Source: Olleya namhaensis
Lineage (GTDB): Bacteria; Bacteroidota; Bacteroidia; Flavobacteriales; Flavobacteriaceae
Length of the DNA stretch: 64,000 nucleotides
Reading direction: 5' to 3'
Assembly: GCF_900114005.1 (NCBI RefSeq)
Contig: NZ_FORM01000002.1
Location: 372,001 to 436,000, forward strand
The notes below the pieces were generated by a model. The model searched no databases, was not told the origin of the DNA, and saw nothing but the letters and a program-made list of their open reading frames with translations. A program made the position numbers and the translations under genes. Positions within the stretch are counted from its first letter, which is position 1. The number at the start of each line of letters is the position of its first letter. Below, piece after piece: positions 1 through 64,000 of the stretch.

Positions 1-1920
1 ATTGACATTAAAATTGAAGACTTACCTGTAATCACTACAGCAAAAGAAGCCAAAGCAAAAGGCAGCTTTATTAATGCACCACGATCTTTTAGTTTAGGAA
101 ATACAGAAAAAGCATTTACAAATTGTGAGTATATTTTTGAAGGTGAAACATTCTCTAACGGACAAGAGCATTTATATATCGAAACACAAGGTGCTTATGC
201 AGAACCTTTAGAAAACGGAAACATAAAAGTAACGTCATCTACACAAGGTCCAACAGCTGTGCAAAAAACTATCGCTAAAGTTTTGGGCATTGCGATGCAT
301 AAAATTGAAGTTGATGTTACACGACTTGGAGGTGGATTTGGAGGTAAAGAAGACCAAGCAACACCTTGGGCTGTAATGGCGGCTTTGGCTGCGCACCATT
401 TAAACCAGTCTGTAAAACTGATTTTAAATCGTCATGACGATCTACGCATGACAGGAAAACGTCATCCTTATGAAAGCACATATAAAATTGGACTTTCAAA
501 AGACTTAAAAATTATAGCGTATCAAACCGAGTTTTTGCAAAACTCTGGTGCAGCAGCAGATTTATCTCCTGCAATTGCTGAGCGGACTTTATTTCATGCA
601 ACCAACAGTTATTACATACCTAATGTAACAACAAAAGTGTTGAGTTGTAAAACCAACTTACCGCCAAACACAGCGTTTAGAGGATTTGGAGGTCCACAAG
701 GTATGTTTGTTATCGAATCTGCTATTGCAAAAGCTGCTCATGAAATTGGTGTACCAACACGAACAATTCAAGAAGCGAATTTGTTAGATGAAAACGACAC
801 GTTTTCTTATGGACAAATCGCTAAAAAAGTAGAAGCCAAAAACACATGGCATTCTGCTAAAAACATATTTAATATTGAAGCTTTAGAGCAAGCGGTCGAA
901 GCGTTCAATAAAAACAATACAAGTTTCAAAAAAGGAATAGCGTTTATGCCCATTACTTTTGGTATTTCGTTTACAAACACACCAATGAATCATGCACGTG
1001 CTTTGGTTCATATTTATTTAGACGGAAGCGTTGGGATTAGTACTGCTGCTGTGGAAATGGGCCAAGGTGTTAACACCAAAATGATGCAAATTGCTGCGGA
1101 TGTGTTTTCTATTCCTATTGAAAAAATTAAAATAGAAACAACCAATACAACGCGTGTTGCCAATACGTCGCCATCTGCTGCAAGTTCTACCGCAGATTTA
1201 AACGGAAAAGCAACCTTAATGGCGTGTAATGCTTTAGTTGAAAGATTAAAAATTGTGGCTTCGGAAGACTTAAAAGCTTCAGTAAAAGACATTACTTTAA
1301 AAGAAGAATCTGTTTATATCAACAACAAAAAATCAGCTTTAACTTGGACAGCGCTAGTCAGCAAAGCCATGTTAAAACGTGTTGCTTTAACTGAAAACGC
1401 ACATTATGCGACTCCAGAAATTCACTTTGATAAAACCAAGGAAAAAGGACACCCTTTTGCTTATCATGTTTACGGAACCGCAATTACAACAACCACTATA
1501 GATTGCATGCGTGGTACTTACGAATTTGATAGCGTAAAGATTGTACACGATTACGGAAAAAGTATGAGTGAAGGTATTGATTTAGGTCAAGTAGAAGGTG
1601 CTTTAATACAAGGAATTGGCTGGATGACTATGGAAGAGATTGCTTATAATAAAGATGGAAAATTATTATCAAATGCGCTTTCTACATATAAAGTTCCTGA
1701 TATTTTTTCTGTACCCAAAACAGTAGAAGTGATTCCTGTAGAAACTGAAGGAAACGACATGGCTATATTAAAATCTAAAGCTGTTGGAGAGCCTCCTTTA
1801 ATGTATGGAATTGGTGCTTATTTTGCACTTCAGAATGCTATAAAAGCGTTTAATCCCAATTACGACATGCAATTTAACGCGCCAATGACTCCTGAAAAGG
1901 TATTAATGAGTCTGTATTAA
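1..1920 (+). CDS. xdhB: Xanthine dehydrogenase, molybdopterin-binding subunit (5'-truncated by window edge)
   Basis: Large subunit of a xanthine dehydrogenase-type molybdenum hydroxylase, which oxidises hypoxanthine and xanthine to urate. The reading frame is open from base 1, so the gene starts outside the window; the GTG near 259 is internal. Visible family motifs are GQEHLYIETQ, the molybdopterin-contacting GGGFGGKE, the substrate arginine in AFRGFGGPQG, VEMGQGVNTKM, and near the C-terminus AVGEPPLMYG, whose Glu is the catalytic base in the family. About 639 residues are seen, ending at a normal C-terminus. The XdhC maturation factor lies 2.7 kb downstream on the other strand, which supports the assignment. 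The FAD and 2Fe-2S subunits are presumably upstream of the window. Confidence 0.9.
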   Translation: MDIKIEDLPVITTAKEAKAKGSFINAPRSFSLGNTEKAFTNCEYIFEGETFSNGQEHLYIETQGAYAEPLENGNIKVTSSTQGPTAVQKTIAKVLGIAMHKIEVDVTRLGGGFGGKEDQATPWAVMAALAAHHLNQSVKLILNRHDDLRMTGKRHPYESTYKIGLSKDLKIIAYQTEFLQNSGAAADLSPAIAERTLFHATNSYYIPNVTTKVLSCKTNLPPNTAFRGFGGPQGMFVIESAIAKAAHEIGVPTRTIQEANLLDENDTFSYGQIAKKVEAKNTWHSAKNIFNIEALEQAVEAFNKNNTSFKKGIAFMPITFGISFTNTPMNHARALVHIYLDGSVGISTAAVEMGQGVNTKMMQIAADVFSIPIEKIKIETTNTTRVANTSPSAASSTADLNGKATLMACNALVERLKIVASEDLKASVKDITLKEESVYINNKKSALTWTALVSKAMLKRVALTENAHYATPEIHFDKTKEKGHPFAYHVYGTAITTTTIDCMRGTYEFDSVKIVHDYGKSMSEGIDLGQVEGALIQGIGWMTMEEIAYNKDGKLLSNALSTYKVPDIFSVPKTVEVIPVETEGNDMAILKSKAVGEPPLMYGIGAYFALQNAIKAFNPNYDMQFNAPMTPEKVLMSLY

Positions 1921-1930
1921 AAAAGCCTAA

Positions 1931-2506
1931 ATGATTGAAGAAACAAATATAAATAAGTCCGTTTTCGATGTTTTTCCCGAACTGGAAAGCGAACGCCTAT
2001 TGTTTGAAGCTTACACAAAAAAAGATGCGCAAACGCTTTTAAACCTAAGAAGCAATAAAGCGATCTCTAAATACATGGACACAACAATACCAAAACGTAT
2101 TGAAGATACTGAACAAAGAATTGAAGGCTACATAAAAGCTTTTAAAGAAGGAAAAGGAATAACTTGGGCACTTATTGAAAAAGAAAACAATACTATTATT
2201 GGTGATTTCGCAATTCACCACATCGACAAACAAAACTCGAGAGGAGAAATTGGTTATATTTTACATCCTGATTTTTGGGGTAAAGGCTATATGACAGAAG
2301 CCTTAACCACACTAATTAATTTTGGTTTTAAAGATTTAAATCTTCACAGTTTTTCAGCCAATGTTAATCTTGAAAATGTCAATTCAAAAACACTACTACT
2401 AAAATTTGGCTTTAAATTAGAAGCTCTATTTAGAGAAAATTTTTATTACAATGGTCAATTTTTGGATAGCGAAATTTATTGCTTACTACAATCTGATTTA
2501 AAATAA
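1931..2506 (+). CDS. GNAT family N-acetyltransferase (RimJ/RimL-like)
   Basis: Acetyl-CoA-dependent N-acetyltransferase of the RimJ/RimL/SpeG type, 191 residues, a usual length for the family. The N-terminus has the SERLLFEAYTKKDAQ pattern typical of Acetyltransf_3 proteins. The acetyl-CoA loop lies in the GYILHPDFWGKGYMTEAL stretch (Gly-Lys-Gly-Tyr equals the Q/RxxGxG/A motif A). The C-terminal half carries NVNSKTLLLKFGFKLE, the conserved Asn-Ser plus FGF signature. It starts 10 bp after xdhB and may be co-transcribed with it. The substrate cannot be read from sequence; ribosomal protein N-termini, amino sugars or small amines are all possible. Confidence 0.85.
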   Translation: MIEETNINKSVFDVFPELESERLLFEAYTKKDAQTLLNLRSNKAISKYMDTTIPKRIEDTEQRIEGYIKAFKEGKGITWALIEKENNTIIGDFAIHHIDKQNSRGEIGYILHPDFWGKGYMTEALTTLINFGFKDLNLHSFSANVNLENVNSKTLLLKFGFKLEALFRENFYYNGQFLDSEIYCLLQSDLK

Positions 2507-2627
2507 ACGCCTTATCGCACTACATTACAAAACACAAAACATCTTAAAAGGTGCACTAATTTATAGTGCTGGAGACACAATAGCAGCTTTAATTGTTGAC
2601 GAATTTTCTTGGCACAGACTACTAGGA

Positions 2628-3002
2628 ATGGCATTTGTTGGCGCCACTTTTTACGCATTTGAAATCCCCAACTATTTTGATTGGATAGTAAAAAAAACTA
2701 AAGATTTAAAAGGTGCACGCGCTGTATTATCTAAAACGGGTTTAGCCATAGCATACTTTAATCCACTTTGGGTTGCAAGACACTTATTGTTTATCAAATT
2801 ATTTTCGGCTCAATTTAATGCCATTGGATTTAACCTTATCCAAATTGCCTTTTGGTCCTTTTTGGTAAATATTCCTATTTCGTTTTTAGCAAATTACTTG
2901 ATTCAAAATAGATTTAAATTAAAATGGCGTTTTCTTGGAAGCGCAATATACTCGGCAATAATGGCGATTTATTATGCTTTAGGCGAAACTATTTTTAGTT
3001 AG
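2628..3002 (+). CDS. Small polytopic membrane protein of unknown function (coding continues upstream without ATG)
   Basis: From the first ATG this encodes 124 residues with about three hydrophobic spans. The same frame stays open back to 2502, and that extra stretch looks coding: it reads NILKGALIYSAGDTIAALI followed by EFSWHRLLG, a smooth membrane-protein N-terminus. No ATG, GTG or TTG exists between the upstream stop at 2499 and 2628. The real protein (up to about 166 residues) therefore either uses a rare start such as ATC or ATT, or has lost its start. The layout of four short hydrophobic segments is faintly like Mpv17/PMP22 proteins, but no function is claimed. Its stop overlaps the convergent NTPase gene by 4 bp. 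Confidence 0.55.
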   Translation: MAFVGATFYAFEIPNYFDWIVKKTKDLKGARAVLSKTGLAIAYFNPLWVARHLLFIKLFSAQFNAIGFNLIQIAFWSFLVNIPISFLANYLIQNRFKLKWRFLGSAIYSAIMAIYYALGETIFS

Positions 3003-3484
3003 AATAAATTTTTTAAATCTTCTGTAGTCAGAATAGAACATTCAGTTATCCCATAATGCTCCAAAACAGCATCCAACAAATAAGCTCTGACTACCAAAAT
3101 AAGATGTTTGTTATCATTAGATCTAATCTGAGAAATCAAAGCTTTGGTTGAAACGTGCAAGCCTTCATTTTTTAATTCTAACTTTCCTATTTCATCAATA
3201 ATTAAATATTGACGTTCTGTTTTAGAAGCTTCTAAAATCAAATAGTCATTAGCTTCATTAAAAGCCGATCGCAAAAATTTAAAATCCCCTATTGCAACAA
3301 TAGCTTCGGTTTCAGCTTCAGCTTCAAGCTTAAAAATTATTTTGTTTTTTAATTTCAGAAAATACCGTTTTCCATTAGCATCATCGGGACACAATACCCC
3401 ATCAACATTACTCCTGTTTTTAGACCAATGTAACAGCGCTGTAGTCTTCCCTGATCGTATTGCTCCCGTGAGGATATAAATCAT
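2999..3484 (-). CDS. THEP1-like nucleoside-triphosphatase (P-loop NTPase)
   Basis: 161-residue P-loop NTPase resembling the NTPase_1/THEP1 family. It begins with MIYILTGAIRSGKTTAL (Walker A, GAIRSGKT) and has a clear Walker B in LIIDEIGKLEL, the family hallmark of Asp-Glu-Ile-Gly. Length matches the family (about 170-180). It overlaps the upstream membrane-protein gene by 4 bp (ATGA), so the two are translationally coupled and probably work together. Both sit between xdhB and xdhC, as THEP1-like genes often do in molybdenum hydroxylase loci. A role in cofactor or purine handling is inference. In other organisms the family hydrolyses NTPs with broad specificity. Confidence 0.75.
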   Translation of the reverse strand: MIYILTGAIRSGKTTALLHWSKNRSNVDGVLCPDDANGKRYFLKLKNKIIFKLEAEAETEAIVAIGDFKFLRSAFNEANDYLILEASKTERQYLIIDEIGKLELKNEGLHVSTKALISQIRSNDNKHLILVVRAYLLDAVLEHYGITECSILTTEDLKNLF

Positions 3485-4488
3485 TCCGTAGGCGTTTTAA
3501 AATGAATACAATTAGAAATGCTATTCGCCATAAAAAACTTAAACCGATTGATTCCTTTTAAATGCTGCGTTTGTTTCCAAGTATAGGAAATAATCTGCCT
3601 AAAATAAGGGAACAAATCCATAGCATTAGTAATGTCTTGCTGGTACTTAGATTCCTTTTTACTTAAGTATTTCTGAACCAATTTTAATAAAAAAGGACCA
3701 ATTACTAGATACCAAAGCATTAAAATAAGAAAACTACGGAACACGATATAAATAGCCTTTTGCCACCCAAAAAGGGCACCTCCAAATATTGAAAACCCTA
3801 AAACAATTACGGCAACCGTAATTAGCCAAACCCAAATAACTTTGGTTTTAAAGGGTACTTTTCTTTTAGTGCTTTCCGATGCTTTTGGCATTGTTTCTAA
3901 ATAAAAATCGACTTCAGGTTTACTTGCTATTATCTTAATAATACTTTTAATAAAGACACCTGCTAATAGTCCACAAACGCCATATACTACAAGATATAAC
4001 GTCACTAAAAAAGAGGTGGTAGAGGTTTCTGAAACAAAGTCTAACTTTTTCTGAACCCATGAGCCATAAATATTAATAGCTTCCCATAGACCAGTACCAT
4101 AAACCACTGTTAGCACTATTAGTTTTTGCAAAGCGGACTCTAAAAAAGTCACCATCCCTAAAACCAATAACACAAAACCTTTCCAAGAAAAGTTAGAAAA
4201 TAAAAACGCACCAAAAAGCGCTTGAAAACTGACCGCAACATAAGCTCCGAATGGAGAATATGGACTTACTGCCATTTTAATAATCAAGACAATAACCAAT
4301 GCTTTAAAAATAGTTTGCCATTTGTTTTTAGCATAAAAAGCAATTAAACTAATTAGTAATATTGAAACACCACCAACTATCAAACCTGTGAATGGCGAAT
4401 TAAACACATGTAAAAAACCACCTAAACCGGACTCGTTTAAAGCCCAAAGCGCAGTTAATTTATCTATGATTGATTTGTTTTTTTTCAT
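3481..4488 (-). CDS. Polytopic membrane protein, unknown, coupled to the THEP1-like NTPase
   Basis: Integral inner-membrane protein of about 335 residues with seven or eight hydrophobic segments. The ATG at 4488 is preferred over an in-frame TTG at 4503 because it directly precedes a Lys-rich cytoplasmic N-terminus. The first half has conserved-looking loops rich in Pro and Gly (FNSPFTGLIVGG; KMAVSPYSPFGAY) that recall the substrate-binding S components of ECF-type transporters; the resemblance is by eye and weak. A basic, Ser-Thr-rich cytosolic linker follows at about residues 205-215, then two more spans. Coupling to an NTPase by a 4-bp overlap would suit an energised transport or sensing pair in a purine/molybdenum locus, but no function is established. 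Confidence 0.6.
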   Translation of the reverse strand: MKKNKSIIDKLTALWALNESGLGGFLHVFNSPFTGLIVGGVSILLISLIAFYAKNKWQTIFKALVIVLIIKMAVSPYSPFGAYVAVSFQALFGAFLFSNFSWKGFVLLVLGMVTFLESALQKLIVLTVVYGTGLWEAINIYGSWVQKKLDFVSETSTTSFLVTLYLVVYGVCGLLAGVFIKSIIKIIASKPEVDFYLETMPKASESTKRKVPFKTKVIWVWLITVAVIVLGFSIFGGALFGWQKAIYIVFRSFLILMLWYLVIGPFLLKLVQKYLSKKESKYQQDITNAMDLFPYFRQIISYTWKQTQHLKGINRFKFFMANSISNCIHFKTPTE

Positions 4489-4575
4489 CTTTAGTTGCTG
4501 CAATAATAGCCATTCTTTTACTTACAAGACACTTCTGTAATCTCCTAGATGGGATATTATCATCAAATCTTAGTA

Positions 4576-5355
4576 TTAATTAGCTAAGCTTTTATAATGC
4601 ACTTGTAGTAATTGAGCAACAACGCTTATAGCAATTTCTTTTGGTGTATCACCTCCAATATCTAAACCAATAGGACAAACTACATTAGTCATACCTTCAG
4701 GAATAGCCATCTCTTTAATAAGCATATTATTAAATCTGACTTTTTTAGTTTTACTACCAATCAACCCCAAAAACTTAGTTTGATTTTGTAACGCCATTGC
4801 TATAATATCAAAGTCAATTGCATGATTATGTGTTAACACTAAAACGTAGCTGTTATTACCCCATTTTACAACATCCTGAAACGTTTTAAAATCAGTTTCG
4901 GTAGTTTGATGTGTTGCGATACTAGCATCTAACTCTAAATTAGAAAACCAGTCGTCTCGAGAATCTATAAGATTAACTTTAAAAGGTGTGTCTACTAAAA
5001 GTTTGCAGATTTCTACTCCAATATGTCCTGCTCCGAATAAAAATAACTCTGGCGATTGATTCATAGGTTCTATAATAAATTCGACTTTCCCGCCACAGCA
5101 TTGCTCAAACTCTGGTCCTAAAGTGTAACTGGACGCTATAATTCTGTTGTCATTAATAGCTGTTATTGCTTCGTCAATAGCTTTAAACTCTAGCTTCCCT
5201 CCTCCTATAGTTCCGTAAATCTGTTTGTCTTTAGTCACTATCATTCTAGAACCAACAACGCAAGGTGTTGACCCCAGACATTTGGAAACAGTAATAAAAG
5301 CAATAGGTTGTTGTTTTGCCTTAAAATCAGATAATAGACTAATCCAGTTTTGCAT
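4576..5355 (-). CDS. xdhC: XdhC/CoxI family molybdenum cofactor maturation protein
   Basis: Member of the XdhC/CoxI family, which binds molybdenum cofactor, helps sulfurate it and inserts it into xanthine dehydrogenase. The N-terminal XdhC_CoxI domain is seen in the segment with STPCVVGSRMIV and YGTIGGGKLE, and CCGG near residue 88 is the conserved cysteine-containing motif. The C-terminal Rossmann domain starts at LFLFGAGHIGVEI and contains DSRDDW and LTHNHAIDFDII. The 259-residue length is normal. It lies close to the xdhB gene, its expected client, although on the opposite strand. It is separated by 5 bp from the upstream antiporter gene, so the two are probably co-transcribed. Confidence 0.88.
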   Translation of the reverse strand: MQNWISLLSDFKAKQQPIAFITVSKCLGSTPCVVGSRMIVTKDKQIYGTIGGGKLEFKAIDEAITAINDNRIIASSYTLGPEFEQCCGGKVEFIIEPMNQSPELFLFGAGHIGVEICKLLVDTPFKVNLIDSRDDWFSNLELDASIATHQTTETDFKTFQDVVKWGNNSYVLVLTHNHAIDFDIIAMALQNQTKFLGLIGSKTKKVRFNNMLIKEMAIPEGMTNVVCPIGLDIGGDTPKEIAISVVAQLLQVHYKSLAN

Positions 5356-5360
5356 AAAGG

Positions 5361-6602
5361 CTATTTAATTTCTAGTTTTTTAACCAATTTACCAACGGTC
5401 ATTCCTTGTATTAATATAGAAAAGACAACCACAACATAAGTAATTACCAAAATTAAATCACGCTCCATAACTTCTGTAAGGCCTAATGCCAACGCTATAG
5501 ATATTCCACCGCGTAGTCCACCCCAAGTCATAATTAAGTTAGTTTTTGGAACAAAGTCTAACTTGTTTTCAAAGAATTTTATTGGTACCAATAACGAAAT
5601 ATATCTGCACACTAAAACTAAAGGAATTGCTAATAAACCGGCAGTTAAATACTCAAATTTAAAGGTTAACACTAACATCTCCATTCCTATTAAAACAAAC
5701 AGAATTGTATTTAAAAGAATATCCAACAACTCCCAAAACTTATCGACATAAGCCTCCGTAGTATCTGACATCGCGCTATCTCTAACGGTATCATTCCCAA
5801 CTACCAAACCAGCAGTTACCATTGCTAAAGGCGCTGATATATGTAGCTTTTGTGCTAAAACAGTTCCTCCCATAACAGCAGCCAAGGTTATAATAACTTC
5901 AATATCATAATCGTCAATAGACTTCATTAATCTATACGTAATCCAACCCAAAATCAAACCTAATGCAATCCCTCCAAGCACCTCAACACCAAACAACTCC
6001 ACAACTTCTAAAGCACTAACATTTTCAATACCTAAATCAGCAATTTTAAAAATGGTTAAAAATATAACAACACCAACACCATCGTTAAAAAGGGATTCTC
6101 CAACAATTTTGGTTTCTAATTTTTTAGGTACACCTGCTTTTTTTAGTATCCCTAAAACAGCAATTGGATCTGTTGGCGAAATTAATGCCCCAAACAATAA
6201 ACAGTATATAAAATCTATATGTAAGCCTATAATTGGTAGCGCAAAAAACATAGCGCCACCAACCAAAAATGTCGAGATTAAAACGCCAAAAGTCGCAAAC
6301 GCTAATACGGGCCAACGTTGTACTTTAAGCTGTTCAAAATTAGTATGCAAAGCACCAGCAAACAACAAGAAACTTAACATAACGTCCAATAAAATACTTT
6401 TAAAATCTATTTGTGTAATTATAAACTTCTCAGCATTCAACAAGGTGTCATCAAAATAACTTAGTGCAAACACTCCTAAAGTAAATACAATGGTAATTAA
6501 CATTAAGCCTATAGTATTAGGCATTTTTAAAAACCGCACATTTATATACCCAAAAATGGCAGAAATAAGCACTAATATTGATGCAATCACAAAATAATCC
6601 AT
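5361..6602 (-). CDS. CPA1-family sodium/proton antiporter (NhaP/NHE type)
   Basis: Inner-membrane cation:proton antiporter with 12-13 predicted spans over 413 residues. The ion-binding core is clear: ISPTDPIAVLGILKK (the TDP of the unwound helix) is followed by GESLFNDGVGVVIF, whose Asn-Asp pair marks electroneutral CPA1 antiporters. The closing part contains WGGLRGGISIALAL, another NhaP/NHE signature. It lacks the long cytosolic tail seen in some homologues. The gene lies directly upstream of xdhC on the same strand with a 5-bp gap. No functional link to the molybdenum enzyme is known; the pairing may simply be operon packing. Confidence 0.88.
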   Translation of the reverse strand: MDYFVIASILVLISAIFGYINVRFLKMPNTIGLMLITIVFTLGVFALSYFDDTLLNAEKFIITQIDFKSILLDVMLSFLLFAGALHTNFEQLKVQRWPVLAFATFGVLISTFLVGGAMFFALPIIGLHIDFIYCLLFGALISPTDPIAVLGILKKAGVPKKLETKIVGESLFNDGVGVVIFLTIFKIADLGIENVSALEVVELFGVEVLGGIALGLILGWITYRLMKSIDDYDIEVIITLAAVMGGTVLAQKLHISAPLAMVTAGLVVGNDTVRDSAMSDTTEAYVDKFWELLDILLNTILFVLIGMEMLVLTFKFEYLTAGLLAIPLVLVCRYISLLVPIKFFENKLDFVPKTNLIMTWGGLRGGISIALALGLTEVMERDLILVITYVVVVFSILIQGMTVGKLVKKLEIK

Positions 6603-6683
6603 AGAAAAATATATTTATTGCTAAATTAAAATAATTAACATAAAAATCTGTTATTTGACTAAATTTAGATTTTAATACGTTTT

Positions 6684-7580
6684 ATGAAAAACCTATACAT
6701 ACTAGTTCTTGTATTAACCTATTTTTCAAGTCCAGCACAAAACATGAAAACATACACTTACGCTACAAAAGGATTAGACACACTTAAATTAGATATTTAC
6801 ACGCCTGAGAATATAAAACCAACAGATAGTTTACCTGTTGTTATTTGGATGCATGGTGGCGGTTTTTCTGGAGGCGGACGTAATGGTATTGACGAGGTCA
6901 ACATTGTAAATGCTGCCAATAAAAATGGATATATTGGTGTTTCTATTTCTTACCGATTATTAAGAAAAGGCACCAAAACAGGCTTTGGTTGCAATTGCAG
7001 TAAAGAGGATAAACTTTTTACCTTTAACCAAGCAGTTATCGACTTTTTAGACGCTACTAATTTTATCTATCAAAATAGTACGATGCTACAAGTAGACACC
7101 ACAAAAATAATAGCTGCAGGTAGTAGTTCTGGTGCCGAAACCGCATTACACGCTGCCTTTATGAGACGTTTTTTTATCCCTGACTTAACAACATATAAAG
7201 ACATTACATTTGCTGGTGTCATTGGATTTGCGGGTGCCTTTTTAGACATAGATTCATTAACTATTGACAACGCTATTCCGATAGCACTTACACATGGCAC
7301 AGAGGACGGCGCTGTACCTTATGGTAGTGCTCCACACCAAAATTGCCAACCTAAAAAACCGGGGTATATGATGTTACATGGCTCAAAAACCATTACAGAA
7401 AAACTAGACACTTTAGAAGCGTCTTACTTTTTAAACATTGTTAAAAACGGAACTCACGATGCTGCAAATGTGCATCCTGAAGATCTAGACGCTATATTTT
7501 ATTTTTTAAACAAAACAGTCCTAGAAAACGACGTTATTCAAACCAAAAAATACACATTGCCAAAACCTACCACCTATTAA
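6684..7580 (+). CDS. Secreted alpha/beta hydrolase (esterase/lipase-like)
   Basis: 298-residue alpha/beta-fold hydrolase with an N-terminal signal peptide (MKNLYILVLVLTYFSSPAQ). The oxyanion-hole motif is WMHGGGFSGGG. The nucleophile elbow is AAGSSSGAET, where Ser in GSSSG is the likely nucleophile. An acid near HGTEDGAVPYG and a late histidine in NGTHDAANVHPED complete a plausible triad. This layout fits the carboxylesterase/BD-FAE type of short-chain esterases acting in the periplasm or outside the cell. It precedes the arsenosugar genes but has no evident part in them; the substrate is unknown. Confidence 0.8.
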   Translation: MKNLYILVLVLTYFSSPAQNMKTYTYATKGLDTLKLDIYTPENIKPTDSLPVVIWMHGGGFSGGGRNGIDEVNIVNAANKNGYIGVSISYRLLRKGTKTGFGCNCSKEDKLFTFNQAVIDFLDATNFIYQNSTMLQVDTTKIIAAGSSSGAETALHAAFMRRFFIPDLTTYKDITFAGVIGFAGAFLDIDSLTIDNAIPIALTHGTEDGAVPYGSAPHQNCQPKKPGYMMLHGSKTITEKLDTLEASYFLNIVKNGTHDAANVHPEDLDAIFYFLNKTVLENDVIQTKKYTLPKPTTY

Positions 7581-7597
7581 TTTATCATAAATTTAGA

Positions 7598-7605
7598 TAC
7601 CTTTG
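7598..7605 (+). promoter_or_regulatory. Candidate -7 promoter box for the arsenosugar operon
   Basis: TACCTTTG matches the Bacteroidota -7 consensus TAnnTTTG exactly and lies 62 bp before the AhpD-like gene. A good TTTG -33 element is not present at the ideal distance, so the call rests on the -7 box and its position. Confidence 0.4.
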
Positions 7606-7667
7606 TTAGTAGTACTAAAACTTTACGACAAAACGGTTTTAGATTTATATCTTTAAAAAAAAACATA

Positions 7668-8003
7668 ATGGCAAAAACATATTACGATCCAGCAGACCTA
7701 AGAAAATTCGGAAAAATAACAGAATGGAATGAAGAACTTGGAAACAAGTTTTTTGACTATTATGGAAAAGTATTTGAAGAAGGCGCTTTAACTGCTAGAG
7801 AAAAATCTTTAATAGCATTAGCTGTTGCGCATACAGAGCAATGCCCTTATTGCATTGATGCTTATACCAAAGACACCTTACAACGTGGTATTACAAAAGA
7901 GCAAATGATGGAAGCCATTCACGTTGGTGCAGCCATAAAAAGCGGTGCGACTTTAGTACACGGTGTGCAAATGATGAATAAAGTAAACAAACTAGATGGT
8001 TAG
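7668..8003 (+). CDS. Arsenosugar biosynthesis-associated AhpD-like (carboxymuconolactone decarboxylase) protein
   Basis: 111-residue all-helical AhpD/CMD-family protein. The redox pair is Cys59 and Cys62 in EQCPYCIDAYTKD, with the upstream acid and His (REKSLIALAVAHTEQ) that define peroxidase-like AhpD proteins. This short form is the one found next to arsS in Bacteroidota. Here the arsS gene begins 60 bp downstream on the same strand. A role in thiol-dependent reduction of an arsenic or peroxide species is inferred from that context. No separate electron donor is encoded next to it. Confidence 0.85.
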   Translation: MAKTYYDPADLRKFGKITEWNEELGNKFFDYYGKVFEEGALTAREKSLIALAVAHTEQCPYCIDAYTKDTLQRGITKEQMMEAIHVGAAIKSGATLVHGVQMMNKVNKLDG

Positions 8004-8062
8004 TATTAAAACCACTGATTAATTAATTTCGTAGGTAGACTACAAACAAGATAACTGTATTA

Positions 8063-9118
8063 ATGGCAACAAAGTCCCTTAAAAAACTAGGAAGCGATTT
8101 AGCAAAAAGCAATAAACAATTAGAGATTTTGTCTGGTGGTATTTTTGCTGATGGCGAATTACCGACTTTTAAAGATAAAATTTCTGAAACTGGTCAATTT
8201 CCGCTTATAGCGAAAAAACTAGAAATACTACAAATTAACGTGGGTTACATGTGTAATCAAGTGTGCGAGCACTGCCACGTAGATGCAGGTCCTGACCGAA
8301 AGGAAATCATGACCCAAGAGACCATGCAACAAATCTTGGATGTTATAAAAACAACTGGCGCGCATACTTTAGACTTAACGGGAGGTGCTCCAGAAATGAA
8401 CCCAAATTTTAGATGGTTTGTAGAAGAAGCTTCAAAAATTGGAATTAAAGATTTTATTGTACGCTCTAATTTAACCATTATTCGTGCTAATAAAAAGTAT
8501 TACGACTTACCAGAGTTTTTCAAAAAGCATAATATCCATGTTATAAGCTCTATGCCACACTGGACTAGAGGAAAAACAGATAAACAACGTGGTGAAGGTG
8601 TTTTTGACATGTCCATAAAAGCGTTACAAGAATTAAATGCTGTTGGTTATGGTATGCCAGGAAGCGACTTAAAACTGGACTTAGTTTATAATCCTTCAGG
8701 CGCATTTTTACCTGGTGATCAAATGGCTATGGAAAAAGATTTTAAGAAAGCACTATCAGAAGATTTTAGCATTCAGTTTCATAACTTATTTGCTATTACA
8801 AACTTACCAATTGCACGTTTTTTAGATTATTTAATTGCTTCAGAAAACTATGAAGATTACATGTACTCTTTAGTAGAAGCTTATAATCCTGCAGCCGTAC
8901 AAAACGTCATGTGTACTAATACATTATCTGTAAGTTGGGATGGTTATTTATTTGATTGTGATTTTAATCAAATGTTAGAACTACCTGTAAACAGTAAATC
9001 TAAACACATTTCTGAGTATAAAACAGAATTATTAGAGGGACGAAACATTATAATTTCTCAACATTGTTATGGTTGTACTGCAGGTGCAGGAAGCAGCTGT
9101 CAAGGTGTTGTTGCATAG
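8063..9118 (+). CDS. arsS: Arsenosugar biosynthesis radical SAM protein ArsS
   Basis: Radical S-adenosylmethionine enzyme thought to transfer the 5'-deoxyadenosyl group onto dimethylated arsenic, the committed step to arsenosugars. Cys64, Cys68 and Cys71 (MCNQVCEHCHVDAGP) form the CxxxCxxC site for the 4Fe-4S cluster, and DLTGGAPEMNP is the GGE-like SAM-binding strand. The C-terminal domain ends in a cysteine-rich tail (CYGCTAGAGSSCQG). In some lineages the family is a selenoprotein; this copy shows only cysteine codons in the tail and no in-frame TGA. The 351-residue length is typical. Flanking AhpD-like and DUF2064 genes match known arsS neighbourhoods. Confidence 0.92.
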   Translation: MATKSLKKLGSDLAKSNKQLEILSGGIFADGELPTFKDKISETGQFPLIAKKLEILQINVGYMCNQVCEHCHVDAGPDRKEIMTQETMQQILDVIKTTGAHTLDLTGGAPEMNPNFRWFVEEASKIGIKDFIVRSNLTIIRANKKYYDLPEFFKKHNIHVISSMPHWTRGKTDKQRGEGVFDMSIKALQELNAVGYGMPGSDLKLDLVYNPSGAFLPGDQMAMEKDFKKALSEDFSIQFHNLFAITNLPIARFLDYLIASENYEDYMYSLVEAYNPAAVQNVMCTNTLSVSWDGYLFDCDFNQMLELPVNSKSKHISEYKTELLEGRNIIISQHCYGCTAGAGSSCQGVVA

Positions 9119-9130
9119 TTAAAATAGCGT

Positions 9131-9147
9131 TTTCGCTTACGCGGAAA
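9131..9147 (-). repeat. Mini-hairpin repeat copy 1 (GTAA loop)
   Basis: TTTCCGCGTAAGCGAAA read on the minus strand: arms CGC/GCG close a GTAA loop, with TTTC and GAAA flanks. It sits between the arsS stop and the next ATG. Confidence 0.7.
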
Positions 9148-9154
9148 TTAAAAA

Positions 9155-9841
9155 ATGACAAAAAAAACTGCCATATTAATTTTTTCAAATTCTGCTAAAG
9201 AGGATGCTAAGCGCAAATCTTTTGCAGATAGTCAGTTGTTTGAAACATTGACTAATGAAACCATTAATAAGGTAAAAAAAACGGGATTACCCTATTTTCA
9301 TTTTACTGAAACGCAGCAAGAAGGAACGTCTTTTGGTGCACGTTTTAGTCATGCAATACAAACCGTTTTTGACAAAGGTTTTACAAATATAATTTCGATA
9401 GGAAATGACACGCCTCATTTAAAAACCAAGCATTTAAATGATGCGAACCAAAAACTAAATAACAATCAGTTAGTCTTTGGGCCTTCTAAGGATGGTGGTT
9501 TTTATTTAATGGGACTTAATAAAGCGTTATTTAATACTAAACGTTTTAGTCAACTTCCTTGGCAAACCTCAGCGTTAAAAACAACCACTTTACAGTTACT
9601 ATCTGTAAATCATATTAACTTCAGTTTACTAGAAACTTTGGTTGATATTGATTCGGCTTCAGATATATCCTCAATATTAAATAGCTATAAAACTATTTCA
9701 AAAGCAGTAAAAACAGTATTACTCCAGCTTTGTATTTCCGCGAAAGCGATACTTTTATACACTGCTATAGTTATAAATTTTACTATAAATCATACCCTTT
9801 TTAATAAAGGTTCTCCGCAATTAGTTTCAATTAAAAACTAA
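9155..9841 (+). CDS. DUF2064/TIGR04282 arsenosugar-type glycosyltransferase (paralogue 1)
   Basis: Nucleotide-sugar-transferase-like protein of the DUF2064 (TIGR04282) family, which co-occurs with arsS and is thought to decorate the arsenic-bearing ribose. Core motifs are SIGNDTPHL (metal-binding Asp as in GsDsP) and FGPSKDGGFYLMGL. The N-terminus (TAILIFSNSAKEDAKRKS) lacks the KtRL motif that is clear in the second paralogue at 17238, so donor binding may differ. At 228 residues it is about 30 longer than paralogue 2. The extra C-terminal tail is hydrophobic and contains an in-frame copy of the mini-hairpin repeat, translated as ISAKAI. Confidence 0.8.
   Translation: MTKKTAILIFSNSAKEDAKRKSFADSQLFETLTNETINKVKKTGLPYFHFTETQQEGTSFGARFSHAIQTVFDKGFTNIISIGNDTPHLKTKHLNDANQKLNNNQLVFGPSKDGGFYLMGLNKALFNTKRFSQLPWQTSALKTTTLQLLSVNHINFSLLETLVDIDSASDISSILNSYKTISKAVKTVLLQLCISAKAILLYTAIVINFTINHTLFNKGSPQLVSIKN
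9735..9749 (+). repeat. Mini-hairpin repeat copy 2 (GAAA loop), inside a CDS
   Basis: TTTCCGCGAAAGCGA within the 3' end of the DUF2064 gene. It is read in frame as part of the non-conserved C-terminal extension, suggesting insertion into coding sequence. Confidence 0.7.
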
Positions 9842-9882
9842 AGACTTTTAAGTCATTTTATTACTGAAACTAATCTTTTTAA

Positions 9883-12800
9883 ATGAAACACATTTACTTA
9901 TGTGCTTTGCTTCTTGTATCTACATTTAGCATCGCGCAAACTACAATTACAGGTACCGTTACAAGTGCTGAAGATGGTCAAACATTACCATACGTTAACA
10001 TTGTGACTAGCAACAACAGCGGAACAATTACGGATAACGATGGACAATATTCTATTACTATTTTAGATAATACGGAGACGTTATCGTTTTCGTTTATTGG
10101 GTATAAAACACAACAAATAGCCATCACTAATCAAACCACTATAAACGTTGCTTTAATGGAAGATGCTTCAAGTTTAGACGAAGTGGTTATCACAGCCTTA
10201 GGGTTAGAACGCGACACAAAAGAGCTAGGTTATGTGGTACAGTCTTTATCTTCAAAAGGACTTACAGAAGTTAAAGCGGTTAATTTTTTAGACAATTTAG
10301 CAGGGAAATTAGCAGGTGTGACGATCTCTCAAGGCGCAACAGGTGTTGGATCGTCTTCAAAAATCACGATTCGTGGTGAAGCCTCTTTCTCTAACAACAA
10401 TCCTCTATTTGTTGTCGACGGTGTCCCTATCAATAACAATACTGTTTTTAACTTTACAAACGAAGCTGCTGCAGGTTTTCAGGAAATAGATTTCGGAAAT
10501 GGCGCAATGGATGTTAATGCGGATGATATTGAAGAAGTTTCGGTTTTAAAAGGACCAAGTGCAGCTGCTTTATATGGTACGCGCGCATCAAACGGCGTTA
10601 TTGTAATAAAAACTAAAGATGGTAAAAAGTCAAAAGGTTTAGGGATTAGTATTAACACCTCTGTATTTGTGGATTCTGCTTTTAGATTACCAGAATTTCA
10701 AAATAGTTACGGACAAGGTAATTCTGGACAATTTGAATATGTAGATGGTCTTGGTGGTGGTATTAACGACAATATTACCTATTCTTGGGGACCGCAATTG
10801 GATGCAGGTAATTTTGCATCGCAATTTGATAGTCCTGTCGTGTTGTCAAACGGAACGATTATACGTGGTGGCGATACTGCTTTATATAATGGCGACGCTA
10901 TTACACCAACACTCTTAAAATCCAATCCTGACAACTTAAAAGACTTTTATCAAACTGGCGTCACAACAATTAATAATATTGCGATCTCTAATGGGTTTGA
11001 CACAGGAGATTATCGTTTGTCTTTTACAGACTTGAGAAGTGAATCTATTATCCCTGGTGTCAATTTAGACAGGCAAACCGTTGCTGCAAAACTAAATTTT
11101 GAACCTACGGATAAAACCACGATTTCAACCTCTATTTCTTACACTAACTCAACTAGTGATAATAGACCGTCTAATGGTTATGGAAGTGAAAACGCAAATT
11201 ATAGTTTGGTCGCTTGGGGACCACGAAGTCTAGATATTAATAGCTTAAAAAATTATTGGCAACCTGGTTTAGAAGGCGTGCAACAATACAGTTTTAACTA
11301 CACGTTTTTTGACAATCCTTATTTTATTTTATACGAAAACACCAACAGTTTTAATCGCGATCGTGTGTTTGGTAATGTGGCTTTTAAGCATCAATTTACC
11401 GATGCCTTTAGTTTACAATTCCGAACAGGAATGGACTACTCTTCAGAAAAAAGAGAATTAAAACGCAGTTATTCTAGCAACCGATTTAAAAATGGTGCTT
11501 ACGCAGAACACGATGTGTTTTTCAGAGAAATTAACACTGACTTTTTATTAAATTACAATAAGACCTTTGGCGATTTTAAAGTAGATGTATCCGCTGGAGG
11601 AAATCGTTTAGACCAGAAGGCATCCACAAAACAAGCGCAAACCGTTAATTTAGCACAACCTGGTATTTTTAGTTTAAATAATGCAGCATCTCCTATTGAA
11701 GTATTTCAGTTTGACTCTAAAAAACGTATTAATTCTTTTTACGGTATTGCCAAATTGGGTTACAAAGACTTTCTATATTTAGATATTACAGGACGTAATG
11801 ATTGGTCTAGTGCTTTAGCAACCCCTTTTTCTGTAGATGGGACTTCATTTTTCTATCCTTCGGCTTCAGCTAGCTTTATTTTATCTAATGTTACCACACT
11901 TCCAAAAGCGGTATCATTTGCTAAACTAAGAGCTAGTGTAGCGCAAGTAGGAAACGATACTAATGCGTATCAAACCTCGGGCGCTTTTATCTCCCAAACA
12001 CCTTATAACGGTCAACCAACTTTTAGCAATCAGGACTTTATTCCTAACGCTAATTTAAAACCAGAAAGCACCACTAATTACGAGTTTGGTGCAGATTTAC
12101 GTTTTCTAAATGACCGTATCCGTTTTGACTTTACCTATTACAATGCGATTACCAAAGACCAGATCATATCATTACCTATTCCTATATCCTCAGGTTATGA
12201 GCAACAAGTCGTTAACGGTGGTAAAGTAAAATCGACTGGTATCGAAATTATTGCCGGTATCACACCTGTAAAAACCAATAACTTCAAGTGGAACACGACG
12301 TTTAACTTCGCTAAAAACAAAGCAACTATTGAAGAGTTACCGCAAGCTGATGGTCGTTTAACATTGGCTTATAGCCGAATTTACGATAGTGCCAATCAAA
12401 CCGTTTGGTTTCAAGTTGAAGAAGGTGGGCAAATTGGAGACTTTTATGGTACAGGGTATCTTAAAAACGAAGACGGACAATTTATAATAGATAGCGACGG
12501 ACGCTATATAGCAGACAATACACTTAAAAAACTAGGGAATTACAATCCAGATTTTACATTAGGTTGGAATAACGATTTTAGTTATAAAAATTGGACTGCA
12601 AGCTTTTTGTTTGATTGGAGACAAGGTGGAGAAATTGTATCAAGAACCAGTGCTTTAGGTAATGTTGGAGGTCAATTAGCAGAAACCGAGTACAGACCTG
12701 AAGATGGTATTGTTGCAGAAGGTGTAACTGCTTCCGGACAACCTAACACCGTAGCGGTATCTGCCGAAAGCTATTACAGACAATTTTACGACAGAAACCA

Positions 12801-13074
12801 TGAAGAGAATAATGTCTATGATGCGTCTTACTTAAAGTTGAGACAATTTTCTATTGGTTACAATTTTAAACTAAAAGAAGGCTTTTTAGGCTTAGAAGAA
12901 GGTGGCGATATTGCCATATCCTTAATTGGTCGCAACTTGTTTGTTATTACAGAAAACCCACATTTTGATCCAGAGCAATTAGCGGTTCAAGGTGATGGTT
13001 TTGTAAGTGGTGTGGAAGACATGAGTTATGCCTCATCACGTAGTTTTGGATTAAAAGCAAGTTTAAATTTTTAA
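9883..13074 (+). CDS. SusC/RagA-type TonB-dependent outer-membrane receptor
   Basis: 1063-residue TonB-dependent transporter. Order of parts: signal peptide (MKHIYLCALLLVSTFSIAQ), carboxypeptidase-D-like domain (TTITGTVTSAEDGQTLPYVNI), a plug with the SusC hallmark GPSAAALYGTRASNGVIVI, then a long 22-strand-type beta-barrel ending in a terminal Phe (GLKASLNF). The partner SusD gene follows 10 bp downstream, so they form one import complex for a bulky ligand across the outer membrane. The pair lies inside the arsenosugar locus, between the DUF2064 gene and a sodium symporter. The cargo could be a sugar, nucleoside or organoarsenical; sequence alone does not tell. Confidence 0.93.
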   Translation: MKHIYLCALLLVSTFSIAQTTITGTVTSAEDGQTLPYVNIVTSNNSGTITDNDGQYSITILDNTETLSFSFIGYKTQQIAITNQTTINVALMEDASSLDEVVITALGLERDTKELGYVVQSLSSKGLTEVKAVNFLDNLAGKLAGVTISQGATGVGSSSKITIRGEASFSNNNPLFVVDGVPINNNTVFNFTNEAAAGFQEIDFGNGAMDVNADDIEEVSVLKGPSAAALYGTRASNGVIVIKTKDGKKSKGLGISINTSVFVDSAFRLPEFQNSYGQGNSGQFEYVDGLGGGINDNITYSWGPQLDAGNFASQFDSPVVLSNGTIIRGGDTALYNGDAITPTLLKSNPDNLKDFYQTGVTTINNIAISNGFDTGDYRLSFTDLRSESIIPGVNLDRQTVAAKLNFEPTDKTTISTSISYTNSTSDNRPSNGYGSENANYSLVAWGPRSLDINSLKNYWQPGLEGVQQYSFNYTFFDNPYFILYENTNSFNRDRVFGNVAFKHQFTDAFSLQFRTGMDYSSEKRELKRSYSSNRFKNGAYAEHDVFFREINTDFLLNYNKTFGDFKVDVSAGGNRLDQKASTKQAQTVNLAQPGIFSLNNAASPIEVFQFDSKKRINSFYGIAKLGYKDFLYLDITGRNDWSSALATPFSVDGTSFFYPSASASFILSNVTTLPKAVSFAKLRASVAQVGNDTNAYQTSGAFISQTPYNGQPTFSNQDFIPNANLKPESTTNYEFGADLRFLNDRIRFDFTYYNAITKDQIISLPIPISSGYEQQVVNGGKVKSTGIEIIAGITPVKTNNFKWNTTFNFAKNKATIEELPQADGRLTLAYSRIYDSANQTVWFQVEEGGQIGDFYGTGYLKNEDGQFIIDSDGRYIADNTLKKLGNYNPDFTLGWNNDFSYKNWTASFLFDWRQGGEIVSRTSALGNVGGQLAETEYRPEDGIVAEGVTASGQPNTVAVSAESYYRQFYDRNHEENNVYDASYLKLRQFSIGYNFKLKEGFLGLEEGGDIAISLIGRNLFVITENPHFDPEQLAVQGDGFVSGVEDMSYASSRSFGLKASLNF

Positions 13075-13084
13075 GAGCAACACC

Positions 13085-14530
13085 ATGAAAAACACATTAT
13101 ATATATTAAGTTTTTTCGCGCTTGTTTTAACTACAAGTTGCACCAAGGACTTTGAAGACATTAATACTAATCCTAACGCTCCAAACACTGTACAACCAAG
13201 TTTGTTGTTACGTCAAGTTATTTACGATTTTGGAGAACAAATGAGTTACGAAGGTTTTGTTGCAGGTGATTTATTATCGCAACACAGAACCGCTTTAGAC
13301 TTTAACCTTTTTGACAGACATGATTTAAAATCGCCACAATTAGGAGGAAATCCTTGGCCTATTTTTTACACCAACTTACGTGATAACGAAATCATACTAA
13401 CGCAATCCAGAACAACAGCTACTTTTCAAGTATATGAAGGTCCAGCCTTAATTCTGAAAGCGTATATGGCAGCAGGATTAACAGATCTATTTGGAGATGT
13501 GCCCTACTTTGAAGCTTTTAATGGTGTTAACGGAACCGTTACACCAACTTATAACACGCAGCAATCTATTTATTTAGATGAGAACGGAATCCTTGATAAC
13601 TTAGACAAAGGGATTACAGCCATCCAAAATTACAGCTTAGCCATTCCTTTAGAAGGTGACATTCTATTTGATGGAAATTTGCAAGCTTGGATAACTTTTG
13701 CTAATAGTTTAAAGTTGAAATATTTAATGAGACTATCGGATAAAATCGATGTTTCGGAAGACTTACAAGCCTTATACAACTCAGGCGATTTTATTTCAGC
13801 TACAGCTGAAAACGCAGTATTTAACTTTACTAATACTGATCCAAACAGCTTTAGACTAGCACAATTGCGTGTTGGAGATTTCAATAATTTTGTACTATCC
13901 GAAACTATGGAGGAGCTATTAACGAACTTAAACGATAACAGAATAGGCACTTTTTTCAGACCTTTTGAAAACGCCACAACTAATGAGTATAACGGCTTAC
14001 TAAATGGTATAGATGCCTCATCAACATCTATTGCTTTAGCAGAATACTCTTTAGCAGGCACTGCTTTTAGAGAAGACACCTCGGTTTTAGATGCTAATTT
14101 CATGACCTCTTGGGAGGTTTACTTTACACTAGCCGAAGCTGCCGAAAAAGGGTTAATTACAGCAAATGCACAAGCGTTATACAACACAGGAGTAACGCAA
14201 GCTTTTGAATATTGGCAGACTGATTTACCAGCAACTTACTTAACAGATAACGCAGCTTATGATGCTGTTGGCACAACACCGTTACAACAAATAATGACTC
14301 AAAAGTGGATTGCTAATATTATTAATGGTTATGAAGGTTGGGTAGACTACAGACGTACAGGTTACCCTGAATTTAACACCGTGTCTGCAAGTTTAAATAA
14401 TGGTTTAATTCCGGTTAGAATGCCTTATCCTGCAGAAGAAGATGCTTTAAATGCTGAGAATTATAATCAAGCTGCAAATGCAACAAATGGTAACGATATA
14501 AACTTCCCAGTTTGGTGGGACGAAAACTAA
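13085..14530 (+). CDS. SusD/RagB family outer-membrane lipoprotein
   Basis: 481-residue surface lipoprotein that acts as the lid and ligand binder of the SusC channel. The lipobox is at the end of the signal peptide (VLTTSCTKDF), followed by the NTNPNAP stretch typical of the SusD-like_2 subgroup. Helical TPR-like segments carry the family's usual LKLKYLMRLSD pattern around residue 210. C-terminal motifs (QKWIANIINGYEGWVDYRRTG and IPVRMPYP) are strongly conserved in this family. It is transcribed with the SusC gene and is 3 bp from the next gene. The ligand is not predictable from sequence. Confidence 0.9.
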   Translation: MKNTLYILSFFALVLTTSCTKDFEDINTNPNAPNTVQPSLLLRQVIYDFGEQMSYEGFVAGDLLSQHRTALDFNLFDRHDLKSPQLGGNPWPIFYTNLRDNEIILTQSRTTATFQVYEGPALILKAYMAAGLTDLFGDVPYFEAFNGVNGTVTPTYNTQQSIYLDENGILDNLDKGITAIQNYSLAIPLEGDILFDGNLQAWITFANSLKLKYLMRLSDKIDVSEDLQALYNSGDFISATAENAVFNFTNTDPNSFRLAQLRVGDFNNFVLSETMEELLTNLNDNRIGTFFRPFENATTNEYNGLLNGIDASSTSIALAEYSLAGTAFREDTSVLDANFMTSWEVYFTLAEAAEKGLITANAQALYNTGVTQAFEYWQTDLPATYLTDNAAYDAVGTTPLQQIMTQKWIANIINGYEGWVDYRRTGYPEFNTVSASLNNGLIPVRMPYPAEEDALNAENYNQAANATNGNDINFPVWWDEN

Positions 14531-14533
14531 CAG

Positions 14534-15868
14534 ATGAGTACAGAAATTTGGCAATGGATTTTGGTAGTAGGATCAAGTTTACTCTTGTTTTTACTGTCCC
14601 CTTACGCTAAAACTACCGAGTCGTTTTTTAAAGCTAATCACAATAAAAAATCACCTAACGTTTTAGTCCTAACAGGAAGCCTTATTATTTCTTGGATTTT
14701 TGCCAAAAGCATTACCAATGCGGCTAATTTAGGTTTAGACTTTGGTATTGTTGGTGGAGTCGCTTATGCGGGATATTATTTAAGTTTTGCAGTTGCAGGA
14801 TTACTAATATATCAATTACGCACCAAAGGTGGCTACACTAGCATCCATCAGTTTTTAACAAGTAAATTTGGTAAAAAAGCAGTCGCTGTTTTTACTATTT
14901 TGATTATTATTAGATTGTTTAATGAGGTCTGGAGTAACACCATGGTTATTGGCTCTTACTTTGGAGAAACAGGAAGTGCTAGCTACTACACAGCCATAAT
15001 TGTATTTACATTACTAACGCTAAGCTATGCTATCAAAGGTGGTCTGAGTAGTTCTATTTTTACGGACGTGATCCAGATGGTCTTGTTTTCTGTACTGCTA
15101 ATCATTATTTTATATACTATTTTTTCTGTGGAAAATTTTACAGCAAAAGACATTGCAACGTCAGGAACTTGGAGTTTTGAACTGGGTTTAAATCTGTTTT
15201 TTGCAGCTATAATCCAATCGTTTAGTTACCCTTTTCACGATCCCGTTTTAACCGACAGAGCCTTTATAAGTTCTCCTAAAGTGACTAGAAAAAGCTTTTT
15301 ATGGGCTAGTTTATTAGGCGCCATTTGTATTGTGTTATTCAGTATTATTGGTGTTTACGCACAAACACAAGGTTTTAAAGGACAAGCAGCAGTTGAGGTT
15401 GGAAAAGCATTTGGTGTGGTGGTATTGTTAGTCATTAATTTTATAATGATTACCTCTGCAGCATCAACCTTAGATTCTACTTTTTCTTCATTTTCAAAAT
15501 TATTAGCTGTGGATTTAGGCTTAGGCAAAAGCCTTTCTTTTGGAAGATTAGCGATGGTTGCAATTGCCTTATTAGGGACCATTCCAATCTTTTTTAATGC
15601 CGAAATCCTATCAGCAACCACCATTTCCGGAACTATGGTCATTGGTTTAACACCAATCTTTTTATTCTGGAATTATAAAGTACCCAAAATAAGTTTTTAT
15701 TTAAGTGTGGGTTGTGGCTTACTTTTTGGATTTTTATTAATATTTAAAGCTTTTCCTGAGGCATTAATTTTTACTAAAGGGCGTTATGCCGATTTACTTT
15801 GGGTAAATGTTTGGGGGATTTTTAGTTGTAACATTTTATATTTCGTTCCTAGATGGATAAAACAATAA
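14534..15868 (+). CDS. Sodium:solute symporter (SSS family)
   Basis: Inner-membrane Na+-coupled symporter, 444 residues with about 12-13 spans. LeuT-fold SSS features are seen: the first helix with ISWIFAKSITNAANLG, the GGLSSSIFTDVIQ segment (Asp and Gln near the sodium site), and ITSAASTLDSTFSSFSKL in helix 8, whose Ser-Thr-rich stretch binds Na+ in the family. It lies 3 bp after susD and overlaps the next gene by 16 bp. It therefore probably carries across the inner membrane what SusC/SusD brings into the periplasm. The substrate is unknown; sugar, nucleoside or carboxylate are all within the family range. Confidence 0.87.
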   Translation: MSTEIWQWILVVGSSLLLFLLSPYAKTTESFFKANHNKKSPNVLVLTGSLIISWIFAKSITNAANLGLDFGIVGGVAYAGYYLSFAVAGLLIYQLRTKGGYTSIHQFLTSKFGKKAVAVFTILIIIRLFNEVWSNTMVIGSYFGETGSASYYTAIIVFTLLTLSYAIKGGLSSSIFTDVIQMVLFSVLLIIILYTIFSVENFTAKDIATSGTWSFELGLNLFFAAIIQSFSYPFHDPVLTDRAFISSPKVTRKSFLWASLLGAICIVLFSIIGVYAQTQGFKGQAAVEVGKAFGVVVLLVINFIMITSAASTLDSTFSSFSKLLAVDLGLGKSLSFGRLAMVAIALLGTIPIFFNAEILSATTISGTMVIGLTPIFLFWNYKVPKISFYLSVGCGLLFGFLLIFKAFPEALIFTKGRYADLLWVNVWGIFSCNILYFVPRWIKQ

Positions 15869-16680
15869 AACATATTGGCACATTATCTGGTAAAGTGCTT
15901 CTTTTTGGAGGCGTTTACAGTAATTTACAAGCTTTAGAAGCGCTTAAAGCTGTTGCCGAAAAAGAAGAGATCAAACCAGAAAACTGCATTTGTACTGGAG
16001 ATATTGTTGGCTATTGCGCACAACCAGAAGAAACAGTCCAGCTGTTTAAATTATGGAAAGCCAATAGTGTTTTAGGTAATGTAGAAATACAACTTATTGA
16101 AGGCGAAGAAGATTGTGGTTGCGACTTTACTGAAGGGTCACGTTGTGATGGGTTTTCAAAACTATGGTATCCATTTGCCCAAAGTCAGCTGAGTAAAAAC
16201 TCCATTGAACATCTTAAAACGATTCCTGATCATATAACATTTAACTATGCCAACAAAAAAGTAGCGGTTGTACATGGTGATTACTTTAATGTATCAGAAT
16301 TTGTGTTTAAATCTACAGACTGGTCTGTTAAATCAAAAACATTAGAAGCCACCAATAGCGATGTTATTATTGCTGGACATTGCGGTCTGCCTTTTAGCCA
16401 TGAGCAAGACCAAAAATTATGGTTAAATCCAGGCGTTATTGGTATGCCTGCTAATGATGGCACTCCGCAAGTATGGTATGCTATTTTAGAAAATGTTAAT
16501 GGCGAAATGAAATTTACACACCATAACCTCGACTATAATTATAAATTGACCAATAGTTTAATGAAAAATGGATTGTTGCCAGAAGAATATGCAAGAACCA
16601 TTATTACGGGAATTTGGGATAACACAGAAATATTACCAGCAATAGAAAGTGGTTTACAAGGTTTCGGAATTAATTTATAA
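15853..16680 (+). CDS. Metallophosphoesterase-fold protein with degenerate active site
   Basis: 275-residue protein with the calcineurin-like fold of the YfcE/MJ0936 kind. Motif I, usually GDxHGN, is GGVYSN at residues 19-24, so the first metal-binding Asp and His are missing. Motif II is intact (CTGDIVG, Asp50). Motif III is LGNVE rather than GNHD/E, while VVHGD is retained and the final GHTH is GHCGLPF. A cysteine-rich patch (EDCGCDFTEGSRCDG) is inserted after motif III. It overlaps the symporter by 16 bp, so it is in the same operon. It may be an enzyme with altered metal use or a binding protein; hydrolysis should not be assumed. Confidence 0.7.
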   Translation: MDKTIKHIGTLSGKVLLFGGVYSNLQALEALKAVAEKEEIKPENCICTGDIVGYCAQPEETVQLFKLWKANSVLGNVEIQLIEGEEDCGCDFTEGSRCDGFSKLWYPFAQSQLSKNSIEHLKTIPDHITFNYANKKVAVVHGDYFNVSEFVFKSTDWSVKSKTLEATNSDVIIAGHCGLPFSHEQDQKLWLNPGVIGMPANDGTPQVWYAILENVNGEMKFTHHNLDYNYKLTNSLMKNGLLPEEYARTIITGIWDNTEILPAIESGLQGFGINL

Positions 16681-16684
16681 CCCT

Positions 16685-17227
16685 ATGAAAACAGTATTAT
16701 TTTTATTTATAAGTCTTTTTGCTGCACAAAGTATAGCACAAGACACGTTGGATGAGTTATTAAAAAAACACAATAAAAACAGCGTCCCTTACATTACTGT
16801 GCAAGAATTAGCAATGCCAATAACTGACGCTGTTATACTAGATGCACGAGAGCCTAAAGAGTTTGAAGTGAGTCATATTAAAAATGCAATATTAGTTGGT
16901 TATGACTTTTTTGACATTAAAACAGTCACAGAAAAACATACTAACAAAGATCAAAAAATAGTAGTTTATTGCTCACTTGGAATACGATCAGAAACAATTG
17001 CAAAAAAACTAAAAGACGAAGGCTACACAAATGTACTTAATCTTTATGGCGGTATTTTCGAATGGAAAAACAACGATTTTATTGTAGTAGATTCGGAAGA
17101 AAAAGAAACCAATAAAGTCCATACTTTTAATGAAGCATGGAGCAAATGGCTTAAAAAAGGAGATAAAATTTATGAAGAAGAGCCAAAAACTGAGAAGAAA
17201 AAGACACGAAAGAAATCTAAAAAATAA
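16685..17227 (+). CDS. Periplasmic rhodanese-like domain protein
   Basis: Exported single-domain rhodanese of about 180 residues. The ATG at 16685 is chosen because it opens a clean signal peptide (MKTVLFLFISLFAAQSIAQ) just after the previous stop; an upstream in-frame start at 16649 would lie inside the preceding gene. The active-site loop is VVYCSLGIRSE, with Cys as the sulfur-accepting residue, and DAREPKEFEVSHIKNA is the usual CH2A-type motif. The C-terminus is a lysine-rich tail. It sits among arsenosugar genes, where a sulfur-transfer or arsenic-thiol role is conceivable but unproven. Confidence 0.85.
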   Translation: MKTVLFLFISLFAAQSIAQDTLDELLKKHNKNSVPYITVQELAMPITDAVILDAREPKEFEVSHIKNAILVGYDFFDIKTVTEKHTNKDQKIVVYCSLGIRSETIAKKLKDEGYTNVLNLYGGIFEWKNNDFIVVDSEEKETNKVHTFNEAWSKWLKKGDKIYEEEPKTEKKKTRKKSKK

Positions 17228-17237
17228 TTAAGCTAGA

Positions 17238-17837
17238 ATGCACAAAAATCTCATCATTACATTTACAAGAAATCCAGAGTTAGGCAAGGTTAAATCGCGC
17301 TTAGCAAAAGGTATTGGTGAAACTTCTGCTTTAGAAATTTACAAGTTTTTATTAGAATACACTAAAAATGTGCTTTCTAAATTAGATTGTGATAGAGCGG
17401 TTTATTATTCTGTAAAAATACGAGAAAATGATATTTGGGATTCAGAAGTATTCTCTAAACACCAACAATTTGGGGACGATTTAGGTGCACGCATGCAAAA
17501 TGCTTTCGACAATGGATTTAAAAAAGGTTACGAGAAAATAATAATTGTTGGTAGCGATTTATACGATTTAAATACCGAAATAATAAATCAAGCTTTTAAG
17601 AAATTAGACACAAATGATAATGTTATTGGTCCTGCTGAAGATGGTGGTTATTATCTTTTAGGCATGAAAACTCTTAACACATCTGTTTTTGATATTGAAA
17701 ATTGGGGAACAGAAACTGTTTACAAACAAACCGTTTCAAAATTAACTTCTAGTTTGTATGTTTTAGAGACTTTAAACGACATAGATTATGTCGAAGACTT
17801 AAAGCCTTACGATATTTTTAAAAAATATTTAAAATAA
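17238..17837 (+). CDS. DUF2064/TIGR04282 arsenosugar-type glycosyltransferase (paralogue 2)
   Basis: 199-residue DUF2064 protein with the complete set of family motifs: FTRNPELGKVKSRLAKGIG at the nucleotide-binding N-terminus, VGSDLYDLN for metal binding, and GPAEDGGYYLLGM. It ends with the conserved TLNDIDYVEDL segment. It is the better-preserved of two paralogues in this locus (the other begins at 9155). Two copies may act on different acceptors or form a heteromer. It lies 10 bp after the rhodanese gene and 12 bp before the DM13 protein, consistent with one long operon. Confidence 0.85.
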   Translation: MHKNLIITFTRNPELGKVKSRLAKGIGETSALEIYKFLLEYTKNVLSKLDCDRAVYYSVKIRENDIWDSEVFSKHQQFGDDLGARMQNAFDNGFKKGYEKIIIVGSDLYDLNTEIINQAFKKLDTNDNVIGPAEDGGYYLLGMKTLNTSVFDIENWGTETVYKQTVSKLTSSLYVLETLNDIDYVEDLKPYDIFKKYLK

Positions 17838-17849
17838 AACAAAACTACT

Positions 17850-18572
17850 ATGAGAACAAAACTACTTTATTTAGCTGCATTTTTTGCGGCTTTTTTTCAA
17901 TTAGCAAATGCGCAATGTTCAAGAAGTGGGACATTTATACAAAGTGATCCAGCTTATAGTATTAGTGGAACTGGAAATATTACTTTCGAAACGAATGGAA
18001 CTAAAAATGTGATTTTTGAATCTGATTTCGCAACTGTTCAAGGAGCCGATTTAAGAGTTTATTTATCTAAATTCGATAACATAGAAGCAACTGGTTCTGA
18101 TGCTCTAGAAGTAAGCACACAACCATTAATGAACGATGGTGGTGGAACTGGAGGACCAGGAGTATCTCCAATAACAGGAATGATGACTTTTTCAATTCCT
18201 TCTACTGTAACTTTAGATGAATACGATTATATTGTTATACAATGTATAACAATAAATGAACGTTGGGGACATGTAAGTTTAAATACGCCTTCAGGAACAG
18301 ATTGCACTACATTAAGCGTTGATGAAAACGAGCTATTAAACAACGTCTCTTTTTACCCAAACCCAACAAATAATCAAATTGAGATTTCGAACCCTAAGCA
18401 ATTAAATTTAGAAATCAATTTATATAATGTATTTGGTAAAAAAGTATTAGAAGATAATACTGTATCCTTAAGAAATCAAACTATAAATTTATCTTCATTA
18501 AATTCTGGCGTATATTTGGTAGAAATTAAAGCTGAAGGTAAAAGCATTACAAAGAAGCTTATTAAGCAATAA
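17850..18572 (+). CDS. Secreted DM13-like protein with type IX secretion C-terminal signal
   Basis: 240-residue secreted protein. After a signal peptide ending in NAQC comes a beta-rich domain of about 110 residues with LRVYLSKFDN and DYDYIVIQC patterns like DM13 domains, which are proposed redox modules. The last 75 residues form a type A T9SS sorting signal: NVSFYPNPTNNQIEI, then LYNVFGKKVLE, then LNSGVYLVEI and a terminal KKLIKQ. The protein should therefore be carried across the outer membrane by the type IX system. DM13 assignment is by pattern and less certain than the sorting domain. Confidence 0.8.
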   Translation: MRTKLLYLAAFFAAFFQLANAQCSRSGTFIQSDPAYSISGTGNITFETNGTKNVIFESDFATVQGADLRVYLSKFDNIEATGSDALEVSTQPLMNDGGGTGGPGVSPITGMMTFSIPSTVTLDEYDYIVIQCITINERWGHVSLNTPSGTDCTTLSVDENELLNNVSFYPNPTNNQIEISNPKQLNLEINLYNVFGKKVLEDNTVSLRNQTINLSSLNSGVYLVEIKAEGKSITKKLIKQ

Positions 18573-18576
18573 ATTA

Positions 18577-19389
18577 ATGATAAAACATATAAATAAAACA
18601 GTAGAATATCTTCAAGAAAAAGGTTTTAACACTCCTGAAGTTGGTATTATTTTAGGTACTGGATTAGGTAAATTAACAGACGAAATTGAGATTATAGAAG
18701 AAGTAAGTTATAATCATATTCCTAATTTTCCGACAGCGACTGTCGAGTTTCATAAAGGGAAATTAATTTTCGGAAATCTAGCAGGTAAAAAAGTAATTGT
18801 CATGCAAGGTCGCTTTCATATTTATGAAGGTTACAGTTTGGAAGACGTGACTTACCCTGTTAGAGTTATGGAAAAACTAGGGATTAAAACATTACTAGTT
18901 TCTAATGCTTCTGGAGCCATTAATTTAGACTTTAAGAAAGGTGAATTGATGTTAATTGACGATCATATTAACCTTCAAGGAAGTTCTCCTTTAGCCTTTA
19001 AAGGTGTTCAAGAATTAGGAGAACGTTTTGTTGACATGAGTGCGCCTTACGATTTAGAAATAAACAAAAAATTTAAAGCAATTGCTAAAGCAAACAATAT
19101 CACATTACACGAAGGCGTATACACTAGCGTTGTTGGACCGCAATTAGAAACTAGAGCAGAATACAGAATGTTAAAAATTATTGGTACCGATGCTGTTGGG
19201 ATGAGTACTGTTCCAGAAGTAATTGTTGCTAATCATTTAAATTTAAAAGTAGCTGCTGTGTCAGTTTTAACAGATGAATGCGACCCAAGTAATCTAAAAC
19301 CGGTAGATATTAGCGAAATTATTGCAATGGCTAATCAAGCAGAACCAGATATGATTACGTTATTTAAAGGTTTAATAGAAACACTATAA
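18577..19389 (+). CDS. Purine nucleoside phosphorylase
   Basis: 270-residue trimeric-type (PNP/MTAP class) purine nucleoside phosphorylase. Visible motifs are GIILGTGLGKL (phosphate loop), QGRFHIYEGY, the VSNASGAIN strand, and GPQLETRAEYRMLK plus GTDAVGMSTVPEV near the base-binding site. It phosphorolyses purine nucleosides to base and ribose-1-phosphate. In this neighbourhood the natural suggestion is removal of adenine from the deoxyadenosyl-arsenic product of ArsS, exposing the arsenoribose for glycosylation; that step is inference from gene context. It begins 4 bp after the DM13 gene. Confidence 0.9.
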   Translation: MIKHINKTVEYLQEKGFNTPEVGIILGTGLGKLTDEIEIIEEVSYNHIPNFPTATVEFHKGKLIFGNLAGKKVIVMQGRFHIYEGYSLEDVTYPVRVMEKLGIKTLLVSNASGAINLDFKKGELMLIDDHINLQGSSPLAFKGVQELGERFVDMSAPYDLEINKKFKAIAKANNITLHEGVYTSVVGPQLETRAEYRMLKIIGTDAVGMSTVPEVIVANHLNLKVAAVSVLTDECDPSNLKPVDISEIIAMANQAEPDMITLFKGLIETL

Positions 19390-19392
19390 CAC

Positions 19393-19412
19393 GATGTAAC
19401 TTTAGTTACATC
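19393..19412 (+). other. Perfect 8-bp hairpin downstream of the phosphorylase gene
   Basis: GATGTAAC-TTTA-GTTACATC forms a perfect stem-loop, but it is followed by A rather than T residues, so it is not a typical terminator for the plus strand. It could be an mRNA-end stabiliser or a protein-binding site. Confidence 0.4.
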
Positions 19413-19445
19413 AAAAAAGTAACTAAAAGGCTAATTTAGCCAGCT

Positions 19446-20327
19446 ATGGAAAAATATATAGACATTATAAAAAACGCCTATTTTGGTTATTGGAACTATC
19501 TAAAACACCAAATTATATTCCCAAATAACTGGGACAACTATTTTTATGGGTTAATCCTAATATCGTTAGTAGTTTGGGGTTTAGAGATTGTGTTTCCTTG
19601 GCGTAAAAATCAATCTATTTTCCGTAAAGATTTTTGGTTGGACACGTTTTATATGTTCTTTAATTTCTTTTTGCTTAATCTTATCATTTTAATAGCATTA
19701 TCTAATACTGCTGCTGGTTTTTTTGATGATATTTTAGGTGTTGTTGGTTTATCTATTTCTAACTTTCAGCTGTTTGATGTTGACAATTTACCATTATGGT
19801 TAGGCTTGTTTATATTTTTTATAATCTCTGACTTTACACAATGGATTACACATAATTTATTACATCGTTTTGAGTTTTTATGGAACTTCCATAAAGTACA
19901 CCACAGTGTAAAAGAAATGGGATTTGCAGCACATTTACGTTACCACTGGATGGAACCTATTTTATATAAATCCATGTTATACATTCCTATTGCCATTATT
20001 GGTGGATTTGATGCACAACATGTTGCGATAGTGCATTTTTTCGCGATCACTGTTGGGCACTTAAATCATGCCAATTTAGGTTGGGATTATGGGGCTTTAA
20101 AATATGTATTTAACAATCCAAAAATGCACATTTGGCATCACGTAAAACACTTACCAAAAAACATAACTTATGGTGTAAACTTTGGGATCACGTTAAGTAT
20201 TTGGGATTATATTTTTAAAACCAATTACATTCCGCATGATGGTCGTGATATCGAGTTAGGTTTTGAAGGTGACGAAACGTTTCCAAAAGATTTTATTAGT
20301 CAAGAATTATATCCTTTAAAAAAATGA
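19446..20327 (+). CDS. Sterol desaturase / fatty acid hydroxylase family membrane enzyme
   Basis: 293-residue integral membrane di-iron enzyme of the fatty acid hydroxylase superfamily. Three histidine clusters are present: HNLLHRFEFLW, KVHHSVKEM with the following HLRYHWMEP, and HIWHHVKH, with HLNHANLG in between. Four or so spans surround them. Members hydroxylate or desaturate lipid chains and sterols, or cleave ether lipids. Lying between PNP and DUF547 genes in an arsenosugar locus, it could modify a lipid acceptor of an arsenosugar phospholipid; this is speculative. It overlaps the next gene by 4 bp (ATGA). Confidence 0.88.
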   Translation: MEKYIDIIKNAYFGYWNYLKHQIIFPNNWDNYFYGLILISLVVWGLEIVFPWRKNQSIFRKDFWLDTFYMFFNFFLLNLIILIALSNTAAGFFDDILGVVGLSISNFQLFDVDNLPLWLGLFIFFIISDFTQWITHNLLHRFEFLWNFHKVHHSVKEMGFAAHLRYHWMEPILYKSMLYIPIAIIGGFDAQHVAIVHFFAITVGHLNHANLGWDYGALKYVFNNPKMHIWHHVKHLPKNITYGVNFGITLSIWDYIFKTNYIPHDGRDIELGFEGDETFPKDFISQELYPLKK

Positions 20328-21220
20328 AAAACAGCATCGTATTAATTTTAATTGTCTTGTTTAGTTCTTGCTGTAATGCAAAAAAAGTTGCTCAAGACAC
20401 CACAAAACCAATCCAAGAATCGACTGTTTTACAGGAGCAAGCTGTCGCTGAAATTAAAACAGATGATTTAGTACTGAAAGAAAACACTATTCAAGAAACT
20501 GAAAACATAAAAGCAAAAGACACTATTATTCAAAAGGAATTCAATCAAATCCTTACTAAAACTGAGCATTCTAACATTCATTTTTTATGGAATGAGCTAT
20601 TACAAAAACATGTTTCTGATAACGGAAATGTAAACTATAAATCCTTTAAAACTGATCATAAAAAATTAGTAGAATACATACATATTCTGGCTTTATTAAA
20701 GTCCAAACCCGAATTTGATTCTATTTCTAAAAACGAAAAGCTAGCCTATTGGATTAATGCATACAACGCATTAACAATAGATTTAATTATAAAAAACTAT
20801 CCTGTAAAAAGCATTAAAGACATCAAAGCCCCTTGGGGCCAAAAACTTTGGGAACTAGGAGACAAATGGTATAGTTTAGAAGACATTGAGCATGAAATTT
20901 TGCGTAAAATGGACGAACCGCGTATTCACTTCGCGATTGTTTGCGCCTCTTATTCTTGTCCTAAATTACAAAATACTGCATTTACAGCTTCAAGTTTAGA
21001 AACACAATTAACTGCTGCAACTAAACAGTTTTTAAGCGATACTAAACGTAACGAGATCAAAGAAAACAGTTTGAAATTATCAAAAATATTTAAATGGTTT
21101 GATAAAGATTTTGAACAAAATGGCAGTTTGATTGACTTTTTAAACAAGTATACAGACATAACCATTTCAGCGAAAGCTAAAATTAGCTATAAAGATTACA
21201 ACTGGGACTTAAATAACTAA
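20324..21220 (+). CDS. DUF547 domain lipoprotein (paralogue 1)
   Basis: 298-residue probable lipoprotein. The signal peptide ends in LFSSCC, a plausible lipobox, followed by about 70 low-complexity residues rich in Lys, Gln and Thr. The DUF547 domain occupies the C-terminal 200 residues: AYWINAYNALTIDLIIKNYP, then RIHFAIVCASYSCPKL with paired cysteines, and the late IFKWFDKDFEQNG motif. DUF547 proteins have a transglutaminase- or papain-like look, but their activity is not established. The overlap with the preceding desaturase suggests coupled expression. A second DUF547 gene lies on the opposite strand at 25174. Confidence 0.85.
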   Translation: MKNSIVLILIVLFSSCCNAKKVAQDTTKPIQESTVLQEQAVAEIKTDDLVLKENTIQETENIKAKDTIIQKEFNQILTKTEHSNIHFLWNELLQKHVSDNGNVNYKSFKTDHKKLVEYIHILALLKSKPEFDSISKNEKLAYWINAYNALTIDLIIKNYPVKSIKDIKAPWGQKLWELGDKWYSLEDIEHEILRKMDEPRIHFAIVCASYSCPKLQNTAFTASSLETQLTAATKQFLSDTKRNEIKENSLKLSKIFKWFDKDFEQNGSLIDFLNKYTDITISAKAKISYKDYNWDLNN

Positions 21221-21252
21221 AACCAATCTAATAAAACTTACGTAAATAAAGC

Positions 21253-21942
21253 ATGATAAGCATTATTATCCCGGTTTTAAACGAAGCTGAACACATTACT
21301 GAGCTCTTATATCATTTAATTGATAACGCCTCATTAAACACCATTCAAGAGATTATTGTTGTTGATGGCGGAAGTACGGACAATACCGTTTCAATTATCA
21401 ATACATTAGGTTTAAACATTAAAGTGTTGCATTCTGAAAAAGGACGTGCAAAACAAATGAATATTGGTGCAAAAGCTTCTAAAGGAGACATTCTTTATTT
21501 TTTACATGCCGACTCTTTTCCACCAAACAGATACGATCATTTAATTTTAGAAGAAATTAAAAAAGGAAATAACGCAGGTTGTTTCAGGTTACAATTTGAT
21601 AGTAAACATTGGTGGTTACGCTTGGCTAGTTGGCTAACTAAATTTTCATGGAGAGCTAGTCGCGGTGGTGATCAAAGTCAATTTATTACCAAAGCATTAT
21701 TTAATGATATTGGTGGTTTTAACGAAACATATACAATCTACGAAGACAATATTTTGATTAACGAGTTGTATAAACGTAATGAATTTGTAGTTATCAACCA
21801 CAAACTTAAAACCTCTGCAAGACGCTACGAGAAACATGGAATTTGGAAACTACAATATCACTTTTGGGTAATATATGTCAAAAAATGGTTTGGCGCTTCT
21901 GCGGAAGACTTGCATCATTACTACAAAAAACATATTTGCTAG
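21253..21942 (+). CDS. TIGR04283-type arsenosugar glycosyltransferase (GT2)
   Basis: 229-residue GT-A fold family 2 glycosyltransferase of the TIGR04283 group, which co-occurs with arsS and DUF2064 genes. It begins with MISIIIPVLNEAEHI. Donor-binding VVDGGSTDNT, GRAKQMNIGAKASKGD, and the LHADSFPP metal motif (DxD-like HAD) are all present, with GGDQSQFI and the IYEDNILINEL acidic motif later. The C-terminus is amphipathic and basic, suiting a membrane-associated transferase. It ends 4 bp into the convergent BamA-like gene. The sugar donor is unknown. Confidence 0.88.
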   Translation: MISIIIPVLNEAEHITELLYHLIDNASLNTIQEIIVVDGGSTDNTVSIINTLGLNIKVLHSEKGRAKQMNIGAKASKGDILYFLHADSFPPNRYDHLILEEIKKGNNAGCFRLQFDSKHWWLRLASWLTKFSWRASRGGDQSQFITKALFNDIGGFNETYTIYEDNILINELYKRNEFVVINHKLKTSARRYEKHGIWKLQYHFWVIYVKKWFGASAEDLHHYYKKHIC

Positions 21943-23192
21943 AAATATTGTCCAATACCAAAGACTAAACCTTGACCATCTTTTTCTGAGACTCCGTAGC
22001 CATAATCTATTCTAAAAATAGCATTAAATATAGATTTGTGTATAAAGCGCAAACCAACACCAGGAAAAACCCTAAAGTTATCAGCGTCACTAAAATCGCC
22101 AAAATCACCTCCTGGATTACGCCAGCTTCCTGCATCAACAAACGCATTACCTTGCAACGCAAACCAACCTTTTTCGTATAAGGTGTGTCTATACTCTGTA
22201 TTAACCACAATAGCACCTGTACCTCTATCAATGGTATTACCGACACCTCTAATATTTAAATTATTATCTACTGAAAACGGAGCAAATGGTGTGTCATCAT
22301 TACTAGAAAAACCAACACGCATTCGTGTCGCCCAATTCCCTTTCTGCCCTACTCTTTTGTAGTAATTAAAATCGTTCCAACCAATTAAAAACTCGGGTAA
22401 GTCATCACTAGTAGACGTCACATATTGCAAATTTAACTGGCTCTTAAAACCAGATACGTATTGATAATTATAATCTAGGTTGTTATATTCGTAAATACCC
22501 TTGTATAATAATTTTTTGACACTTAATTCCTGAGGCACACTAAGACTTGTAGCTCCTGACACGTATTGATATTCTTCTAAAAAATAATTAATTCCAAATT
22601 CAAAACGGTTATTAAAATTAGGTTGATATAAACCCAAAACTTCAAAAGACTTATTTCTATACTTATAATCTGATGTTGTATTATCAAAAAAGACAGGTTC
22701 TAACGTTTGTAAATCTTGATGATTTACCGCCAAACCAAACCGACGACTAAACAAAAAAGGTGCTCTAAAATTAATACCATAAGAACTAAAAATATCCTTT
22801 TGATAAAAACCTCCAAAAATCATATTTTGACCTAACAAATTAAATTCATAAACACCTAAACGGTAAGCAAACTCGCCATCATTAGATGTATAAACATTAA
22901 AAGAAGGAATAATAGTAAAATTTTCTTCAATATTATAAAACACATTATAATTGCCATTTTCCGACGGAAACACTTGATAATACGCATGAGATACGGATGG
23001 CAAACGTTTTAATAATTTAATATCTTCCTCTAGTTGCATGGAGTCTAACACAGCTCCTGCTTTTGCTATAGCTATTTTTTTTACAAAACTAGATTTCAGT
23101 TTTTTATTACCTTGAATTTTCACATCTGTAATGTTTTGAGAGTGCATTACAATGGTTGCTAACAGGCTTAATAAAAACAGAAAATATTTCAT
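21939..23192 (-). CDS. BamA/TamA-like outer-membrane beta-barrel protein
   Basis: 417-residue Omp85-superfamily protein with a signal peptide (MKYFLFLLSLLATIVMHSQ), a single POTRA-like domain (ITDVKIQGNKKLKSSFVKK) and a C-terminal barrel ending in aromatic Phe (GIGQYF). Late motifs NLNIRGVGNTIDRGTGAIV and NTEYRHTLYEKGWF correspond to the barrel segment carrying the R-G-x-G turn of this family. It is smaller than BamA (one POTRA rather than five), so it is more likely a specialised translocon or surface-assembly protein. It lies 1 bp from a glycoside hydrolase gene on the same strand. Confidence 0.85.
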   Translation of the reverse strand: MKYFLFLLSLLATIVMHSQNITDVKIQGNKKLKSSFVKKIAIAKAGAVLDSMQLEEDIKLLKRLPSVSHAYYQVFPSENGNYNVFYNIEENFTIIPSFNVYTSNDGEFAYRLGVYEFNLLGQNMIFGGFYQKDIFSSYGINFRAPFLFSRRFGLAVNHQDLQTLEPVFFDNTTSDYKYRNKSFEVLGLYQPNFNNRFEFGINYFLEEYQYVSGATSLSVPQELSVKKLLYKGIYEYNNLDYNYQYVSGFKSQLNLQYVTSTSDDLPEFLIGWNDFNYYKRVGQKGNWATRMRVGFSSNDDTPFAPFSVDNNLNIRGVGNTIDRGTGAIVVNTEYRHTLYEKGWFALQGNAFVDAGSWRNPGGDFGDFSDADNFRVFPGVGLRFIHKSIFNAIFRIDYGYGVSEKDGQGLVFGIGQYF

Positions 23193-24191
23193 TTAATTTA
23201 CTTTATAATGTTCTTTAATTACAGTTTCTGCGGGCTTATTTTGCGGTGTAAAACGGTTGTTTTCCAGCCCTCCAACTTTATCGTGGTTAATAAACCATTT
23301 CCACACAAAACCACCTGCAAACCAATCTTCGTTCCAAAAGGTTTTAAATAACGCTTTTGTGGTATTAACTTGAGCGTCCAGATTTACCTTACTTTCTACA
23401 CGGTCTACAGTCCAAGGTGCTTTACCAGAATAATCTATACTGCGGTATCCAAACTCTGTAAACAAAATAGGTTTATTATACTTTTCAGAAAACGTTTTGA
23501 GTGTTTCTTTATGCTTAGCCCAACCTTTTAAACACTCTTCTATTGTTGGTGTTTTACTATCGCTAACCGGAAAATAGGCATCGACACCAATATAATCTAA
23601 CTGATCCCAAAATGGTGTTTTTTCAAACTCATTCCAATTGGCAGCGTAGGTTAATTTACCTTTATAAATGGCGCGAATATCTTTAATTAACTTAGACCAA
23701 TATTCTGGTCTAGCAGCAACAAATTTTTCTAACTCTGTACCAATGCAAAAAATCTCAGTATTGGTATCTTCTGCTACTTGAGCAAAAGCTAAAATAAATT
23801 TTGAATACGTGGTTTCAAACGTTAGCCAATCGGCTTCGGTTGTCATTTCTAAAAACCCAGTAAACTCCCCTTTCCATACCCATATTTGTGGTTTAAGCAT
23901 GGCATTAATATTGTTCTTTTTTAACGTATTAATGTATTGTTTACCGCCTGTAAGGGTTTCTCCAAACCATTGTCTTTCCTTATCATAATTAACTACTGGA
24001 TGTGCCAAGTCTTTAATCATAGCAAAAGGCATTATGGCCGCATAATTAGCATTTATATTTAGTAAAGGTGCTATGTTTTTTTGAGTAATACTATCCCTAT
24101 GTGCGACGTAACTTACGCCATTAATTTTTTTTACCTGAGCCGTACAAGACTGAAGTAACACAATTAGAAGTAATAGAGGATTAATGCGCAT
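23193..24191 (-). CDS. GH113-like glycoside hydrolase lipoprotein
   Basis: 332-residue TIM-barrel glycosidase with a lipoprotein signal (LLLLIVLLQSCTAQ). The acid/base Glu is likely in IFCIGTELEKF at the end of strand 4 and the nucleophile Glu in ILFTEFGYRS on strand 7, as in clan GH-A. The region around GGLENNRFTPQNKPAE resembles the end of family GH113 (beta-mannanase-type) enzymes. It is abutted by the Omp85-like gene, and both face the outer membrane. The substrate is unknown; mannan-type glycans are suggested only by family. Confidence 0.8.
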   Translation of the reverse strand: MRINPLLLLIVLLQSCTAQVKKINGVSYVAHRDSITQKNIAPLLNINANYAAIMPFAMIKDLAHPVVNYDKERQWFGETLTGGKQYINTLKKNNINAMLKPQIWVWKGEFTGFLEMTTEADWLTFETTYSKFILAFAQVAEDTNTEIFCIGTELEKFVAARPEYWSKLIKDIRAIYKGKLTYAANWNEFEKTPFWDQLDYIGVDAYFPVSDSKTPTIEECLKGWAKHKETLKTFSEKYNKPILFTEFGYRSIDYSGKAPWTVDRVESKVNLDAQVNTTKALFKTFWNEDWFAGGFVWKWFINHDKVGGLENNRFTPQNKPAETVIKEHYKVN

Positions 24192-24263
24192 TTTTTTTTG
24201 ACTAAATATAAATAAATCCCGCTTTTCAGCAGGATATATTTGACATATTATTTTATGACTATT

Positions 24264-25130
24264 CTAGAATAAAGCTCTTAAACCAATATTAAAAGATTGC
24301 CCTAACCCTGTATTATTACCTCTTACAAATGTTGTGTATAACGTTTCAATATTTAAAACGTCACTAATTTGATACTTTGCACCACCACCAACTGCTGTAA
24401 AATCTTGTTCAAAATCGTTACCAGTATCAATACGTTGTGAATGTTGCACTAATCCTAAAACAGTAAATTTAGAACTCGGGAAATAACTTAAAAACAAACC
24501 TGGTGTTAAACTTAAACTGTTATTAGCAAAACTCTCTTCCTTTTTACCAAAGTGATACTCTGTATTAAGCTCCGTAAATAATTGCCATTTAGAGTTAAAA
24601 TTATAATCATAGAAAAAACGGTTTTGAAATGTAAATCCTTTTTGATCTAAAAACACCCCATTTTCACTTTCGTTATCTACCAAAGGAATATGAAATGCGG
24701 TTTGAATGGTAAAATTACTCACACTTTTAATCGGGTTAAACTTAATTGCAGGCGCAAAAGATGTAAATCCAGAACGTGCAGTATTTGTCTCTCCATCAAA
24801 TTTAAAAACGTCTAAAGCATCACGATCTCCAATAACATTAGATCTAAATTCTAATAATAAACCAACATTAAAACGGTTGCTATCGCTAAGTCCTGTAAAC
24901 ACATCAACTGTGGATGTAAAATAAGTCTCTCTAGCTTCTGTACCAGATGTAAACGTACTTTCGTTTTGAGTATATAGGTTATTAAAAAACTTAATATCCC
25001 ATTGTCCTTTACTTAATAGTTTAGATGGTGTATATGTTTGGATGTTACTAGTTGTTTCAGTTTGATCTTCTTGACTAAAACCTGCAAAGGTTGTTGATAA
25101 AGCAAGTAATACAATGGTTAATTTTCTCAT
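24264..25130 (-). CDS. Outer-membrane beta-barrel protein of unknown function
   Basis: 288-residue exported protein with a signal peptide ending in TFAGFSQ, then alternating amphipathic beta strands and a terminal Phe (NIGLRALF) typical of outer-membrane barrels. The N-terminal part (TPSKLLSKGQWDIKFFNNLYTQ) starts the first strand. It resembles transporter-like barrels of the MetA/phenol-degradation type in general layout only. It lies between GH113-like and DUF547 genes on the same strand and may share their transcript. Confidence 0.7.
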   Translation of the reverse strand: MRKLTIVLLALSTTFAGFSQEDQTETTSNIQTYTPSKLLSKGQWDIKFFNNLYTQNESTFTSGTEARETYFTSTVDVFTGLSDSNRFNVGLLLEFRSNVIGDRDALDVFKFDGETNTARSGFTSFAPAIKFNPIKSVSNFTIQTAFHIPLVDNESENGVFLDQKGFTFQNRFFYDYNFNSKWQLFTELNTEYHFGKKEESFANNSLSLTPGLFLSYFPSSKFTVLGLVQHSQRIDTGNDFEQDFTAVGGGAKYQISDVLNIETLYTTFVRGNNTGLGQSFNIGLRALF

Positions 25131-25148
25131 GTTTTGTGTGTATTTTAA

Positions 25149-25162
25149 TTTCCGCGAAAGCG
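25149..25162 (+). repeat. Mini-hairpin repeat copy 3 (GAAA loop)
   Basis: TTTCCGCGAAAGCG in the short gap between the two minus-strand genes ending at 25174 and starting at 25130. Confidence 0.7.
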
Positions 25163-25173
25163 TTATTTTATTA

Positions 25174-25890
25174 TTATTTATTTAATTTCCAGTTATACGT
25201 AAAATAGGTCAGCTTATAATTTTCAGGTATTTTATTAGTTCTGTATTTATTTATAAATTGAATTTCGGTCATTCCATTTTGCACAAAATCTTCGTTATAC
25301 CATTTCATTATTTCAGAACCTGCTACGGTTTCTTTTTTATCATTAACCTTAATAAAATAATCACCATTTAAAGCCAATTTGGTTTGTTGTTCCAACTGCG
25401 CTTCCAAAGTTTTTGGCATATAAGCTTCTGCAATTAAAGGCGGACAACCAATAGCGCCACAAACTAGCACAAAATGAAATCTTGCATCCTTAAAATTAGC
25501 TCTTAACAACTCATTTTCTATAGTATTTAAAGTCACCTTTTTACCAGCCAAACTGTATGTAGTTTTATCAAAAAAACCAGATTTATCTAAAGGTGATGCT
25601 ATTGGATAATTATCCACAATCCCTTTTATAACGGATAAGTTATAGGCATTAATCCAAAAGGCTTGGTAGTTTTTAGCATCTGCTTTTGTTACAGACACCT
25701 TGTTAGCAATTGTTAAAATAGAGGTTAAAGTTTCTGAGTTTTCCTTTACTGCTTTGTAATCTACTTTACCTTTAGCCACGTGTGCTTTTAAAAAGGCATC
25801 CGTCTGTATAAAAAAGTCGTCAAGCGTTTGCGCTTTCGCGGAAAACAATCCGCAGAATACTAGTAATATTATTAGGTTATTTTTCATCAT
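25174..25890 (-). CDS. DUF547 domain secreted protein (paralogue 2)
   Basis: 238-residue exported DUF547 protein with a signal peptide followed by the domain itself: YQAFWINAYNLSVIKGI, ENELLRANFKDARFHFVLVC with GAIGCPPL, and EIMKWYNEDFVQNG. It is shorter than the paralogue at 20324 because it lacks the low-complexity linker and the lipobox, so it should be soluble in the periplasm. Its signal peptide region contains an in-frame mini-hairpin repeat copy, translated as FSAKAQ at the signal cleavage site. It is encoded on the strand opposite to the main operon. Confidence 0.85.
   Translation of the reverse strand: MMKNNLIILLVFCGLFSAKAQTLDDFFIQTDAFLKAHVAKGKVDYKAVKENSETLTSILTIANKVSVTKADAKNYQAFWINAYNLSVIKGIVDNYPIASPLDKSGFFDKTTYSLAGKKVTLNTIENELLRANFKDARFHFVLVCGAIGCPPLIAEAYMPKTLEAQLEQQTKLALNGDYFIKVNDKKETVAGSEIMKWYNEDFVQNGMTEIQFINKYRTNKIPENYKLTYFTYNWKLNK
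25831..25845 (-). repeat. Mini-hairpin repeat copy 4 (GAAA loop), inside a signal peptide
   Basis: Minus-strand TTTTCCGCGAAAGCG, read in frame at the signal-peptide cleavage region of the DUF547 protein. Confidence 0.65.
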
Positions 25891-26086
25891 TTATAAAGTT
25901 TTAATTACTTACAACATGCTTTAAGTCTTAACAATTGCGCTAAACTTTCAAAAAAAATAAAAAAAATTCACGTCTTATTTTTAGTTAGAACCTTACACAC
26001 TTTGTGTTATTTAAAAAGATTCTAAACTAAAAATCCAATTAAGTTTTTAACTTTAAAACCGACAGACTATCTAACAAACTAAATTT

Positions 26087-27391
26087 ATGGAACACATCGT
26101 CATTATAGGAAACGGGATTTCTGGAGTTACTCTAGCAAGACACGTCAGAAAATTATCGGACAAAAAAATAACAATTGTTTCTGCCGAAACGGATTATTTT
26201 TTCTCAAGAACCGCCTTAATGTACGTATACATGGGACACATGAAGTTTGAACACACGCAACCTTACGAGAATTGGTTTTGGAAGAAAAACCGAATTGAGC
26301 TAAAAAAAGGATACGTAAATAGTATTGACACAGATAACAAAACCTTATTATTTGCCGAAGGAGACACTTTAGTTTATGATAAATTAATTATTGCCACAGG
26401 TAGTAAACCTAACAAATTTGGTTGGCCAGGTCAAGATTTAAATGGTGCGCAAGGTTTATATAGCAAACAAGATTTGGATAGTATGGAGCAAATCGCTCCG
26501 GATAACAAAGCCTGCAAACGTGCAGTAATTGTTGGTGGTGGATTAATTGGTATTGAAATGGCAGAAATGTTTAACTCAAGAAACATACCGGTCACTTTTT
26601 TAGTTAGAGAATCTAGTTTTTGGAATGGCGTCTTGCCTGAAGGCGAAAGTCAAATGATTAACAGACATATTAAAAACCATCATATAGATTTAAGATTAAG
26701 CACCAATTTAAAAGAAATTAAATCGGACGGAAACGGAAATATCAAATCTATTATAATTGAAGAAACTGGAGAAGAGCTAGAATGTAACTTTGTTGGATTA
26801 ACAGCAGGTGTATCGCCTAATGTTTCGTTTTTAAAAGACTCAAAAATCGAAATTAATAGAGGGATTTTAGTTAACCGTTACTTAGAGACCAACGTTAAAG
26901 ACGTGTATGCCATTGGTGATTGTGCAGAGCAACACGAAGCAATTGGAAACAGACGTCCAATTGAAGCCGTTTGGTATACAGGACGTATGATGGGCGAAAC
27001 TTTAGCCCAAACATTATGCGGTAATAAACTACAATACAAACCAGGACATTGGTTTAATAGTGCTAAATTTTTAGATATCGAATACCAAACCTACGGTTGG
27101 GTATTTGGAGAGCGTGGACGTCCAGAATACGAAAAACACTTCCATTGGAAACATGAAGACGACACCAAATGTATAACCGTAGCCTACAACAAAGACACTA
27201 AAGCGTTTTTAGGTATTAATACTTTTGGAATCCGAATGCGTCATGAAACGTTTGACACATGGCTGACAGAACAACGTGACGTTGATTATGTTATCAATCA
27301 CTTAAAAGAAGCCAATTTTGATCCAGAATTTTACAAACATTTTGAAAATCAAATTTTAGAGACTTACAATAACCAAATGCAAACAGCCTAA
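26087..27391 (+). CDS. NAD(P)/FAD-dependent oxidoreductase (pyridine nucleotide-disulfide family)
   Basis: 434-residue flavoprotein with two dinucleotide-binding folds: FAD-binding IGNGISGVTLARHVR at the N-terminus, ATGSKP, NAD(P)-binding VIVGGGLIGIEMAEMF near residue 150, and VYAIGDCAEQ closing the FAD site. It lacks a redox-active CxxC, so it is of the NADH dehydrogenase-2/ferredoxin reductase kind rather than disulfide reductase. The C-terminal 100 residues are a family-specific extension. It is followed 11 bp later by a multi-span iron-sulfur protein; the two look like donor and membrane acceptor. Confidence 0.85.
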   Translation: MEHIVIIGNGISGVTLARHVRKLSDKKITIVSAETDYFFSRTALMYVYMGHMKFEHTQPYENWFWKKNRIELKKGYVNSIDTDNKTLLFAEGDTLVYDKLIIATGSKPNKFGWPGQDLNGAQGLYSKQDLDSMEQIAPDNKACKRAVIVGGGLIGIEMAEMFNSRNIPVTFLVRESSFWNGVLPEGESQMINRHIKNHHIDLRLSTNLKEIKSDGNGNIKSIIIEETGEELECNFVGLTAGVSPNVSFLKDSKIEINRGILVNRYLETNVKDVYAIGDCAEQHEAIGNRRPIEAVWYTGRMMGETLAQTLCGNKLQYKPGHWFNSAKFLDIEYQTYGWVFGERGRPEYEKHFHWKHEDDTKCITVAYNKDTKAFLGINTFGIRMRHETFDTWLTEQRDVDYVINHLKEANFDPEFYKHFENQILETYNNQMQTA

Positions 27392-27402
27392 CCTTTCCAG
27401 AT

Positions 27403-28992
27403 ATGAGTAATAAATTAAACCATAGTATGTCATTAGCATCTCCTGATGCGTTTCATATATCAACAAAACAAAAGTTTGCTTTAGGTATTGGACTTGTTGG
27501 ATTATTAATACTAGCGCTAGCTTTATTTAATGTAAATCTACCTAATACCGCATTATTTTTAACCTTAGCTATCGGACTAATTTCAGTAGGTATTGTAGTT
27601 TATTCTAGAGAAGCCTATTTAACAAAATTAGAAGGAATAAAAAACGACGGTACCTGGTTTAAATCCATTTCCTCCAGAGGTTTTTGGGGTTGGGCTTTAG
27701 GTATAATATTAACTAGCTTTTATATTGTATTATACTTTTACCCACAATATTTAGGATTAGCCAAAGATGGTGCTCCAAATACTGGTTTGGTTGGTTTATT
27801 TGACCCTTTAAGTAATTTATTAAGTGGACGTAATGCTAGCCAATGGTTTGTGTACGGATCATTATATACTATTGCAATACTTGCTTTTGGTTATAAGTTT
27901 ATATTAAAATATAGACACAACCGTTACCAACAAATACGTACCATGTCTGTTATGTTTTTTCAATTAGGGTTTGCCTTTTTGATTCCAGAATTTATGTATG
28001 TCATGAATAATGACTTACCATATTACGATCTAAAAAGTGTTTGGCCACTTAACTATTATCTTTTTGACGAGTGGTCTGTTAAAGGCTTTTTATCTAATGG
28101 TAATCTTGGTTTAGCCTTAATAATATTTGGTATTGTATCTACCTTTTTAATAACCCCTATTTTAACATACAAATACGGAAAACGTTGGTATTGCTCATGG
28201 GTTTGTGGATGTGGTGGATTGGCAGAAACTGCGGGAGATAGTTTTAGACAATTATCATCAAAAAAACTTTCTGCTTGGAAGTTAGAGCGCTGGTTAATAC
28301 ATACGGTTTTAGTGTTTTCTGTAGTTATGACAACTGCTATGGTATATAGCTATTTAGGTAAAGACAGTAATAACTTTTGGTTAACACGTGATGTTTTTAT
28401 TACATCAGTAATAGTATTTTTAACTATCATTTTTGCTGCAGTAATGTACTTTAGAGGTAAAGAGCTTGGTAAAGATGCAAAAGCTGGTGCTATAGGTTAT
28501 GCTGTTGTAATTGCCTTATTATTATTCATGCATTTTACATCTACTACAGAGCAACTGTTTTTTGTTAAAGGAACCGCTTTAAGATCTACTTACGGTATTT
28601 ACATAGGGTCTATCTTTTCTGGAGTAATAGGTACTGGTTTTTATCCAATATTAGGAAGTCGTTCTTGGTGCCGATTTGGATGTCCAATGGCAGCTATATT
28701 AGGATTTCAGCAACGTATGTTTTCTAAATTTAGAATAACAACTAACGGAGGACAATGTATCTCTTGTGGTAACTGTTCTAACAGTTGCGAGATGGGAATT
28801 GATGTTCGTGCATACGCACAAAAAGGAGAAAACATAGTACGTTCTAGTTGTGTTGGATGTGGTGTTTGTAGTGCGGTTTGCCCAAGAGGAGTTTTAAAAT
28901 TAGAAAACGACTCAATGGAAGGACGTATAAACCCAACAGAAGTATTACTTGGTAACGATGTAGACTTAATGGATTTTGTAAACAAAAAATAA
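27403..28992 (+). CDS. Polytopic 4Fe-4S membrane protein (NapH/NosR/CcoG-like)
   Basis: 529-residue integral membrane ferredoxin-type protein. Hydrophobic spans occupy most of the first 430 residues. Two CxxxCP-like membrane motifs are present: YCSWVCGCGG and WCRFGCPMAA. The C-terminal domain holds two 4Fe-4S clusters: CISCGNCSNSCEMG and CVGCGVCSAVCPRG. The layout matches NapH/NosR/CcoG-type electron carriers that pass electrons from the cytosol or quinol pool to the periplasm. With the preceding flavoprotein it forms an electron-transfer pair; what it reduces is unknown, though arsenic or periplasmic sulfur chemistry would fit the locus. Confidence 0.87.
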   Translation: MSNKLNHSMSLASPDAFHISTKQKFALGIGLVGLLILALALFNVNLPNTALFLTLAIGLISVGIVVYSREAYLTKLEGIKNDGTWFKSISSRGFWGWALGIILTSFYIVLYFYPQYLGLAKDGAPNTGLVGLFDPLSNLLSGRNASQWFVYGSLYTIAILAFGYKFILKYRHNRYQQIRTMSVMFFQLGFAFLIPEFMYVMNNDLPYYDLKSVWPLNYYLFDEWSVKGFLSNGNLGLALIIFGIVSTFLITPILTYKYGKRWYCSWVCGCGGLAETAGDSFRQLSSKKLSAWKLERWLIHTVLVFSVVMTTAMVYSYLGKDSNNFWLTRDVFITSVIVFLTIIFAAVMYFRGKELGKDAKAGAIGYAVVIALLLFMHFTSTTEQLFFVKGTALRSTYGIYIGSIFSGVIGTGFYPILGSRSWCRFGCPMAAILGFQQRMFSKFRITTNGGQCISCGNCSNSCEMGIDVRAYAQKGENIVRSSCVGCGVCSAVCPRGVLKLENDSMEGRINPTEVLLGNDVDLMDFVNKK

Positions 28993-29008
28993 ACGTCCAT
29001 TTTTAATC

Positions 29009-29845
29009 ATGAAACCCTTTATAGTATATCTGTTTTTAGTTTTAAGCGTTGGCGCTTACGCGGAAAAAACCTATGTCACCACTTATTTTGATAATGGCAA
29101 CATACAATCCAAAGGATGGACTATTGACAATAACAAAACCGATTTTTGGATCTATTATTATCCAAACGGAAATGTTGAAAAAAAAGGAAATTACAAAAAT
29201 AATCTAAAAACAGATTTCTGGATATTTTATCATGATAACAACATAGTAAAAGCAAAAGGGCGTTTTGCATCTGATTTAAAAACCGAGTATTGGAAGTACT
29301 ATTTTGAAAGTAACACCTTAGAAAAAGAAGGTAATTACACCAATAATAACGCTAATGGCTATTGGAAAACATACCATAAAAACACCAATTTAAAAAGTCA
29401 AGGACGTTATATAAATGGCGCTAAAACGGGCTATTGGAAAACATATCACGACAATACTAAAAGCAAAAGCGAAGGGAATTATCTTAATGGTTTAAAAAAT
29501 AAATTCTGGAAATTCTATCATAACAACGCAGTAATATCTAAATTTGGAAGCTTTAACCAAAACCTAAAAGTTGGCTACTGGCAATATTTCCGCGAAAGCG
29601 GTAAAAAAGAAAAGGAAGGCCATTATCTAACCGATAAAAAGGTAAAATGGTGGTTGTTTTATGATGACAACGAAAAAATAAATCATAAATGCCAACTCAA
29701 AGACAATCAAAAAAACGGGTATTGTCTAATGTATAAAAACGAAGCGTTGATATCTGCTGTAAAATACAAAGCAGGACAAAAAATAAAAGAATGGACCGAT
29801 TTAAAGTCCTTCAAAAAAGAAAATAAATTAAGCGACCTTAAATGA
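29009..29845 (+). CDS. Secreted 23-residue (MORN/YwqK-like) repeat protein
   Basis: 278-residue exported protein made almost wholly of about ten tandem 23-residue units of the form GxWxxYxxNxxxxxxGxYxxGxxx, as in DFWIYYYPNGNVEKKGNY and GYWKTYHDNTKSKSEGNY. This is the MORN_2/YwqK repeat type, a flat beta-hairpin stack. The signal peptide is MKPFIVYLFLVLSVGAYAE. No catalytic motif is visible; such proteins usually bind partners or the envelope. Its stop overlaps the next ATG by 4 bp. Two mini-hairpin repeat copies lie within it, one in the signal peptide (29053) and one near residue 195. Confidence 0.8.
   Translation: MKPFIVYLFLVLSVGAYAEKTYVTTYFDNGNIQSKGWTIDNNKTDFWIYYYPNGNVEKKGNYKNNLKTDFWIFYHDNNIVKAKGRFASDLKTEYWKYYFESNTLEKEGNYTNNNANGYWKTYHKNTNLKSQGRYINGAKTGYWKTYHDNTKSKSEGNYLNGLKNKFWKFYHNNAVISKFGSFNQNLKVGYWQYFRESGKKEKEGHYLTDKKVKWWLFYDDNEKINHKCQLKDNQKNGYCLMYKNEALISAVKYKAGQKIKEWTDLKSFKKENKLSDLK
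29053..29066 (-). repeat. Mini-hairpin repeat copy 5 (GTAA loop), inside a signal peptide
   Basis: Minus-strand TTTCCGCGTAAGCG within the signal peptide of the 23-residue-repeat protein; antisense to the gene. Confidence 0.65.
29587..29601 (+). repeat. Mini-hairpin repeat copy 6 (GAAA loop), inside a CDS
   Basis: TTTCCGCGAAAGCGG within the repeat protein, read in frame as FRESG at a loop position between repeat units. Confidence 0.65.
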
Positions 29846-30534
29846 CCAAAATAAAAGTCATCATTCCTGCCTATAACGAGCAAGACTCGATTGCACATGT
29901 AATTAAAGATATACCTTCTATAGTGGACGAGGTGATTGTGGTTAGCAACAACTCGACAGATTTAACAGAGGCTAATGCTAAAAACGCAGGTGCAACTGTG
30001 TTACAAGAAAGTAATAAAGGTTATGGTTACGCCTGTTTAAAAGGTATGGATTATATCGCTAAACAAGATAGTAAACCTGACATTGTGGTGTTTTTAGATG
30101 GAGATTATAGTGATTTCCCTGAAGAGTTAACCAAAATTGTAGCCCCTATTATAGATCAAAACATGGACTTTGTTATTGGAGCACGTGTCAAAAACTTGAG
30201 AGAGGAAGGTAGCATGATGCCACAACAAGTGTTTGGCAACTGGCTAGCAACAACTTTAATGTCACTTTTTTTTGGTGCCAAATTTTCAGATTTAGGTCCT
30301 TTCAGAGCCATTAAATATGATAAACTACTGGCGCTGAATATGGAAGACAAAACCTATGGCTGGACAGTAGAAATGCAACTTAAAGTGTTAAAGCAAAAAT
30401 TAAGCTATATAGAAGTTCCTGTAAACTATAGAAATAGAATTGGTGTCTCAAAAGTTTCAGGAACAATAAAAGGTAGTATATTTGCTGGCGTTAAAATACT
30501 AACGTGGATTTTTAAATACAGTTTTAAAAAGTGA
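29842..30534 (+). CDS. Family 2 glycosyltransferase (dolichyl/polyprenyl-phosphate sugar synthase-like)
   Basis: 230-residue GT2 enzyme of the DPM1/ArnC-like soluble type: KVIIPAYNEQDSI, VVSNNSTDLT, VVFLDGDYSDFP (the DxD metal motif) and a late GWTVEMQLKVLKQKL with VNYRNRIGVSKVSG. This group usually charges a polyprenyl phosphate with a sugar. It starts by ATGA overlap with the repeat-protein gene and overlaps the next glycosyltransferase by 4 bp (GTGA), so the three are coupled. A polyprenol-phosphate sugar made here could feed the polytopic transferase encoded at 32192. Confidence 0.85.
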   Translation: MTKIKVIIPAYNEQDSIAHVIKDIPSIVDEVIVVSNNSTDLTEANAKNAGATVLQESNKGYGYACLKGMDYIAKQDSKPDIVVFLDGDYSDFPEELTKIVAPIIDQNMDFVIGARVKNLREEGSMMPQQVFGNWLATTLMSLFFGAKFSDLGPFRAIKYDKLLALNMEDKTYGWTVEMQLKVLKQKLSYIEVPVNYRNRIGVSKVSGTIKGSIFAGVKILTWIFKYSFKK

Positions 30535-32021
30535 TTCTCGAAACCATTACCATTATTATTTATAGCATTGCGCTAGTTCTTATCTTTATGTATGCCTTGG
30601 CACAATTAAACCTTTTGTTTAATTACCTAGCAGCAAAAAAGAAAGAAGAAAACGGACCAAAATTCAACTTTAATAACTCGGAAGAAATTCCACTAGTAAC
30701 TATTCAACTTCCCGTTTATAACGAGTTGTATGTTATGGATCGTCTATTGGACAACATAGCCTTAATGGACTATCCAAAAGACAAATTAGAGATACAAGTT
30801 TTAGACGACTCTACAGATGAGACCGTTGCCACTACAAAAGCACATGTAGAACAATTAAAAGCACAAGGATTAGACATTGTCCATATTACTAGAACCAACA
30901 GACAAGGTTTTAAAGCAGGTGCTTTAAAAGAAGGTTTAGAAATAGCAAAAGGAGAATACATTGCTATTTTTGATGCCGATTTTTTACCAGAACCAAATTG
31001 GCTTAAAAAAACCATTCCATTTTTTAAAGATCCAGAAATTGGTGTGGTTCAAACACGCTGGGGACACATTAACAGAGACTATTCCACACTAACAAAAATA
31101 CAAGCCTTTGCTTTAGACGCACACTTTACTTTAGAGCAAGTTGGACGTAGCAGTAAAGGACATTTTATAAACTTTAACGGTACCGCTGGTGTATGGCGTA
31201 AAACTTGCGTCTTAGATGCCGGTAATTGGGAAGGTGATACATTGACAGAGGATTTAGATTTAAGTTACAGAGCGCAGCTTAAAAACTGGAAATTCAAGTA
31301 CTTAGAAGATGTAGAGACACCTGCAGAACTTCCTGTGGTAATTAGCGCAGCAAGATCACAACAGTTTAGATGGAACAAAGGTGGAGCAGAAAACTTCCAA
31401 AAAATGTTTGGACGCGTCGTTAAAAGTAAAAACATTTCAGCTAAAACTAAACTTCACGGGTTATTACACTTATTAAATAGTACTATGTTTTTAAACGTAC
31501 TAATAGTTGGTATTTTAAGTATCCCGATGTTATACATTAAAAACGAATATGCACACCTAAGACCATACTTTTATGTTATGAGCTTTTTTGTGGTTAGTAC
31601 AATTATCTTTTTTGTATGTTATTGGGTTATGTACAAGCAAAGTCATGGTAATACTTTCAAAGACTTTTTAAAATATATCGCACTATTTTTTACCTTTTTC
31701 TCGATAGCAATGGGCTTTTCTTTACACAACTCTATTGCAGTATTAGAAGGTCATATTGGTAAGCGTAGTGAGTTTGTACGTACTCCAAAATTTAATATTA
31801 GTACAATAAAAGACAGTTGGAAAGGCAATAAATATTTACGTAAAAACATATCTATTAATGTTATTTTTGAAGGTGCATTAATGCTATACTTTGCGTTTGG
31901 TATGTACAGTGCTTTTGTGGTTGGAGATAAGGGTGGAGACTTTGGTTTATTCCCTTTTCACTTAATGTTAACCATAGGATTTGGATTTGTATTTTTCAAA
32001 TCACTAACCTCTAAAGCCTAA
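30531..32021 (+). CDS. Cellulose synthase/glucomannan synthase-like processive glycosyltransferase
   Basis: 496-residue membrane GT2 starting at GTG (overlap with the upstream stop). Motifs of processive synthases are present: VLDDSTDET, FDADFLPE (DxD), TEDLDLSYRAQL (TED) and QQFRWNKGG (QxxRW). One N-terminal and four or so C-terminal spans form the membrane channel part. The closest type by eye is the CslA/beta-mannan synthase-like group of bacterial enzymes. The product may be a beta-linked polymer or glycolipid; no partner BcsB-like protein is encoded nearby. A dispersed repeat element lies directly after its stop codon. Confidence 0.87.
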   Translation: MILETITIIIYSIALVLIFMYALAQLNLLFNYLAAKKKEENGPKFNFNNSEEIPLVTIQLPVYNELYVMDRLLDNIALMDYPKDKLEIQVLDDSTDETVATTKAHVEQLKAQGLDIVHITRTNRQGFKAGALKEGLEIAKGEYIAIFDADFLPEPNWLKKTIPFFKDPEIGVVQTRWGHINRDYSTLTKIQAFALDAHFTLEQVGRSSKGHFINFNGTAGVWRKTCVLDAGNWEGDTLTEDLDLSYRAQLKNWKFKYLEDVETPAELPVVISAARSQQFRWNKGGAENFQKMFGRVVKSKNISAKTKLHGLLHLLNSTMFLNVLIVGILSIPMLYIKNEYAHLRPYFYVMSFFVVSTIIFFVCYWVMYKQSHGNTFKDFLKYIALFFTFFSIAMGFSLHNSIAVLEGHIGKRSEFVRTPKFNISTIKDSWKGNKYLRKNISINVIFEGALMLYFAFGMYSAFVVGDKGGDFGLFPFHLMLTIGFGFVFFKSLTSKA

Positions 32022-32027
32022 TATTTT

Positions 32028-32181
32028 GGGCGTTACCACAAGGGTCGCGTCTTCCATTATATCTTTTCTGCGATACAGTTTTGCTTTCATGTAAAACTGT
32101 TTTATAAAGCAAACCCTTGGTAAATAGCAAAGACTTGTTTTACAATATCGCAAAAAAGGATGCCATTTCAACCGCTAACGC
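32028..32181 (+). repeat. Dispersed flavobacterial GGGCGTTACC element with nested inverted repeats
   Basis: About 154 bp. GGGCGTTACC...GGGTCGCG at the left end faces CCGCTAACGC at the right, with GCGTTA/TAACGC as terminal inverted repeat. Inside, ATCTTTTCTGCGATA (32061-32075) pairs with TATCGCAAAAAAGGAT (32146-32161), and ACAGTTTT/AAAACTGT (32075-32082, 32093-32100) makes a central hairpin. The GGGCGTTACC...GGGTCG form is recalled as common in intergenic regions of Flavobacteriaceae. Its spurious TTG-started frame into the next gene should be ignored. Confidence 0.65.
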
Positions 32182-32191
32182 AGGACGCATC

Positions 32192-33559
32192 ATGCTTAAT
32201 ACATTCTTTTTAAAAACTAACAAATTAACACTACTGCTAATACTAGCTAGTTTTTGCCTGTACGGTGTATTTGCTTATGATTTAGCTAGAACAGACCACA
32301 CCAATCTAATCTCCATTTATATTGTATTATTTGGATTATTCCTTAAAATAGTAAACAACAATAAAGACAACTTTACCCTTTTAGTTGGTATTGCAATAAT
32401 AAGTAGATTAGTATTTTTGCTAGCCATACCTAATCTATCACAAGATTTTTACCGTTTTATTTGGGACGGACGTATGATATTGCAAGGATTTAATCCTTAC
32501 TTGCATACACCTGCAAATTTTATAGCATTAGGAGAGTATCCAATAAGCCAAGCGCAACAACTAGTAGTAGGCATGCAAGAGCTTAACGCCAGCCACTACT
32601 CCAACTATCCTCCCATAAACCAACTACTTTTTATTGTAGCCAATCTATTCTCTTCATCAAATATATTAGGATCAGTAATAGGATTAAGACTTATAATAAT
32701 AGCAGCAGATATCGGAACCCTTTATTTTGGTGCCAAGCTATTAAAAAGACTGGGACTAAAACCACATAAAATATTCTGGTACATCTTAAACCCATTTATA
32801 ATAATAGAACTAACAGGTAATTTACATTTTGAAGGTGTAATGTTATTCTTCTTAATCCTAAGTTTATACTTATTACATAAAAACAAATGGCAATGGGCTG
32901 CAGTTGTCTTTGCGTTATCTATTTCGACAAAATTAGTCCCGTTACTATTTTTACCATTATTTGTAAAATGGTTTAGACTTAAAGAAGATCACACTAAAAT
33001 AGATTTCAAAAAACTAATTAGCTTTTATTTAATCATAGGGACAGCAACACTTTTGTTATTTGCACCGTTTTTCTCAATGACGTTTATAAATAACTATTCT
33101 AAAACTGTAGGGTTATGGTTTGGTAATTTCGAGTTTAACGCAAGCCTCTATTATTTAGCTAGAGAAGTTGGATATCTTATAACAGGCTATAACCAAATAG
33201 CAATAATAGGTAAAATATTACCTGTCATAATATTTACATCTATCTGGTGCCTTGCACTATTTAGAAAAAACCAAGTATTTAGTACCTTAGTAAAAAGTAT
33301 GCTAATTGCTTTTACAATATACTTACTGCTAAGTACTACAGTTCACCCTTGGTACATCGCGTCTATCTTATTACTATCCGTATTTACAAATTATAAATAC
33401 GCAATAGTTTGGAGCTTTATAGCTATTATAAGTTATTTGGCCTACGCCAACGCCGATAATACAGAGAATTTATGGATCATTGGCGCCGAGTATTTAGTAG
33501 TGTATGCAATAATAATTTTCGAATTATTTACAAAAGGTAGACGTTTAGAGATCAAATAA
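32192..33559 (+). CDS. Polytopic membrane glycosyltransferase (GT87/mannosyltransferase-like)
   Basis: Membrane protein of 455 residues with about 11 spans. ATG 32192 is chosen; an upstream TTG frame from 32117 runs through the dispersed repeat and gives a non-conserved N-terminus. The first periplasmic loop has SQDFYRFIWDGRMILQGFNPY, the acidic pattern typical of GT-C/GT87 lipid-linked sugar transferases, and VHPWYIASILLL occurs late. Such enzymes use polyprenyl-phosphate sugars as donors, which the GT2 encoded at 29842 could supply. It ends the long plus-strand locus before the ribosomal genes. Confidence 0.8.
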   Translation: MLNTFFLKTNKLTLLLILASFCLYGVFAYDLARTDHTNLISIYIVLFGLFLKIVNNNKDNFTLLVGIAIISRLVFLLAIPNLSQDFYRFIWDGRMILQGFNPYLHTPANFIALGEYPISQAQQLVVGMQELNASHYSNYPPINQLLFIVANLFSSSNILGSVIGLRLIIIAADIGTLYFGAKLLKRLGLKPHKIFWYILNPFIIIELTGNLHFEGVMLFFLILSLYLLHKNKWQWAAVVFALSISTKLVPLLFLPLFVKWFRLKEDHTKIDFKKLISFYLIIGTATLLLFAPFFSMTFINNYSKTVGLWFGNFEFNASLYYLAREVGYLITGYNQIAIIGKILPVIIFTSIWCLALFRKNQVFSTLVKSMLIAFTIYLLLSTTVHPWYIASILLLSVFTNYKYAIVWSFIAIISYLAYANADNTENLWIIGAEYLVVYAIIIFELFTKGRRLEIK

Positions 33560-33706
33560 AATTAAAACGTAAAAATAAAACACCCATCAAAAACGTTGTT
33601 AGCTTATACCAATATAAAGATTAGCAACTTTACATAATATAGTATCAACAGTTTAAGATTGCCCAAAAGATATCAACAGACTTATTAAATAAAAGTTGCA
33701 TCACTA

Positions 33707-33737
33707 TTTGGTAATCAAATATATAATCGTAAATTTG
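33707..33737 (+). promoter_or_regulatory. Bacteroidota-type promoter for rplM-rpsI
   Basis: TTTG at 33707-33710 and TAAATTTG at 33730-33737 match the -33 and -7 consensus exactly, with the favoured 19-bp spacer. The start site should fall near 33742, giving a leader of about 43 nt to the GTG start. The leader has a small CTCT/AGAG hairpin. The rest of the 225-bp gap after the membrane glycosyltransferase holds nothing else recognisable. Confidence 0.8.
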
Positions 33738-33784
33738 CAAACTCTTTTTGAGAGAGGAATGTTTAATAAAAAATAATTAATAAC

Positions 33785-34240
33785 GTGGACACAATAAGCT
33801 ACAAAACGATTTCAGCAAACAAAGCTACTGTAGATAAGCAGTGGGTTTTAGTAGATGCAGAAGGTCAAACATTAGGGCGTTTGTCTTCTAAAGTTGCAAA
33901 ACTAATTAGAGGAAAGCACAAGCCTAGCTTCACACCGCACGTTGATTGTGGAGATAACGTAATTGTTATCAATGCAGAAAAAATCAACTTATCAGGAAAC
34001 AAGTGGAATGACAAAACGTACATTCGTCACACAGGTTACCCAGGTGGACAAAGAAGTTTAACTGCTACAGAAATGTTCGGAAAAGATCCAGCAAGGTTAG
34101 TAGAAAAATCAGTAAAAGGAATGTTACCTAAAAACAAATTAGGTGCAGCATTATTCCGTAATTTAAATGTTGTTGTTGGTACAGCTCATGCTCATGAAGC
34201 GCAAAAGCCAACAGTAATTAACTTAAACGAATTCAAGTAA
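33785..34240 (+). CDS. rplM: 50S ribosomal protein L13
   Basis: 151-residue uL13, a large-subunit assembly protein. Recognised by [41 protein letters not shown] and [13 protein letters not shown]. It starts with GTG at 33785, following the promoter at 33707. The last base of its stop codon is the first base of the rpsI ATG, so the two are translationally coupled, which is the standard L13-S9 operon. Confidence 0.97.
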
Positions 34241-34626
34241 TGGAAGTAATTCACAAAATTGGTCGTCGTAAGACCGCAGTTGCTCGTGTTTACCTATCTG
34301 AAGGAAAAGGTAATATTACGATTAACAAAAAAGACATTAAAGACTACTTCGATACTGCAACTTTACAATACAAAGTAAACCAACCATTAGCTTTAACAGA
34401 GAATGAAGGTGTATTTGATATTAAAGTAAACGTATTTGGTGGTGGTATTACAGGTCAAGCAGAAGCTATCCGTTTAGCGATCTCTCGTGCAATGTGCGAA
34501 ATCGATCCAGAAAACAGATTAGTATTGAAACCTGAAGGATTAATGACAAGAGACCCAAGAATGGTTGAGCGTAAAAAATTCGGACAGAAAAAAGCGCGTA
34601 AGAAATTCCAATTCTCTAAACGTTAA
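34240..34626 (+). CDS. rpsI: 30S ribosomal protein S9
   Basis: 128-residue uS9. IGRRKTAVARVYL at the N-terminus and the basic tail DPRMVERKKFGQKKARKKFQFSKR type ending (final KR reaching the P-site tRNA) are diagnostic. It is coupled to rplM by a one-base overlap. After it lies a 224-bp leader region for rpsB. Confidence 0.97.
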   Translation: MEVIHKIGRRKTAVARVYLSEGKGNITINKKDIKDYFDTATLQYKVNQPLALTENEGVFDIKVNVFGGGITGQAEAIRLAISRAMCEIDPENRLVLKPEGLMTRDPRMVERKKFGQKKARKKFQFSKR

Positions 34627-34691
34627 TATCCAGAATCATGTACAAAATTTGTTTTACAGATTTTTGTTCATATTCAAACTAAATTAAAAGG

Positions 34692-34819
34692 TACTGATGT
34701 AAAATCAGTATAAACACAGTTATTGTTGTCCTAGTGTCTTTACAAACAAAATACACAGGATTTAGTCTAGCATCTAAATAATTAAGGCGAATTTATTTAT
34801 AAATGACCACTTAATTATT
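34692..34819 (+). promoter_or_regulatory. Structured leader upstream of rpsB
   Basis: Two strong hairpins lie in the rpsI-rpsB gap. TACTGAT/ATCAGTA (34692-34698 and 34704-34710, loop GTAAA) is followed by AATAATTAAG/CTTAATTATT (34777-34786 and 34810-34819), a perfect 10-bp stem with an internal ATTTAT/ATAAAT helix. The second ends 31 nt before the ATG. A position like this fits an autoregulatory S2 leader; that role is inference. Confidence 0.45.
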
Positions 34820-34850
34820 GCTAATTCACAAGAACGTAAACTATTACAAA

Positions 34851-35642
34851 ATGGCAGTAGAAGTAAAAGAATTACTTGAAGCAGGTGTACATTTCGGTCA
34901 CCTTACACGTAAGTGGGATCCAAATATGGCACCTTACGTTTATATGGAGCGTAACGGTATCCATATAATCAATCTATATAAAACAGCAGCTAAAATCGAA
35001 GAAGCTGGAGATGCATTAGCAAAAATTGCAGCTTCAGGTCGTAAGATTTTATTTGTTGCAACAAAAAAGCAAGCAAAAGATATCGTAGCAGAAAAAGCAG
35101 GTAGCATTAACATGCCTTTCATTACTGAAAGATGGCCTGGTGGAATGCTAACTAACTTTGTTACTATCCGTAAGGCAATCAAAAAGATGGCTACTATTGA
35201 TAGAATGAAGAAAGACGGTACGTTTTTAACGTTATCTAAAAAAGAACGTTTACAAGTTGATCGTTTAAGAGCTAAGTTAGAGAAAAACTTAGGTTCTATC
35301 GTAGACATGACGCGTTTACCTGGTGCTTTATTTGTTGTTGATATTAAACGTGAGCATATCGCGATTAAAGAAGCTCAAAAATTAAACATTCCAATTTTTG
35401 CAATGGTAGATACTAACTCTGATCCACGTCAAGTAGATTACGTAATACCAGCAAATGATGATGCTTCAAAATCAATTGACAAAATCTTAACGCACGTAAT
35501 TGATGCTGTATCTGCAGGATTAAACGAACGTAAAGCAGAAAAAGCAGACAAGGAAGCAGCTAAAGCTAGTAAAGATGCAGCTAAAGTAGAGAAAAAAGCA
35601 GCACCTAAAAAAGCAGTAGTAGCTAAAGACGAAGAAGAATAA
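34851..35642 (+). CDS. rpsB: 30S ribosomal protein S2
   Basis: uS2, 263 residues from the ATG at 34851 (an earlier in-frame TTG at 34818 lies in the leader hairpin and is rejected). Family motifs: ELLEAGVHFGHLTRKWDPNM, ITERWPGGMLTNF and FAMVDTNSDPRQVDYVIPAN. The C-terminal 40 residues are a Lys-Ala-rich tail with repeated KAEKADKEAAKA-like text, as in other Bacteroidota. It is followed by a hairpin and then tsf. Confidence 0.97.
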   Translation: MAVEVKELLEAGVHFGHLTRKWDPNMAPYVYMERNGIHIINLYKTAAKIEEAGDALAKIAASGRKILFVATKKQAKDIVAEKAGSINMPFITERWPGGMLTNFVTIRKAIKKMATIDRMKKDGTFLTLSKKERLQVDRLRAKLEKNLGSIVDMTRLPGALFVVDIKREHIAIKEAQKLNIPIFAMVDTNSDPRQVDYVIPANDDASKSIDKILTHVIDAVSAGLNERKAEKADKEAAKASKDAAKVEKKAAPKKAVVAKDEEE

Positions 35643-35665
35643 AATAACATTTACAAAACACTAAT

Positions 35666-35717
35666 AAGTCGTTTGATTCTTTTCTTTGTTGAAAAATAAT
35701 TAAACGACTTTTTTTAA
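35666..35717 (+). terminator. Hairpin between rpsB and tsf
   Basis: AAGTCGTTT (35666-35674) pairs with AAACGACTT (35702-35710) across a long loop, followed by a T tract. It probably acts as a partial terminator or attenuator inside the rpsB-tsf unit. Confidence 0.6.
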
Positions 35718-35729
35718 ATTATACTTATT

Positions 35730-36689
35730 ATGAGCGAAGTAAAAATTTCAGCAGCACAAGTAAACGAACTAAGAAAAGCTACTGGAGCAGGAATGATGGA
35801 CTGCAAAAAAGCATTAGTTGAAGCAGGTGGTGATTTTGACAAAGCAATTGACGTTTTACGTAAAAAAGGTCAAAAAGTAGCAGAAAAAAGAGCTGACAGA
35901 GATTCTTCTGAAGGTGCTGCTGCAGTAAGAATTAACGCTGACAACACTGTAGGTGTTGCAATCGTATTAGGATGTGAAACTGATTTTGTTGGTAAAAATG
36001 AATCATTTTTAGCATTAGCAGGTCAATTCGCAGACATCGCACTTAACTTTGATAACAAAGAAGACTTCTTAGCTGCAGACTTTGGAGGTATGACAGTTGC
36101 AGAAAAATTAGTTGAACAAACTGGTGTAGTAGGTGAAAAATTAGAAATCAACGCTTTTGAAAGATTAGAAGCTCCTTATGTTGGTTCTTACGTTCACATT
36201 AACAAAATTGGTGCTTTAGTTGGTTTATCTGAAAAAGAAGAAACTGTTGGTAAAGACGTAGCAATGCAAGTAGCTTCTATGGGAGCAACTTCATTATCAT
36301 ACAAAGATTTTGACCCTGCATTTGTTGCCTCAGAAACTGAAGCTAGAATTGCCGTAATTGAAAAAGATAACATCGAATTAGGACGTTTAGGAAAAACATT
36401 AAAAAATGTACCTCAGTACATTTCTATGTCTCAATTGACTCCTGAAGTTATTACTCAAGCTGAAGAAGCTGCTAAAGCAGAATTAAAAGCTGAAGGTAAG
36501 CCAGAACAAATTTGGGACAAAATTTTACCTGGTAAAATGGACCGTTTCATCTCTGACAACACAACTTTAGATCAAGAACAATGTTTATTAGATCAACGTT
36601 TTATTAAAGACGAAAAAGTAACTGTTGAAGCTTACGTAGCAACTAAAAATGTTACTGTAACAGATTTCAAACGTGTATCTTTAGGATAG
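35730..36689 (+). CDS. tsf: Elongation factor Ts
   Basis: 319-residue EF-Ts, the guanine nucleotide exchange factor for EF-Tu. The N-terminal UBA-like domain reads LRKATGAGMMDCKKALVEAGGD, followed by LRKKGQKVAEKRADRDSSEG and the TDFVGKNESF core motif that contacts EF-Tu. It is longer than the 283-residue E. coli protein, with inserts in the core domain typical of Bacteroidota. It follows rpsB as usual. Confidence 0.97.
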   Translation: MSEVKISAAQVNELRKATGAGMMDCKKALVEAGGDFDKAIDVLRKKGQKVAEKRADRDSSEGAAAVRINADNTVGVAIVLGCETDFVGKNESFLALAGQFADIALNFDNKEDFLAADFGGMTVAEKLVEQTGVVGEKLEINAFERLEAPYVGSYVHINKIGALVGLSEKEETVGKDVAMQVASMGATSLSYKDFDPAFVASETEARIAVIEKDNIELGRLGKTLKNVPQYISMSQLTPEVITQAEEAAKAELKAEGKPEQIWDKILPGKMDRFISDNTTLDQEQCLLDQRFIKDEKVTVEAYVATKNVTVTDFKRVSLG

Positions 36690-36703
36690 ACTAACTGTTT
36701 TTA

Positions 36704-36720
36704 TTTCCGCGTAAGCGAAA
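36704..36720 (+). repeat. Mini-hairpin repeat copy 7 (GTAA loop)
   Basis: TTTCCGCGTAAGCGAAA lies 15 bp after the tsf stop codon. Confidence 0.7.
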
Positions 36721-36746
36721 AATTTAAAAATAATTATACATATTTA

Positions 36747-36786
36747 AAACCACTACTCTATTTTTAGAGTTAGTGGTTTTTTTTAT
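36747..36786 (+). terminator. Intrinsic terminator after tsf
   Basis: AAAACCACTA pairs with TTAGTGGTTTT around an inner CTCTA/TAGAG stem, followed by a run of T. It ends the rpsB-tsf unit. Confidence 0.85.
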
Positions 36787-36799
36787 GCATAAAAACACT

Positions 36800-36807
36800 T
36801 AGCTTTG
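36800..36807 (+). promoter_or_regulatory. Candidate -7 box for pyrH
   Basis: TAGCTTTG matches TAnnTTTG and lies about 110 bp before pyrH, just after the tsf terminator. No clean TTTG -33 element is seen because that region is the terminator T tract. The rest of the 228-bp gap shows nothing else clear. Confidence 0.4.
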
Positions 36808-36917
36808 CTAAACTTTCAGTACGACTTATAAAACTTCAATAATGCACTCTTCTTATAAACAAGAGAAGTACAAGCCGGAAGTAACACGTCACCAGCTAAA
36901 AACAATATAACACACAC

Positions 36918-37625
36918 ATGAAATATAAACGCATACTCCTAAAATTATCAGGTGAAGCCCTAATGGGAAACCGTCAATATGGTATAGATCCAGAACGCCT
37001 TTCTGAATATGCTCAAGAAATTAAAGCAGTTACAGAAAAAGGTGTTGAAGTAGCCATAGTTATTGGTGGCGGAAACATTTTTAGAGGTGTGGCTGGGGCT
37101 ATGAATGGAATGGATCGTGTACAAGGTGACCATATGGGAATGCTTGCAACCGTTATTAACGGTTTAGCTTTACAGCAAGCACTAGAAGATGCTGACATTA
37201 AAACTAGATTACAAACTGCCATTAAAATTAACGAAGTTGCAGAACCTTTTATCCGTAGAAAAGCAATGAGCCATTTACGTAAAGGACGTGTTGTTATTTT
37301 TGGAGGTGGAACAGGTAATCCTTATTTTACTACAGATTCTGCTGCGGTTTTAAGAGCTATTGAGATTGAAGCTGATGTTATTTTAAAAGGAACACGTGTA
37401 GACGGTATTTATAATACAGATCCAGAAAAAGATAGCGCAGCTATTAAATTTGATCACATCACTTTTGATGACGTTTTACGTAAAGGTCTAAAAGTAATGG
37501 ATACTACAGCATTTACATTAAGTCAAGAAAATGACCTTCCAATTATTGTATTTGATATGAATACAAAAGGGAATTTAATGAAAGTAGTGTCAGGAGAAAA
37601 AATAGGAACACAAGTAAGTTTATAA
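36918..37625 (+). CDS. pyrH: UMP kinase
   Basis: 235-residue hexameric bacterial UMP kinase (amino-acid-kinase fold) making UDP from UMP. Motifs: [53 protein letters not shown] and [15 protein letters not shown]. It is followed 69 bp later by frr, the usual pyrH-frr order. Confidence 0.96.
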
Positions 37626-37694
37626 TTAGAATACTATATTACGTTTAAAATTGGCTCGCTTTTTGAAAGTCAATAAGTATTAAATCACATTACC

Positions 37695-38252
37695 ATGAAC
37701 GAAGACATTACATTTATAATAGACAGCACAAAAGAAGCAATGGAAAAAGCCATTAAGCATCTTGAAAAACAATTTGTAAACATTAGGGCTGGAAAAGCAA
37801 GTCCTGCCATGTTAGGAAGTGTTATGGTTGATTATTATGGGTCGCAGACACCATTAAGTCAAGTTGCCAACGTTAACACACCTGATGGTCGTACAATTAC
37901 AGTACAACCTTGGGAAAAAAACATGCTTCAAGCTATAGAAAAAGCAATTATGATTGCCAATCTTGGTTTTAACCCAATGAATAATGGTGATTTATTAATT
38001 ATTAGTGTACCACCATTAACTGAAGAGCGTAGACGTGAACTTGCCAAGCAAGCAAAAGTAGAATCTGAAGATGCTAAAGTTGGTATAAGAAGTGCACGTA
38101 AAGATGCAAACAACGATATTAAGAAAACGGAAGATGCTTCTGAAGATATTCAGAAAAACGCAGAAGCAGATGTACAAGCATTAACGGATAAATACGTTAA
38201 GAAAATTGAAGAACTGCTTTCTAGTAAAGAAACTGAGATCATGACAGTATAA
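37695..38252 (+). CDS. frr: Ribosome recycling factor
   Basis: 185-residue RRF, which splits post-termination ribosomes together with EF-G. It has the usual LEKQFVNIRAGKASPAML near the start, PWEKNMLQAIEKAI in the second domain, and the PPLTEERRRELAKQAK helix signature. A strong terminator follows immediately. Confidence 0.96.
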   Translation: MNEDITFIIDSTKEAMEKAIKHLEKQFVNIRAGKASPAMLGSVMVDYYGSQTPLSQVANVNTPDGRTITVQPWEKNMLQAIEKAIMIANLGFNPMNNGDLLIISVPPLTEERRRELAKQAKVESEDAKVGIRSARKDANNDIKKTEDASEDIQKNAEADVQALTDKYVKKIEELLSSKETEIMTV

Positions 38253-38256
38253 TCTT

Positions 38257-38284
38257 AAAAGCGACTAATTAGTCGCTTTTTTTA
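38257..38284 (+). terminator. Intrinsic terminator after frr
   Basis: AAAAGCGACT-AATT-AGTCGCTTTT perfect 10-bp stem with a T tract, directly after the frr stop. Confidence 0.9.
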
Positions 38285-38329
38285 TAACTTTTATTAAAAT
38301 TAAACGTTTTAGTATTTAAATTAATACTT

Positions 38330-39067
38330 ATGAAGTTTTTAAAATCTATTGCTTTCTTATTGGCATTTTTATGTTTTGGCTTACTACAAGCACAAGACTA
38401 TAAGTTTTTACCTTCAGACCAACGTCTTTTATCCGATGAGGAAGTAAAAACTATGGAGATAGCAATTACTCCAGATGTATTATTGTACAACGAAAAAGGT
38501 AAACTTTTACCAATGTCGCAAGTACAATTAATGACTAACTCTGACTACAAACCCTTATTTTACGTAGATCAAAACAAAGCCATAAAATCGATTGTATTTA
38601 AACGTGTTAAAGCGGCTAACAATGTTATAGCTAAAAATCCTGAAGCTAATTTTACTAAAGGCGAAAAAGCGTTAGACTTTATTACCACAGATTTAGACGG
38701 AAACACCATTAAATTATCTGAACTAAAGGGACATGTTGTGGTACTTAATTTTTGGTTTACTAAATGCGGACCTTGTGTTAAAGAAATGCCAGAACTAAAC
38801 AAACTAACGGCTAACTTCAAGGATAAAAAAGTCAAGTTTTTGGCTATCACTTTTAATTCTAAAGATTTAGTAGAACAATTTTTAGAAAACTCAGATTTCA
38901 ACTTTACAATCGCACCTAATGCCAATGACGTTATTACCACGTATGGTGTTCAAAGCTATCCTACATCAATCGTTATTGATAAAGAAGGACATATTGTAGC
39001 TAAAGAAATAGGTTATAGAACCAATATAAAAACGGTACTTACCAAAGCAATAAATGCAGCACTATAA
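38330..39067 (+). CDS. TlpA-like periplasmic thiol-disulfide oxidoreductase
   Basis: 245-residue exported thioredoxin-fold protein. The signal peptide ends in LLQAQ. An N-terminal region of about 100 residues of unknown fold precedes the AhpC/TSA-thioredoxin domain, which opens with LDFITTDLDGNTIKLSELKG. The active site is WFTKCGPCVKEMPEL (CxxC). The cis-proline lies in VQSYPTSIVID. It probably reduces disulfides or acts as an antioxidant in the periplasm. It overlaps the next gene by 14 bp. Confidence 0.88.
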   Translation: MKFLKSIAFLLAFLCFGLLQAQDYKFLPSDQRLLSDEEVKTMEIAITPDVLLYNEKGKLLPMSQVQLMTNSDYKPLFYVDQNKAIKSIVFKRVKAANNVIAKNPEANFTKGEKALDFITTDLDGNTIKLSELKGHVVVLNFWFTKCGPCVKEMPELNKLTANFKDKKVKFLAITFNSKDLVEQFLENSDFNFTIAPNANDVITTYGVQSYPTSIVIDKEGHIVAKEIGYRTNIKTVLTKAINAAL

Positions 39068-40343
39068 ATTATTAAAGCTTAACTACTGTCTAGTTATATT
39101 AAGCTTTTTTAGTATAACTTCTAGTTACGCCCAGGATCCTGAGGGTAACAATTTAAAAGTAAGTGATTCTACAAAATCCGGAGAACTTTTAAAGCAAATT
39201 GGAAATGGTTTTTTTCCTACCAAAGTATGGAATTTTGATTTGCGTTACCTAATTAAATTTAACCAATACGAAGGATTTAGAACAGGTTTAGGCGGAATTA
39301 CAAACGATAAATTTTCAGAAAAATACAGAATTGATTCTTACTTAGTTTACGGATTTAAAGACGATAGTTTTAAATACAAAATAGGTGGTGGATTTAGAAT
39401 CAACAAAGACACCAAAACTTGGTTTAACATTTCTTATGTTGACGATTTAAAAGAAACAGGAAGTTCTGCCTTTATAACAGATACCCGATCGTTTTCTTTT
39501 TTCGAGCCGCGATTACTAAACATAGATTTATTTCATAAACATATCACTTCTTCTATATCTTTAGAACATGAGATAACCCCAGAACTTTATACAAAAACGG
39601 AATTAGCAATAAGCAACATAAGACCAACTTATGCTTATAACTATAATCTTAATGGACAAAAGTATAGCGGTTTTGAAACTACAACCGCAAAAATAGCATT
39701 GCAATGGGATCCATTTAATAATACCGAAAAAAATAAAGAAGGCGCTACTATAAAAAATGAAGGGTATCCAAAATTTACATTACAATACACCAAAAGTTTT
39801 AGAGATGTACTTAACGCGGACTTTAATTTTTCTAAGTTAGATTTTAGAACCATTCATAAAATAAAACACAACAAACACTCATACACCATAGGGACTTTAT
39901 CTGCCGGTATAGCACATGGAAACACGCCTTTAACGCATCTCTATCATGCCTACCCTAACAACATTACTAAAGAAACCATTTTGCAACGATTTTCTGTAGC
40001 CGGTATAAACAGTTTTGAAACCATGTATTTTAACGAGTTTTTCTCGGACAGATTCTCTACACTTGTTGTTAAACATTATGTAAAACCTTTTGCCATAGCT
40101 AAACACTTTAATCCACAACTAGTGTTAGTTACGCGTTACGCACTAGGTAACATGAATAATATATCTAGACATGAAAACGTAAATTTTGGTACGCTAGATC
40201 ATGGATACACAGAAAGTGGTTTTGAGATTAACAAATTGCTATTCGGTTTTGGACTAAGCGGGACTTACAGATATGGTGCTTATCACTTACCTAACGAAGA
40301 AGATAATATCGCAATAAAATTCACTTTTAATATTACATTATAA
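39054..40343 (+). CDS. Outer-membrane beta-barrel protein resembling the DUF5686 barrel region
   Basis: 429-residue exported protein with an N-terminal hydrophobic stretch ending in SSYAQ, then alternating beta strands. The YEGFRTGLGGITNDKFSEKY segment and following YGFKDDSFKYKIGG resemble the barrel start of DUF5686/CarboxypepD_reg-type proteins, but the N-terminal carboxypeptidase-like domain of those is absent. It may be a shortened relative. It overlaps the TlpA-like gene by 14 bp, so thiol-redox and barrel proteins are made together. Function unknown. Confidence 0.65.
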   Translation: MQHYKLLKLNYCLVILSFFSITSSYAQDPEGNNLKVSDSTKSGELLKQIGNGFFPTKVWNFDLRYLIKFNQYEGFRTGLGGITNDKFSEKYRIDSYLVYGFKDDSFKYKIGGGFRINKDTKTWFNISYVDDLKETGSSAFITDTRSFSFFEPRLLNIDLFHKHITSSISLEHEITPELYTKTELAISNIRPTYAYNYNLNGQKYSGFETTTAKIALQWDPFNNTEKNKEGATIKNEGYPKFTLQYTKSFRDVLNADFNFSKLDFRTIHKIKHNKHSYTIGTLSAGIAHGNTPLTHLYHAYPNNITKETILQRFSVAGINSFETMYFNEFFSDRFSTLVVKHYVKPFAIAKHFNPQLVLVTRYALGNMNNISRHENVNFGTLDHGYTESGFEINKLLFGFGLSGTYRYGAYHLPNEEDNIAIKFTFNITL

Positions 40344-40379
40344 AACTAAATTTGTCTTACTAAATACAATGGATTTATA

Positions 40380-40387
40380 TACCTTTG
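40380..40387 (+). promoter_or_regulatory. Candidate -7 box upstream of the MMPL transporter
   Basis: TACCTTTG matches TAnnTTTG 20 bp before the ATG. The nearest TTTG (40351) is 25 bp upstream of it, longer than ideal. Confidence 0.35.
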
Positions 40388-40406
40388 CTCCGTTTTTTAG
40401 AGCATT

Positions 40407-42818
40407 ATGTTTAAACTATTTTCAGCAAATTTCTGGGACGTTGTAGCAAGATTAATTTTGCGCAACAAAATAACTATTCTTCTTGGAGTAGTTGTCGTTA
40501 CTATACTTTTTAGTACACAATGGAAGTATATGCGTTTTACGTATAGTGAAGCCAACCTACTTCCTGACGACCATGAAGTAAATATAACTTACAACGACTT
40601 TTTAAAAGTCTTTGGAGAAGAAGGTAACCTGGTGGTCTTAGGTGTCAAGGACACGACACTATTTACCGTAGAAAAGTTAAATGCCTGGAATGCCCTTTCT
40701 GATAGTTTTAGAAACGCACCAGAAGTTGAAACAGTAGTTTCAATAAAAGACCTACAAAAATTAGTAAAAGATCAAGAACACGAAAAATTTACGCTAGAAC
40801 CGTTTATAAAAGATTCGGTTTCAACTATAGCAGAAATCGAAAAACTTCAAGATCAGCTATTTAACCAATATCCTTTTTACGATAACTTTTTATTTAATAA
40901 AGAAACCAAAACGGTTAGAACAGCCATATACTTAAAAAAAGATATAGTTAATACGCCTGCAAGAAAAGACTTTATAGTAGACAATCTAGTCAAAAAAATA
41001 GAGGCTTTTGAAAAAGCAGAAGGCTTAGATGTTAGAGTTTCTGGAATGCCTTATATTAGAACACTTAATGCTCAAAATATAGTAGATGAGATTAATCTAT
41101 TTGTTCTTGCTGCGTTATTAGTCACCTCATTAATTTTCTTTTTGTTTTTCAGATCATTTAGAGCCACACTAATATCATTAGTTGTTGTTTGCATTGGTGT
41201 AATGTGGACGTTAGGAATCCTAGGGATGCTTAGGTATGAAATCACAGTACTAACAGCCTTAATTCCGCCATTAATAATTGTTATCGGAATCCCAAATTGT
41301 ATATTCTTAATAAACAAATACCAACACGAGGTCAAGTCGCATGGTAATAAAGTAAAAAGTTTACAACGTGTTATTACCAAAGTTGGTAATGCCACATTAA
41401 TGACAAACGTAACTACTGCTTCTGGTTTTGCTACATTTATCTTAACGGAAAGCACATTACTTAAAGAGTTTGGTGTTGTTGCCTCACTAAGCATACTTGC
41501 TATTTTTGTATTGTGTCTTTTAATTATACCAATAATTTACACCTTTTTACCTTATCCTAAAGAGCGCCATTTAGAACATCTAAACAAGCGTTGGATTGGT
41601 GGTTTTGTAAACTGGACAGTACGTATGGTAAAAGACAAACGTATTACTATTTATATTACTTCTATTGTTTTACTAATTGTATGCTTGATTGGTATTTTTC
41701 AAATAAAAATATCTGGAAGTCTGATAGAAGACATGCCTAAAAAAGCAGAATTTTTTCAAGATATCAGATTTTTTGAAGAAGAATTTGATGGTATCATGCC
41801 TTTAGAAATAATGATTGACACCAAGCGTAAGCAAGGCGTTATGAAATTGGCTACCTTAAAACGAATGAATAAAATTGAAGAGTTTATAAACGAGACTCCT
41901 GAATTTTCTAAACCTATTTCAATTGTAGGATTAGTAAAATATTCTAAGCAAGCTTACTATAACGGTAATCCAAAATACTACCAATTACCAACTAGTATGG
42001 AAAATAACTTTATATTATCCTATGCTAAAAACTCGACTTCAAATGTCGATTTACTAAAAAACTTTGTTGATAGTACTGGACAATATGCGCGTATCACCAC
42101 CTTTATGAAAGATATTGGGACTGACAAAATGGAGCGTATTCAGGAAAATTTACAAGATAAAATTACTAATGTATTTCCCGAAGAACAGTACAATGTAACC
42201 ATGACTGGTAAAGCATTAGTTTTTCAAAAAGGAACAAAATATTTAGTAAAAAACCTAGCCATATCATTGTCTTTAGCTGTTATTTTAATTTCGCTATTTA
42301 TGGCATATATGTTTCGATCGTTTAGAATGATAGTTGTGTCATTAATTCCAAACTTATTACCGTTAGTCGTAACTGCTGGATTAATGGGTTACATTGGTGT
42401 GCCAATAAAACCTTCAACCATATTAGTCTTTAGTATTGCATTTGGAATATCTGTGGATGACACCATTCACTTTTTGGCAAAGTACAGACAAGAATTACAG
42501 GCCAATAATTGGAAAATAAAAAAATCTGTTTATGGCGCTTTACGCGAAACAGGTGTTAGTATGTTTTATACATCTATAGTATTGTTTTTCGGATTTTCTG
42601 TATTTATAATTTCAAGTTTTGGAGGTACAGTAGCATTGGGTGCATTAGTATCAGTAACACTATTATTTGCGATGTTATCTAACTTACTTTTATTACCATC
42701 GTTATTATTATCTTTAGAACGAAGCATTGCCAATAAACAAGTATTAAAAGAGCCAACAATTAATATTATACCACGAGACGATGATGATGAAAACACATCT
42801 GTTTCCGAAGAAAAATAA
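40407..42818 (+). CDS. RND/MMPL family efflux transporter
   Basis: 803-residue RND-superfamily permease of the hydrophobe/amphiphile MMPL type: two repeats, each with one N-terminal span, a large periplasmic loop and five clustered spans. Sterol-sensing-like helix motifs GIPNCIFLINKY in half one and AFGISVDDTIHFLAKYRQE in half two carry the polar residues used for proton relay (Asp-Asp in the second, replaced by Asn-Cys in the first). No membrane-fusion or outer-membrane partner is adjacent. Members export lipids, hopanoids or drugs; the cargo here is unknown. Confidence 0.88.
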   Translation: MFKLFSANFWDVVARLILRNKITILLGVVVVTILFSTQWKYMRFTYSEANLLPDDHEVNITYNDFLKVFGEEGNLVVLGVKDTTLFTVEKLNAWNALSDSFRNAPEVETVVSIKDLQKLVKDQEHEKFTLEPFIKDSVSTIAEIEKLQDQLFNQYPFYDNFLFNKETKTVRTAIYLKKDIVNTPARKDFIVDNLVKKIEAFEKAEGLDVRVSGMPYIRTLNAQNIVDEINLFVLAALLVTSLIFFLFFRSFRATLISLVVVCIGVMWTLGILGMLRYEITVLTALIPPLIIVIGIPNCIFLINKYQHEVKSHGNKVKSLQRVITKVGNATLMTNVTTASGFATFILTESTLLKEFGVVASLSILAIFVLCLLIIPIIYTFLPYPKERHLEHLNKRWIGGFVNWTVRMVKDKRITIYITSIVLLIVCLIGIFQIKISGSLIEDMPKKAEFFQDIRFFEEEFDGIMPLEIMIDTKRKQGVMKLATLKRMNKIEEFINETPEFSKPISIVGLVKYSKQAYYNGNPKYYQLPTSMENNFILSYAKNSTSNVDLLKNFVDSTGQYARITTFMKDIGTDKMERIQENLQDKITNVFPEEQYNVTMTGKALVFQKGTKYLVKNLAISLSLAVILISLFMAYMFRSFRMIVVSLIPNLLPLVVTAGLMGYIGVPIKPSTILVFSIAFGISVDDTIHFLAKYRQELQANNWKIKKSVYGALRETGVSMFYTSIVLFFGFSVFIISSFGGTVALGALVSVTLLFAMLSNLLLLPSLLLSLERSIANKQVLKEPTINIIPRDDDDENTSVSEEK

Positions 42819-42854
42819 AAGAGAACACTCTATTTTTAATTAAATTTTTTAAAA

Positions 42855-44285
42855 ATGAAATCATTTACAGTAGCAACTTTACTTAAAGAAACCAAATTAC
42901 AAGAAATACAAATAAAAGGTTGGGTTCGTACCTTTAGAGCTAATAGATTTATTGCTTTAAATGACGGTTCAACATTACATAATATCCAATGTGTAGTCGA
43001 TTTTGAAAACACAGACGAAGCACTATTAAAACGTATTACAACAGGTGCTGCAGTTTCCATAACAGGAGAACTTGTAGAAAGTCAAGGAAAAGGACAATCT
43101 GTTGAAGTAACAGTAACTAAAATTGAAATTTTAGGAGATTCTGATCCAGAAACCTATCCAATTCAACCTAAAAAACACAGTTTTGAGTTTTTAAGAGAAA
43201 ATGCACATTTACGTACGCGTACTAGTACGTTTAGTGCAGTTATGCGTTTACGATCTGCATTATCTTTTGCGGTACATAAATACTTTAACGACAATGGGTT
43301 TTACTACATGCACACGCCAATAATAACAGGTAGTGATGCAGAAGGAGCAGGAGAAATGTTTAGAGTAAGTACTTTAGATCAAAAAAATCCACCATTAACA
43401 GAAGATGGTAGCGTAGACCAAACTAAAAACTTTTTTGGAAAAGACACAAACCTTACTGTTTCTGGTCAATTAGAAGCAGAAACATACGCCATGTCTTTAG
43501 GTAAAGTATATACTTTTGGACCAACATTTAGAGCAGAAAACTCAAACACATCACGTCATTTATCAGAATTTTGGATGATTGAACCTGAGGTTGCTTTTAT
43601 GGACTTAGCGGGTAATATGGATTTAGCTGAAGACTTTATGAAATCGGTTATTTCTTATGTATTAGAACATAATGCAGACGATTTAGAGTTTTTAGACAAG
43701 CGTCTTTTAGATGAAGAAAAAACGAAGCCTCAAGCAGAGCGTAGCGAATTATCTTTAATCGAGAAATTAAAGTTTGTAACAGAAAACAATTTCAAACGCG
43801 TTAGTTATACTGAAGCTATTGATATTTTAAGAAACTCTAAGCCTAACAAGAAGAAAAAATTCAATTATATTATTGAAGAATGGGGTGCAGATTTACAATC
43901 AGAACACGAACGCTTTTTAGTAGAAAAGCATTTTAAATGTCCTGTAATATTATTTGATTACCCAGCAAATATCAAAGCTTTTTACATGCGTTTAAACGAA
44001 GATGGAAAAACGGTAAGAGCTATGGATATTTTATTTCCAGGTATTGGAGAAATAGTAGGAGGATCGCAACGTGAAGAACGTCTTGACGTTTTAAAAGAAA
44101 AAATGGCTGTACTAGATATTCCTGAAGAAGAATTATGGTGGTACTTAGATTTACGTAAATACGGAACTGCAGTACACTCTGGTTTTGGTTTAGGTTTTGA
44201 ACGTTTAGTAATGTTTGCAACAGGAATGGGAAACATCAGAGATGTAATACCTTACCCTAGAACACCTCAAAATGCTGAGTTTTAA
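42855..44285 (+). CDS. asnS: Asparaginyl-tRNA synthetase
   Basis: 476-residue class IIb aminoacyl-tRNA synthetase. The OB-fold anticodon-binding domain reads IQIKGWVRTFRANRFIALNDGS; motif 2 is in FGPTFRAENSNTSRHLSEFWMIEPE, and motif 3 is GFGLGFERLVMFATG. The asparagine rather than aspartate type is supported by the insert after TGSDAEGAGEMF. Two tandem hairpins follow it. Confidence 0.96.
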   Translation: MKSFTVATLLKETKLQEIQIKGWVRTFRANRFIALNDGSTLHNIQCVVDFENTDEALLKRITTGAAVSITGELVESQGKGQSVEVTVTKIEILGDSDPETYPIQPKKHSFEFLRENAHLRTRTSTFSAVMRLRSALSFAVHKYFNDNGFYYMHTPIITGSDAEGAGEMFRVSTLDQKNPPLTEDGSVDQTKNFFGKDTNLTVSGQLEAETYAMSLGKVYTFGPTFRAENSNTSRHLSEFWMIEPEVAFMDLAGNMDLAEDFMKSVISYVLEHNADDLEFLDKRLLDEEKTKPQAERSELSLIEKLKFVTENNFKRVSYTEAIDILRNSKPNKKKKFNYIIEEWGADLQSEHERFLVEKHFKCPVILFDYPANIKAFYMRLNEDGKTVRAMDILFPGIGEIVGGSQREERLDVLKEKMAVLDIPEEELWWYLDLRKYGTAVHSGFGLGFERLVMFATGMGNIRDVIPYPRTPQNAEF

Positions 44286-44291
44286 ACTAGC

Positions 44292-44388
44292 TTAGATAAA
44301 CTATGAAACAAAACCGTTTATCTAATTAATAAAATTATATATTAAAACAATCTACTAAAATCAAAAATGTAGATTGTTTTTTTTATTT
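44292..44388 (+). terminator. Tandem hairpins after asnS, the second an intrinsic terminator
   Basis: First stem TTAGATAAAC/GTTTATCTAA (44292-44301, 44316-44325) is perfect. The second, AAAACAATCTAC/GTAGATTGTTTT (44344-44355, 44369-44380), is a perfect 12-bp stem with an eight-T tail and is a clear terminator. Confidence 0.85.
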
Positions 44389-44411
44389 TTATCCTAATTC
44401 TAAAACAAATC

Positions 44412-45872
44412 ATGCTTAAACAATATTTACAGTTCAAATTATCGCAAAAGTTGTCGCCACAACAAATTCAATTAATGAAATTGATACAGTTGCCAACGCA
44501 AGCATTTGAACAACGTTTAAAGCAAGAGTTAGAAGAAAACCCTGCATTAGATACTGGGAAGGAAGAAAATGTTGACGAGTTTGATAACGATCTGGATAAT
44601 ACTCAAGATGACTTTGATGATAACGAAACAATAGATGCTGGAGATATTAATGTAGATGATTATTTAAGCGATGACGAAATACCAGATTACCGCACAAGCG
44701 TAAACAATTACAGCGCGGATGATGAAGAAAAAAGTGTCCCTTATGCTGCCGGAACATCTTTTACGCAACATTTAGTAAACCAATTAAATACGTACCGCTT
44801 GTCTGATGACGAACGTGATATTGCCGAGTTTTTAGTAGGTAGTGTTGATGAGAGCGGATATATCCGTCGTGTATTAAGTGATATTGTAGACGACTTAGCA
44901 TTTACGCAAAGTGTGTATACAGATGAAGAAAAAGTTGGCAAAGTCTTAAAAATAGTACATCAATTAGATCCCGCTGGTGTTGGTGCAAGAAACCTTCAAG
45001 AATGTCTAAGTATACAATTACATAGAAAAGAGAAACAACCAGATGTACAATTAGCCACAGACATTATAGATAATGCATTTGATCAGTTTACAAAAAAGCA
45101 TTACAAAAAATTAATGCAGAAATTTGATATTACTGAAATTCAATTAAAAGATGCCATTCACGAAATTGAACGTCTAAATCCAAAACCAGGAGGATCATAC
45201 GCAGGTAACAATAGAATTGTAGAACACGTCGTACCTGATTTTGCAATAAAAATAGTAGATGGCCAATTAGAACTAACATTAAATGGTCGTAATGCACCAG
45301 AACTGCATGTATCTAGAGAGTATAATAACATGCTTAAAGGTTACAAAGAAAGTAAAGACAAATCTAAGTCGCAAAAAGATGCGGTTATGTTTATCAAACA
45401 AAAACTAGACGCAGCAAAATGGTTTATAGACGCTATTAAGCAGCGTCAACAGACTTTATTTGTTACTATGAGTTCTATTATGAATTACCAAAAAGAGTTC
45501 TTTCTAACCGGTGATGAGCGTAATTTAAGACCTATGATTCTTAAAGATATCGCTGACGAGATAGAAATGGATGTCTCTACAGTCTCGCGTGTTGCAAACA
45601 GTAAGTATGTTGACACACCATATGGTACAAAATTGATTAAAGAATTTTTCTCTGAATCAATGACTAATGATCAAGGAGAGGAAGTATCTACAAGAGAAAT
45701 CAAAAAAATATTAGAAACTGTTATTGAAGAAGAAAGCAAGAAAAAGCCTTTAACAGATGCTGCATTAGCAAAAATATTAAAAGAAAAAGGGTATCCTATT
45801 GCGCGCCGTACTGTTGCTAAATATAGAGAACAACTAGACATACCTGTTGCTAGATTACGTAAGAAAATCTAA
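44412..45872 (+). CDS. rpoN: RNA polymerase sigma-54 factor
   Basis: 486-residue sigma-54. Region I is the Gln/Leu-rich N-terminus (LSQKLSPQQIQLMKLIQLP) contacted by AAA+ activators, followed by a very acidic region II (residues about 50-100). The core-binding domain holds LDPAGVGARNLQECL and LNPKPGG, the HTH is in MDVSTVSRVANSKY, and the RpoN box is ARRTVAKYRE near the C-terminus. No sigma-54 activator is adjacent in the window. Confidence 0.95.
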   Translation: MLKQYLQFKLSQKLSPQQIQLMKLIQLPTQAFEQRLKQELEENPALDTGKEENVDEFDNDLDNTQDDFDDNETIDAGDINVDDYLSDDEIPDYRTSVNNYSADDEEKSVPYAAGTSFTQHLVNQLNTYRLSDDERDIAEFLVGSVDESGYIRRVLSDIVDDLAFTQSVYTDEEKVGKVLKIVHQLDPAGVGARNLQECLSIQLHRKEKQPDVQLATDIIDNAFDQFTKKHYKKLMQKFDITEIQLKDAIHEIERLNPKPGGSYAGNNRIVEHVVPDFAIKIVDGQLELTLNGRNAPELHVSREYNNMLKGYKESKDKSKSQKDAVMFIKQKLDAAKWFIDAIKQRQQTLFVTMSSIMNYQKEFFLTGDERNLRPMILKDIADEIEMDVSTVSRVANSKYVDTPYGTKLIKEFFSESMTNDQGEEVSTREIKKILETVIEEESKKKPLTDAALAKILKEKGYPIARRTVAKYREQLDIPVARLRKKI

Positions 45873-45925
45873 TGTTATCAATTACTAAACATTAACACTT
45901 ACAAACAGCTCAATACCTATTTAAA

Positions 45926-46531
45926 ATGAAATGGATAATTAAAAGCATATCGGTTGTTTTTCATCCTATAATAATGCCTTTATTGGCAATTCATTTCTAT
46001 TTTACAAAATCACCACGTTTTAGTCCAGAACCGTTTGTATATGCTAAGTTAGTTTCCATAACTATACTTTCTGTAGTGTTACCTATAATGGTTTATTTTC
46101 TATTAAAAACATTAGGTAAAACGGAGACTATACATTTAAAAACAACTAAAGAACGTATTATACCATTGGTTGTTAATTGCGTTATTGTAAGTTTAATTAT
46201 ATACCGTGTATTTCCAGAAAATCAAATAGCAGAGTTACACTACTTTTTTGTAGCTGTACTACTATCAAACTTAACTTGCCTTGCACTAGCACTATTAAAA
46301 TTTAAGGCCAGTATACACTTAATTGCTACAGGTGGTGTATTTATGTTTTTTGTTGCGTTTGCGATACATTTTAGTATCAATATAAATGGTAGCTTAGCCT
46401 TGTTTGCAATAATTACAGGTGCAGTAGCGACCTCTAGATTATATCTGGAAGCACACACACCTAAAGAGTTATTAGCAGGGTTACTAATTGGGATTATACC
46501 GCAATTAATAGTATTAAAGTATTGGTTATAA
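45926..46531 (+). CDS. PAP2-like membrane protein
   Basis: 201-residue protein with five or six spans. It resembles the C-terminal half of PAP2/lipid phosphatases (FKASIHLIATGG and ATSRLYLEAHTPKELLAGLLIG), but the full catalytic signature KxxxxxxRP...PSGH is not complete. A phosphatase role on lipid-linked phosphates is therefore possible rather than shown. It converges with the porin gene, overlapping by 6 bp. Confidence 0.65.
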   Translation: MKWIIKSISVVFHPIIMPLLAIHFYFTKSPRFSPEPFVYAKLVSITILSVVLPIMVYFLLKTLGKTETIHLKTTKERIIPLVVNCVIVSLIIYRVFPENQIAELHYFFVAVLLSNLTCLALALLKFKASIHLIATGGVFMFFVAFAIHFSININGSLALFAIITGAVATSRLYLEAHTPKELLAGLLIGIIPQLIVLKYWL

Positions 46532-47221
46532 AATATAAAACATTAAACCAACCTTGATTGAAGACATATCTAAAGACTTAGAATCTATAGTTTGATTATC
46601 AAACATCGTATTCAGTCCATAGTACAGATAAAAATTCCACGTATTGTAACCAGCACTCAACGTTAATCCATACTGAAGCTTAGTAAAAGCATCGGAATTA
46701 GTCAATTTGATATCTTCAGAATCTCCTAAATATTTAGTCCCATTGGCAAACACATATCCCATTTTAAAACCAGTATAAATTCTCCAAAAACTATATTCAG
46801 TTGGCGTAGATGTCCTCCATCTATATTGAATAGGCATTTCTACTATATAAGTGTAAAATTTATTTTTAGAATAGCTTGTTTCGTCTTCATCAAGCACTGA
46901 GAATGATGTTACTCCATTACTCTCTGAAATTAATAAGTTTTGATTATAAGAATTAAAAGACAATCCTAAACCTACTCCAATAGCTTTGTTTCTATTTTTA
47001 TTTATTGGCATGTCTCTTATAACTCCCATGTGAATACCACTTGAGAATGAATTTTGAGAGACCTCAGCTGGTTTGCTACTCAAAAGGTTATAGGTTATAC
47101 CCAAATAAAATTGATCCTCTCTGTAAAGCGAATCAACAACGGATTGATAACCCACTGCTTCTTGAGCAAAACTAGTTGGCGCAAAAAATAAAACAGCAAA
47201 TAAAAATATTATGTATTTCAT
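46526..47221 (-). CDS. Outer-membrane beta-barrel porin-like protein
   Basis: 231-residue exported barrel with signal peptide MKYIIFLFAVLFFAPTSFAQ. It shows the pattern of PorT/OmpW-like eight-strand barrels, with AIGVGLGLSFNSYNQ, YIVEMPIQYRWRTSTP, a YTGFKMGYVF strand and TLSAGYNTWNFYLYYGLN. No catalytic motif is seen. It is separated from the upstream exb genes by a terminator, so it is probably transcribed alone. Confidence 0.7.
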   Translation of the reverse strand: MKYIIFLFAVLFFAPTSFAQEAVGYQSVVDSLYREDQFYLGITYNLLSSKPAEVSQNSFSSGIHMGVIRDMPINKNRNKAIGVGLGLSFNSYNQNLLISESNGVTSFSVLDEDETSYSKNKFYTYIVEMPIQYRWRTSTPTEYSFWRIYTGFKMGYVFANGTKYLGDSEDIKLTNSDAFTKLQYGLTLSAGYNTWNFYLYYGLNTMFDNQTIDSKSLDMSSIKVGLMFYIL

Positions 47222-47315
47222 ACGTAAAACAAATGCATATAATAATCAGAATTACCTAACAGAACAAACATGATCTAGTTTTGCAATTATAGATAAATCC
47301 TTTACCATAAAGATA

Positions 47316-47358
47316 TAAAAAAACAAAAGGTGTTTTGAAAAAATCAAAACACCTTTTT
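47316..47358 (-). terminator. Intrinsic terminator after the exb operon
   Basis: AAAAGGTGTTTTGA pairs with TCAAAACACCTTTT (47325-47338 and 47344-47357). On the minus strand the stem is followed by a U-rich tract. Confidence 0.85.
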
Positions 47359-47380
47359 GCTATAAAATTAAGAGTAATTT

Positions 47381-47851
47381 TTATTTAAGTCCACTACCTT
47401 TTTTAGTAGTATAATTAATTTTCAATTGTCCTACTTTACGTAATTGTTGCTCGATATCTGATATAAGACCCATGTTTGTTTCTTTATCAACTTTTAAAGC
47501 TGCAATTAATTGTGGTATTTCAGCTTCACGCTTAGATGCGCGCTCTGCAGCCACAAAAGCCGCGATCTCTTTCAATTCAGCAAACTTATCGTTTAATTGA
47601 ATTTTAGGTTCCTCACCCATGCTTTTATATTGGTCACTTGGTTTCCCAGCGTATATAAACATGATTAAGTTTTTTTGACCTAATTTTTCAGTTTCCGCAG
47701 CAGAAGGTAAATTATTTTTAATTTTCAAACTACTGTCTCTCATTACGGTTGCTACCATAAAAAAGAATAATAGCATGAATACAATATCCGGTAGAGATGC
47801 TGTAGAAATAGCTGGCAATTCTTTACTGCCTTCTTTTTTGAATTTTGACAT
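47381..47851 (-). CDS. exbD: ExbD/TolR family biopolymer transport protein (second copy)
   Basis: 156-residue ExbD-type protein with one N-terminal span (SLPDIVFMLLFFFMVATVMR) carrying the essential Asp early in the helix, then a periplasmic domain. With ExbB it uses the proton gradient to energise TonB-dependent transport. It lies 12 bp from the first exbD. Two ExbD-like paralogues in a row are common in Bacteroidota and may form heteromeric complexes. Confidence 0.88.
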   Translation of the reverse strand: MSKFKKEGSKELPAISTASLPDIVFMLLFFFMVATVMRDSSLKIKNNLPSAAETEKLGQKNLIMFIYAGKPSDQYKSMGEEPKIQLNDKFAELKEIAAFVAAERASKREAEIPQLIAALKVDKETNMGLISDIEQQLRKVGQLKINYTTKKGSGLK

Positions 47852-47862
47852 AGTTTAATAAA

Positions 47863-48471
47863 TTATTTAGGTTCTGCTTTAGAGATAATTCTAGGATACT
47901 TGTCCTTAATATCATCAATTTTAGCTTTTAACTTTTCACTTTTAAATTGAGGTGATTTAGAATCATCATAAGTCAACTCCATTTCTTTAAAAGAACGTCT
48001 GTAAAGCCTTTGCGCTAAACGTTCTCTTAATTCAGTGTAAGCACTAACCAATTGATCGTAAGTTACAATAAACGTATTGTAATCTGTAGCTCTAGAATGC
48101 GTTATAGAGATAATTGCTTTTTGAGGATGATCTGAAGACGAAGGGTCTTTAGCACCATTACAATAATCACATTTCTTCTTTTCTGCATTCTCTCCTCCAC
48201 CGTTATCAATAAATTTTAAAGCTGCTGCTTTTAAATCTTTGACATCCATTAACTCATTTTCAACCAACATTTGGTTGTCCTTGTTTAACTCGACAGTAAA
48301 TATGTTTTTCTGCTTAATTATAGGTGGATCGATGATTTCATCTGGTGGCAGTTTTGAACTAATACCAGAATCTACTTCAATAGTTGTTGTAACTAAGAAG
48401 AATATTAATAATAAGAAGGCAATGTCAGCCATAGAGCCGGCATTAACTTCTGGTGCTGATCTTTTTGCCAT
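47863..48471 (-). CDS. exbD: ExbD/TolR family biopolymer transport protein (first copy)
   Basis: 202-residue ExbD with the span MADIAFLLLIFFLVTTTIEVD, whose Asp is the proton-carrying residue. The periplasmic domain is longer than in the next copy and contains an unusual insert with KKKCDYCNGAKDP, a CxxC pair not typical of ExbD. The cysteines could form a periplasmic disulfide. It is 3 bp from the upstream four-span protein. Confidence 0.88.
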   Translation of the reverse strand: MAKRSAPEVNAGSMADIAFLLLIFFLVTTTIEVDSGISSKLPPDEIIDPPIIKQKNIFTVELNKDNQMLVENELMDVKDLKAAALKFIDNGGGENAEKKKCDYCNGAKDPSSSDHPQKAIISITHSRATDYNTFIVTYDQLVSAYTELRERLAQRLYRRSFKEMELTYDDSKSPQFKSEKLKAKIDDIKDKYPRIISKAEPK

Positions 48472-48473
48472 AA

Positions 48474-48917
48474 TTATTTAATTAATTTTTTAATACCTGA
48501 AAAAAACATCGTCGCAATTGCACCTAAAATAAGGATGTAAAATGCTACTAATCCAGCACCTACCATTGTAGACTCGCCTTCTGATGCTACTAATCCATTG
48601 TATTTATAGATGTTAGTATCTCCTCCTGAAACAACATAAGCAATTAAAAGGACAGCTGCAAAAGCACCTAAACCAATTAATGTACTTTTTAGTGATTTAC
48701 CACTTGTAAATAAGTTTTTTAAGATAAAAAACAATACAAATGCTAATACTAGTCCTAATGTTATGTAAGCTATAATAGCCATTGGCTCTACAACTGAAGT
48801 GTCACCATCTAAAGCCATTGCTTTAATAGTTTCATCTCCTTTTACAATAATATTTACTAAAACTCCGATACCAGCTAAACTCAATACTAAAGCAACTATT
48901 TTTAAAATCTTGTGCAT
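48474..48917 (-). CDS. Four-span membrane protein between exbB and exbD, unknown
   Basis: 147-residue inner-membrane protein with four predicted spans (about residues 5-25, 45-68, 78-96 and 118-140). It has no recognised motif. Its placement between the exbB and exbD genes with short gaps indicates a conserved accessory part of the energising complex in this lineage. Function unknown. Confidence 0.7.
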   Translation of the reverse strand: MHKILKIVALVLSLAGIGVLVNIIVKGDETIKAMALDGDTSVVEPMAIIAYITLGLVLAFVLFFILKNLFTSGKSLKSTLIGLGAFAAVLLIAYVVSGGDTNIYKYNGLVASEGESTMVGAGLVAFYILILGAIATMFFSGIKKLIK

Positions 48918-48951
48918 ATTCTTTAATTTTTAAAGTTAGTTATTGAGTAAA

Positions 48952-49731
48952 TTATTTCTTGTACTTAGATAACATATCCATTAAGTTAATAGAAGAGTCT
49001 TCCATATCGTTAACAATACTATCTATCTTAGCGATAATGTAATTATAAAAAATTTGTAATATAATTGCTACAATAAGTCCAAATACAGTAGTTAATAAGG
49101 CTACTTTAATACCCCCTGCTACTAATGATGGTTGCATATCTCCAGCTGCTTCAATTTTATCGAAAGCTTGGATCATACCAATTACAGTTCCCATGAACCC
49201 TAACATTGGTGCTAATGCGATAAATAAAGAAATCCAAGATACGTTTTTCTCTAATTGTCCCATTTGAACTCCACCGTAAGCTACAACAGCTTTTTCAGCA
49301 GACTCTAAGTCTCCATCTGCTCTGTCTAAACCTTGGTAAAAGATAGAGGCAACTGGTCCTTTTGTGTTACGACAAACTTCTTTAGCAGCTTCTAAACCAC
49401 CTGATTGAAGTGCATCCTCTACATCTTGAGTTAACTTTTTAGAGTTAGTTGTAGATAAATTTAAAAAGATAATTCTTTCGATAGCTATTGCTAATCCTAG
49501 AATTAAACATAATAATACAATACCCATAAAACCTGGTCCACCTTCAATAAAACGTTTTTTAAGTTCTTGGTGAAACGTTAAGTTTTCGTCTGCAGTTGCA
49601 GCAGCAGTAGTTGTATCGTCTTGTGTAAGTACTACAGTAGTTGCAGCAGTCATTGCAGCACTAGTAGTTGCATTTGCAGTTCCGAATGCCATGATACACG
49701 CTATGGCTAGGATAGAAAAAATTCTTTTCAT
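48952..49731 (-). CDS. exbB: ExbB/TolQ/MotA family proton channel protein
   Basis: 259-residue ExbB-like protein with three spans. An N-terminal signal-like helix and Ala/Thr-rich stretch precede the domain, as in Bacteroidota forms. Core motifs: the ERIIFLN after the first span, GLEAAKEVCRNTKGPVA in the cytosolic loop, and APMLGFMGTVIGMIQAF plus VALLTTVFGLIVAI in the last two spans, holding the conserved polar pore residues. First gene of the exb operon. The gap upstream to the tRNA gene (220 bp) shows no clear element. Confidence 0.93.
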   Translation of the reverse strand: MKRIFSILAIACIMAFGTANATTSAAMTAATTVVLTQDDTTTAAATADENLTFHQELKKRFIEGGPGFMGIVLLCLILGLAIAIERIIFLNLSTTNSKKLTQDVEDALQSGGLEAAKEVCRNTKGPVASIFYQGLDRADGDLESAEKAVVAYGGVQMGQLEKNVSWISLFIALAPMLGFMGTVIGMIQAFDKIEAAGDMQPSLVAGGIKVALLTTVFGLIVAIILQIFYNYIIAKIDSIVNDMEDSSINLMDMLSKYKK

Positions 49732-49952
49732 TTTGTTGTTCTTAATTTTATTAGTTAAAGTGTTAAAGATATAAAAAAATTGTAATTAAAAATAAAAATA
49801 ACAAAAAGAGCTGAAGTAAAACCAATAAGTTTTGCTTTTTACTACTAAAAGTTATCAAAAAAATCCAAAAGTTTAAGATGTTTGTCAATTAAAGGCTTTT
49901 TTATAACGTAAAAACCATTTCAATAAAACACCCGTCCGTTTCAAATTTCTTG

Positions 49953-50040
49953 CAGAGAGAAAGGGATTCGAACCCTCGATACGCTATTAACGCATACACG
50001 CTTTCCAAGCGTGCGCCTTAAGCCACTCGGCCACCTCTCT
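49953..50040 (-). tRNA. tRNA-Ser (anticodon GGA)
   Basis: Class II tRNA of 88 nt on the minus strand. Acceptor stem AGAGAGG pairs with TCTCTCT (last pair G-U), discriminator G73 as required for serine; anticodon GGA in CTTGGAAAG. A long variable arm follows (TATGCGTTAATAGCGTA), and the T arm is GAGGG-TTCGAAT-CCCTT. The 3' CCA is not encoded. The 380-bp gap between exbB and ansA contains only this gene. Confidence 0.97.
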
Positions 50041-50111
50041 GTAAATACTACTAATTACAGTAGGGCAAATAACAAAAAAAAAACTATAAGTTAAAATTTT
50101 ATGGGTTAATT

Positions 50112-51143
50112 TTAAGACATTTCTCCTCGCAACGCCGTTTCATATATGGTTTTGAATAAGTTAGCAGATATATTTTCTCCTAACAAATACATTAATTTAC
50201 ACAATGCAGCCTCTGTTGTGATGTCTTTTCCGGAGATTAAACCTATTCTTTTAAGCTTTTCACTAGTTTCATACTGCCCCATTAACACACTTCCGCCTGA
50301 ACATTGTGTCACATTAATAATAGGAATACCTTTATTTACAGTGTCTTTTAGCAATTCTAAAAACCACTCTTCTGTAGAACAGTTTCCTGCGCCATACGTT
50401 TCTAGAACAACACCTTTTAATCCTTCTGTATTAAAAATACTTTCTAATATGTTTTTAGAAATACCAGGAAACAACTTTACTAAAGCAATATTAGAATCTA
50501 ATGCTTTATGCACCACCAAGCCTTTTCTTGCATTTGGTTTAAACAAATACTCGCTATTAACCTTTAAATGGACTCCGCTTTCTGCTAAATCTGGATAATT
50601 TAAACTAGCAAATGCTTCAAAATGCTCTGCATTAATCTTTGTGGTACGATTAGCACGGTACAATTTATATTCAAAATACAATCCAACTTCTTTTATAACG
50701 GGTTTATTATAATACTGTAAAGAAGCAATTTGTATTGATGTAATTAAGTTTTCTTTTGCATCTGTACGTAGATCGCCAATAGGTAATTGGGACCCTGTAA
50801 AAATGACCGGTTTTGCTAAATGCTCTAGCATAAAGCTTAAAGCTGAAGCAGTATAGCTCATAGTATCACTACCATGTAACACTACAAATCCATCAAACGC
50901 ATCATAATTAGTCTCTATAACTTCTGCTATTTGAATCCAATAGTCAGGATTCATGTTACTAGAATCTATAGGCTGTTTAAATGAATACGTTTCAATAGTA
51001 CATTCTAACAACTTAAGTTCTGGTATACGGACTAATAAATTCTCAAAATCAAAAGCACGCAAAGCTCCTGTTTCAGGGTCTTTAATCATACCAATGGTTC
51101 CACCTGTATAAATAAGGAGTATATTAGGAATAGTTTTAGTCAT
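50112..51143 (-). CDS. ansA: Type I (cytoplasmic) L-asparaginase
   Basis: 343-residue asparaginase hydrolysing asparagine to aspartate and ammonia. The first active-site Thr is in LLIYTGGTIGM and the second in FVVLHGSDTMSYTASAL; both signatures match AnsA. No signal peptide is present, supporting the cytosolic type I form. It is followed by no partner gene; TatD lies upstream on the same strand. Confidence 0.93.
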   Translation of the reverse strand: MTKTIPNILLIYTGGTIGMIKDPETGALRAFDFENLLVRIPELKLLECTIETYSFKQPIDSSNMNPDYWIQIAEVIETNYDAFDGFVVLHGSDTMSYTASALSFMLEHLAKPVIFTGSQLPIGDLRTDAKENLITSIQIASLQYYNKPVIKEVGLYFEYKLYRANRTTKINAEHFEAFASLNYPDLAESGVHLKVNSEYLFKPNARKGLVVHKALDSNIALVKLFPGISKNILESIFNTEGLKGVVLETYGAGNCSTEEWFLELLKDTVNKGIPIINVTQCSGGSVLMGQYETSEKLKRIGLISGKDITTEAALCKLMYLLGENISANLFKTIYETALRGEMS

Positions 51144-51270
51144 AGTCTTAGTAGGTGTTACCCAAAATTATTATGCTTAATTAAAATATATAATTATGCG
51201 CAGTCCTTGCAAATATAGTGTAAGTATAGGTTAGCAAATAGGTTTTACCTTTATGCTTAATAAAGCAAAC

Positions 51271-52038
51271 TTATATCCCAAAAACTATTTTTGAATTGTC
51301 CGTAGTGCTATCTGCTATTTGCTGTTCTGAGACTTGATATATCTCCGCTAACTTTTCTACCACCTTAACAATGTAGCTACTTTCGTTACGTTTACCTCTG
51401 TATGGTTTTGGTGCTAAGTAAGGCGAATCAGTCTCTAAAACGATATGTTTTAAATCTATTTGATTCAAAAACTGATCTATTTTTCCGTTTTTAAATGTCG
51501 CTACTCCTCCAATACCAAGCTTCATGTTATATGATATGGCTTGATGTGCTTGCTCTAAACTTCCCGTAAAACAATGAAAAATACCATATAAATCGTCACC
51601 TTTTTCTTCTTCTAAAACTTGAAATACCTCATCAAAAGCATCACGACAATGTATTACAATTGGCAAATTATGTTGTTTTGCTAATTGTATTTGTTGTCTA
51701 AATGCATCTTGCTGAATCTCCAAAGTGCTTTTATCCCAGTATAAGTCTATACCAATTTCTCCAACAGCATAAAATTTATGCGTGTTAAGCATCTCTGTAA
51801 CATGTGCTAACTCGTCTTTATAATTTTCCTTTACGTGTGTTGGATGTAAACCCATCATTAAAAACACCTGTTTTGGATAGTCTTTTTCTAACTGCAACAT
51901 ACTATCTGTATATGTACTGTCTATTGCAGGAACAAACAATCTAGATACGCCTGCATCCAATGCGCGTTCCATCATTGCTTTTCTATCTTCATCAAAAGCT
52001 TCGCTATATAAATGTGTATGTGTATCTGTAATTATCAT
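51271..52038 (-). CDS. tatD: TatD family metal-dependent hydrolase (DNase)
   Basis: 255-residue TIM-barrel metallohydrolase: DTHTHLYSEAF binds the first metal, GEIGIDLYWD holds the bridging Glu, IVIHCRDAFDEV and FHCFTGSLEQA the further His residues, and LETDSPYLAPKPYRGKRNES the final Asp. TatD proteins are 3'-5' exonucleases or deacylases. A perfect hairpin terminator lies just upstream, separating it from the sigma-factor operon. Confidence 0.92.
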   Translation of the reverse strand: MIITDTHTHLYSEAFDEDRKAMMERALDAGVSRLFVPAIDSTYTDSMLQLEKDYPKQVFLMMGLHPTHVKENYKDELAHVTEMLNTHKFYAVGEIGIDLYWDKSTLEIQQDAFRQQIQLAKQHNLPIVIHCRDAFDEVFQVLEEEKGDDLYGIFHCFTGSLEQAHQAISYNMKLGIGGVATFKNGKIDQFLNQIDLKHIVLETDSPYLAPKPYRGKRNESSYIVKVVEKLAEIYQVSEQQIADSTTDNSKIVFGI

Positions 52039-52051
52039 GTGGCAAAAATAA

Positions 52052-52079
52052 AAAAGTCATCATGGATATGATGACTTTT
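52052..52079 (-). terminator. Intrinsic terminator after the sigma/TPR operon
   Basis: Perfect 12-bp stem AAAAGTCATCAT/ATGATGACTTTT with a GGAT loop. A-rich plus-strand flank gives a U tract to the minus transcript. Confidence 0.85.
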
Positions 52080-52118
52080 AGATAAGTATTTTACGTCCTT
52101 ATATATAAGGTGTCTTTA

Positions 52119-52871
52119 TTATTCTATTTTTTTCAATAACGTTAGTGCTTGACTATAATCATCTGCATCTGCCGGTATTGTCTTTAGTATAGCAATACAA
52201 GCTTCGTTTTTATCTTGCTTTAACTTACTAAGTGCTAAGTACCACTTGGCTCTGTTGATATAGGCAGAGCTTCCTTGTGAGATTATCTCTAAAGTTGTTT
52301 CCGCTTTAGCGAAATTATCTAACTCGATATTAGTAATAGCATAATAAAAGTTATACTCCACATTATCAGGGTCGTCCTGTAGTAACTCTTCCAAATAAGT
52401 CCTAGCCTTCTCATATTCCTTATTATTAAATGCTTTTGTAGTTTTAATTAACAGCCCCACATTACCTTCTGATCCTCTAACCGAAAAATCTACCGTTTGA
52501 TGTGTGTTAAAATCCGAGTAACTTGCGCCTCCTGAAAACTGATTATACACAAAAAAGCCCATTATTAAAGCAACACTTGCTGCTATGGCATATTTGTATA
52601 AACTAAATGTCTTTTTAGATTCTATATTACCCGTTGTTGTTTCTTTATTAAAATACTTTGCAGAAATTGCTTCTAAATTAGCTTTAAAATCAGCATTTTT
52701 TTCTTCGTTACCAATGCTATGTTCTAAGTTGGAAGAAAATTCTTTATAGATAGTAAAAGCTTCTTTAAAGGCATGGTCAGTGTCTAACCTAGCTTTAAAA
52801 GCGATTTGTTCTTCTTTGGATAAATCACCTGATAAATAAGATTCAAAAAGGGTATAATCTTGTGCTTCCAT
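52119..52871 (-). CDS. TPR-containing anti-sigma-like membrane protein
   Basis: 250-residue protein with the anti-sigma layout: an N-terminal cytosolic helix-rich part of about 85 residues (FESYLSGDLSKEEQIAFKARL, like zinc-free anti-sigma domains), one span (YAIAASVALIMGFFVYNQF) near residue 100, and a periplasmic TPR-like region (KARTYLEELLQDDPDNVEY). It is encoded 4 bp after the sigma factor, which it probably restrains. Contains mini-hairpin repeat variant at 52298. Confidence 0.72.
   Translation of the reverse strand: MEAQDYTLFESYLSGDLSKEEQIAFKARLDTDHAFKEAFTIYKEFSSNLEHSIGNEEKNADFKANLEAISAKYFNKETTTGNIESKKTFSLYKYAIAASVALIMGFFVYNQFSGGASYSDFNTHQTVDFSVRGSEGNVGLLIKTTKAFNNKEYEKARTYLEELLQDDPDNVEYNFYYAITNIELDNFAKAETTLEIISQGSSAYINRAKWYLALSKLKQDKNEACIAILKTIPADADDYSQALTLLKKIE
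52298..52314 (+). repeat. Mini-hairpin repeat, diverged copy 8
   Basis: TTTCCGCTTTAGCGAAA: arms kept, loop changed to TTTA. Inside the TPR membrane-protein gene. Confidence 0.45.
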
Positions 52872-52875
52872 AACT

Positions 52876-53457
52876 TTAATAATTAAGTTGATTAAATGAT
52901 GGCGACTCTTGAACTAACTTGGTTAATTGCCCGATACAAAGTGATTTTTTCTTTCGTGCGTAAGCATAACTTATATCTAAACTTTTAGCAACTTCTTCCA
53001 TTGACTTGGTTTTAAAGGTTGCTTTAAGTAAATCTTTACAAGCCGCTCCAAGTTTTTGAAACATTTGATTAAATAAGACTTGCTTATCTTCAAATAGTGA
53101 GGTTTCAAAAGACAGCTCTTGTGCGTCGTCATCTTTAGATAGCACCTCTTCGTTAATTGTTACCTCTTTTTTATTGTTTTTTTTCAAATAGTTTAACCAC
53201 TTACGTTTACACAATAAAAAAAAGTAAGCATCAAAAGGACACGTTAATTGCAATTGTTTTTGACTGCCCTGATTATATATAGTTATAATGGTGTCCTGAA
53301 CAATGTCTTGCGCTTGATCTGCATCGCCACTATTCTGCTTTATATAGTTAATCACTTTAGGGACAAACGTATCATAGATAGCTTGTATAATAAAGGAGTT
53401 GTTAGCCACTAGGCCATCAACATACTTCTGGTCTTCGTGTATTTTTTTCTCACTCAT
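52876..53457 (-). CDS. RNA polymerase sigma-70 family factor (ECF-like)
   Basis: 193-residue sigma factor from ATG 53457; an earlier in-frame start at 53562 gives a hydrophobic, non-conserved N-terminus. Sigma region 2 is in DQAQDIVQDTIITIYNQG and following LTCPFDAYFFLLCKRKWLNYLKK, which binds core and the -10 element. Region 4 HTH is in MEEVAKSLDISYAYARKKK, close to the C-terminus. It is followed by the TPR membrane protein, its likely anti-sigma. It faces the secreted proteins, TPR-CHAT protein and protease on the plus strand, so it may drive them. Confidence 0.85.
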   Translation of the reverse strand: MSEKKIHEDQKYVDGLVANNSFIIQAIYDTFVPKVINYIKQNSGDADQAQDIVQDTIITIYNQGSQKQLQLTCPFDAYFFLLCKRKWLNYLKKNNKKEVTINEEVLSKDDDAQELSFETSLFEDKQVLFNQMFQKLGAACKDLLKATFKTKSMEEVAKSLDISYAYARKKKSLCIGQLTKLVQESPSFNQLNY

Positions 53458-53593
53458 AAACCCTTTGTTTCCAACGAATTTAAAAAAACTTAAGTAAATA
53501 AGGGTAACAAATTTTAAATGGTTTTGATATAAGGGTGTAACAGACAAAATCTGACAACACAAAAACTAAAAATAAATTTAAAACTTAGAAATT

Positions 53594-54034
53594 ATGAGAC
53601 ATTCAATTTTAATTATCGCAACAGTAGTATTAGGATTATTAAACGCTAATGCTAACACATTAAAACCAATTAGTAACTCAACAACATTTTTAGAAATTAC
53701 TAACGATGACGTTATCCAAGTTTACGACTGGACAGTAACTACAACAAACGGAACATTTTCCGGGACTGCAACAACATTATTTGAAGCTAAAAAACGATCT
53801 AATATAGTAGGACAGACTGAAGTTGTTTTAGAACGAAAAATAACCAACTACTTTGTACTAAGAAGCGAATTACTTAAAAAAGATAGTCGTATTTACTTTT
53901 GGGAAGTTAAAAGCGAAAAAGGATATGCTAAGGGATTTTCTACATCAGAATTTTCAGCTAAAAAAATGATTGATTTAGTAGCCAAAGGTGATATTGTATC
54001 CTACAAAATAATAGCAAACGGAAACACAAAATAA
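53594..54034 (+). CDS. Small secreted protein with internal duplication, unknown
   Basis: 146-residue exported protein with signal peptide MRHSILIIATVVLGLLNANA. Two halves repeat a pattern: YDWTVTTTNGTFSGTATT then FEAKKRSNIVG; and YFWEVKSEKGYAKGFSTS then FSAKKMIDLVAKG, i.e. [YF]xWxVx(S/T)xxGxxxG...xAKK. No family recognised. It lies 137 bp from the sigma factor on the opposite strand and is followed by its own terminator, so it is likely monocistronic and possibly sigma-controlled. Confidence 0.65.
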   Translation: MRHSILIIATVVLGLLNANANTLKPISNSTTFLEITNDDVIQVYDWTVTTTNGTFSGTATTLFEAKKRSNIVGQTEVVLERKITNYFVLRSELLKKDSRIYFWEVKSEKGYAKGFSTSEFSAKKMIDLVAKGDIVSYKIIANGNTK

Positions 54035-54044
54035 AAACCACTTA

Positions 54045-54074
54045 AAACAGGGTAACAAAACCATTACCCTGTTT
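54045..54074 (+). terminator. Intrinsic terminator after the small secreted protein
   Basis: AAACAGGGTAA/TTACCCTGTTT, a perfect 11-bp stem with an 8-nt loop; a short T stretch follows. Confidence 0.75.
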
Positions 54075-54108
54075 ATATAAAGCTGTAAAACAACTAAACT
54101 TTAAAATT

Positions 54109-55095
54109 ATGAAACATTTAAAAACAATTTTAGGAACCTTTTTTATCACCACTTTATTTTTCACTAGTTGTGATCCTCAAGATGATAATGATGATTTTGA
54201 CTCTCAAAACAACATTATTCCGGCTACTGCGCAAGAATTTAAAAATATTAGAACTAACGCCTTAGCTAATCACACACAAAATTTCCAATTTGATCCTAGC
54301 GATGGAAATATTACACTAACGTCTGCAAATGGTGTGCAAATAAACATCAACGGAAACTGCTTAACATTAAACGGAAACCCAGTAAGCGGACAAGTAGATT
54401 TAGAATACGTAGAGTTATTTGACAAAGGAAGCATGCTAACCACACACAAACCAACCATGGGTGAAATGCCAAATGGCGATAAAAGTGTATTAATATCAGG
54501 AGGTGAGTTTTTTATTGAAGCGACCCAAAACGGGATTCCATTAACTACCAATTGTGGTTTACAACTAGTAATACCTGCTAGTTTAACAGGCGGTGCAGAT
54601 CCTTTAATGTCACTTTGGGAAGGCCAGATTGATGCAGAAGATAACCTAACTTGGGACGAAGTAGATAACCCAGCACAAGGTGCAGATGTTTTTGTAGAGG
54701 GAACTGAGTATTATGGCATCCTTCAAGGTTTTGGATGGTCAAACGTAGATCGTTTTTACAGCGATTCTAGACCAAAAACACAACTACTAGTTGAGGCACC
54801 AAACGGATATGATTTTTCTAATAGTGCTATTTATTTATCATACGACGGAGAAGAGTCTGGTTTAGCAGCTTTGGATACCTTTGATGATACTTTACAATTA
54901 TTTAGCGAGCATTATGGACAAATCCCAATTGGATTAGAATGTCATGTTATTTTTGTGACTGAAGATAATGGGGTTTGGAGATACGCTATCAAACCAGTAA
55001 CAATAGTAGATAACGGAACCATAGTGTTTACCTTATCAGAAACCACTACCGGTACTGAAGCTGCACTAACAGCATTAATAAATGGTTTACCATAA
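54109..55095 (+). CDS. Lipoprotein of unknown function
   Basis: 328-residue lipoprotein: the signal peptide ends in LFFTSCDPQ (lipobox FTSC) and is followed by an acidic linker (DDNDDFDSQ). The rest is beta-rich, with GNITLTSANGVQININGNCL and YVELFDKGSMLTTHKPTMG, and late IFVTEDNGVWRYAIKPV. No catalytic residues are recognised. Its position between the small secreted protein and the PKD protein puts it in the same envelope-facing block. Confidence 0.65.
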   Translation: MKHLKTILGTFFITTLFFTSCDPQDDNDDFDSQNNIIPATAQEFKNIRTNALANHTQNFQFDPSDGNITLTSANGVQININGNCLTLNGNPVSGQVDLEYVELFDKGSMLTTHKPTMGEMPNGDKSVLISGGEFFIEATQNGIPLTTNCGLQLVIPASLTGGADPLMSLWEGQIDAEDNLTWDEVDNPAQGADVFVEGTEYYGILQGFGWSNVDRFYSDSRPKTQLLVEAPNGYDFSNSAIYLSYDGEESGLAALDTFDDTLQLFSEHYGQIPIGLECHVIFVTEDNGVWRYAIKPVTIVDNGTIVFTLSETTTGTEAALTALINGLP

Positions 55096-55115
55096 CCATT
55101 AGCCTACTTAAATTT

Positions 55116-55147
55116 AAAAGTCAGAAATTAATTTTTCTGACTTTTTT
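55116..55147 (+). terminator. Intrinsic terminator after the lipoprotein
   Basis: AAAAGTCAGAAA (55116-55127) pairs with TTTCTGACTTTT (55134-55145), ending in a T tract. Confidence 0.85.
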
Positions 55148-55166
55148 ACGTCCTAATCCTTTACCA

Positions 55167-55202
55167 AAACCCACCAATAATTTACTCAAACTCACCAATA
55201 AT
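55167..55202 (+). promoter_or_regulatory. Two 15-bp direct repeats at 21-bp spacing (candidate activator site)
   Basis: AAACCCACCAATAAT (55167-55181) and AAACTCACCAATAAT (55188-55202) differ at one base and start exactly 21 bp apart, two helical turns, as for LytTR-type dimer sites. A -7-like TAAATTTA follows at 55236-55243. The PKD/barrel gene starts 66 bp after the second repeat. Confidence 0.5.
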
Positions 55203-55268
55203 CGATTTATAAATAGGCATCTATAAATTAATCACTAAATTTATTCCGCTATTAAATCAATCTCAAAC

Positions 55269-57227
55269 ATGAAAACGCTTTTCTCCTTACTACTAACCTG
55301 CTCTGTCCTATTAGGTCATGCGCAGCAACAACCCGTAAATGACACCGTAACACCAATTGCCACAATAGAACATAAAATGGTTGGTAATCAAGTGCAATTT
55401 AATGCCAATGCACCCGCGTTAAACCAAATAGCAGGTGCCCCAAAAGCTTTTTACACTAATTATTGGGAGTTTGGAGATGGTACGTACAGTAAGGAAAATA
55501 CACCATCAAAAAGCTATAAAAAAGCAGGAGAATACGAAGTTAAACTTTGGGCCACTAATAATTACGACACCGGTAAACCACCAACTACACGACCAAAAAA
55601 GATTAAGGTAGATAATGCTGACAATACCATTAGCGAGGAAGCCTCTATGGATGATGGCATAGATTTGCAACGCAACAGAGAGCCTATCCCACAAGAGGAA
55701 ATAGTAGTAATATTTAAATACAAAAACAAAAAAGACTACGCGACCAATGGTAAACTAATGCTGTTTTATAATGAAACCGTTTACAACGATGCCAATTTTG
55801 AAATCACTGATACCAGAACATATCATGGCGAAACTAAACAAGACAACAACGATTTTGTTTACACGTCTAAAACGGAAAACAATACTTATTACGCTTCCGC
55901 GGAAACTCAAAGCTTGCGTGCTTATTTTACACCTCAAGATTCTACCGAAAGACAAAACTTACCATTAACCCTAGCCGAAGCAAAAGCAAATTACAAGAAC
56001 TCAAGTCAATTAAGCTTTAACAACATGCAACCTAATGAGGAGCGTAATGTATTTTACACATTAAAAACAACGCCCGAAATGCTAAAAGATACCAGTGCTA
56101 TAATTTCTGTTAGAGGCGTTTATATTCCTGATAATAATTATGACAACCACAATGTAAAAGACATGGAAATGGAAATTGTGACATCTCATGACCCAAATAA
56201 AATGTCATCAAACTCGACTTTTTTAAACTACCGATTGGTACGATTTAAAAAACCGAAGTTTAAAATTAGATTTCAGAATAACGGAGAAGGTCCAGCATCT
56301 ACCATTAGACTAGAAACTGACATACCTGATATGTTTGATAAAGCATCTATTGAGGTCCTAGACATGTATCCAAAAGTCAAGATTTGCCCAAAACACAATG
56401 TGCAATACAGTTGTTTAGACACAACATACACTGCAAAGCAAGCCATTTTTACATTCAAAAACATTTATTTACCAGGCAGCGAGCAAAAAAATGTAAAAGT
56501 CTACGACTCCACAAAAGGCTTTGTTAAGTATCAGATTAAGTTTGGAAAGGATTTTCATAAACAAAAAACAAAATCCCGTACAGCCATAATTTTTGATAAA
56601 AACGATCCTATAATTACCAATTACTCGACAACTAGGTTTTTGCCAGGTATTTCAATTGGCGCTAAAGCCGGTTACAACTCGTTTTCAGATTTAGATAATT
56701 CTAAAAGTTATTTTGTTGGTGCTACAATATCACCTTACAAATCATATAAATGGTATTGGCAAGTCGAGCTTTTAAATAGTTTTCACACCTATAACGGACA
56801 ATCAACCTTTACCAACACTTTAGATGAAGACACACCAGTTGGGTTCCCATATTGGGAACGCACAACAACGACAAAAGCATATGATAATATTGATTGGGAA
56901 CTTCCTGTTCTTGCTAGATACAACATCAATAATTATATTGGTCTAGGCGCAGGATTACAAGGAATGTTATCTGTCAGCGAAAAAAGCGAGGTCACCGCAA
57001 CTACCAGTTATTTTGAAGATGAAGCCGGTACATTTCCAGTCCCAAATTTAGATCCGACATCATCCACTACATCAGAATCGTCATCATTTACCAATTTCAG
57101 AACAGGCTTTTTAGTGGAAGCCACTGCTGGTTTTGCAAGAATTGGGCCTAGCGTTGGCGCTCGTTATGTTTTCAATTTTAAAGAAAACTATAACTACATG
57201 CAGTTTTATGCCATTTGGAAATTTTAA
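55269..57227 (+). CDS. PKD-domain outer-membrane beta-barrel protein
   Basis: 652-residue exported protein. After a signal peptide (LLGHAQQ) comes a PKD domain (FYTNYWEFGDGTYSKENTPS followed by AGEYEVKLWATN). A central region of about 320 residues contains a DUF11-like part (KIRFQNNGEGPASTIRLETD). The last 170 residues form a barrel (FLPGISIGAKAGYNSFSDL, ending in FYAIWKF). This suits a surface or periplasmic-loop-bearing outer-membrane protein. It starts the plus-strand block that ends with the response regulator, 39 bp from the CHAT gene. Confidence 0.7.
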   Translation: MKTLFSLLLTCSVLLGHAQQQPVNDTVTPIATIEHKMVGNQVQFNANAPALNQIAGAPKAFYTNYWEFGDGTYSKENTPSKSYKKAGEYEVKLWATNNYDTGKPPTTRPKKIKVDNADNTISEEASMDDGIDLQRNREPIPQEEIVVIFKYKNKKDYATNGKLMLFYNETVYNDANFEITDTRTYHGETKQDNNDFVYTSKTENNTYYASAETQSLRAYFTPQDSTERQNLPLTLAEAKANYKNSSQLSFNNMQPNEERNVFYTLKTTPEMLKDTSAIISVRGVYIPDNNYDNHNVKDMEMEIVTSHDPNKMSSNSTFLNYRLVRFKKPKFKIRFQNNGEGPASTIRLETDIPDMFDKASIEVLDMYPKVKICPKHNVQYSCLDTTYTAKQAIFTFKNIYLPGSEQKNVKVYDSTKGFVKYQIKFGKDFHKQKTKSRTAIIFDKNDPIITNYSTTRFLPGISIGAKAGYNSFSDLDNSKSYFVGATISPYKSYKWYWQVELLNSFHTYNGQSTFTNTLDEDTPVGFPYWERTTTTKAYDNIDWELPVLARYNINNYIGLGAGLQGMLSVSEKSEVTATTSYFEDEAGTFPVPNLDPTSSTTSESSSFTNFRTGFLVEATAGFARIGPSVGARYVFNFKENYNYMQFYAIWKF

Positions 57228-57265
57228 GTAACAGAAGCAAACCCTATTTAGCCTTTATTTTTTTT

Positions 57266-59854
57266 ATGAAACATAGCCTTATCATATTCTTTTTTTTAAT
57301 CTTCGGAAGTTGTTTTTCGCAGGATTTAGAAGAAGCGATCTATGTTGCTACAGAAGCTTTTAATGCAAACCGAAATACTGAAACATTTTCAAAATTATTA
57401 AATAAAGAAACCGATTTTAAACCGCAACTAAAAACAAAAGACCATTATTTTGCCTACTTGTTTTTATTAGTAAACAAAGCCAATCATTTAGACAATATCA
57501 ATCAACAGACAAAAGCTATTGCAGCTTACGAAGCAGCTTTAGATGTTTATAACCAACAAGAGTTAAACAAAGTATATACCTATAACATTACAGAGTATTG
57601 CTTAAAACCATTAGGCATCCTTTATAATAAGGTAGGAGATTACACCAACGCAGAAAACACGATTAAACACTATCTTTTTCTTGCAGAAAAACAAAAAGAC
57701 AACCCTAACAAAATTAGTGGTACTATAAATTTAGCACAACTATATTACACTATTGGTAAATTTAAGTCTGCAAATACTGTAGCTAAAAATGGATTAAACA
57801 CTAACGGACTAACCGCTAGTCAAAAGCAAAAACTAATTCAAATAAATGTTAATTGCCAAATTGCATTAAATCTTATATCAAGCACAGAAGATATTCCTAC
57901 CAAAAACAATGTGGAGGCGTATAACCTGAACACGTTAGAAACAGATTACAATCTTGCTATCAAAACAAAAAAACACAAACAGGCGCTCCAACATTTAAAT
58001 AAAATAATATCCAAAGCCTATAATAACACTACTAGTAGCAGCAGAATGCTAGCAAAACTGCATGTCAAAAAAGCACAACTTCACTATAAATTAGATCAGT
58101 CTGAAGCGTCCTTAACGGAGCTAAAAGGAGCATTAAAATTTTTGATTCCTAATCAAGATTATAATGGACTTCCAAAAAAGGAAACCTTATATCCAGAAAA
58201 CACCTTTATAGATATTTTTGACTTACTTGCTGAATTACAACCCAATCATAACAATGCATTGGCATGTTACGACTTAAGTTTTTATGTTTCCAACTTGCTT
58301 ACAAGTACCTTGACCTCTCAGGAAGCTAAACTTATTCATTTAAGCGCCAACAGAAAACGAAGTGAATCTTGTATAAATTTACTTTTTGATGCTTTTCAAA
58401 CAACCTCTAATACAACCTACATTGAACTCGCCTTTAATTATGCAGAAAAAAACAAGGGAGCTATTTTAAAGGAAATGGTTGGCAAAAAAACACTACTAGA
58501 ACGTTATCCTGAAGACAGCTTATTAATACAAGAAGATTACTTTTTAAAACAACAAGCACGTTTAACCAACACATTGATAAAAGCACAGTATCAAAAAAAC
58601 GGGGTACAAACAGACACTGTAAGCCAAGCGTTAACCACAGTAAGTAGGACCTTAAAACAGTTACAAGAAAATATTAACAATAAATATCCTGAGTCCAGCG
58701 ATACTTCAGCATCAATCCAACAACTTCAAAGTAAATTAAAACAAGATAATGCCTTATTAGTTGAGTACTTTTATGGCGAAACAGATGTCTTTCAATTTAT
58801 AATTTCTGATAAAACAGTAGCGCTTAATAAAATTAAAAAAGACTCCGTTTTTGATCAGTCAATAGCAAAGTATATTGACTATTTTAATAATTCGTCTGCA
58901 ATAAACAACAACATCCCAAATTTTACAGCAGACGCTTTTAACCTCTATCAATTATTACAGTTTGACACTACTTCAGTATCCAAAAATGTAATAATCATAA
59001 CCGATGGTTTTTTAAACTTTATTCCTTTTGAAAGCTTATTAAGCCAAAAGACAAACACTACAAGTTATTCCAAAATGCCCTTTGTTGCTAATACCCAAAC
59101 TTTAGCCTACAATACAAGTGCATTATTATATTTAAACACTTCTGACTTTAAATATACCGATAGTGTTTTGGGTGTCTTTCCTGTATTTCAAAACAGTAAC
59201 GCCACACTAACTTACTCTTTAAACGAAGCCGAGAGCATAGATAAACAAACCAATGCTAAATTTTTAATGCATCAAGCCGCTACCAAAAACGATGCCTTAC
59301 AACAAGCAAAAAATTACGGTGTTTTACATTTATCTACACACGCAAGCAGTGGTACATTTAACATTCCAGCAAACATTGATTTTATTGACCAAAAATTATT
59401 TTTAAACGATCTTTACAGCCTTGATTTAAACAATCAATTGGTTGTGTTAAGTGCTTGCGAAACTGGCATAGGGCGACTTACAAAAGGGGAAGGTAGCATG
59501 AATTTGGTTCGTGGGTTTCAATATGCGGGTATTGAAAACATTCTATTTTCATTATGGAAAATTAATGATTTATCGACGTCTAAATTAATGGCTTCATTTT
59601 ACAAAAATTACAACACTACAAAGTCGCCTTTTGCAGCTAATCATTTAGCTAAATTAGATTACTTAAATGACCCATCTATTTCAAATGTAAAAAAGTCACC
59701 ATATTACTGGAGCGCCTTTATGTATTATGGCCATTTAACGCCGATCAAACCAACTAGTAAAACAAAATATATCCTTTTTACTTTTATTGGTTTAGGTATT
59801 GCTTTACTTTTATGGATTATAATACGTAGACGCAAAAATGGACAACACACTTAA
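57266..59854 (+). CDS. TPR-CHAT (caspase-like) protease-fold membrane protein
   Basis: 862-residue protein from the ATG at 57266 (signal peptide MKHSLIIFFFLIFGSCFSQ; an earlier in-frame ATG at 57215 lies inside the previous gene). Residues about 30-450 are TPR-like helical repeats. The C-terminal CHAT domain has the caspase-type dyad: His692 in LHLSTHASSG and Cys731 in VVLSACETGIGRL, followed by GEGSMNLVRGFQYAG and SLWKINDLSTS. One span (FTFIGLGIALLLWIII) and a basic tail end the protein. With an exported N-terminus, most of the chain should lie outside the cytosol with a short cytosolic tail. It overlaps the protease gene by 17 bp. Confidence 0.85.
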   Translation: MKHSLIIFFFLIFGSCFSQDLEEAIYVATEAFNANRNTETFSKLLNKETDFKPQLKTKDHYFAYLFLLVNKANHLDNINQQTKAIAAYEAALDVYNQQELNKVYTYNITEYCLKPLGILYNKVGDYTNAENTIKHYLFLAEKQKDNPNKISGTINLAQLYYTIGKFKSANTVAKNGLNTNGLTASQKQKLIQINVNCQIALNLISSTEDIPTKNNVEAYNLNTLETDYNLAIKTKKHKQALQHLNKIISKAYNNTTSSSRMLAKLHVKKAQLHYKLDQSEASLTELKGALKFLIPNQDYNGLPKKETLYPENTFIDIFDLLAELQPNHNNALACYDLSFYVSNLLTSTLTSQEAKLIHLSANRKRSESCINLLFDAFQTTSNTTYIELAFNYAEKNKGAILKEMVGKKTLLERYPEDSLLIQEDYFLKQQARLTNTLIKAQYQKNGVQTDTVSQALTTVSRTLKQLQENINNKYPESSDTSASIQQLQSKLKQDNALLVEYFYGETDVFQFIISDKTVALNKIKKDSVFDQSIAKYIDYFNNSSAINNNIPNFTADAFNLYQLLQFDTTSVSKNVIIITDGFLNFIPFESLLSQKTNTTSYSKMPFVANTQTLAYNTSALLYLNTSDFKYTDSVLGVFPVFQNSNATLTYSLNEAESIDKQTNAKFLMHQAATKNDALQQAKNYGVLHLSTHASSGTFNIPANIDFIDQKLFLNDLYSLDLNNQLVVLSACETGIGRLTKGEGSMNLVRGFQYAGIENILFSLWKINDLSTSKLMASFYKNYNTTKSPFAANHLAKLDYLNDPSISNVKKSPYYWSAFMYYGHLTPIKPTSKTKYILFTFIGLGIALLLWIIIRRRKNGQHT

Positions 59855-60290
59855 AGACTTTTTATTTGCCAAAGACTATATTAGAGTTAAACTAAAACTA
59901 ACTAAAACCAATCATTTTGAAATAAAAGCAACTATTAATGGTGTAAAAGGATTGTTTATTTTAGATACTGGTGCTTCCAATAGTTGTGTTGGTTTTGAAG
60001 CTGCTCAAAAATTTGAACTAAAAAAGGTCAAAGACTCTAAAATACTAGCTGCAGGAGCAGGTGCTACCAATATGGCAACTCAGGTTTCTAAAAACAATAC
60101 TATTAAACTAGGACGTCTAAAAATATACAAATCGGCTTTAGTATTGTTTGATTTAAGTCATGTTAATACGGCATTAATAAACCACAACGCACAACCTGTT
60201 GACGGTATAATTGGAGCAGACATTTTAAAGAAGGTAAAAGGAATAATTGATTACGAAAAAAAATATTTGTACCTTAAAAAATTAGTATAA
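59838..60290 (+). CDS. Retropepsin-like aspartyl protease
   Basis: 150-residue single-domain retropepsin-fold protein with no signal peptide. The catalytic Asp43 is in FILDTGASNSCVG, and the flap-side and second psi-loop motif is in VDGIIGADILKK. Like viral retropepsins it should act as a homodimer. Its gene overlaps the CHAT gene by 17 bp and is followed 60 bp later by the response regulator. It could cut the CHAT protein, the regulator or an anti-sigma in a proteolytic relay; that is inference. Confidence 0.82.
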   Translation: MDNTLKDFLFAKDYIRVKLKLTKTNHFEIKATINGVKGLFILDTGASNSCVGFEAAQKFELKKVKDSKILAAGAGATNMATQVSKNNTIKLGRLKIYKSALVLFDLSHVNTALINHNAQPVDGIIGADILKKVKGIIDYEKKYLYLKKLV

Positions 60291-60350
60291 GCCTTTATTT
60301 TTATTTAGTTTTATTGGTTACAAACAACCTCCCAAAAGACCCTTTAATTT

Positions 60351-60998
60351 ATGAGTGCAACTATTGTAATAGCAGATGACCACCCCTTAATGCTAAGAGG
60401 CCTTTCTGATTTTATTACTTCCAAAGGATTTGATATTATTGGTAGCGCCGAAGATGGTCAAACAGCTTACAATCTTATTGTTAAGCTAAAACCAGATTTA
60501 GCATTATTAGATATTAGAATGCCTAAAATGACAGGCTTAGAAGTTGCAGAAGCTTGTTTTAAAAACGAATTAGACACAAAAGTTATCCTGATAACCTTTG
60601 ATAACGAGGAGCATTTATTTGATAAGGCTAGAGCATGTAATGTTTACGGTTATATATTAAAAGAATTTGCTGTAGAAGAAATTGAAACCTGTATTGCTCA
60701 TACCTTAAAAGGAGAACATTACTTTAGTCAAGAAATGGCGTCTTACCTTAATGCTAAGGTCACCTACTCTAGCTCTACCTTAACAGAACTTTTAACACCC
60801 ACAGAGATTAAGGTGGTTAAGCTATTATCAGAGAAACTGACCTCAACAGAAATTGCAGAACAACTGATGTGTTCTCCAAGAACCATTGAGAAGCATAGGA
60901 GTAATATTGTAAAAAAATTAGATTTAAAAAAATCGCATAACGAGTTGATGCTTTGGGCAAATATGAATAAAGACATAATAAACGACGCTACCATATAA
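60351..60998 (+). CDS. NarL/FixJ-family response regulator (LuxR-type HTH)
   Basis: 215-residue two-component regulator. The receiver has Asp9-Asp10 (IADDHP), phosphoacceptor Asp54 (LALLDIRMP), a Thr in LITFDN, and Lys in YILKEF. The C-terminal LuxR HTH reads LTPTEIKVVKLLSEK followed by TSTEIAEQLMCSPRTIEKHRSNI. No histidine kinase gene is in the window, so its partner is encoded elsewhere or absent. The gene ends 48 bp before three identical 22-bp palindromes in tandem, which are the natural candidates for its binding sites. Confidence 0.92.
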   Translation: MSATIVIADDHPLMLRGLSDFITSKGFDIIGSAEDGQTAYNLIVKLKPDLALLDIRMPKMTGLEVAEACFKNELDTKVILITFDNEEHLFDKARACNVYGYILKEFAVEEIETCIAHTLKGEHYFSQEMASYLNAKVTYSSSTLTELLTPTEIKVVKLLSEKLTSTEIAEQLMCSPRTIEKHRSNIVKKLDLKKSHNELMLWANMNKDIINDATI

Positions 60999-61046
60999 GT
61001 CAAAACCCAATATAACACTAGCTTAAGATATATTAAAAGCAAATAA

Positions 61047-61068
61047 AAATACGTAGTTCTACGTATTT
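61047..61068 (+). promoter_or_regulatory. Palindromic operator, unit 1
   Basis: AAATACGTA-GTTC-TACGTATTT: perfect 9-bp arms, 4-bp spacer. Its 3' end runs into the -33 region; the centre lies about 44 bp before the predicted start, a class II activator position. Predicted -7 box TACCTTTA (61089-61096) departs from TAnnTTTG at the last base, as expected of an activator-dependent promoter. Confidence 0.8.
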
Positions 61069-61100
61069 CACAGGTCATTTATATCTTATACCTTTACATT

Positions 61101-61168
61101 GCTATTAATCAATTTTGGGAGAATTGATAAAGCTCTAAAACGGATTTCTGTTTTGGAGCTTTTTTTTT
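61101..61168 (+). ncRNA. Predicted small RNA 1
   Basis: About 68 nt. Hairpin 1 is ATCAATT/AATTGAT (61108-61114, 61122-61128) with loop TTGGGAG. Then a 13-bp terminator stem AAAGCTCTAAAAC/GTTTTGGAGCTTT (61129-61141, 61150-61162; one G-U pair) with eight-nt loop and long T tract. No ORF of useful size. Start inferred from the -7 box. Confidence 0.75.
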
Positions 61169-61185
61169 GAAATCACCTCAAATTA

Positions 61186-61207
61186 AAATACGTAGTTCTA
61201 CGTATTT
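61186..61207 (+). promoter_or_regulatory. Palindromic operator, unit 2
   Basis: Identical 22-bp palindrome; -7 box TACCTTTA at 61228-61235. Between them the spacer sequence varies from unit 1 while its length is fixed. Confidence 0.8.
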
Positions 61208-61239
61208 CATAGGTTATATAAATAATTTACCTTTATAGT

Positions 61240-61305
61240 ATTAGTAATCAATTTTGGGAAAATTGATAAAGCTCTAAAACGATCTTTTGTTTTGGAGCTT
61301 TTTTT
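61240..61305 (+). ncRNA. Predicted small RNA 2
   Basis: Same structure as RNA 1: ATCAATT/AATTGAT (61247-61253, 61261-61267) with loop TTGGGAA, then the same 13-bp terminator arms (61268-61280, 61289-61301) and a different loop (GATCTTTT). Confidence 0.75.
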
Positions 61306-61324
61306 ATGACTAGATCTCAGATAA

Positions 61325-61346
61325 AAATACGTAGTTCTACGTATTT
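61325..61346 (+). promoter_or_regulatory. Palindromic operator, unit 3
   Basis: Identical 22-bp palindrome; -7 box TACCTTTA at 61367-61374. Promoter flank nearly identical to unit 1. Confidence 0.8.
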
Positions 61347-61378
61347 CACAGGTCGTATATATCCTCTACCTTTACATT

Positions 61379-61444
61379 GCTATTAATTAGTTCTTAGGGA
61401 GAATTATTTAAGGAAACTCTGTACTGTAATGGTGCAGAGTTTTT
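61379..61444 (+). ncRNA. Predicted small RNA 3 (diverged)
   Basis: Different primary sequence, same plan: hairpin AATTAGTTC/GAATTATTT with one mismatch and one G-U pair, loop TTAGGGA; then terminator AAACTCTGTAC/GTGCAGAGTTT (61414-61424, 61432-61442) and a short T run. The GGGA loop core is shared by all three RNAs. It may also act as a leader for the ORF at 61461 if the terminator is leaky. Confidence 0.65.
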
Positions 61445-61460
61445 AAATTAAACACATAAT

Positions 61461-61571
61461 ATGGATTTAGAAAAAAGAACACAAGAGCAAAACCGCATAA
61501 TTGCTGGATGTATTATTATATTAACCGTAGTAATAATAGCTTTTAATTTGTTTATCTATTTTGACAAATAA
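61461..61571 (+). CDS. 36-residue single-span membrane protein
   Basis: Short ORF M-DLEKRTQEQNR-IIAGC... ending YFDK: a charged 12-residue start, one hydrophobic span of about 20 residues, and a short tail. It lies 16 bp after the RNA 3 terminator and ends just before a strong terminator, so it is placed like a real gene. It may be transcribed from the third palindrome promoter by read-through. No family recognised. Confidence 0.6.
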   Translation: MDLEKRTQEQNRIIAGCIIILTVVIIAFNLFIYFDK

Positions 61572-61585
61572 AAATCAATAACAAC

Positions 61586-61618
61586 AAAAAGGGAGCAACA
61601 ATGTTGCTCCCTTTTTTT
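61586..61618. terminator. Bidirectional terminator between the small ORF and odhB
   Basis: AAAAAGGGAGCAACA/TGTTGCTCCCTTTTT perfect stem with A and T tracts on both sides, serving the plus-strand ORF and the minus-strand odhB. Confidence 0.88.
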
Positions 61619-61636
61619 ATGTATTATAAACAGTTA

Positions 61637-62851
61637 TTAAAGCTCTAATGCTTTTTTAATGTCGTTACCCATAAGTAATTCTACTGGGTTCTCTAATGCT
61701 TCTTTAATCGCTACTAAAAATCCTACACTTTCTTTACCATCAATTATTCTATGGTCATAAGATAATGCAACGTACATCATAGGATGTATTTCTACTTTCC
61801 CATCTACAGCTATTGGACGCTCGATAATATTATGCATTCCTAAAATACCACTTTGAGGTGGGTTTATAATTGGAGTAGATAACATACTACCAAAAACACC
61901 TCCATTGGTAATTGTAAAAGTACCACCAGTCATTTCGTCTACAGTAATCTGACCATCTCTAGCTCTAAGCGCTAAACGTTTAACTTCAGACTCTATACCT
62001 CTAAAGGTTAAGTTTTCAGCATTTCTAATTACTGGTACCATTAATCCTTTTGGTCCAGAAACAGCAATACTAATATCTACAAAATTGAATGTTTTCATTT
62101 CTTTACCATCAATCATAGAATTAACAGCAGGATACATTTGTAATGCTCGCACAACTGCTAATGAGAAAAATGACATAAACCCTAATCCAACACCATGTTT
62201 AGACTTAAACGTTTCTTTATATTCCTTTCTTAAAGCAAAAACAGGCGACATATTAACTTCGTTAAAAGTAGTTAACATTGCTGTCGTGTTTTTAGCTTCC
62301 ACTAAACGCTCTGCTACTTTACGACGTAACATTGACATTTTAGAATTTGAAGAACTACGATCACCACCAGTTGGAGTTCCCATAGAAGGTACAGCATTTA
62401 CTGCATCATCTTTAGTGATACGTCCATCTTTTCCTGTTCCAGAAATTCCGTTAGTATTCATTCCTTTTTCAGCCAAAATCTTTTTAGCTGCTGGACTTGC
62501 AGTACCTGAAGCGTAAGTATCTGCTTTTGGAGCTTCAACTTTAACTGCTTCTGCTTTTGGTGCTGCTTCAGCTTTTTTCTCTTCTTTTACTGGTGCGTCA
62601 CCTTCTGGAGCTGCAGCACTAGTATCAATTAAACATACAACTTGACCAACCGCTACAGCATCTCCTTCTTCAGCTTTAAGCGTAATTATTCCGCTTGCTT
62701 CTGCAGGTAGCTCTAACGTTGCTTTATCACTATCTACTTCAGCAATAGCTTGGTCTTTTTCTACATAATCACCATCTTGAACTAACCATTCTGCTATTTC
62801 AACTTCTGTGATAGATTCGCCTGGAGAAGGCACTTTCATTTCTAAAATCAT
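61637..62851 (-). CDS. odhB: 2-oxoglutarate dehydrogenase E2 (dihydrolipoyllysine succinyltransferase)
   Basis: 404-residue E2 core of the 2-oxoglutarate dehydrogenase complex. The lipoyl domain carries Lys43 in [13 protein letters not shown]. An Ala/Lys/Glu-rich hinge, then the peripheral subunit-binding domain ([25 protein letters not shown]), then the catalytic domain with [17 protein letters not shown], whose His and Asp are active. Co-directional with odhA; the small protein at 62884 lies between. Confidence 0.95.
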
Positions 62852-62883
62852 CTTAATGTAACTTTATATTGTTGTGTTATCGT

Positions 62884-63252
62884 TTATTTTTTTGCTGAAT
62901 TTAATTGAATAAATTCAAATTTATTATCGGTTCCAAGAAAGAAGTAAGCATTATAAACTCCTTTTTCAAAAGTAATAGTATAATTATTTCCTGTTCTAAC
63001 AGTATCCTTATACTCTATTGTTTTAATTTTCCCTAAAGCATCCATACTTACCTCATCTTTAAAATAAGCTTTTGCTTTTTCTAGGGTTAAAACCTGTTTA
63101 AAATTATCGTCAAACATGTTAAAGATACTAGTGACATCGCCATTATTAAAATGGTTTTGAAAACTAGCGACTGCTTTTTTATAGTTATCCTTTTCTTGTG
63201 CAATCCCTATTGAGGACACTAAGAATACTAAAATTAAAAGTATTTTTTTCAT
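62884..63252 (-). CDS. Small secreted DUF3887-like protein
   Basis: 122-residue exported protein, signal peptide MKKILLILVFLVSSIGIAQ, then one domain of NTF2/DUF3887 look (SFQNHFNNGDVTSIFNMFDDNF and later YTITFEKGVYNAYFFLG). It is inserted between odhA and odhB. No enzyme motif seen. Function unknown. Confidence 0.65.
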   Translation of the reverse strand: MKKILLILVFLVSSIGIAQEKDNYKKAVASFQNHFNNGDVTSIFNMFDDNFKQVLTLEKAKAYFKDEVSMDALGKIKTIEYKDTVRTGNNYTITFEKGVYNAYFFLGTDNKFEFIQLNSAKK

Positions 63253-63268
63253 GTTTCTATTTTATTGC

Positions 63269-64000
63269 TTAACGCTGATTATTTTTTGACTTGTCAAACA
63301 CATAATCTATAACTTCTTTATGACGCTTTTTAGAACGAACAGAACTACCTGCTGCTGGTGCACCATAAGGACGTCTTGACGCTAACCTAAAGTTTCTAGC
63401 TTCGTCTAAATTCATTAACATATGCGAATAAGCTCCCATGTTTCTTGGCTCTTCTTGAGCCCAAACTACATCGTCTACATGTTTAAATTTACTCAATACA
63501 TTTTTAATAGCCTCTGTTGGTAACGGAAATAATTGCTCTATTCTTACTAATGCAACATCGTCACGGTTTAAATCTTCCCGTTCTTGATCTAAATCGTAAT
63601 AAAATTTACCTGTTAAAAACACTAAAGTTTTTACTTTATCAACATCCACAGTTGTATCATCAATCAATGTTTGGAAACTTCCGTTTGCAAACTCATCTAC
63701 TGTACTAACACATTTTGGATGACGCAATAAACTTTTGGGTGTAAACACGATTAATGGCTTACGGAAATTAAATTTCATTTGACGTCTTAACAAGTGAAAG
63801 AAGTTAGCTGGTGTTGTACAATCTGCAACAAACATATTGTCTTTTGCACACAACTGTAAATAACGTTCCATACGTGCTGAAGAGTGCTCTGCTCCTTGTC
63901 CTTCATAACCATGTGGTAATAACATGACTAATCCGTTTTGGGTTTTCCACTTATCTTCTCCTGCAGAAATATATTGATCAAGCATGATTTGTGCACCATT
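63269..64000 (-). CDS. odhA: 2-oxoglutarate dehydrogenase E1 (C-terminal part; 5' end beyond window)
   Basis: C-terminal 244 residues of thiamine-diphosphate E1. Visible family text includes NGLVMLLPHGYEGQGAEHSS with the conserved His, RRQMKFNFRKPLIVFTPKSLLR, VRIEQLFPLPTEAI and EEPRNMGAYSHM, ending with the ARRPYGAPAAGS-like (SRRPYGAPAAGS) motif. The frame is open to base 64000 (codons for NGAQI precede the internal Met), so the gene starts outside the window. Confidence 0.94.
   Translation of the reverse strand, partial: NGAQIMLDQYISAGEDKWKTQNGLVMLLPHGYEGQGAEHSSARMERYLQLCAKDNMFVADCTTPANFFHLLRRQMKFNFRKPLIVFTPKSLLRHPKCVSTVDEFANGSFQTLIDDTTVDVDKVKTLVFLTGKFYYDLDQEREDLNRDDVALVRIEQLFPLPTEAIKNVLSKFKHVDDVVWAQEEPRNMGAYSHMLMNLDEARNFRLASRRPYGAPAAGSSVRSKKRHKEVIDYVFDKSKNNQR

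Follow-up and report, generated by a model that had tools for sequence, protein, structure and literature searches.

A response regulator (RR) gene in a 64,000-nucleotide stretch of Olleya namhaensis DNA (the window) is followed by three similar units, each made of a palindrome, a -7 box at fixed distance, and a short predicted RNA. Several features can be read directly from the DNA: the palindromic sites with their constant spacing, the association of the units with the RR gene, covariation in one hairpin of the RNA, and an excess of complementarity between the RNAs and the leader of the RR mRNA. We infer that the RR binds the palindromes and activates transcription, and that the RNAs are made, pair with the RR mRNA, and repress it. 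Our preferred reading, which we consider moderately probable, is that the locus constitutes a self-limiting module. The active RR would bind the 22-bp palindromes ~44 bp before the start sites and switch on a set of similar ~65-nt RNAs together with a ~33-aa one-helix membrane protein encoded behind the last unit. The RNAs would pair through a GGGAG hairpin, and in many genera also through their GCUAUUAAU 5' end, with a zone of the RR leader lying roughly 5 to 35 nt before the RR start codon. The pairing would lower RR translation and thus create a negative feedback, and the RR would act on curli amyloid genes as well.

The array and its linkage to the response regulator

The RR (60351 to 60998, + strand) is a LuxR/NarL-type protein of 215 aa that scores over the cut-offs for PF00072 and PF00196. 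It is predicted to contain a receiver domain with acidic pocket and phospho-acceptor as well as a GerE helix-turn-helix; residues D9, D10, D54, T82, and K104 are invariant in nine aligned sequences. Its closest named relatives, from Olleya, are 77 to 91% identical. By inspection, TAGTTTTA at 60306 to 60313 (+), upstream of the gene, may be the -7 box of the promoter that drives the RR. Further upstream, at 59838 to 60290 (+), lies an ORF of 150 aa for a retropepsin-like aspartyl protease (Pfam PF13650).

Forty-eight nucleotides past the RR stop, the first of three copies of the palindrome AAATACGTAGTTCTACGTATTT begins. As had been reported in a preliminary description of this DNA, the copies (61047 to 61068, 61186 to 61207, and 61325 to 61346, all +) contain no mismatch and are spaced by 139 and 139 bp. 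With up to three mismatches allowed, the mean number of such 22-mers in 100 shuffles was 0.00. Over 139 nt, the identity to unit 1 is 83% for unit 2 and 63% for unit 3. The proposed -7 box, TACCTTTA, also proved constant. It is found 23 nt past the inner TACGTA in each unit (61089 to 61096, 61228 to 61235, and 61367 to 61374, +) and recurs in relatives. The palindrome center is located ~43.5 bp ahead of the expected start, in agreement with the class II activator geometry (about 44 bp) initially suggested.

The predicted RNAs fold as described, with two hairpins each. RNA 1 (61101 to 61168, +) opens with a GCTATTAAT start region and carries a hairpin at 61108 to 61128 and a terminator at 61129 to 61162. 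The corresponding elements of RNA 2 (61240 to 61307, +) lie at 61247 to 61267 and 61268 to 61301, and those of the unit 3 RNA (61379 to 61445, +), which may act as a small RNA (sRNA), as a microprotein leader, or as both, at 61383 to 61411 and 61412 to 61444. The folded lengths of units 1 to 3 are 70, 69, and 72 nt, and the folding z-scores are -5.93, -6.98, and -5.74, with equal folds in 0 of 200 shuffles. The second hairpin, described as an intrinsic terminator, is terminator-like in all units and was returned by the terminator scan for RNAs 1 and 2; that of unit 3 is weaker, with a short T tail (TTTTTAAAT), and is absent from the scan list. The start region of unit 2 has diverged.

A search of Flavobacteriaceae genomes for the palindrome and the units, as initially proposed, revealed a conserved locus. 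Each of 81 loci has units 3' of the RR gene; the set comprises the best 80 of 334 RR orthologue loci from named species genomes plus the window. In total, 215 units passed a filter that allowed at most two half-site mismatches and demanded the -7 box, with one mismatch allowed, exactly 23 nt on. The same filter gave three matches, one of them a full site, on both strands of the remaining ~481 kb of these loci. The site scan had yielded 255 rows, from which we dropped 33 at spacings of 22 or 24 nt and 7 at 23 nt that had three mismatches. Three mismatches were present in 28 of the 33, most of which were true sites read in an offset register, and two or fewer in the other five; a perfect site at 22-nt spacing (L038, +923) was among the rows dropped. 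Since the filter demands the box, its conservation is partly by construction. The stretch behind it, ACAnTGCTATTAAT, was not demanded, and 13 of its 14 columns are 79 to 94% conserved over the 81 loci. Two units per locus were found in 51 loci of this best-80-plus-window set and eight in one. The first core begins 2 to 12 nt past the RR stop in 60 of the 81 loci, overlaps the stop in 4, and follows 29 to 162 nt on in 17. A stand-alone retropepsin-like protease of the same cluster as that in the window accompanies the RR in 79 of these 81 loci.

The distribution was further assessed with a covariance model of the unit. Of the 215 units, 151 had a G-rich loop; 65 of these were distinct, and 46 were chosen for the alignment, so that the model and the pair counts given below rest on chosen units. 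With no more than 12 or 14 candidates scored per genome, the model matched at least 113 of 349 genomes of the family Flavobacteriaceae (81 of 237 genera). In a sample of the whole phylum, at least 4 of 296 genomes matched, all 4 in Flavobacteriaceae. The coordinate linkage was evaluated in 81 genomes from the listed places, 77 of which also had a listed RR match at 1e-55; in all 77, a unit lies on the same strand within 2.5 kb downstream of the RR. The named orthologues and the family genomes are two collections that overlap, and because the genomes are related, these counts overstate the number of independent events. Three genomes (G099, G133, and G244) have units but no RR match at the 1e-55 threshold. 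In another (G049, L213), the array follows the protease gene, with no RR between the two.

The simplest model put forward in the preliminary description, an RR that activates three sRNAs, thus agrees with the linkage (81 of 81 loci, best 80 of 334 plus the window, and 77 of 77 genomes) but is incomplete. It tied the RR to the RNAs and overlooked both the microprotein leader and a likely target of the RNAs, the RR's own mRNA.

A covarying hairpin and its complementarity to the regulator's leader

Hairpin 1 of the RNA keeps its shape while its sequence varies; it is covarying. With the structure set by hand from folds of these RNAs, 83.2% of its cells pair as compared to 79.7% in shuffles, 29 cells are changed on both sides as compared to 13.4, and the covariation score is 0.315 as compared to 0.244, each with 0 of 500 shuffles as high. 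Two of the five covariation measures are not clearly above shuffles, namely, the pairs with a double change (45 of 500) and the pair types (82 of 500), and on these two, slid versions of the hairpin sometimes equal or exceed the true one. A GGG is present within the loop region in 113 of 134 non-last units, and the 20-mer TTAGTTCTTAGGGAGAATTA is invariant in 55 non-last units of 51 loci. The covarying hairpin, together with the lineage-matched complementarity to the RR leader described below, suggests selection on the RNA.

The RNA had not been recognized as a member of a described family, and no Rfam family other than tRNA was found at gathering score when the window and 11 further loci were searched. 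The window as a whole gave only a tRNA, the array region 49 matches at E values up to 10, every one below the gathering score, and the 11 loci only tRNAs. No array, RNA, or RR of this kind was described in the titles or abstract openings of the open-licence PMC papers that we searched. Elsewhere in the same genome (contig 14, near 43795; L157/L187), a hairpin-terminator unit, CTTTACAGTGCTATTAATCTAAAGGGAATTCC, without the TACGTA palindrome lies directly 3' of another gene with a LuxR-like C terminus (256 aa). The two are perhaps a second regulator-RNA pair.

In the window, the RR leader contains CTCCCAAAA at 60329 to 60337 (+), 13 nt before the ATG, which is a perfect 9-nt complement of TTTTGGGAG in the hairpin of RNA 1. 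We found CTCCCAAAA in three of the four genomes that have TTTTGGGAG-type units and in no other genome. When 60 gene leaders of the window were ranked by duplex energy, folding ignored, the window RR leader came first, with -18.5 kcal/mol. In 33 of the 81 loci, an RNA is perfectly complementary over at least 10 nt to the RR leader of its locus; this length is reached by 3 of 383 leaders that belong to other genes of the same loci and by 89 of 4050 shuffles. For at least 9 nt, the respective counts are 47 of 81, 18 of 383, and 260 of 4050. The match reaches 13 nt in one locus (L033), while 26 of the 81 RR leaders do not exceed the chance level, their longest complement being 7 nt or less. Many genomes, though not all, thus show complementarity to the RR mRNA close to the start codon.

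We detected ATTAATAGC in 24 of 81 RR leaders and its reverse complement in none. AATAGC, which is part of the complement of the RNA 5' end, occurs in 44 of 80 leaders, 21 to 33 nt before the ATG. CTCCC is found in 20 and TCCC in 37 of 81 leaders, as compared to none for their reverse complements; the reversed letters CCCTC and CCCT occur in 9 and 37. Leaders with CTCTC fall, in 16 of 17 cases, within the 40 genomes that have a GAGAG unit (Fisher p 2e-5, kinship ignored). CTTAGGGAG units occur in 70 genomes, only 5 of which have CTCCCTAA. Complementarity is greater within genomes than after permutation, with 0 of 2000 permutations as high for the loop part and 1 of 2000 for the 5' end, although permutations among related genomes are not independent. 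Twenty distant RR loci that also have RNAs served as an independent set; among them, AATAGC was found in 8, TCCC in 12, and CTCCC in 0, and a complement of at least 9 nt in 5, as compared to 3.2% of shuffles. In 20 RRs without RNAs, AATAGC and CTCCC were both found in 0 and TCCC in 4; these are a poor negative control, because most of their upstream stretches consist of the 3' part of a kinase gene.

Both complementary segments are present in 29 leaders, in parallel order in 29 of 29, and hence one RNA cannot use both as one continuous duplex. Two RNA molecules could pair with the two segments, or one segment could be used at a time. In the distant set, three loci (L292, L295, and L302) have both segments in the ordinary antisense order.

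It is also possible, if not what we would expect, that the RNAs pair chiefly with other mRNAs and that their match to the RR leader reflects a lesser branch of feedback or is in part due to chance. According to the excerpts of the papers cited below, multicopy RNAs driven by an RR usually have multiple targets (OmrA/B, Qrr, and FopS), and here, conservation of the RNA 5' end and loop extends to genomes whose RR leader has no match. On the other hand, a scan of the window's own genome for the 12-mer loop complement with at most one mismatch returned 34 places, and the 30 inspected included no leader of another gene (of at least 60 aa), which is a weak test.

In a third reading, the GGGA loops of the RNAs would soak up a CsrA-like RNA-binding protein, as in GacA/Rsm systems. 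The architecture of Gac/Rsm, a LuxR-type RR and several RNAs with GGA in their loops, is present here, with RR control predicted from sequence, and AGGGA, which resembles the CsrA motif, occurs in 97 of 134 non-last units. However, each RNA has one loop only, and CsrA (PF02599) scored above cut-off in 0 of 60 genomes, including 10 of the window's genus, its own among them, while Escherichia coli, Bacillus subtilis, and Thermotoga maritima, the positive controls, all matched. We therefore set titration of CsrA aside as improbable, although the loops may bind a different protein. Mimicry of an anti-Shine-Dalgarno sequence, with the CCUCC tail as pairing partner, was considered on paper and dropped, since GGGAG makes just four pairs with that tail.

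The membrane microprotein and a presumably older form of the locus

The preliminary feature list captured the array but omitted a 36-codon ORF behind unit 3 (61461 to 61571, +). This small hydrophobic ORF encodes a predicted membrane microprotein with one helix, MDLEKRTQEQNRIIAGCIIILTVVIIAFNLFIYFDK, and is kept in relatives. A hydrophobic small ORF follows the last unit in 77 of the 81 loci (best 80 of 334 plus the window), as compared to 252 of 3240 random starts under the same rule. It has mostly 31 to 39 codons (~33 aa), with 52 in two loci. The exceptions are L032, which is cut by the contig end, L038, whose last unit was lost in filtering, L044, and L056. The microprotein matched no Pfam family above cut-off. 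Behind it, a bidirectional terminator (61586 to 61616) closes the locus against a convergent gene that is sucB-like by inspection of its sequence. One arm of this terminator contains GGGAG and the other CTCCC, the letters of the RNA hairpin and its candidate target; this is probably a coincidence.

Terminator tails could be scored for 203 of the 215 units. Those before the microprotein contain a mean of 5.47 T of 9 (73 units), as compared to 6.75 in the 130 other units, which is expected if some transcription runs through. The three units had been taken for paralogous sRNAs, but the third probably serves as the leader of the microprotein, either in addition to or in place of a role as a free sRNA. 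The lower T count and the resemblance of the units to copies of the microprotein promoter region would also suit a scheme in which the units are decoy sites and attenuated leaders, the palindromes titrating the RR and the short transcripts being by-products of the microprotein promoter. We consider this unlikely, as both the covarying hairpin and the lineage-matched complementarity to the RR leader argue against it. A type I toxin-antitoxin system, with the hydrophobic microprotein as toxin and the RNAs as antitoxin, would account for the proximity of a small hydrophobic ORF to short RNAs within one tandem locus but is highly improbable, because the RNAs and the microprotein leader are alike (they share a start region) rather than complementary, as judged by inspection, and the microprotein is kept in 24 of 32 loci where the RNAs are absent.

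These 32 related RR loci (47 to 53% identity) were chosen by hand; 31 are in genomes without an RNA match, and one, L199, is a second RR copy in a genome (G242) that does have the RNAs. They also bear on the assignment of the window's RR as an orphan NarL/LuxR-type regulator just upstream of the array. Its class and its orphan state in the window stand, but 31 of the 32 related loci have an adjacent kinase-like frame with a DNGxGF motif within 400 nt upstream of the RR. Ten of these frames were read and correspond to histidine kinases, and one that was run against Pfam matched HisKA_3, HATPase, and TPR. In the window's genome, the best match to a cognate kinase, at 30% identity, was not convincing. 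A related genome (G008; L164/L303) contains a candidate partner, a frame of 1000 aa; its kinase part shows 49% identity to the kinase that accompanies the RR in other genera, and a GCTATTAAT start region lies ~2.3 kb upstream of the kinase match.

Behind the RR, 28 of the 32 related loci have a palindrome with at most one mismatch, mostly TACGTG-N4-YACGTA, in two cases at a distance exceeding 100 nt; a hydrophobic small ORF is present in 24. In 15 of the 32, the palindrome is followed after 27 nt by TTTAC, which matches the phasing seen in the arrays. In 10, an ATG follows 8 nt after TTTAC, about at the expected transcription start, so that the mRNA would have little or no leader. In the simplest history, whose direction we infer, leader, terminator, and copies would have been added later to a kinase-RR-palindrome-microprotein form. 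We tentatively suggest that the sRNA family was born by copying of the microprotein promoter. The older module would have comprised kinase, RR, palindrome, and a leaderless or nearly leaderless microprotein. One large branch of Flavobacteriaceae would have lost the kinase gene and gained a leader with hairpin and terminator, of which tandem copies would have become sRNAs that pair with the RR leader. If this is true, one locus would combine two feedback arms, the RNA acting on the RR mRNA and the microprotein on a membrane sensor, with curli amyloid under the control of the locus, and it would suggest how a small-protein promoter can give rise to an sRNA array. We can only guess that the microprotein restrains a sensor kinase in the manner of MgrB. 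MgrB of the PhoP/PhoQ system is a small membrane protein under an RR that exerts negative feedback, as the cited excerpt describes it (PMC7808668), and its likeness to the microprotein is one of analogy only.

Known systems, curli genes, and dispersed palindromes

In outline, the proposed circuit resembles those of OmrA/B and Qrr, as a functional kind and not as a homology family. OmpR is not a LuxR-type regulator, LuxO belongs to the sigma-54 type of activators, and no single tandem array of qrr genes lies behind luxO, whereas here, a LuxR-type RR precedes a tandem array. Bacteroidota are not known to encode Hfq. The candidate RR site at each sRNA promoter would be the palindrome at fixed spacing before each of the 215 units in 81 loci, to which the RR is predicted to bind.

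The comparisons that follow draw on excerpts of the cited papers. OmrA and OmrB of E. coli are twin OmpR-activated sRNAs that repress the mRNA of their regulator, in a negative feedback, and csgD of curli control (PMC12692685). The likeness would extend to similar sRNAs activated by an RR, the proposed feedback on that RR, the curli link, and the 5' end, which is the pairing part of OmrA/B; in contrast, the array described here is located 3' of the RR gene, with a microprotein ORF at its end. The Qrr sRNAs of vibrios are several similar sRNAs under LuxO that repress LuxO in a negative feedback loop (PMC3262071), similarly to the RNAs proposed here to act on the one RR that would control them. 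LhrC1-5 of Listeria are five almost identical short sRNAs that depend on a two-component system, being activated by LisR, and whose CUCCC motifs pair with a Shine-Dalgarno region (PMC4132741). They share with our RNAs the near identity, the short length, and the proposed tie to a two-component system, but in LhrC, the CUCCC is in the RNA, while here, the RNA carries GGGAG and the RR leader is the candidate target. The FopS family of Bacteroides, from the same phylum, consists of multicopy sRNAs of similar length (about 65 to 70 nt) that repress SusC-like transporters and whose genes, found at loci of several kinds, have canonical housekeeping promoters (PMC11697453); the excerpt of its description mentions no RR link, in contrast to the candidate RR sites of our units. 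Post-transcriptional control in Flavobacteriaceae is little known, and a deletion study of the sRNA Rfp18 in Flavobacterium psychrophilum is the one such study that we found (PMC9723704). The locus described here provides an sRNA family whose candidate activator, candidate target, and candidate output are all readable from the sequence and, for Bacteroidota, adds a conserved microprotein as well as a candidate regulator of curli.

The exact 16-nt core of the palindrome occurs six times in the whole genome, three times in the array and three times at a curli locus on contig 27. This type VIII locus (L111, 250000 to 266000) encodes four curlin-repeat proteins, CsgE, CsgF, and CsgG. All three palindromes precede curlin-repeat genes, and two of them end 167 nt before a CTTTACAGnGCTATTAAT start region. 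Palindromes 158 to 179 nt before a GCTATTAAT start region were found at the curli loci of eight genomes from three genera (G000, G002, G005, and G008; G139 and G341; G116 and G329), and at each of these loci, at least one curli protein was confirmed by Pfam. A pattern of this geometry matched 20 genomes, in 6 of them at curli genes and in 1 (G279, L212) not; the remaining 13 matches are, by coordinate, at or beside RR loci. CsgD of E. coli is described as a LuxR-family regulator of curli genes. It resembles the RR described here in family, and the sites here differ in lying 158 to 179 nt before the start region of the curli genes.

Palindromes elsewhere that are linked neither to the RR nor to the RNAs had been named in the preliminary description as evidence that would speak against its model. 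Such palindromes do occur, at the curli genes and at other promoters, but their positions fit a single regulon in which the RR would control the curli genes, the RNAs, and the microprotein.

Two genomes stand out by their number of exact cores, 28 in G004 and 37 in G005, arrays included. Here, palindromes precede small unrelated genes (L112, L113, L115, and L116) with a bias to one strand (23 of 28 and 33 of 37), and some repeat beside near-identical gene fragments. In the four loci that were read, 12 of 13 dispersed palindromes have a TAnnTTTG box, with at most one mismatch, 23 nt on. For the idea that a gene-cassette integron houses the dispersed palindromes of these two genomes, the integron-integrase model matched nine of nine genomes below its cut-off and also 14 of 14 controls, so that its matches do not discriminate. 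In the window's own genome, palindromes with perfect half-sites (TACGTAGTTATACGTA) precede genes without known function at two further places (L221 and L222; contigs 12:151269 and 22:301984), with the box TAGTTTAG or TAAGTTTG 23 nt on.
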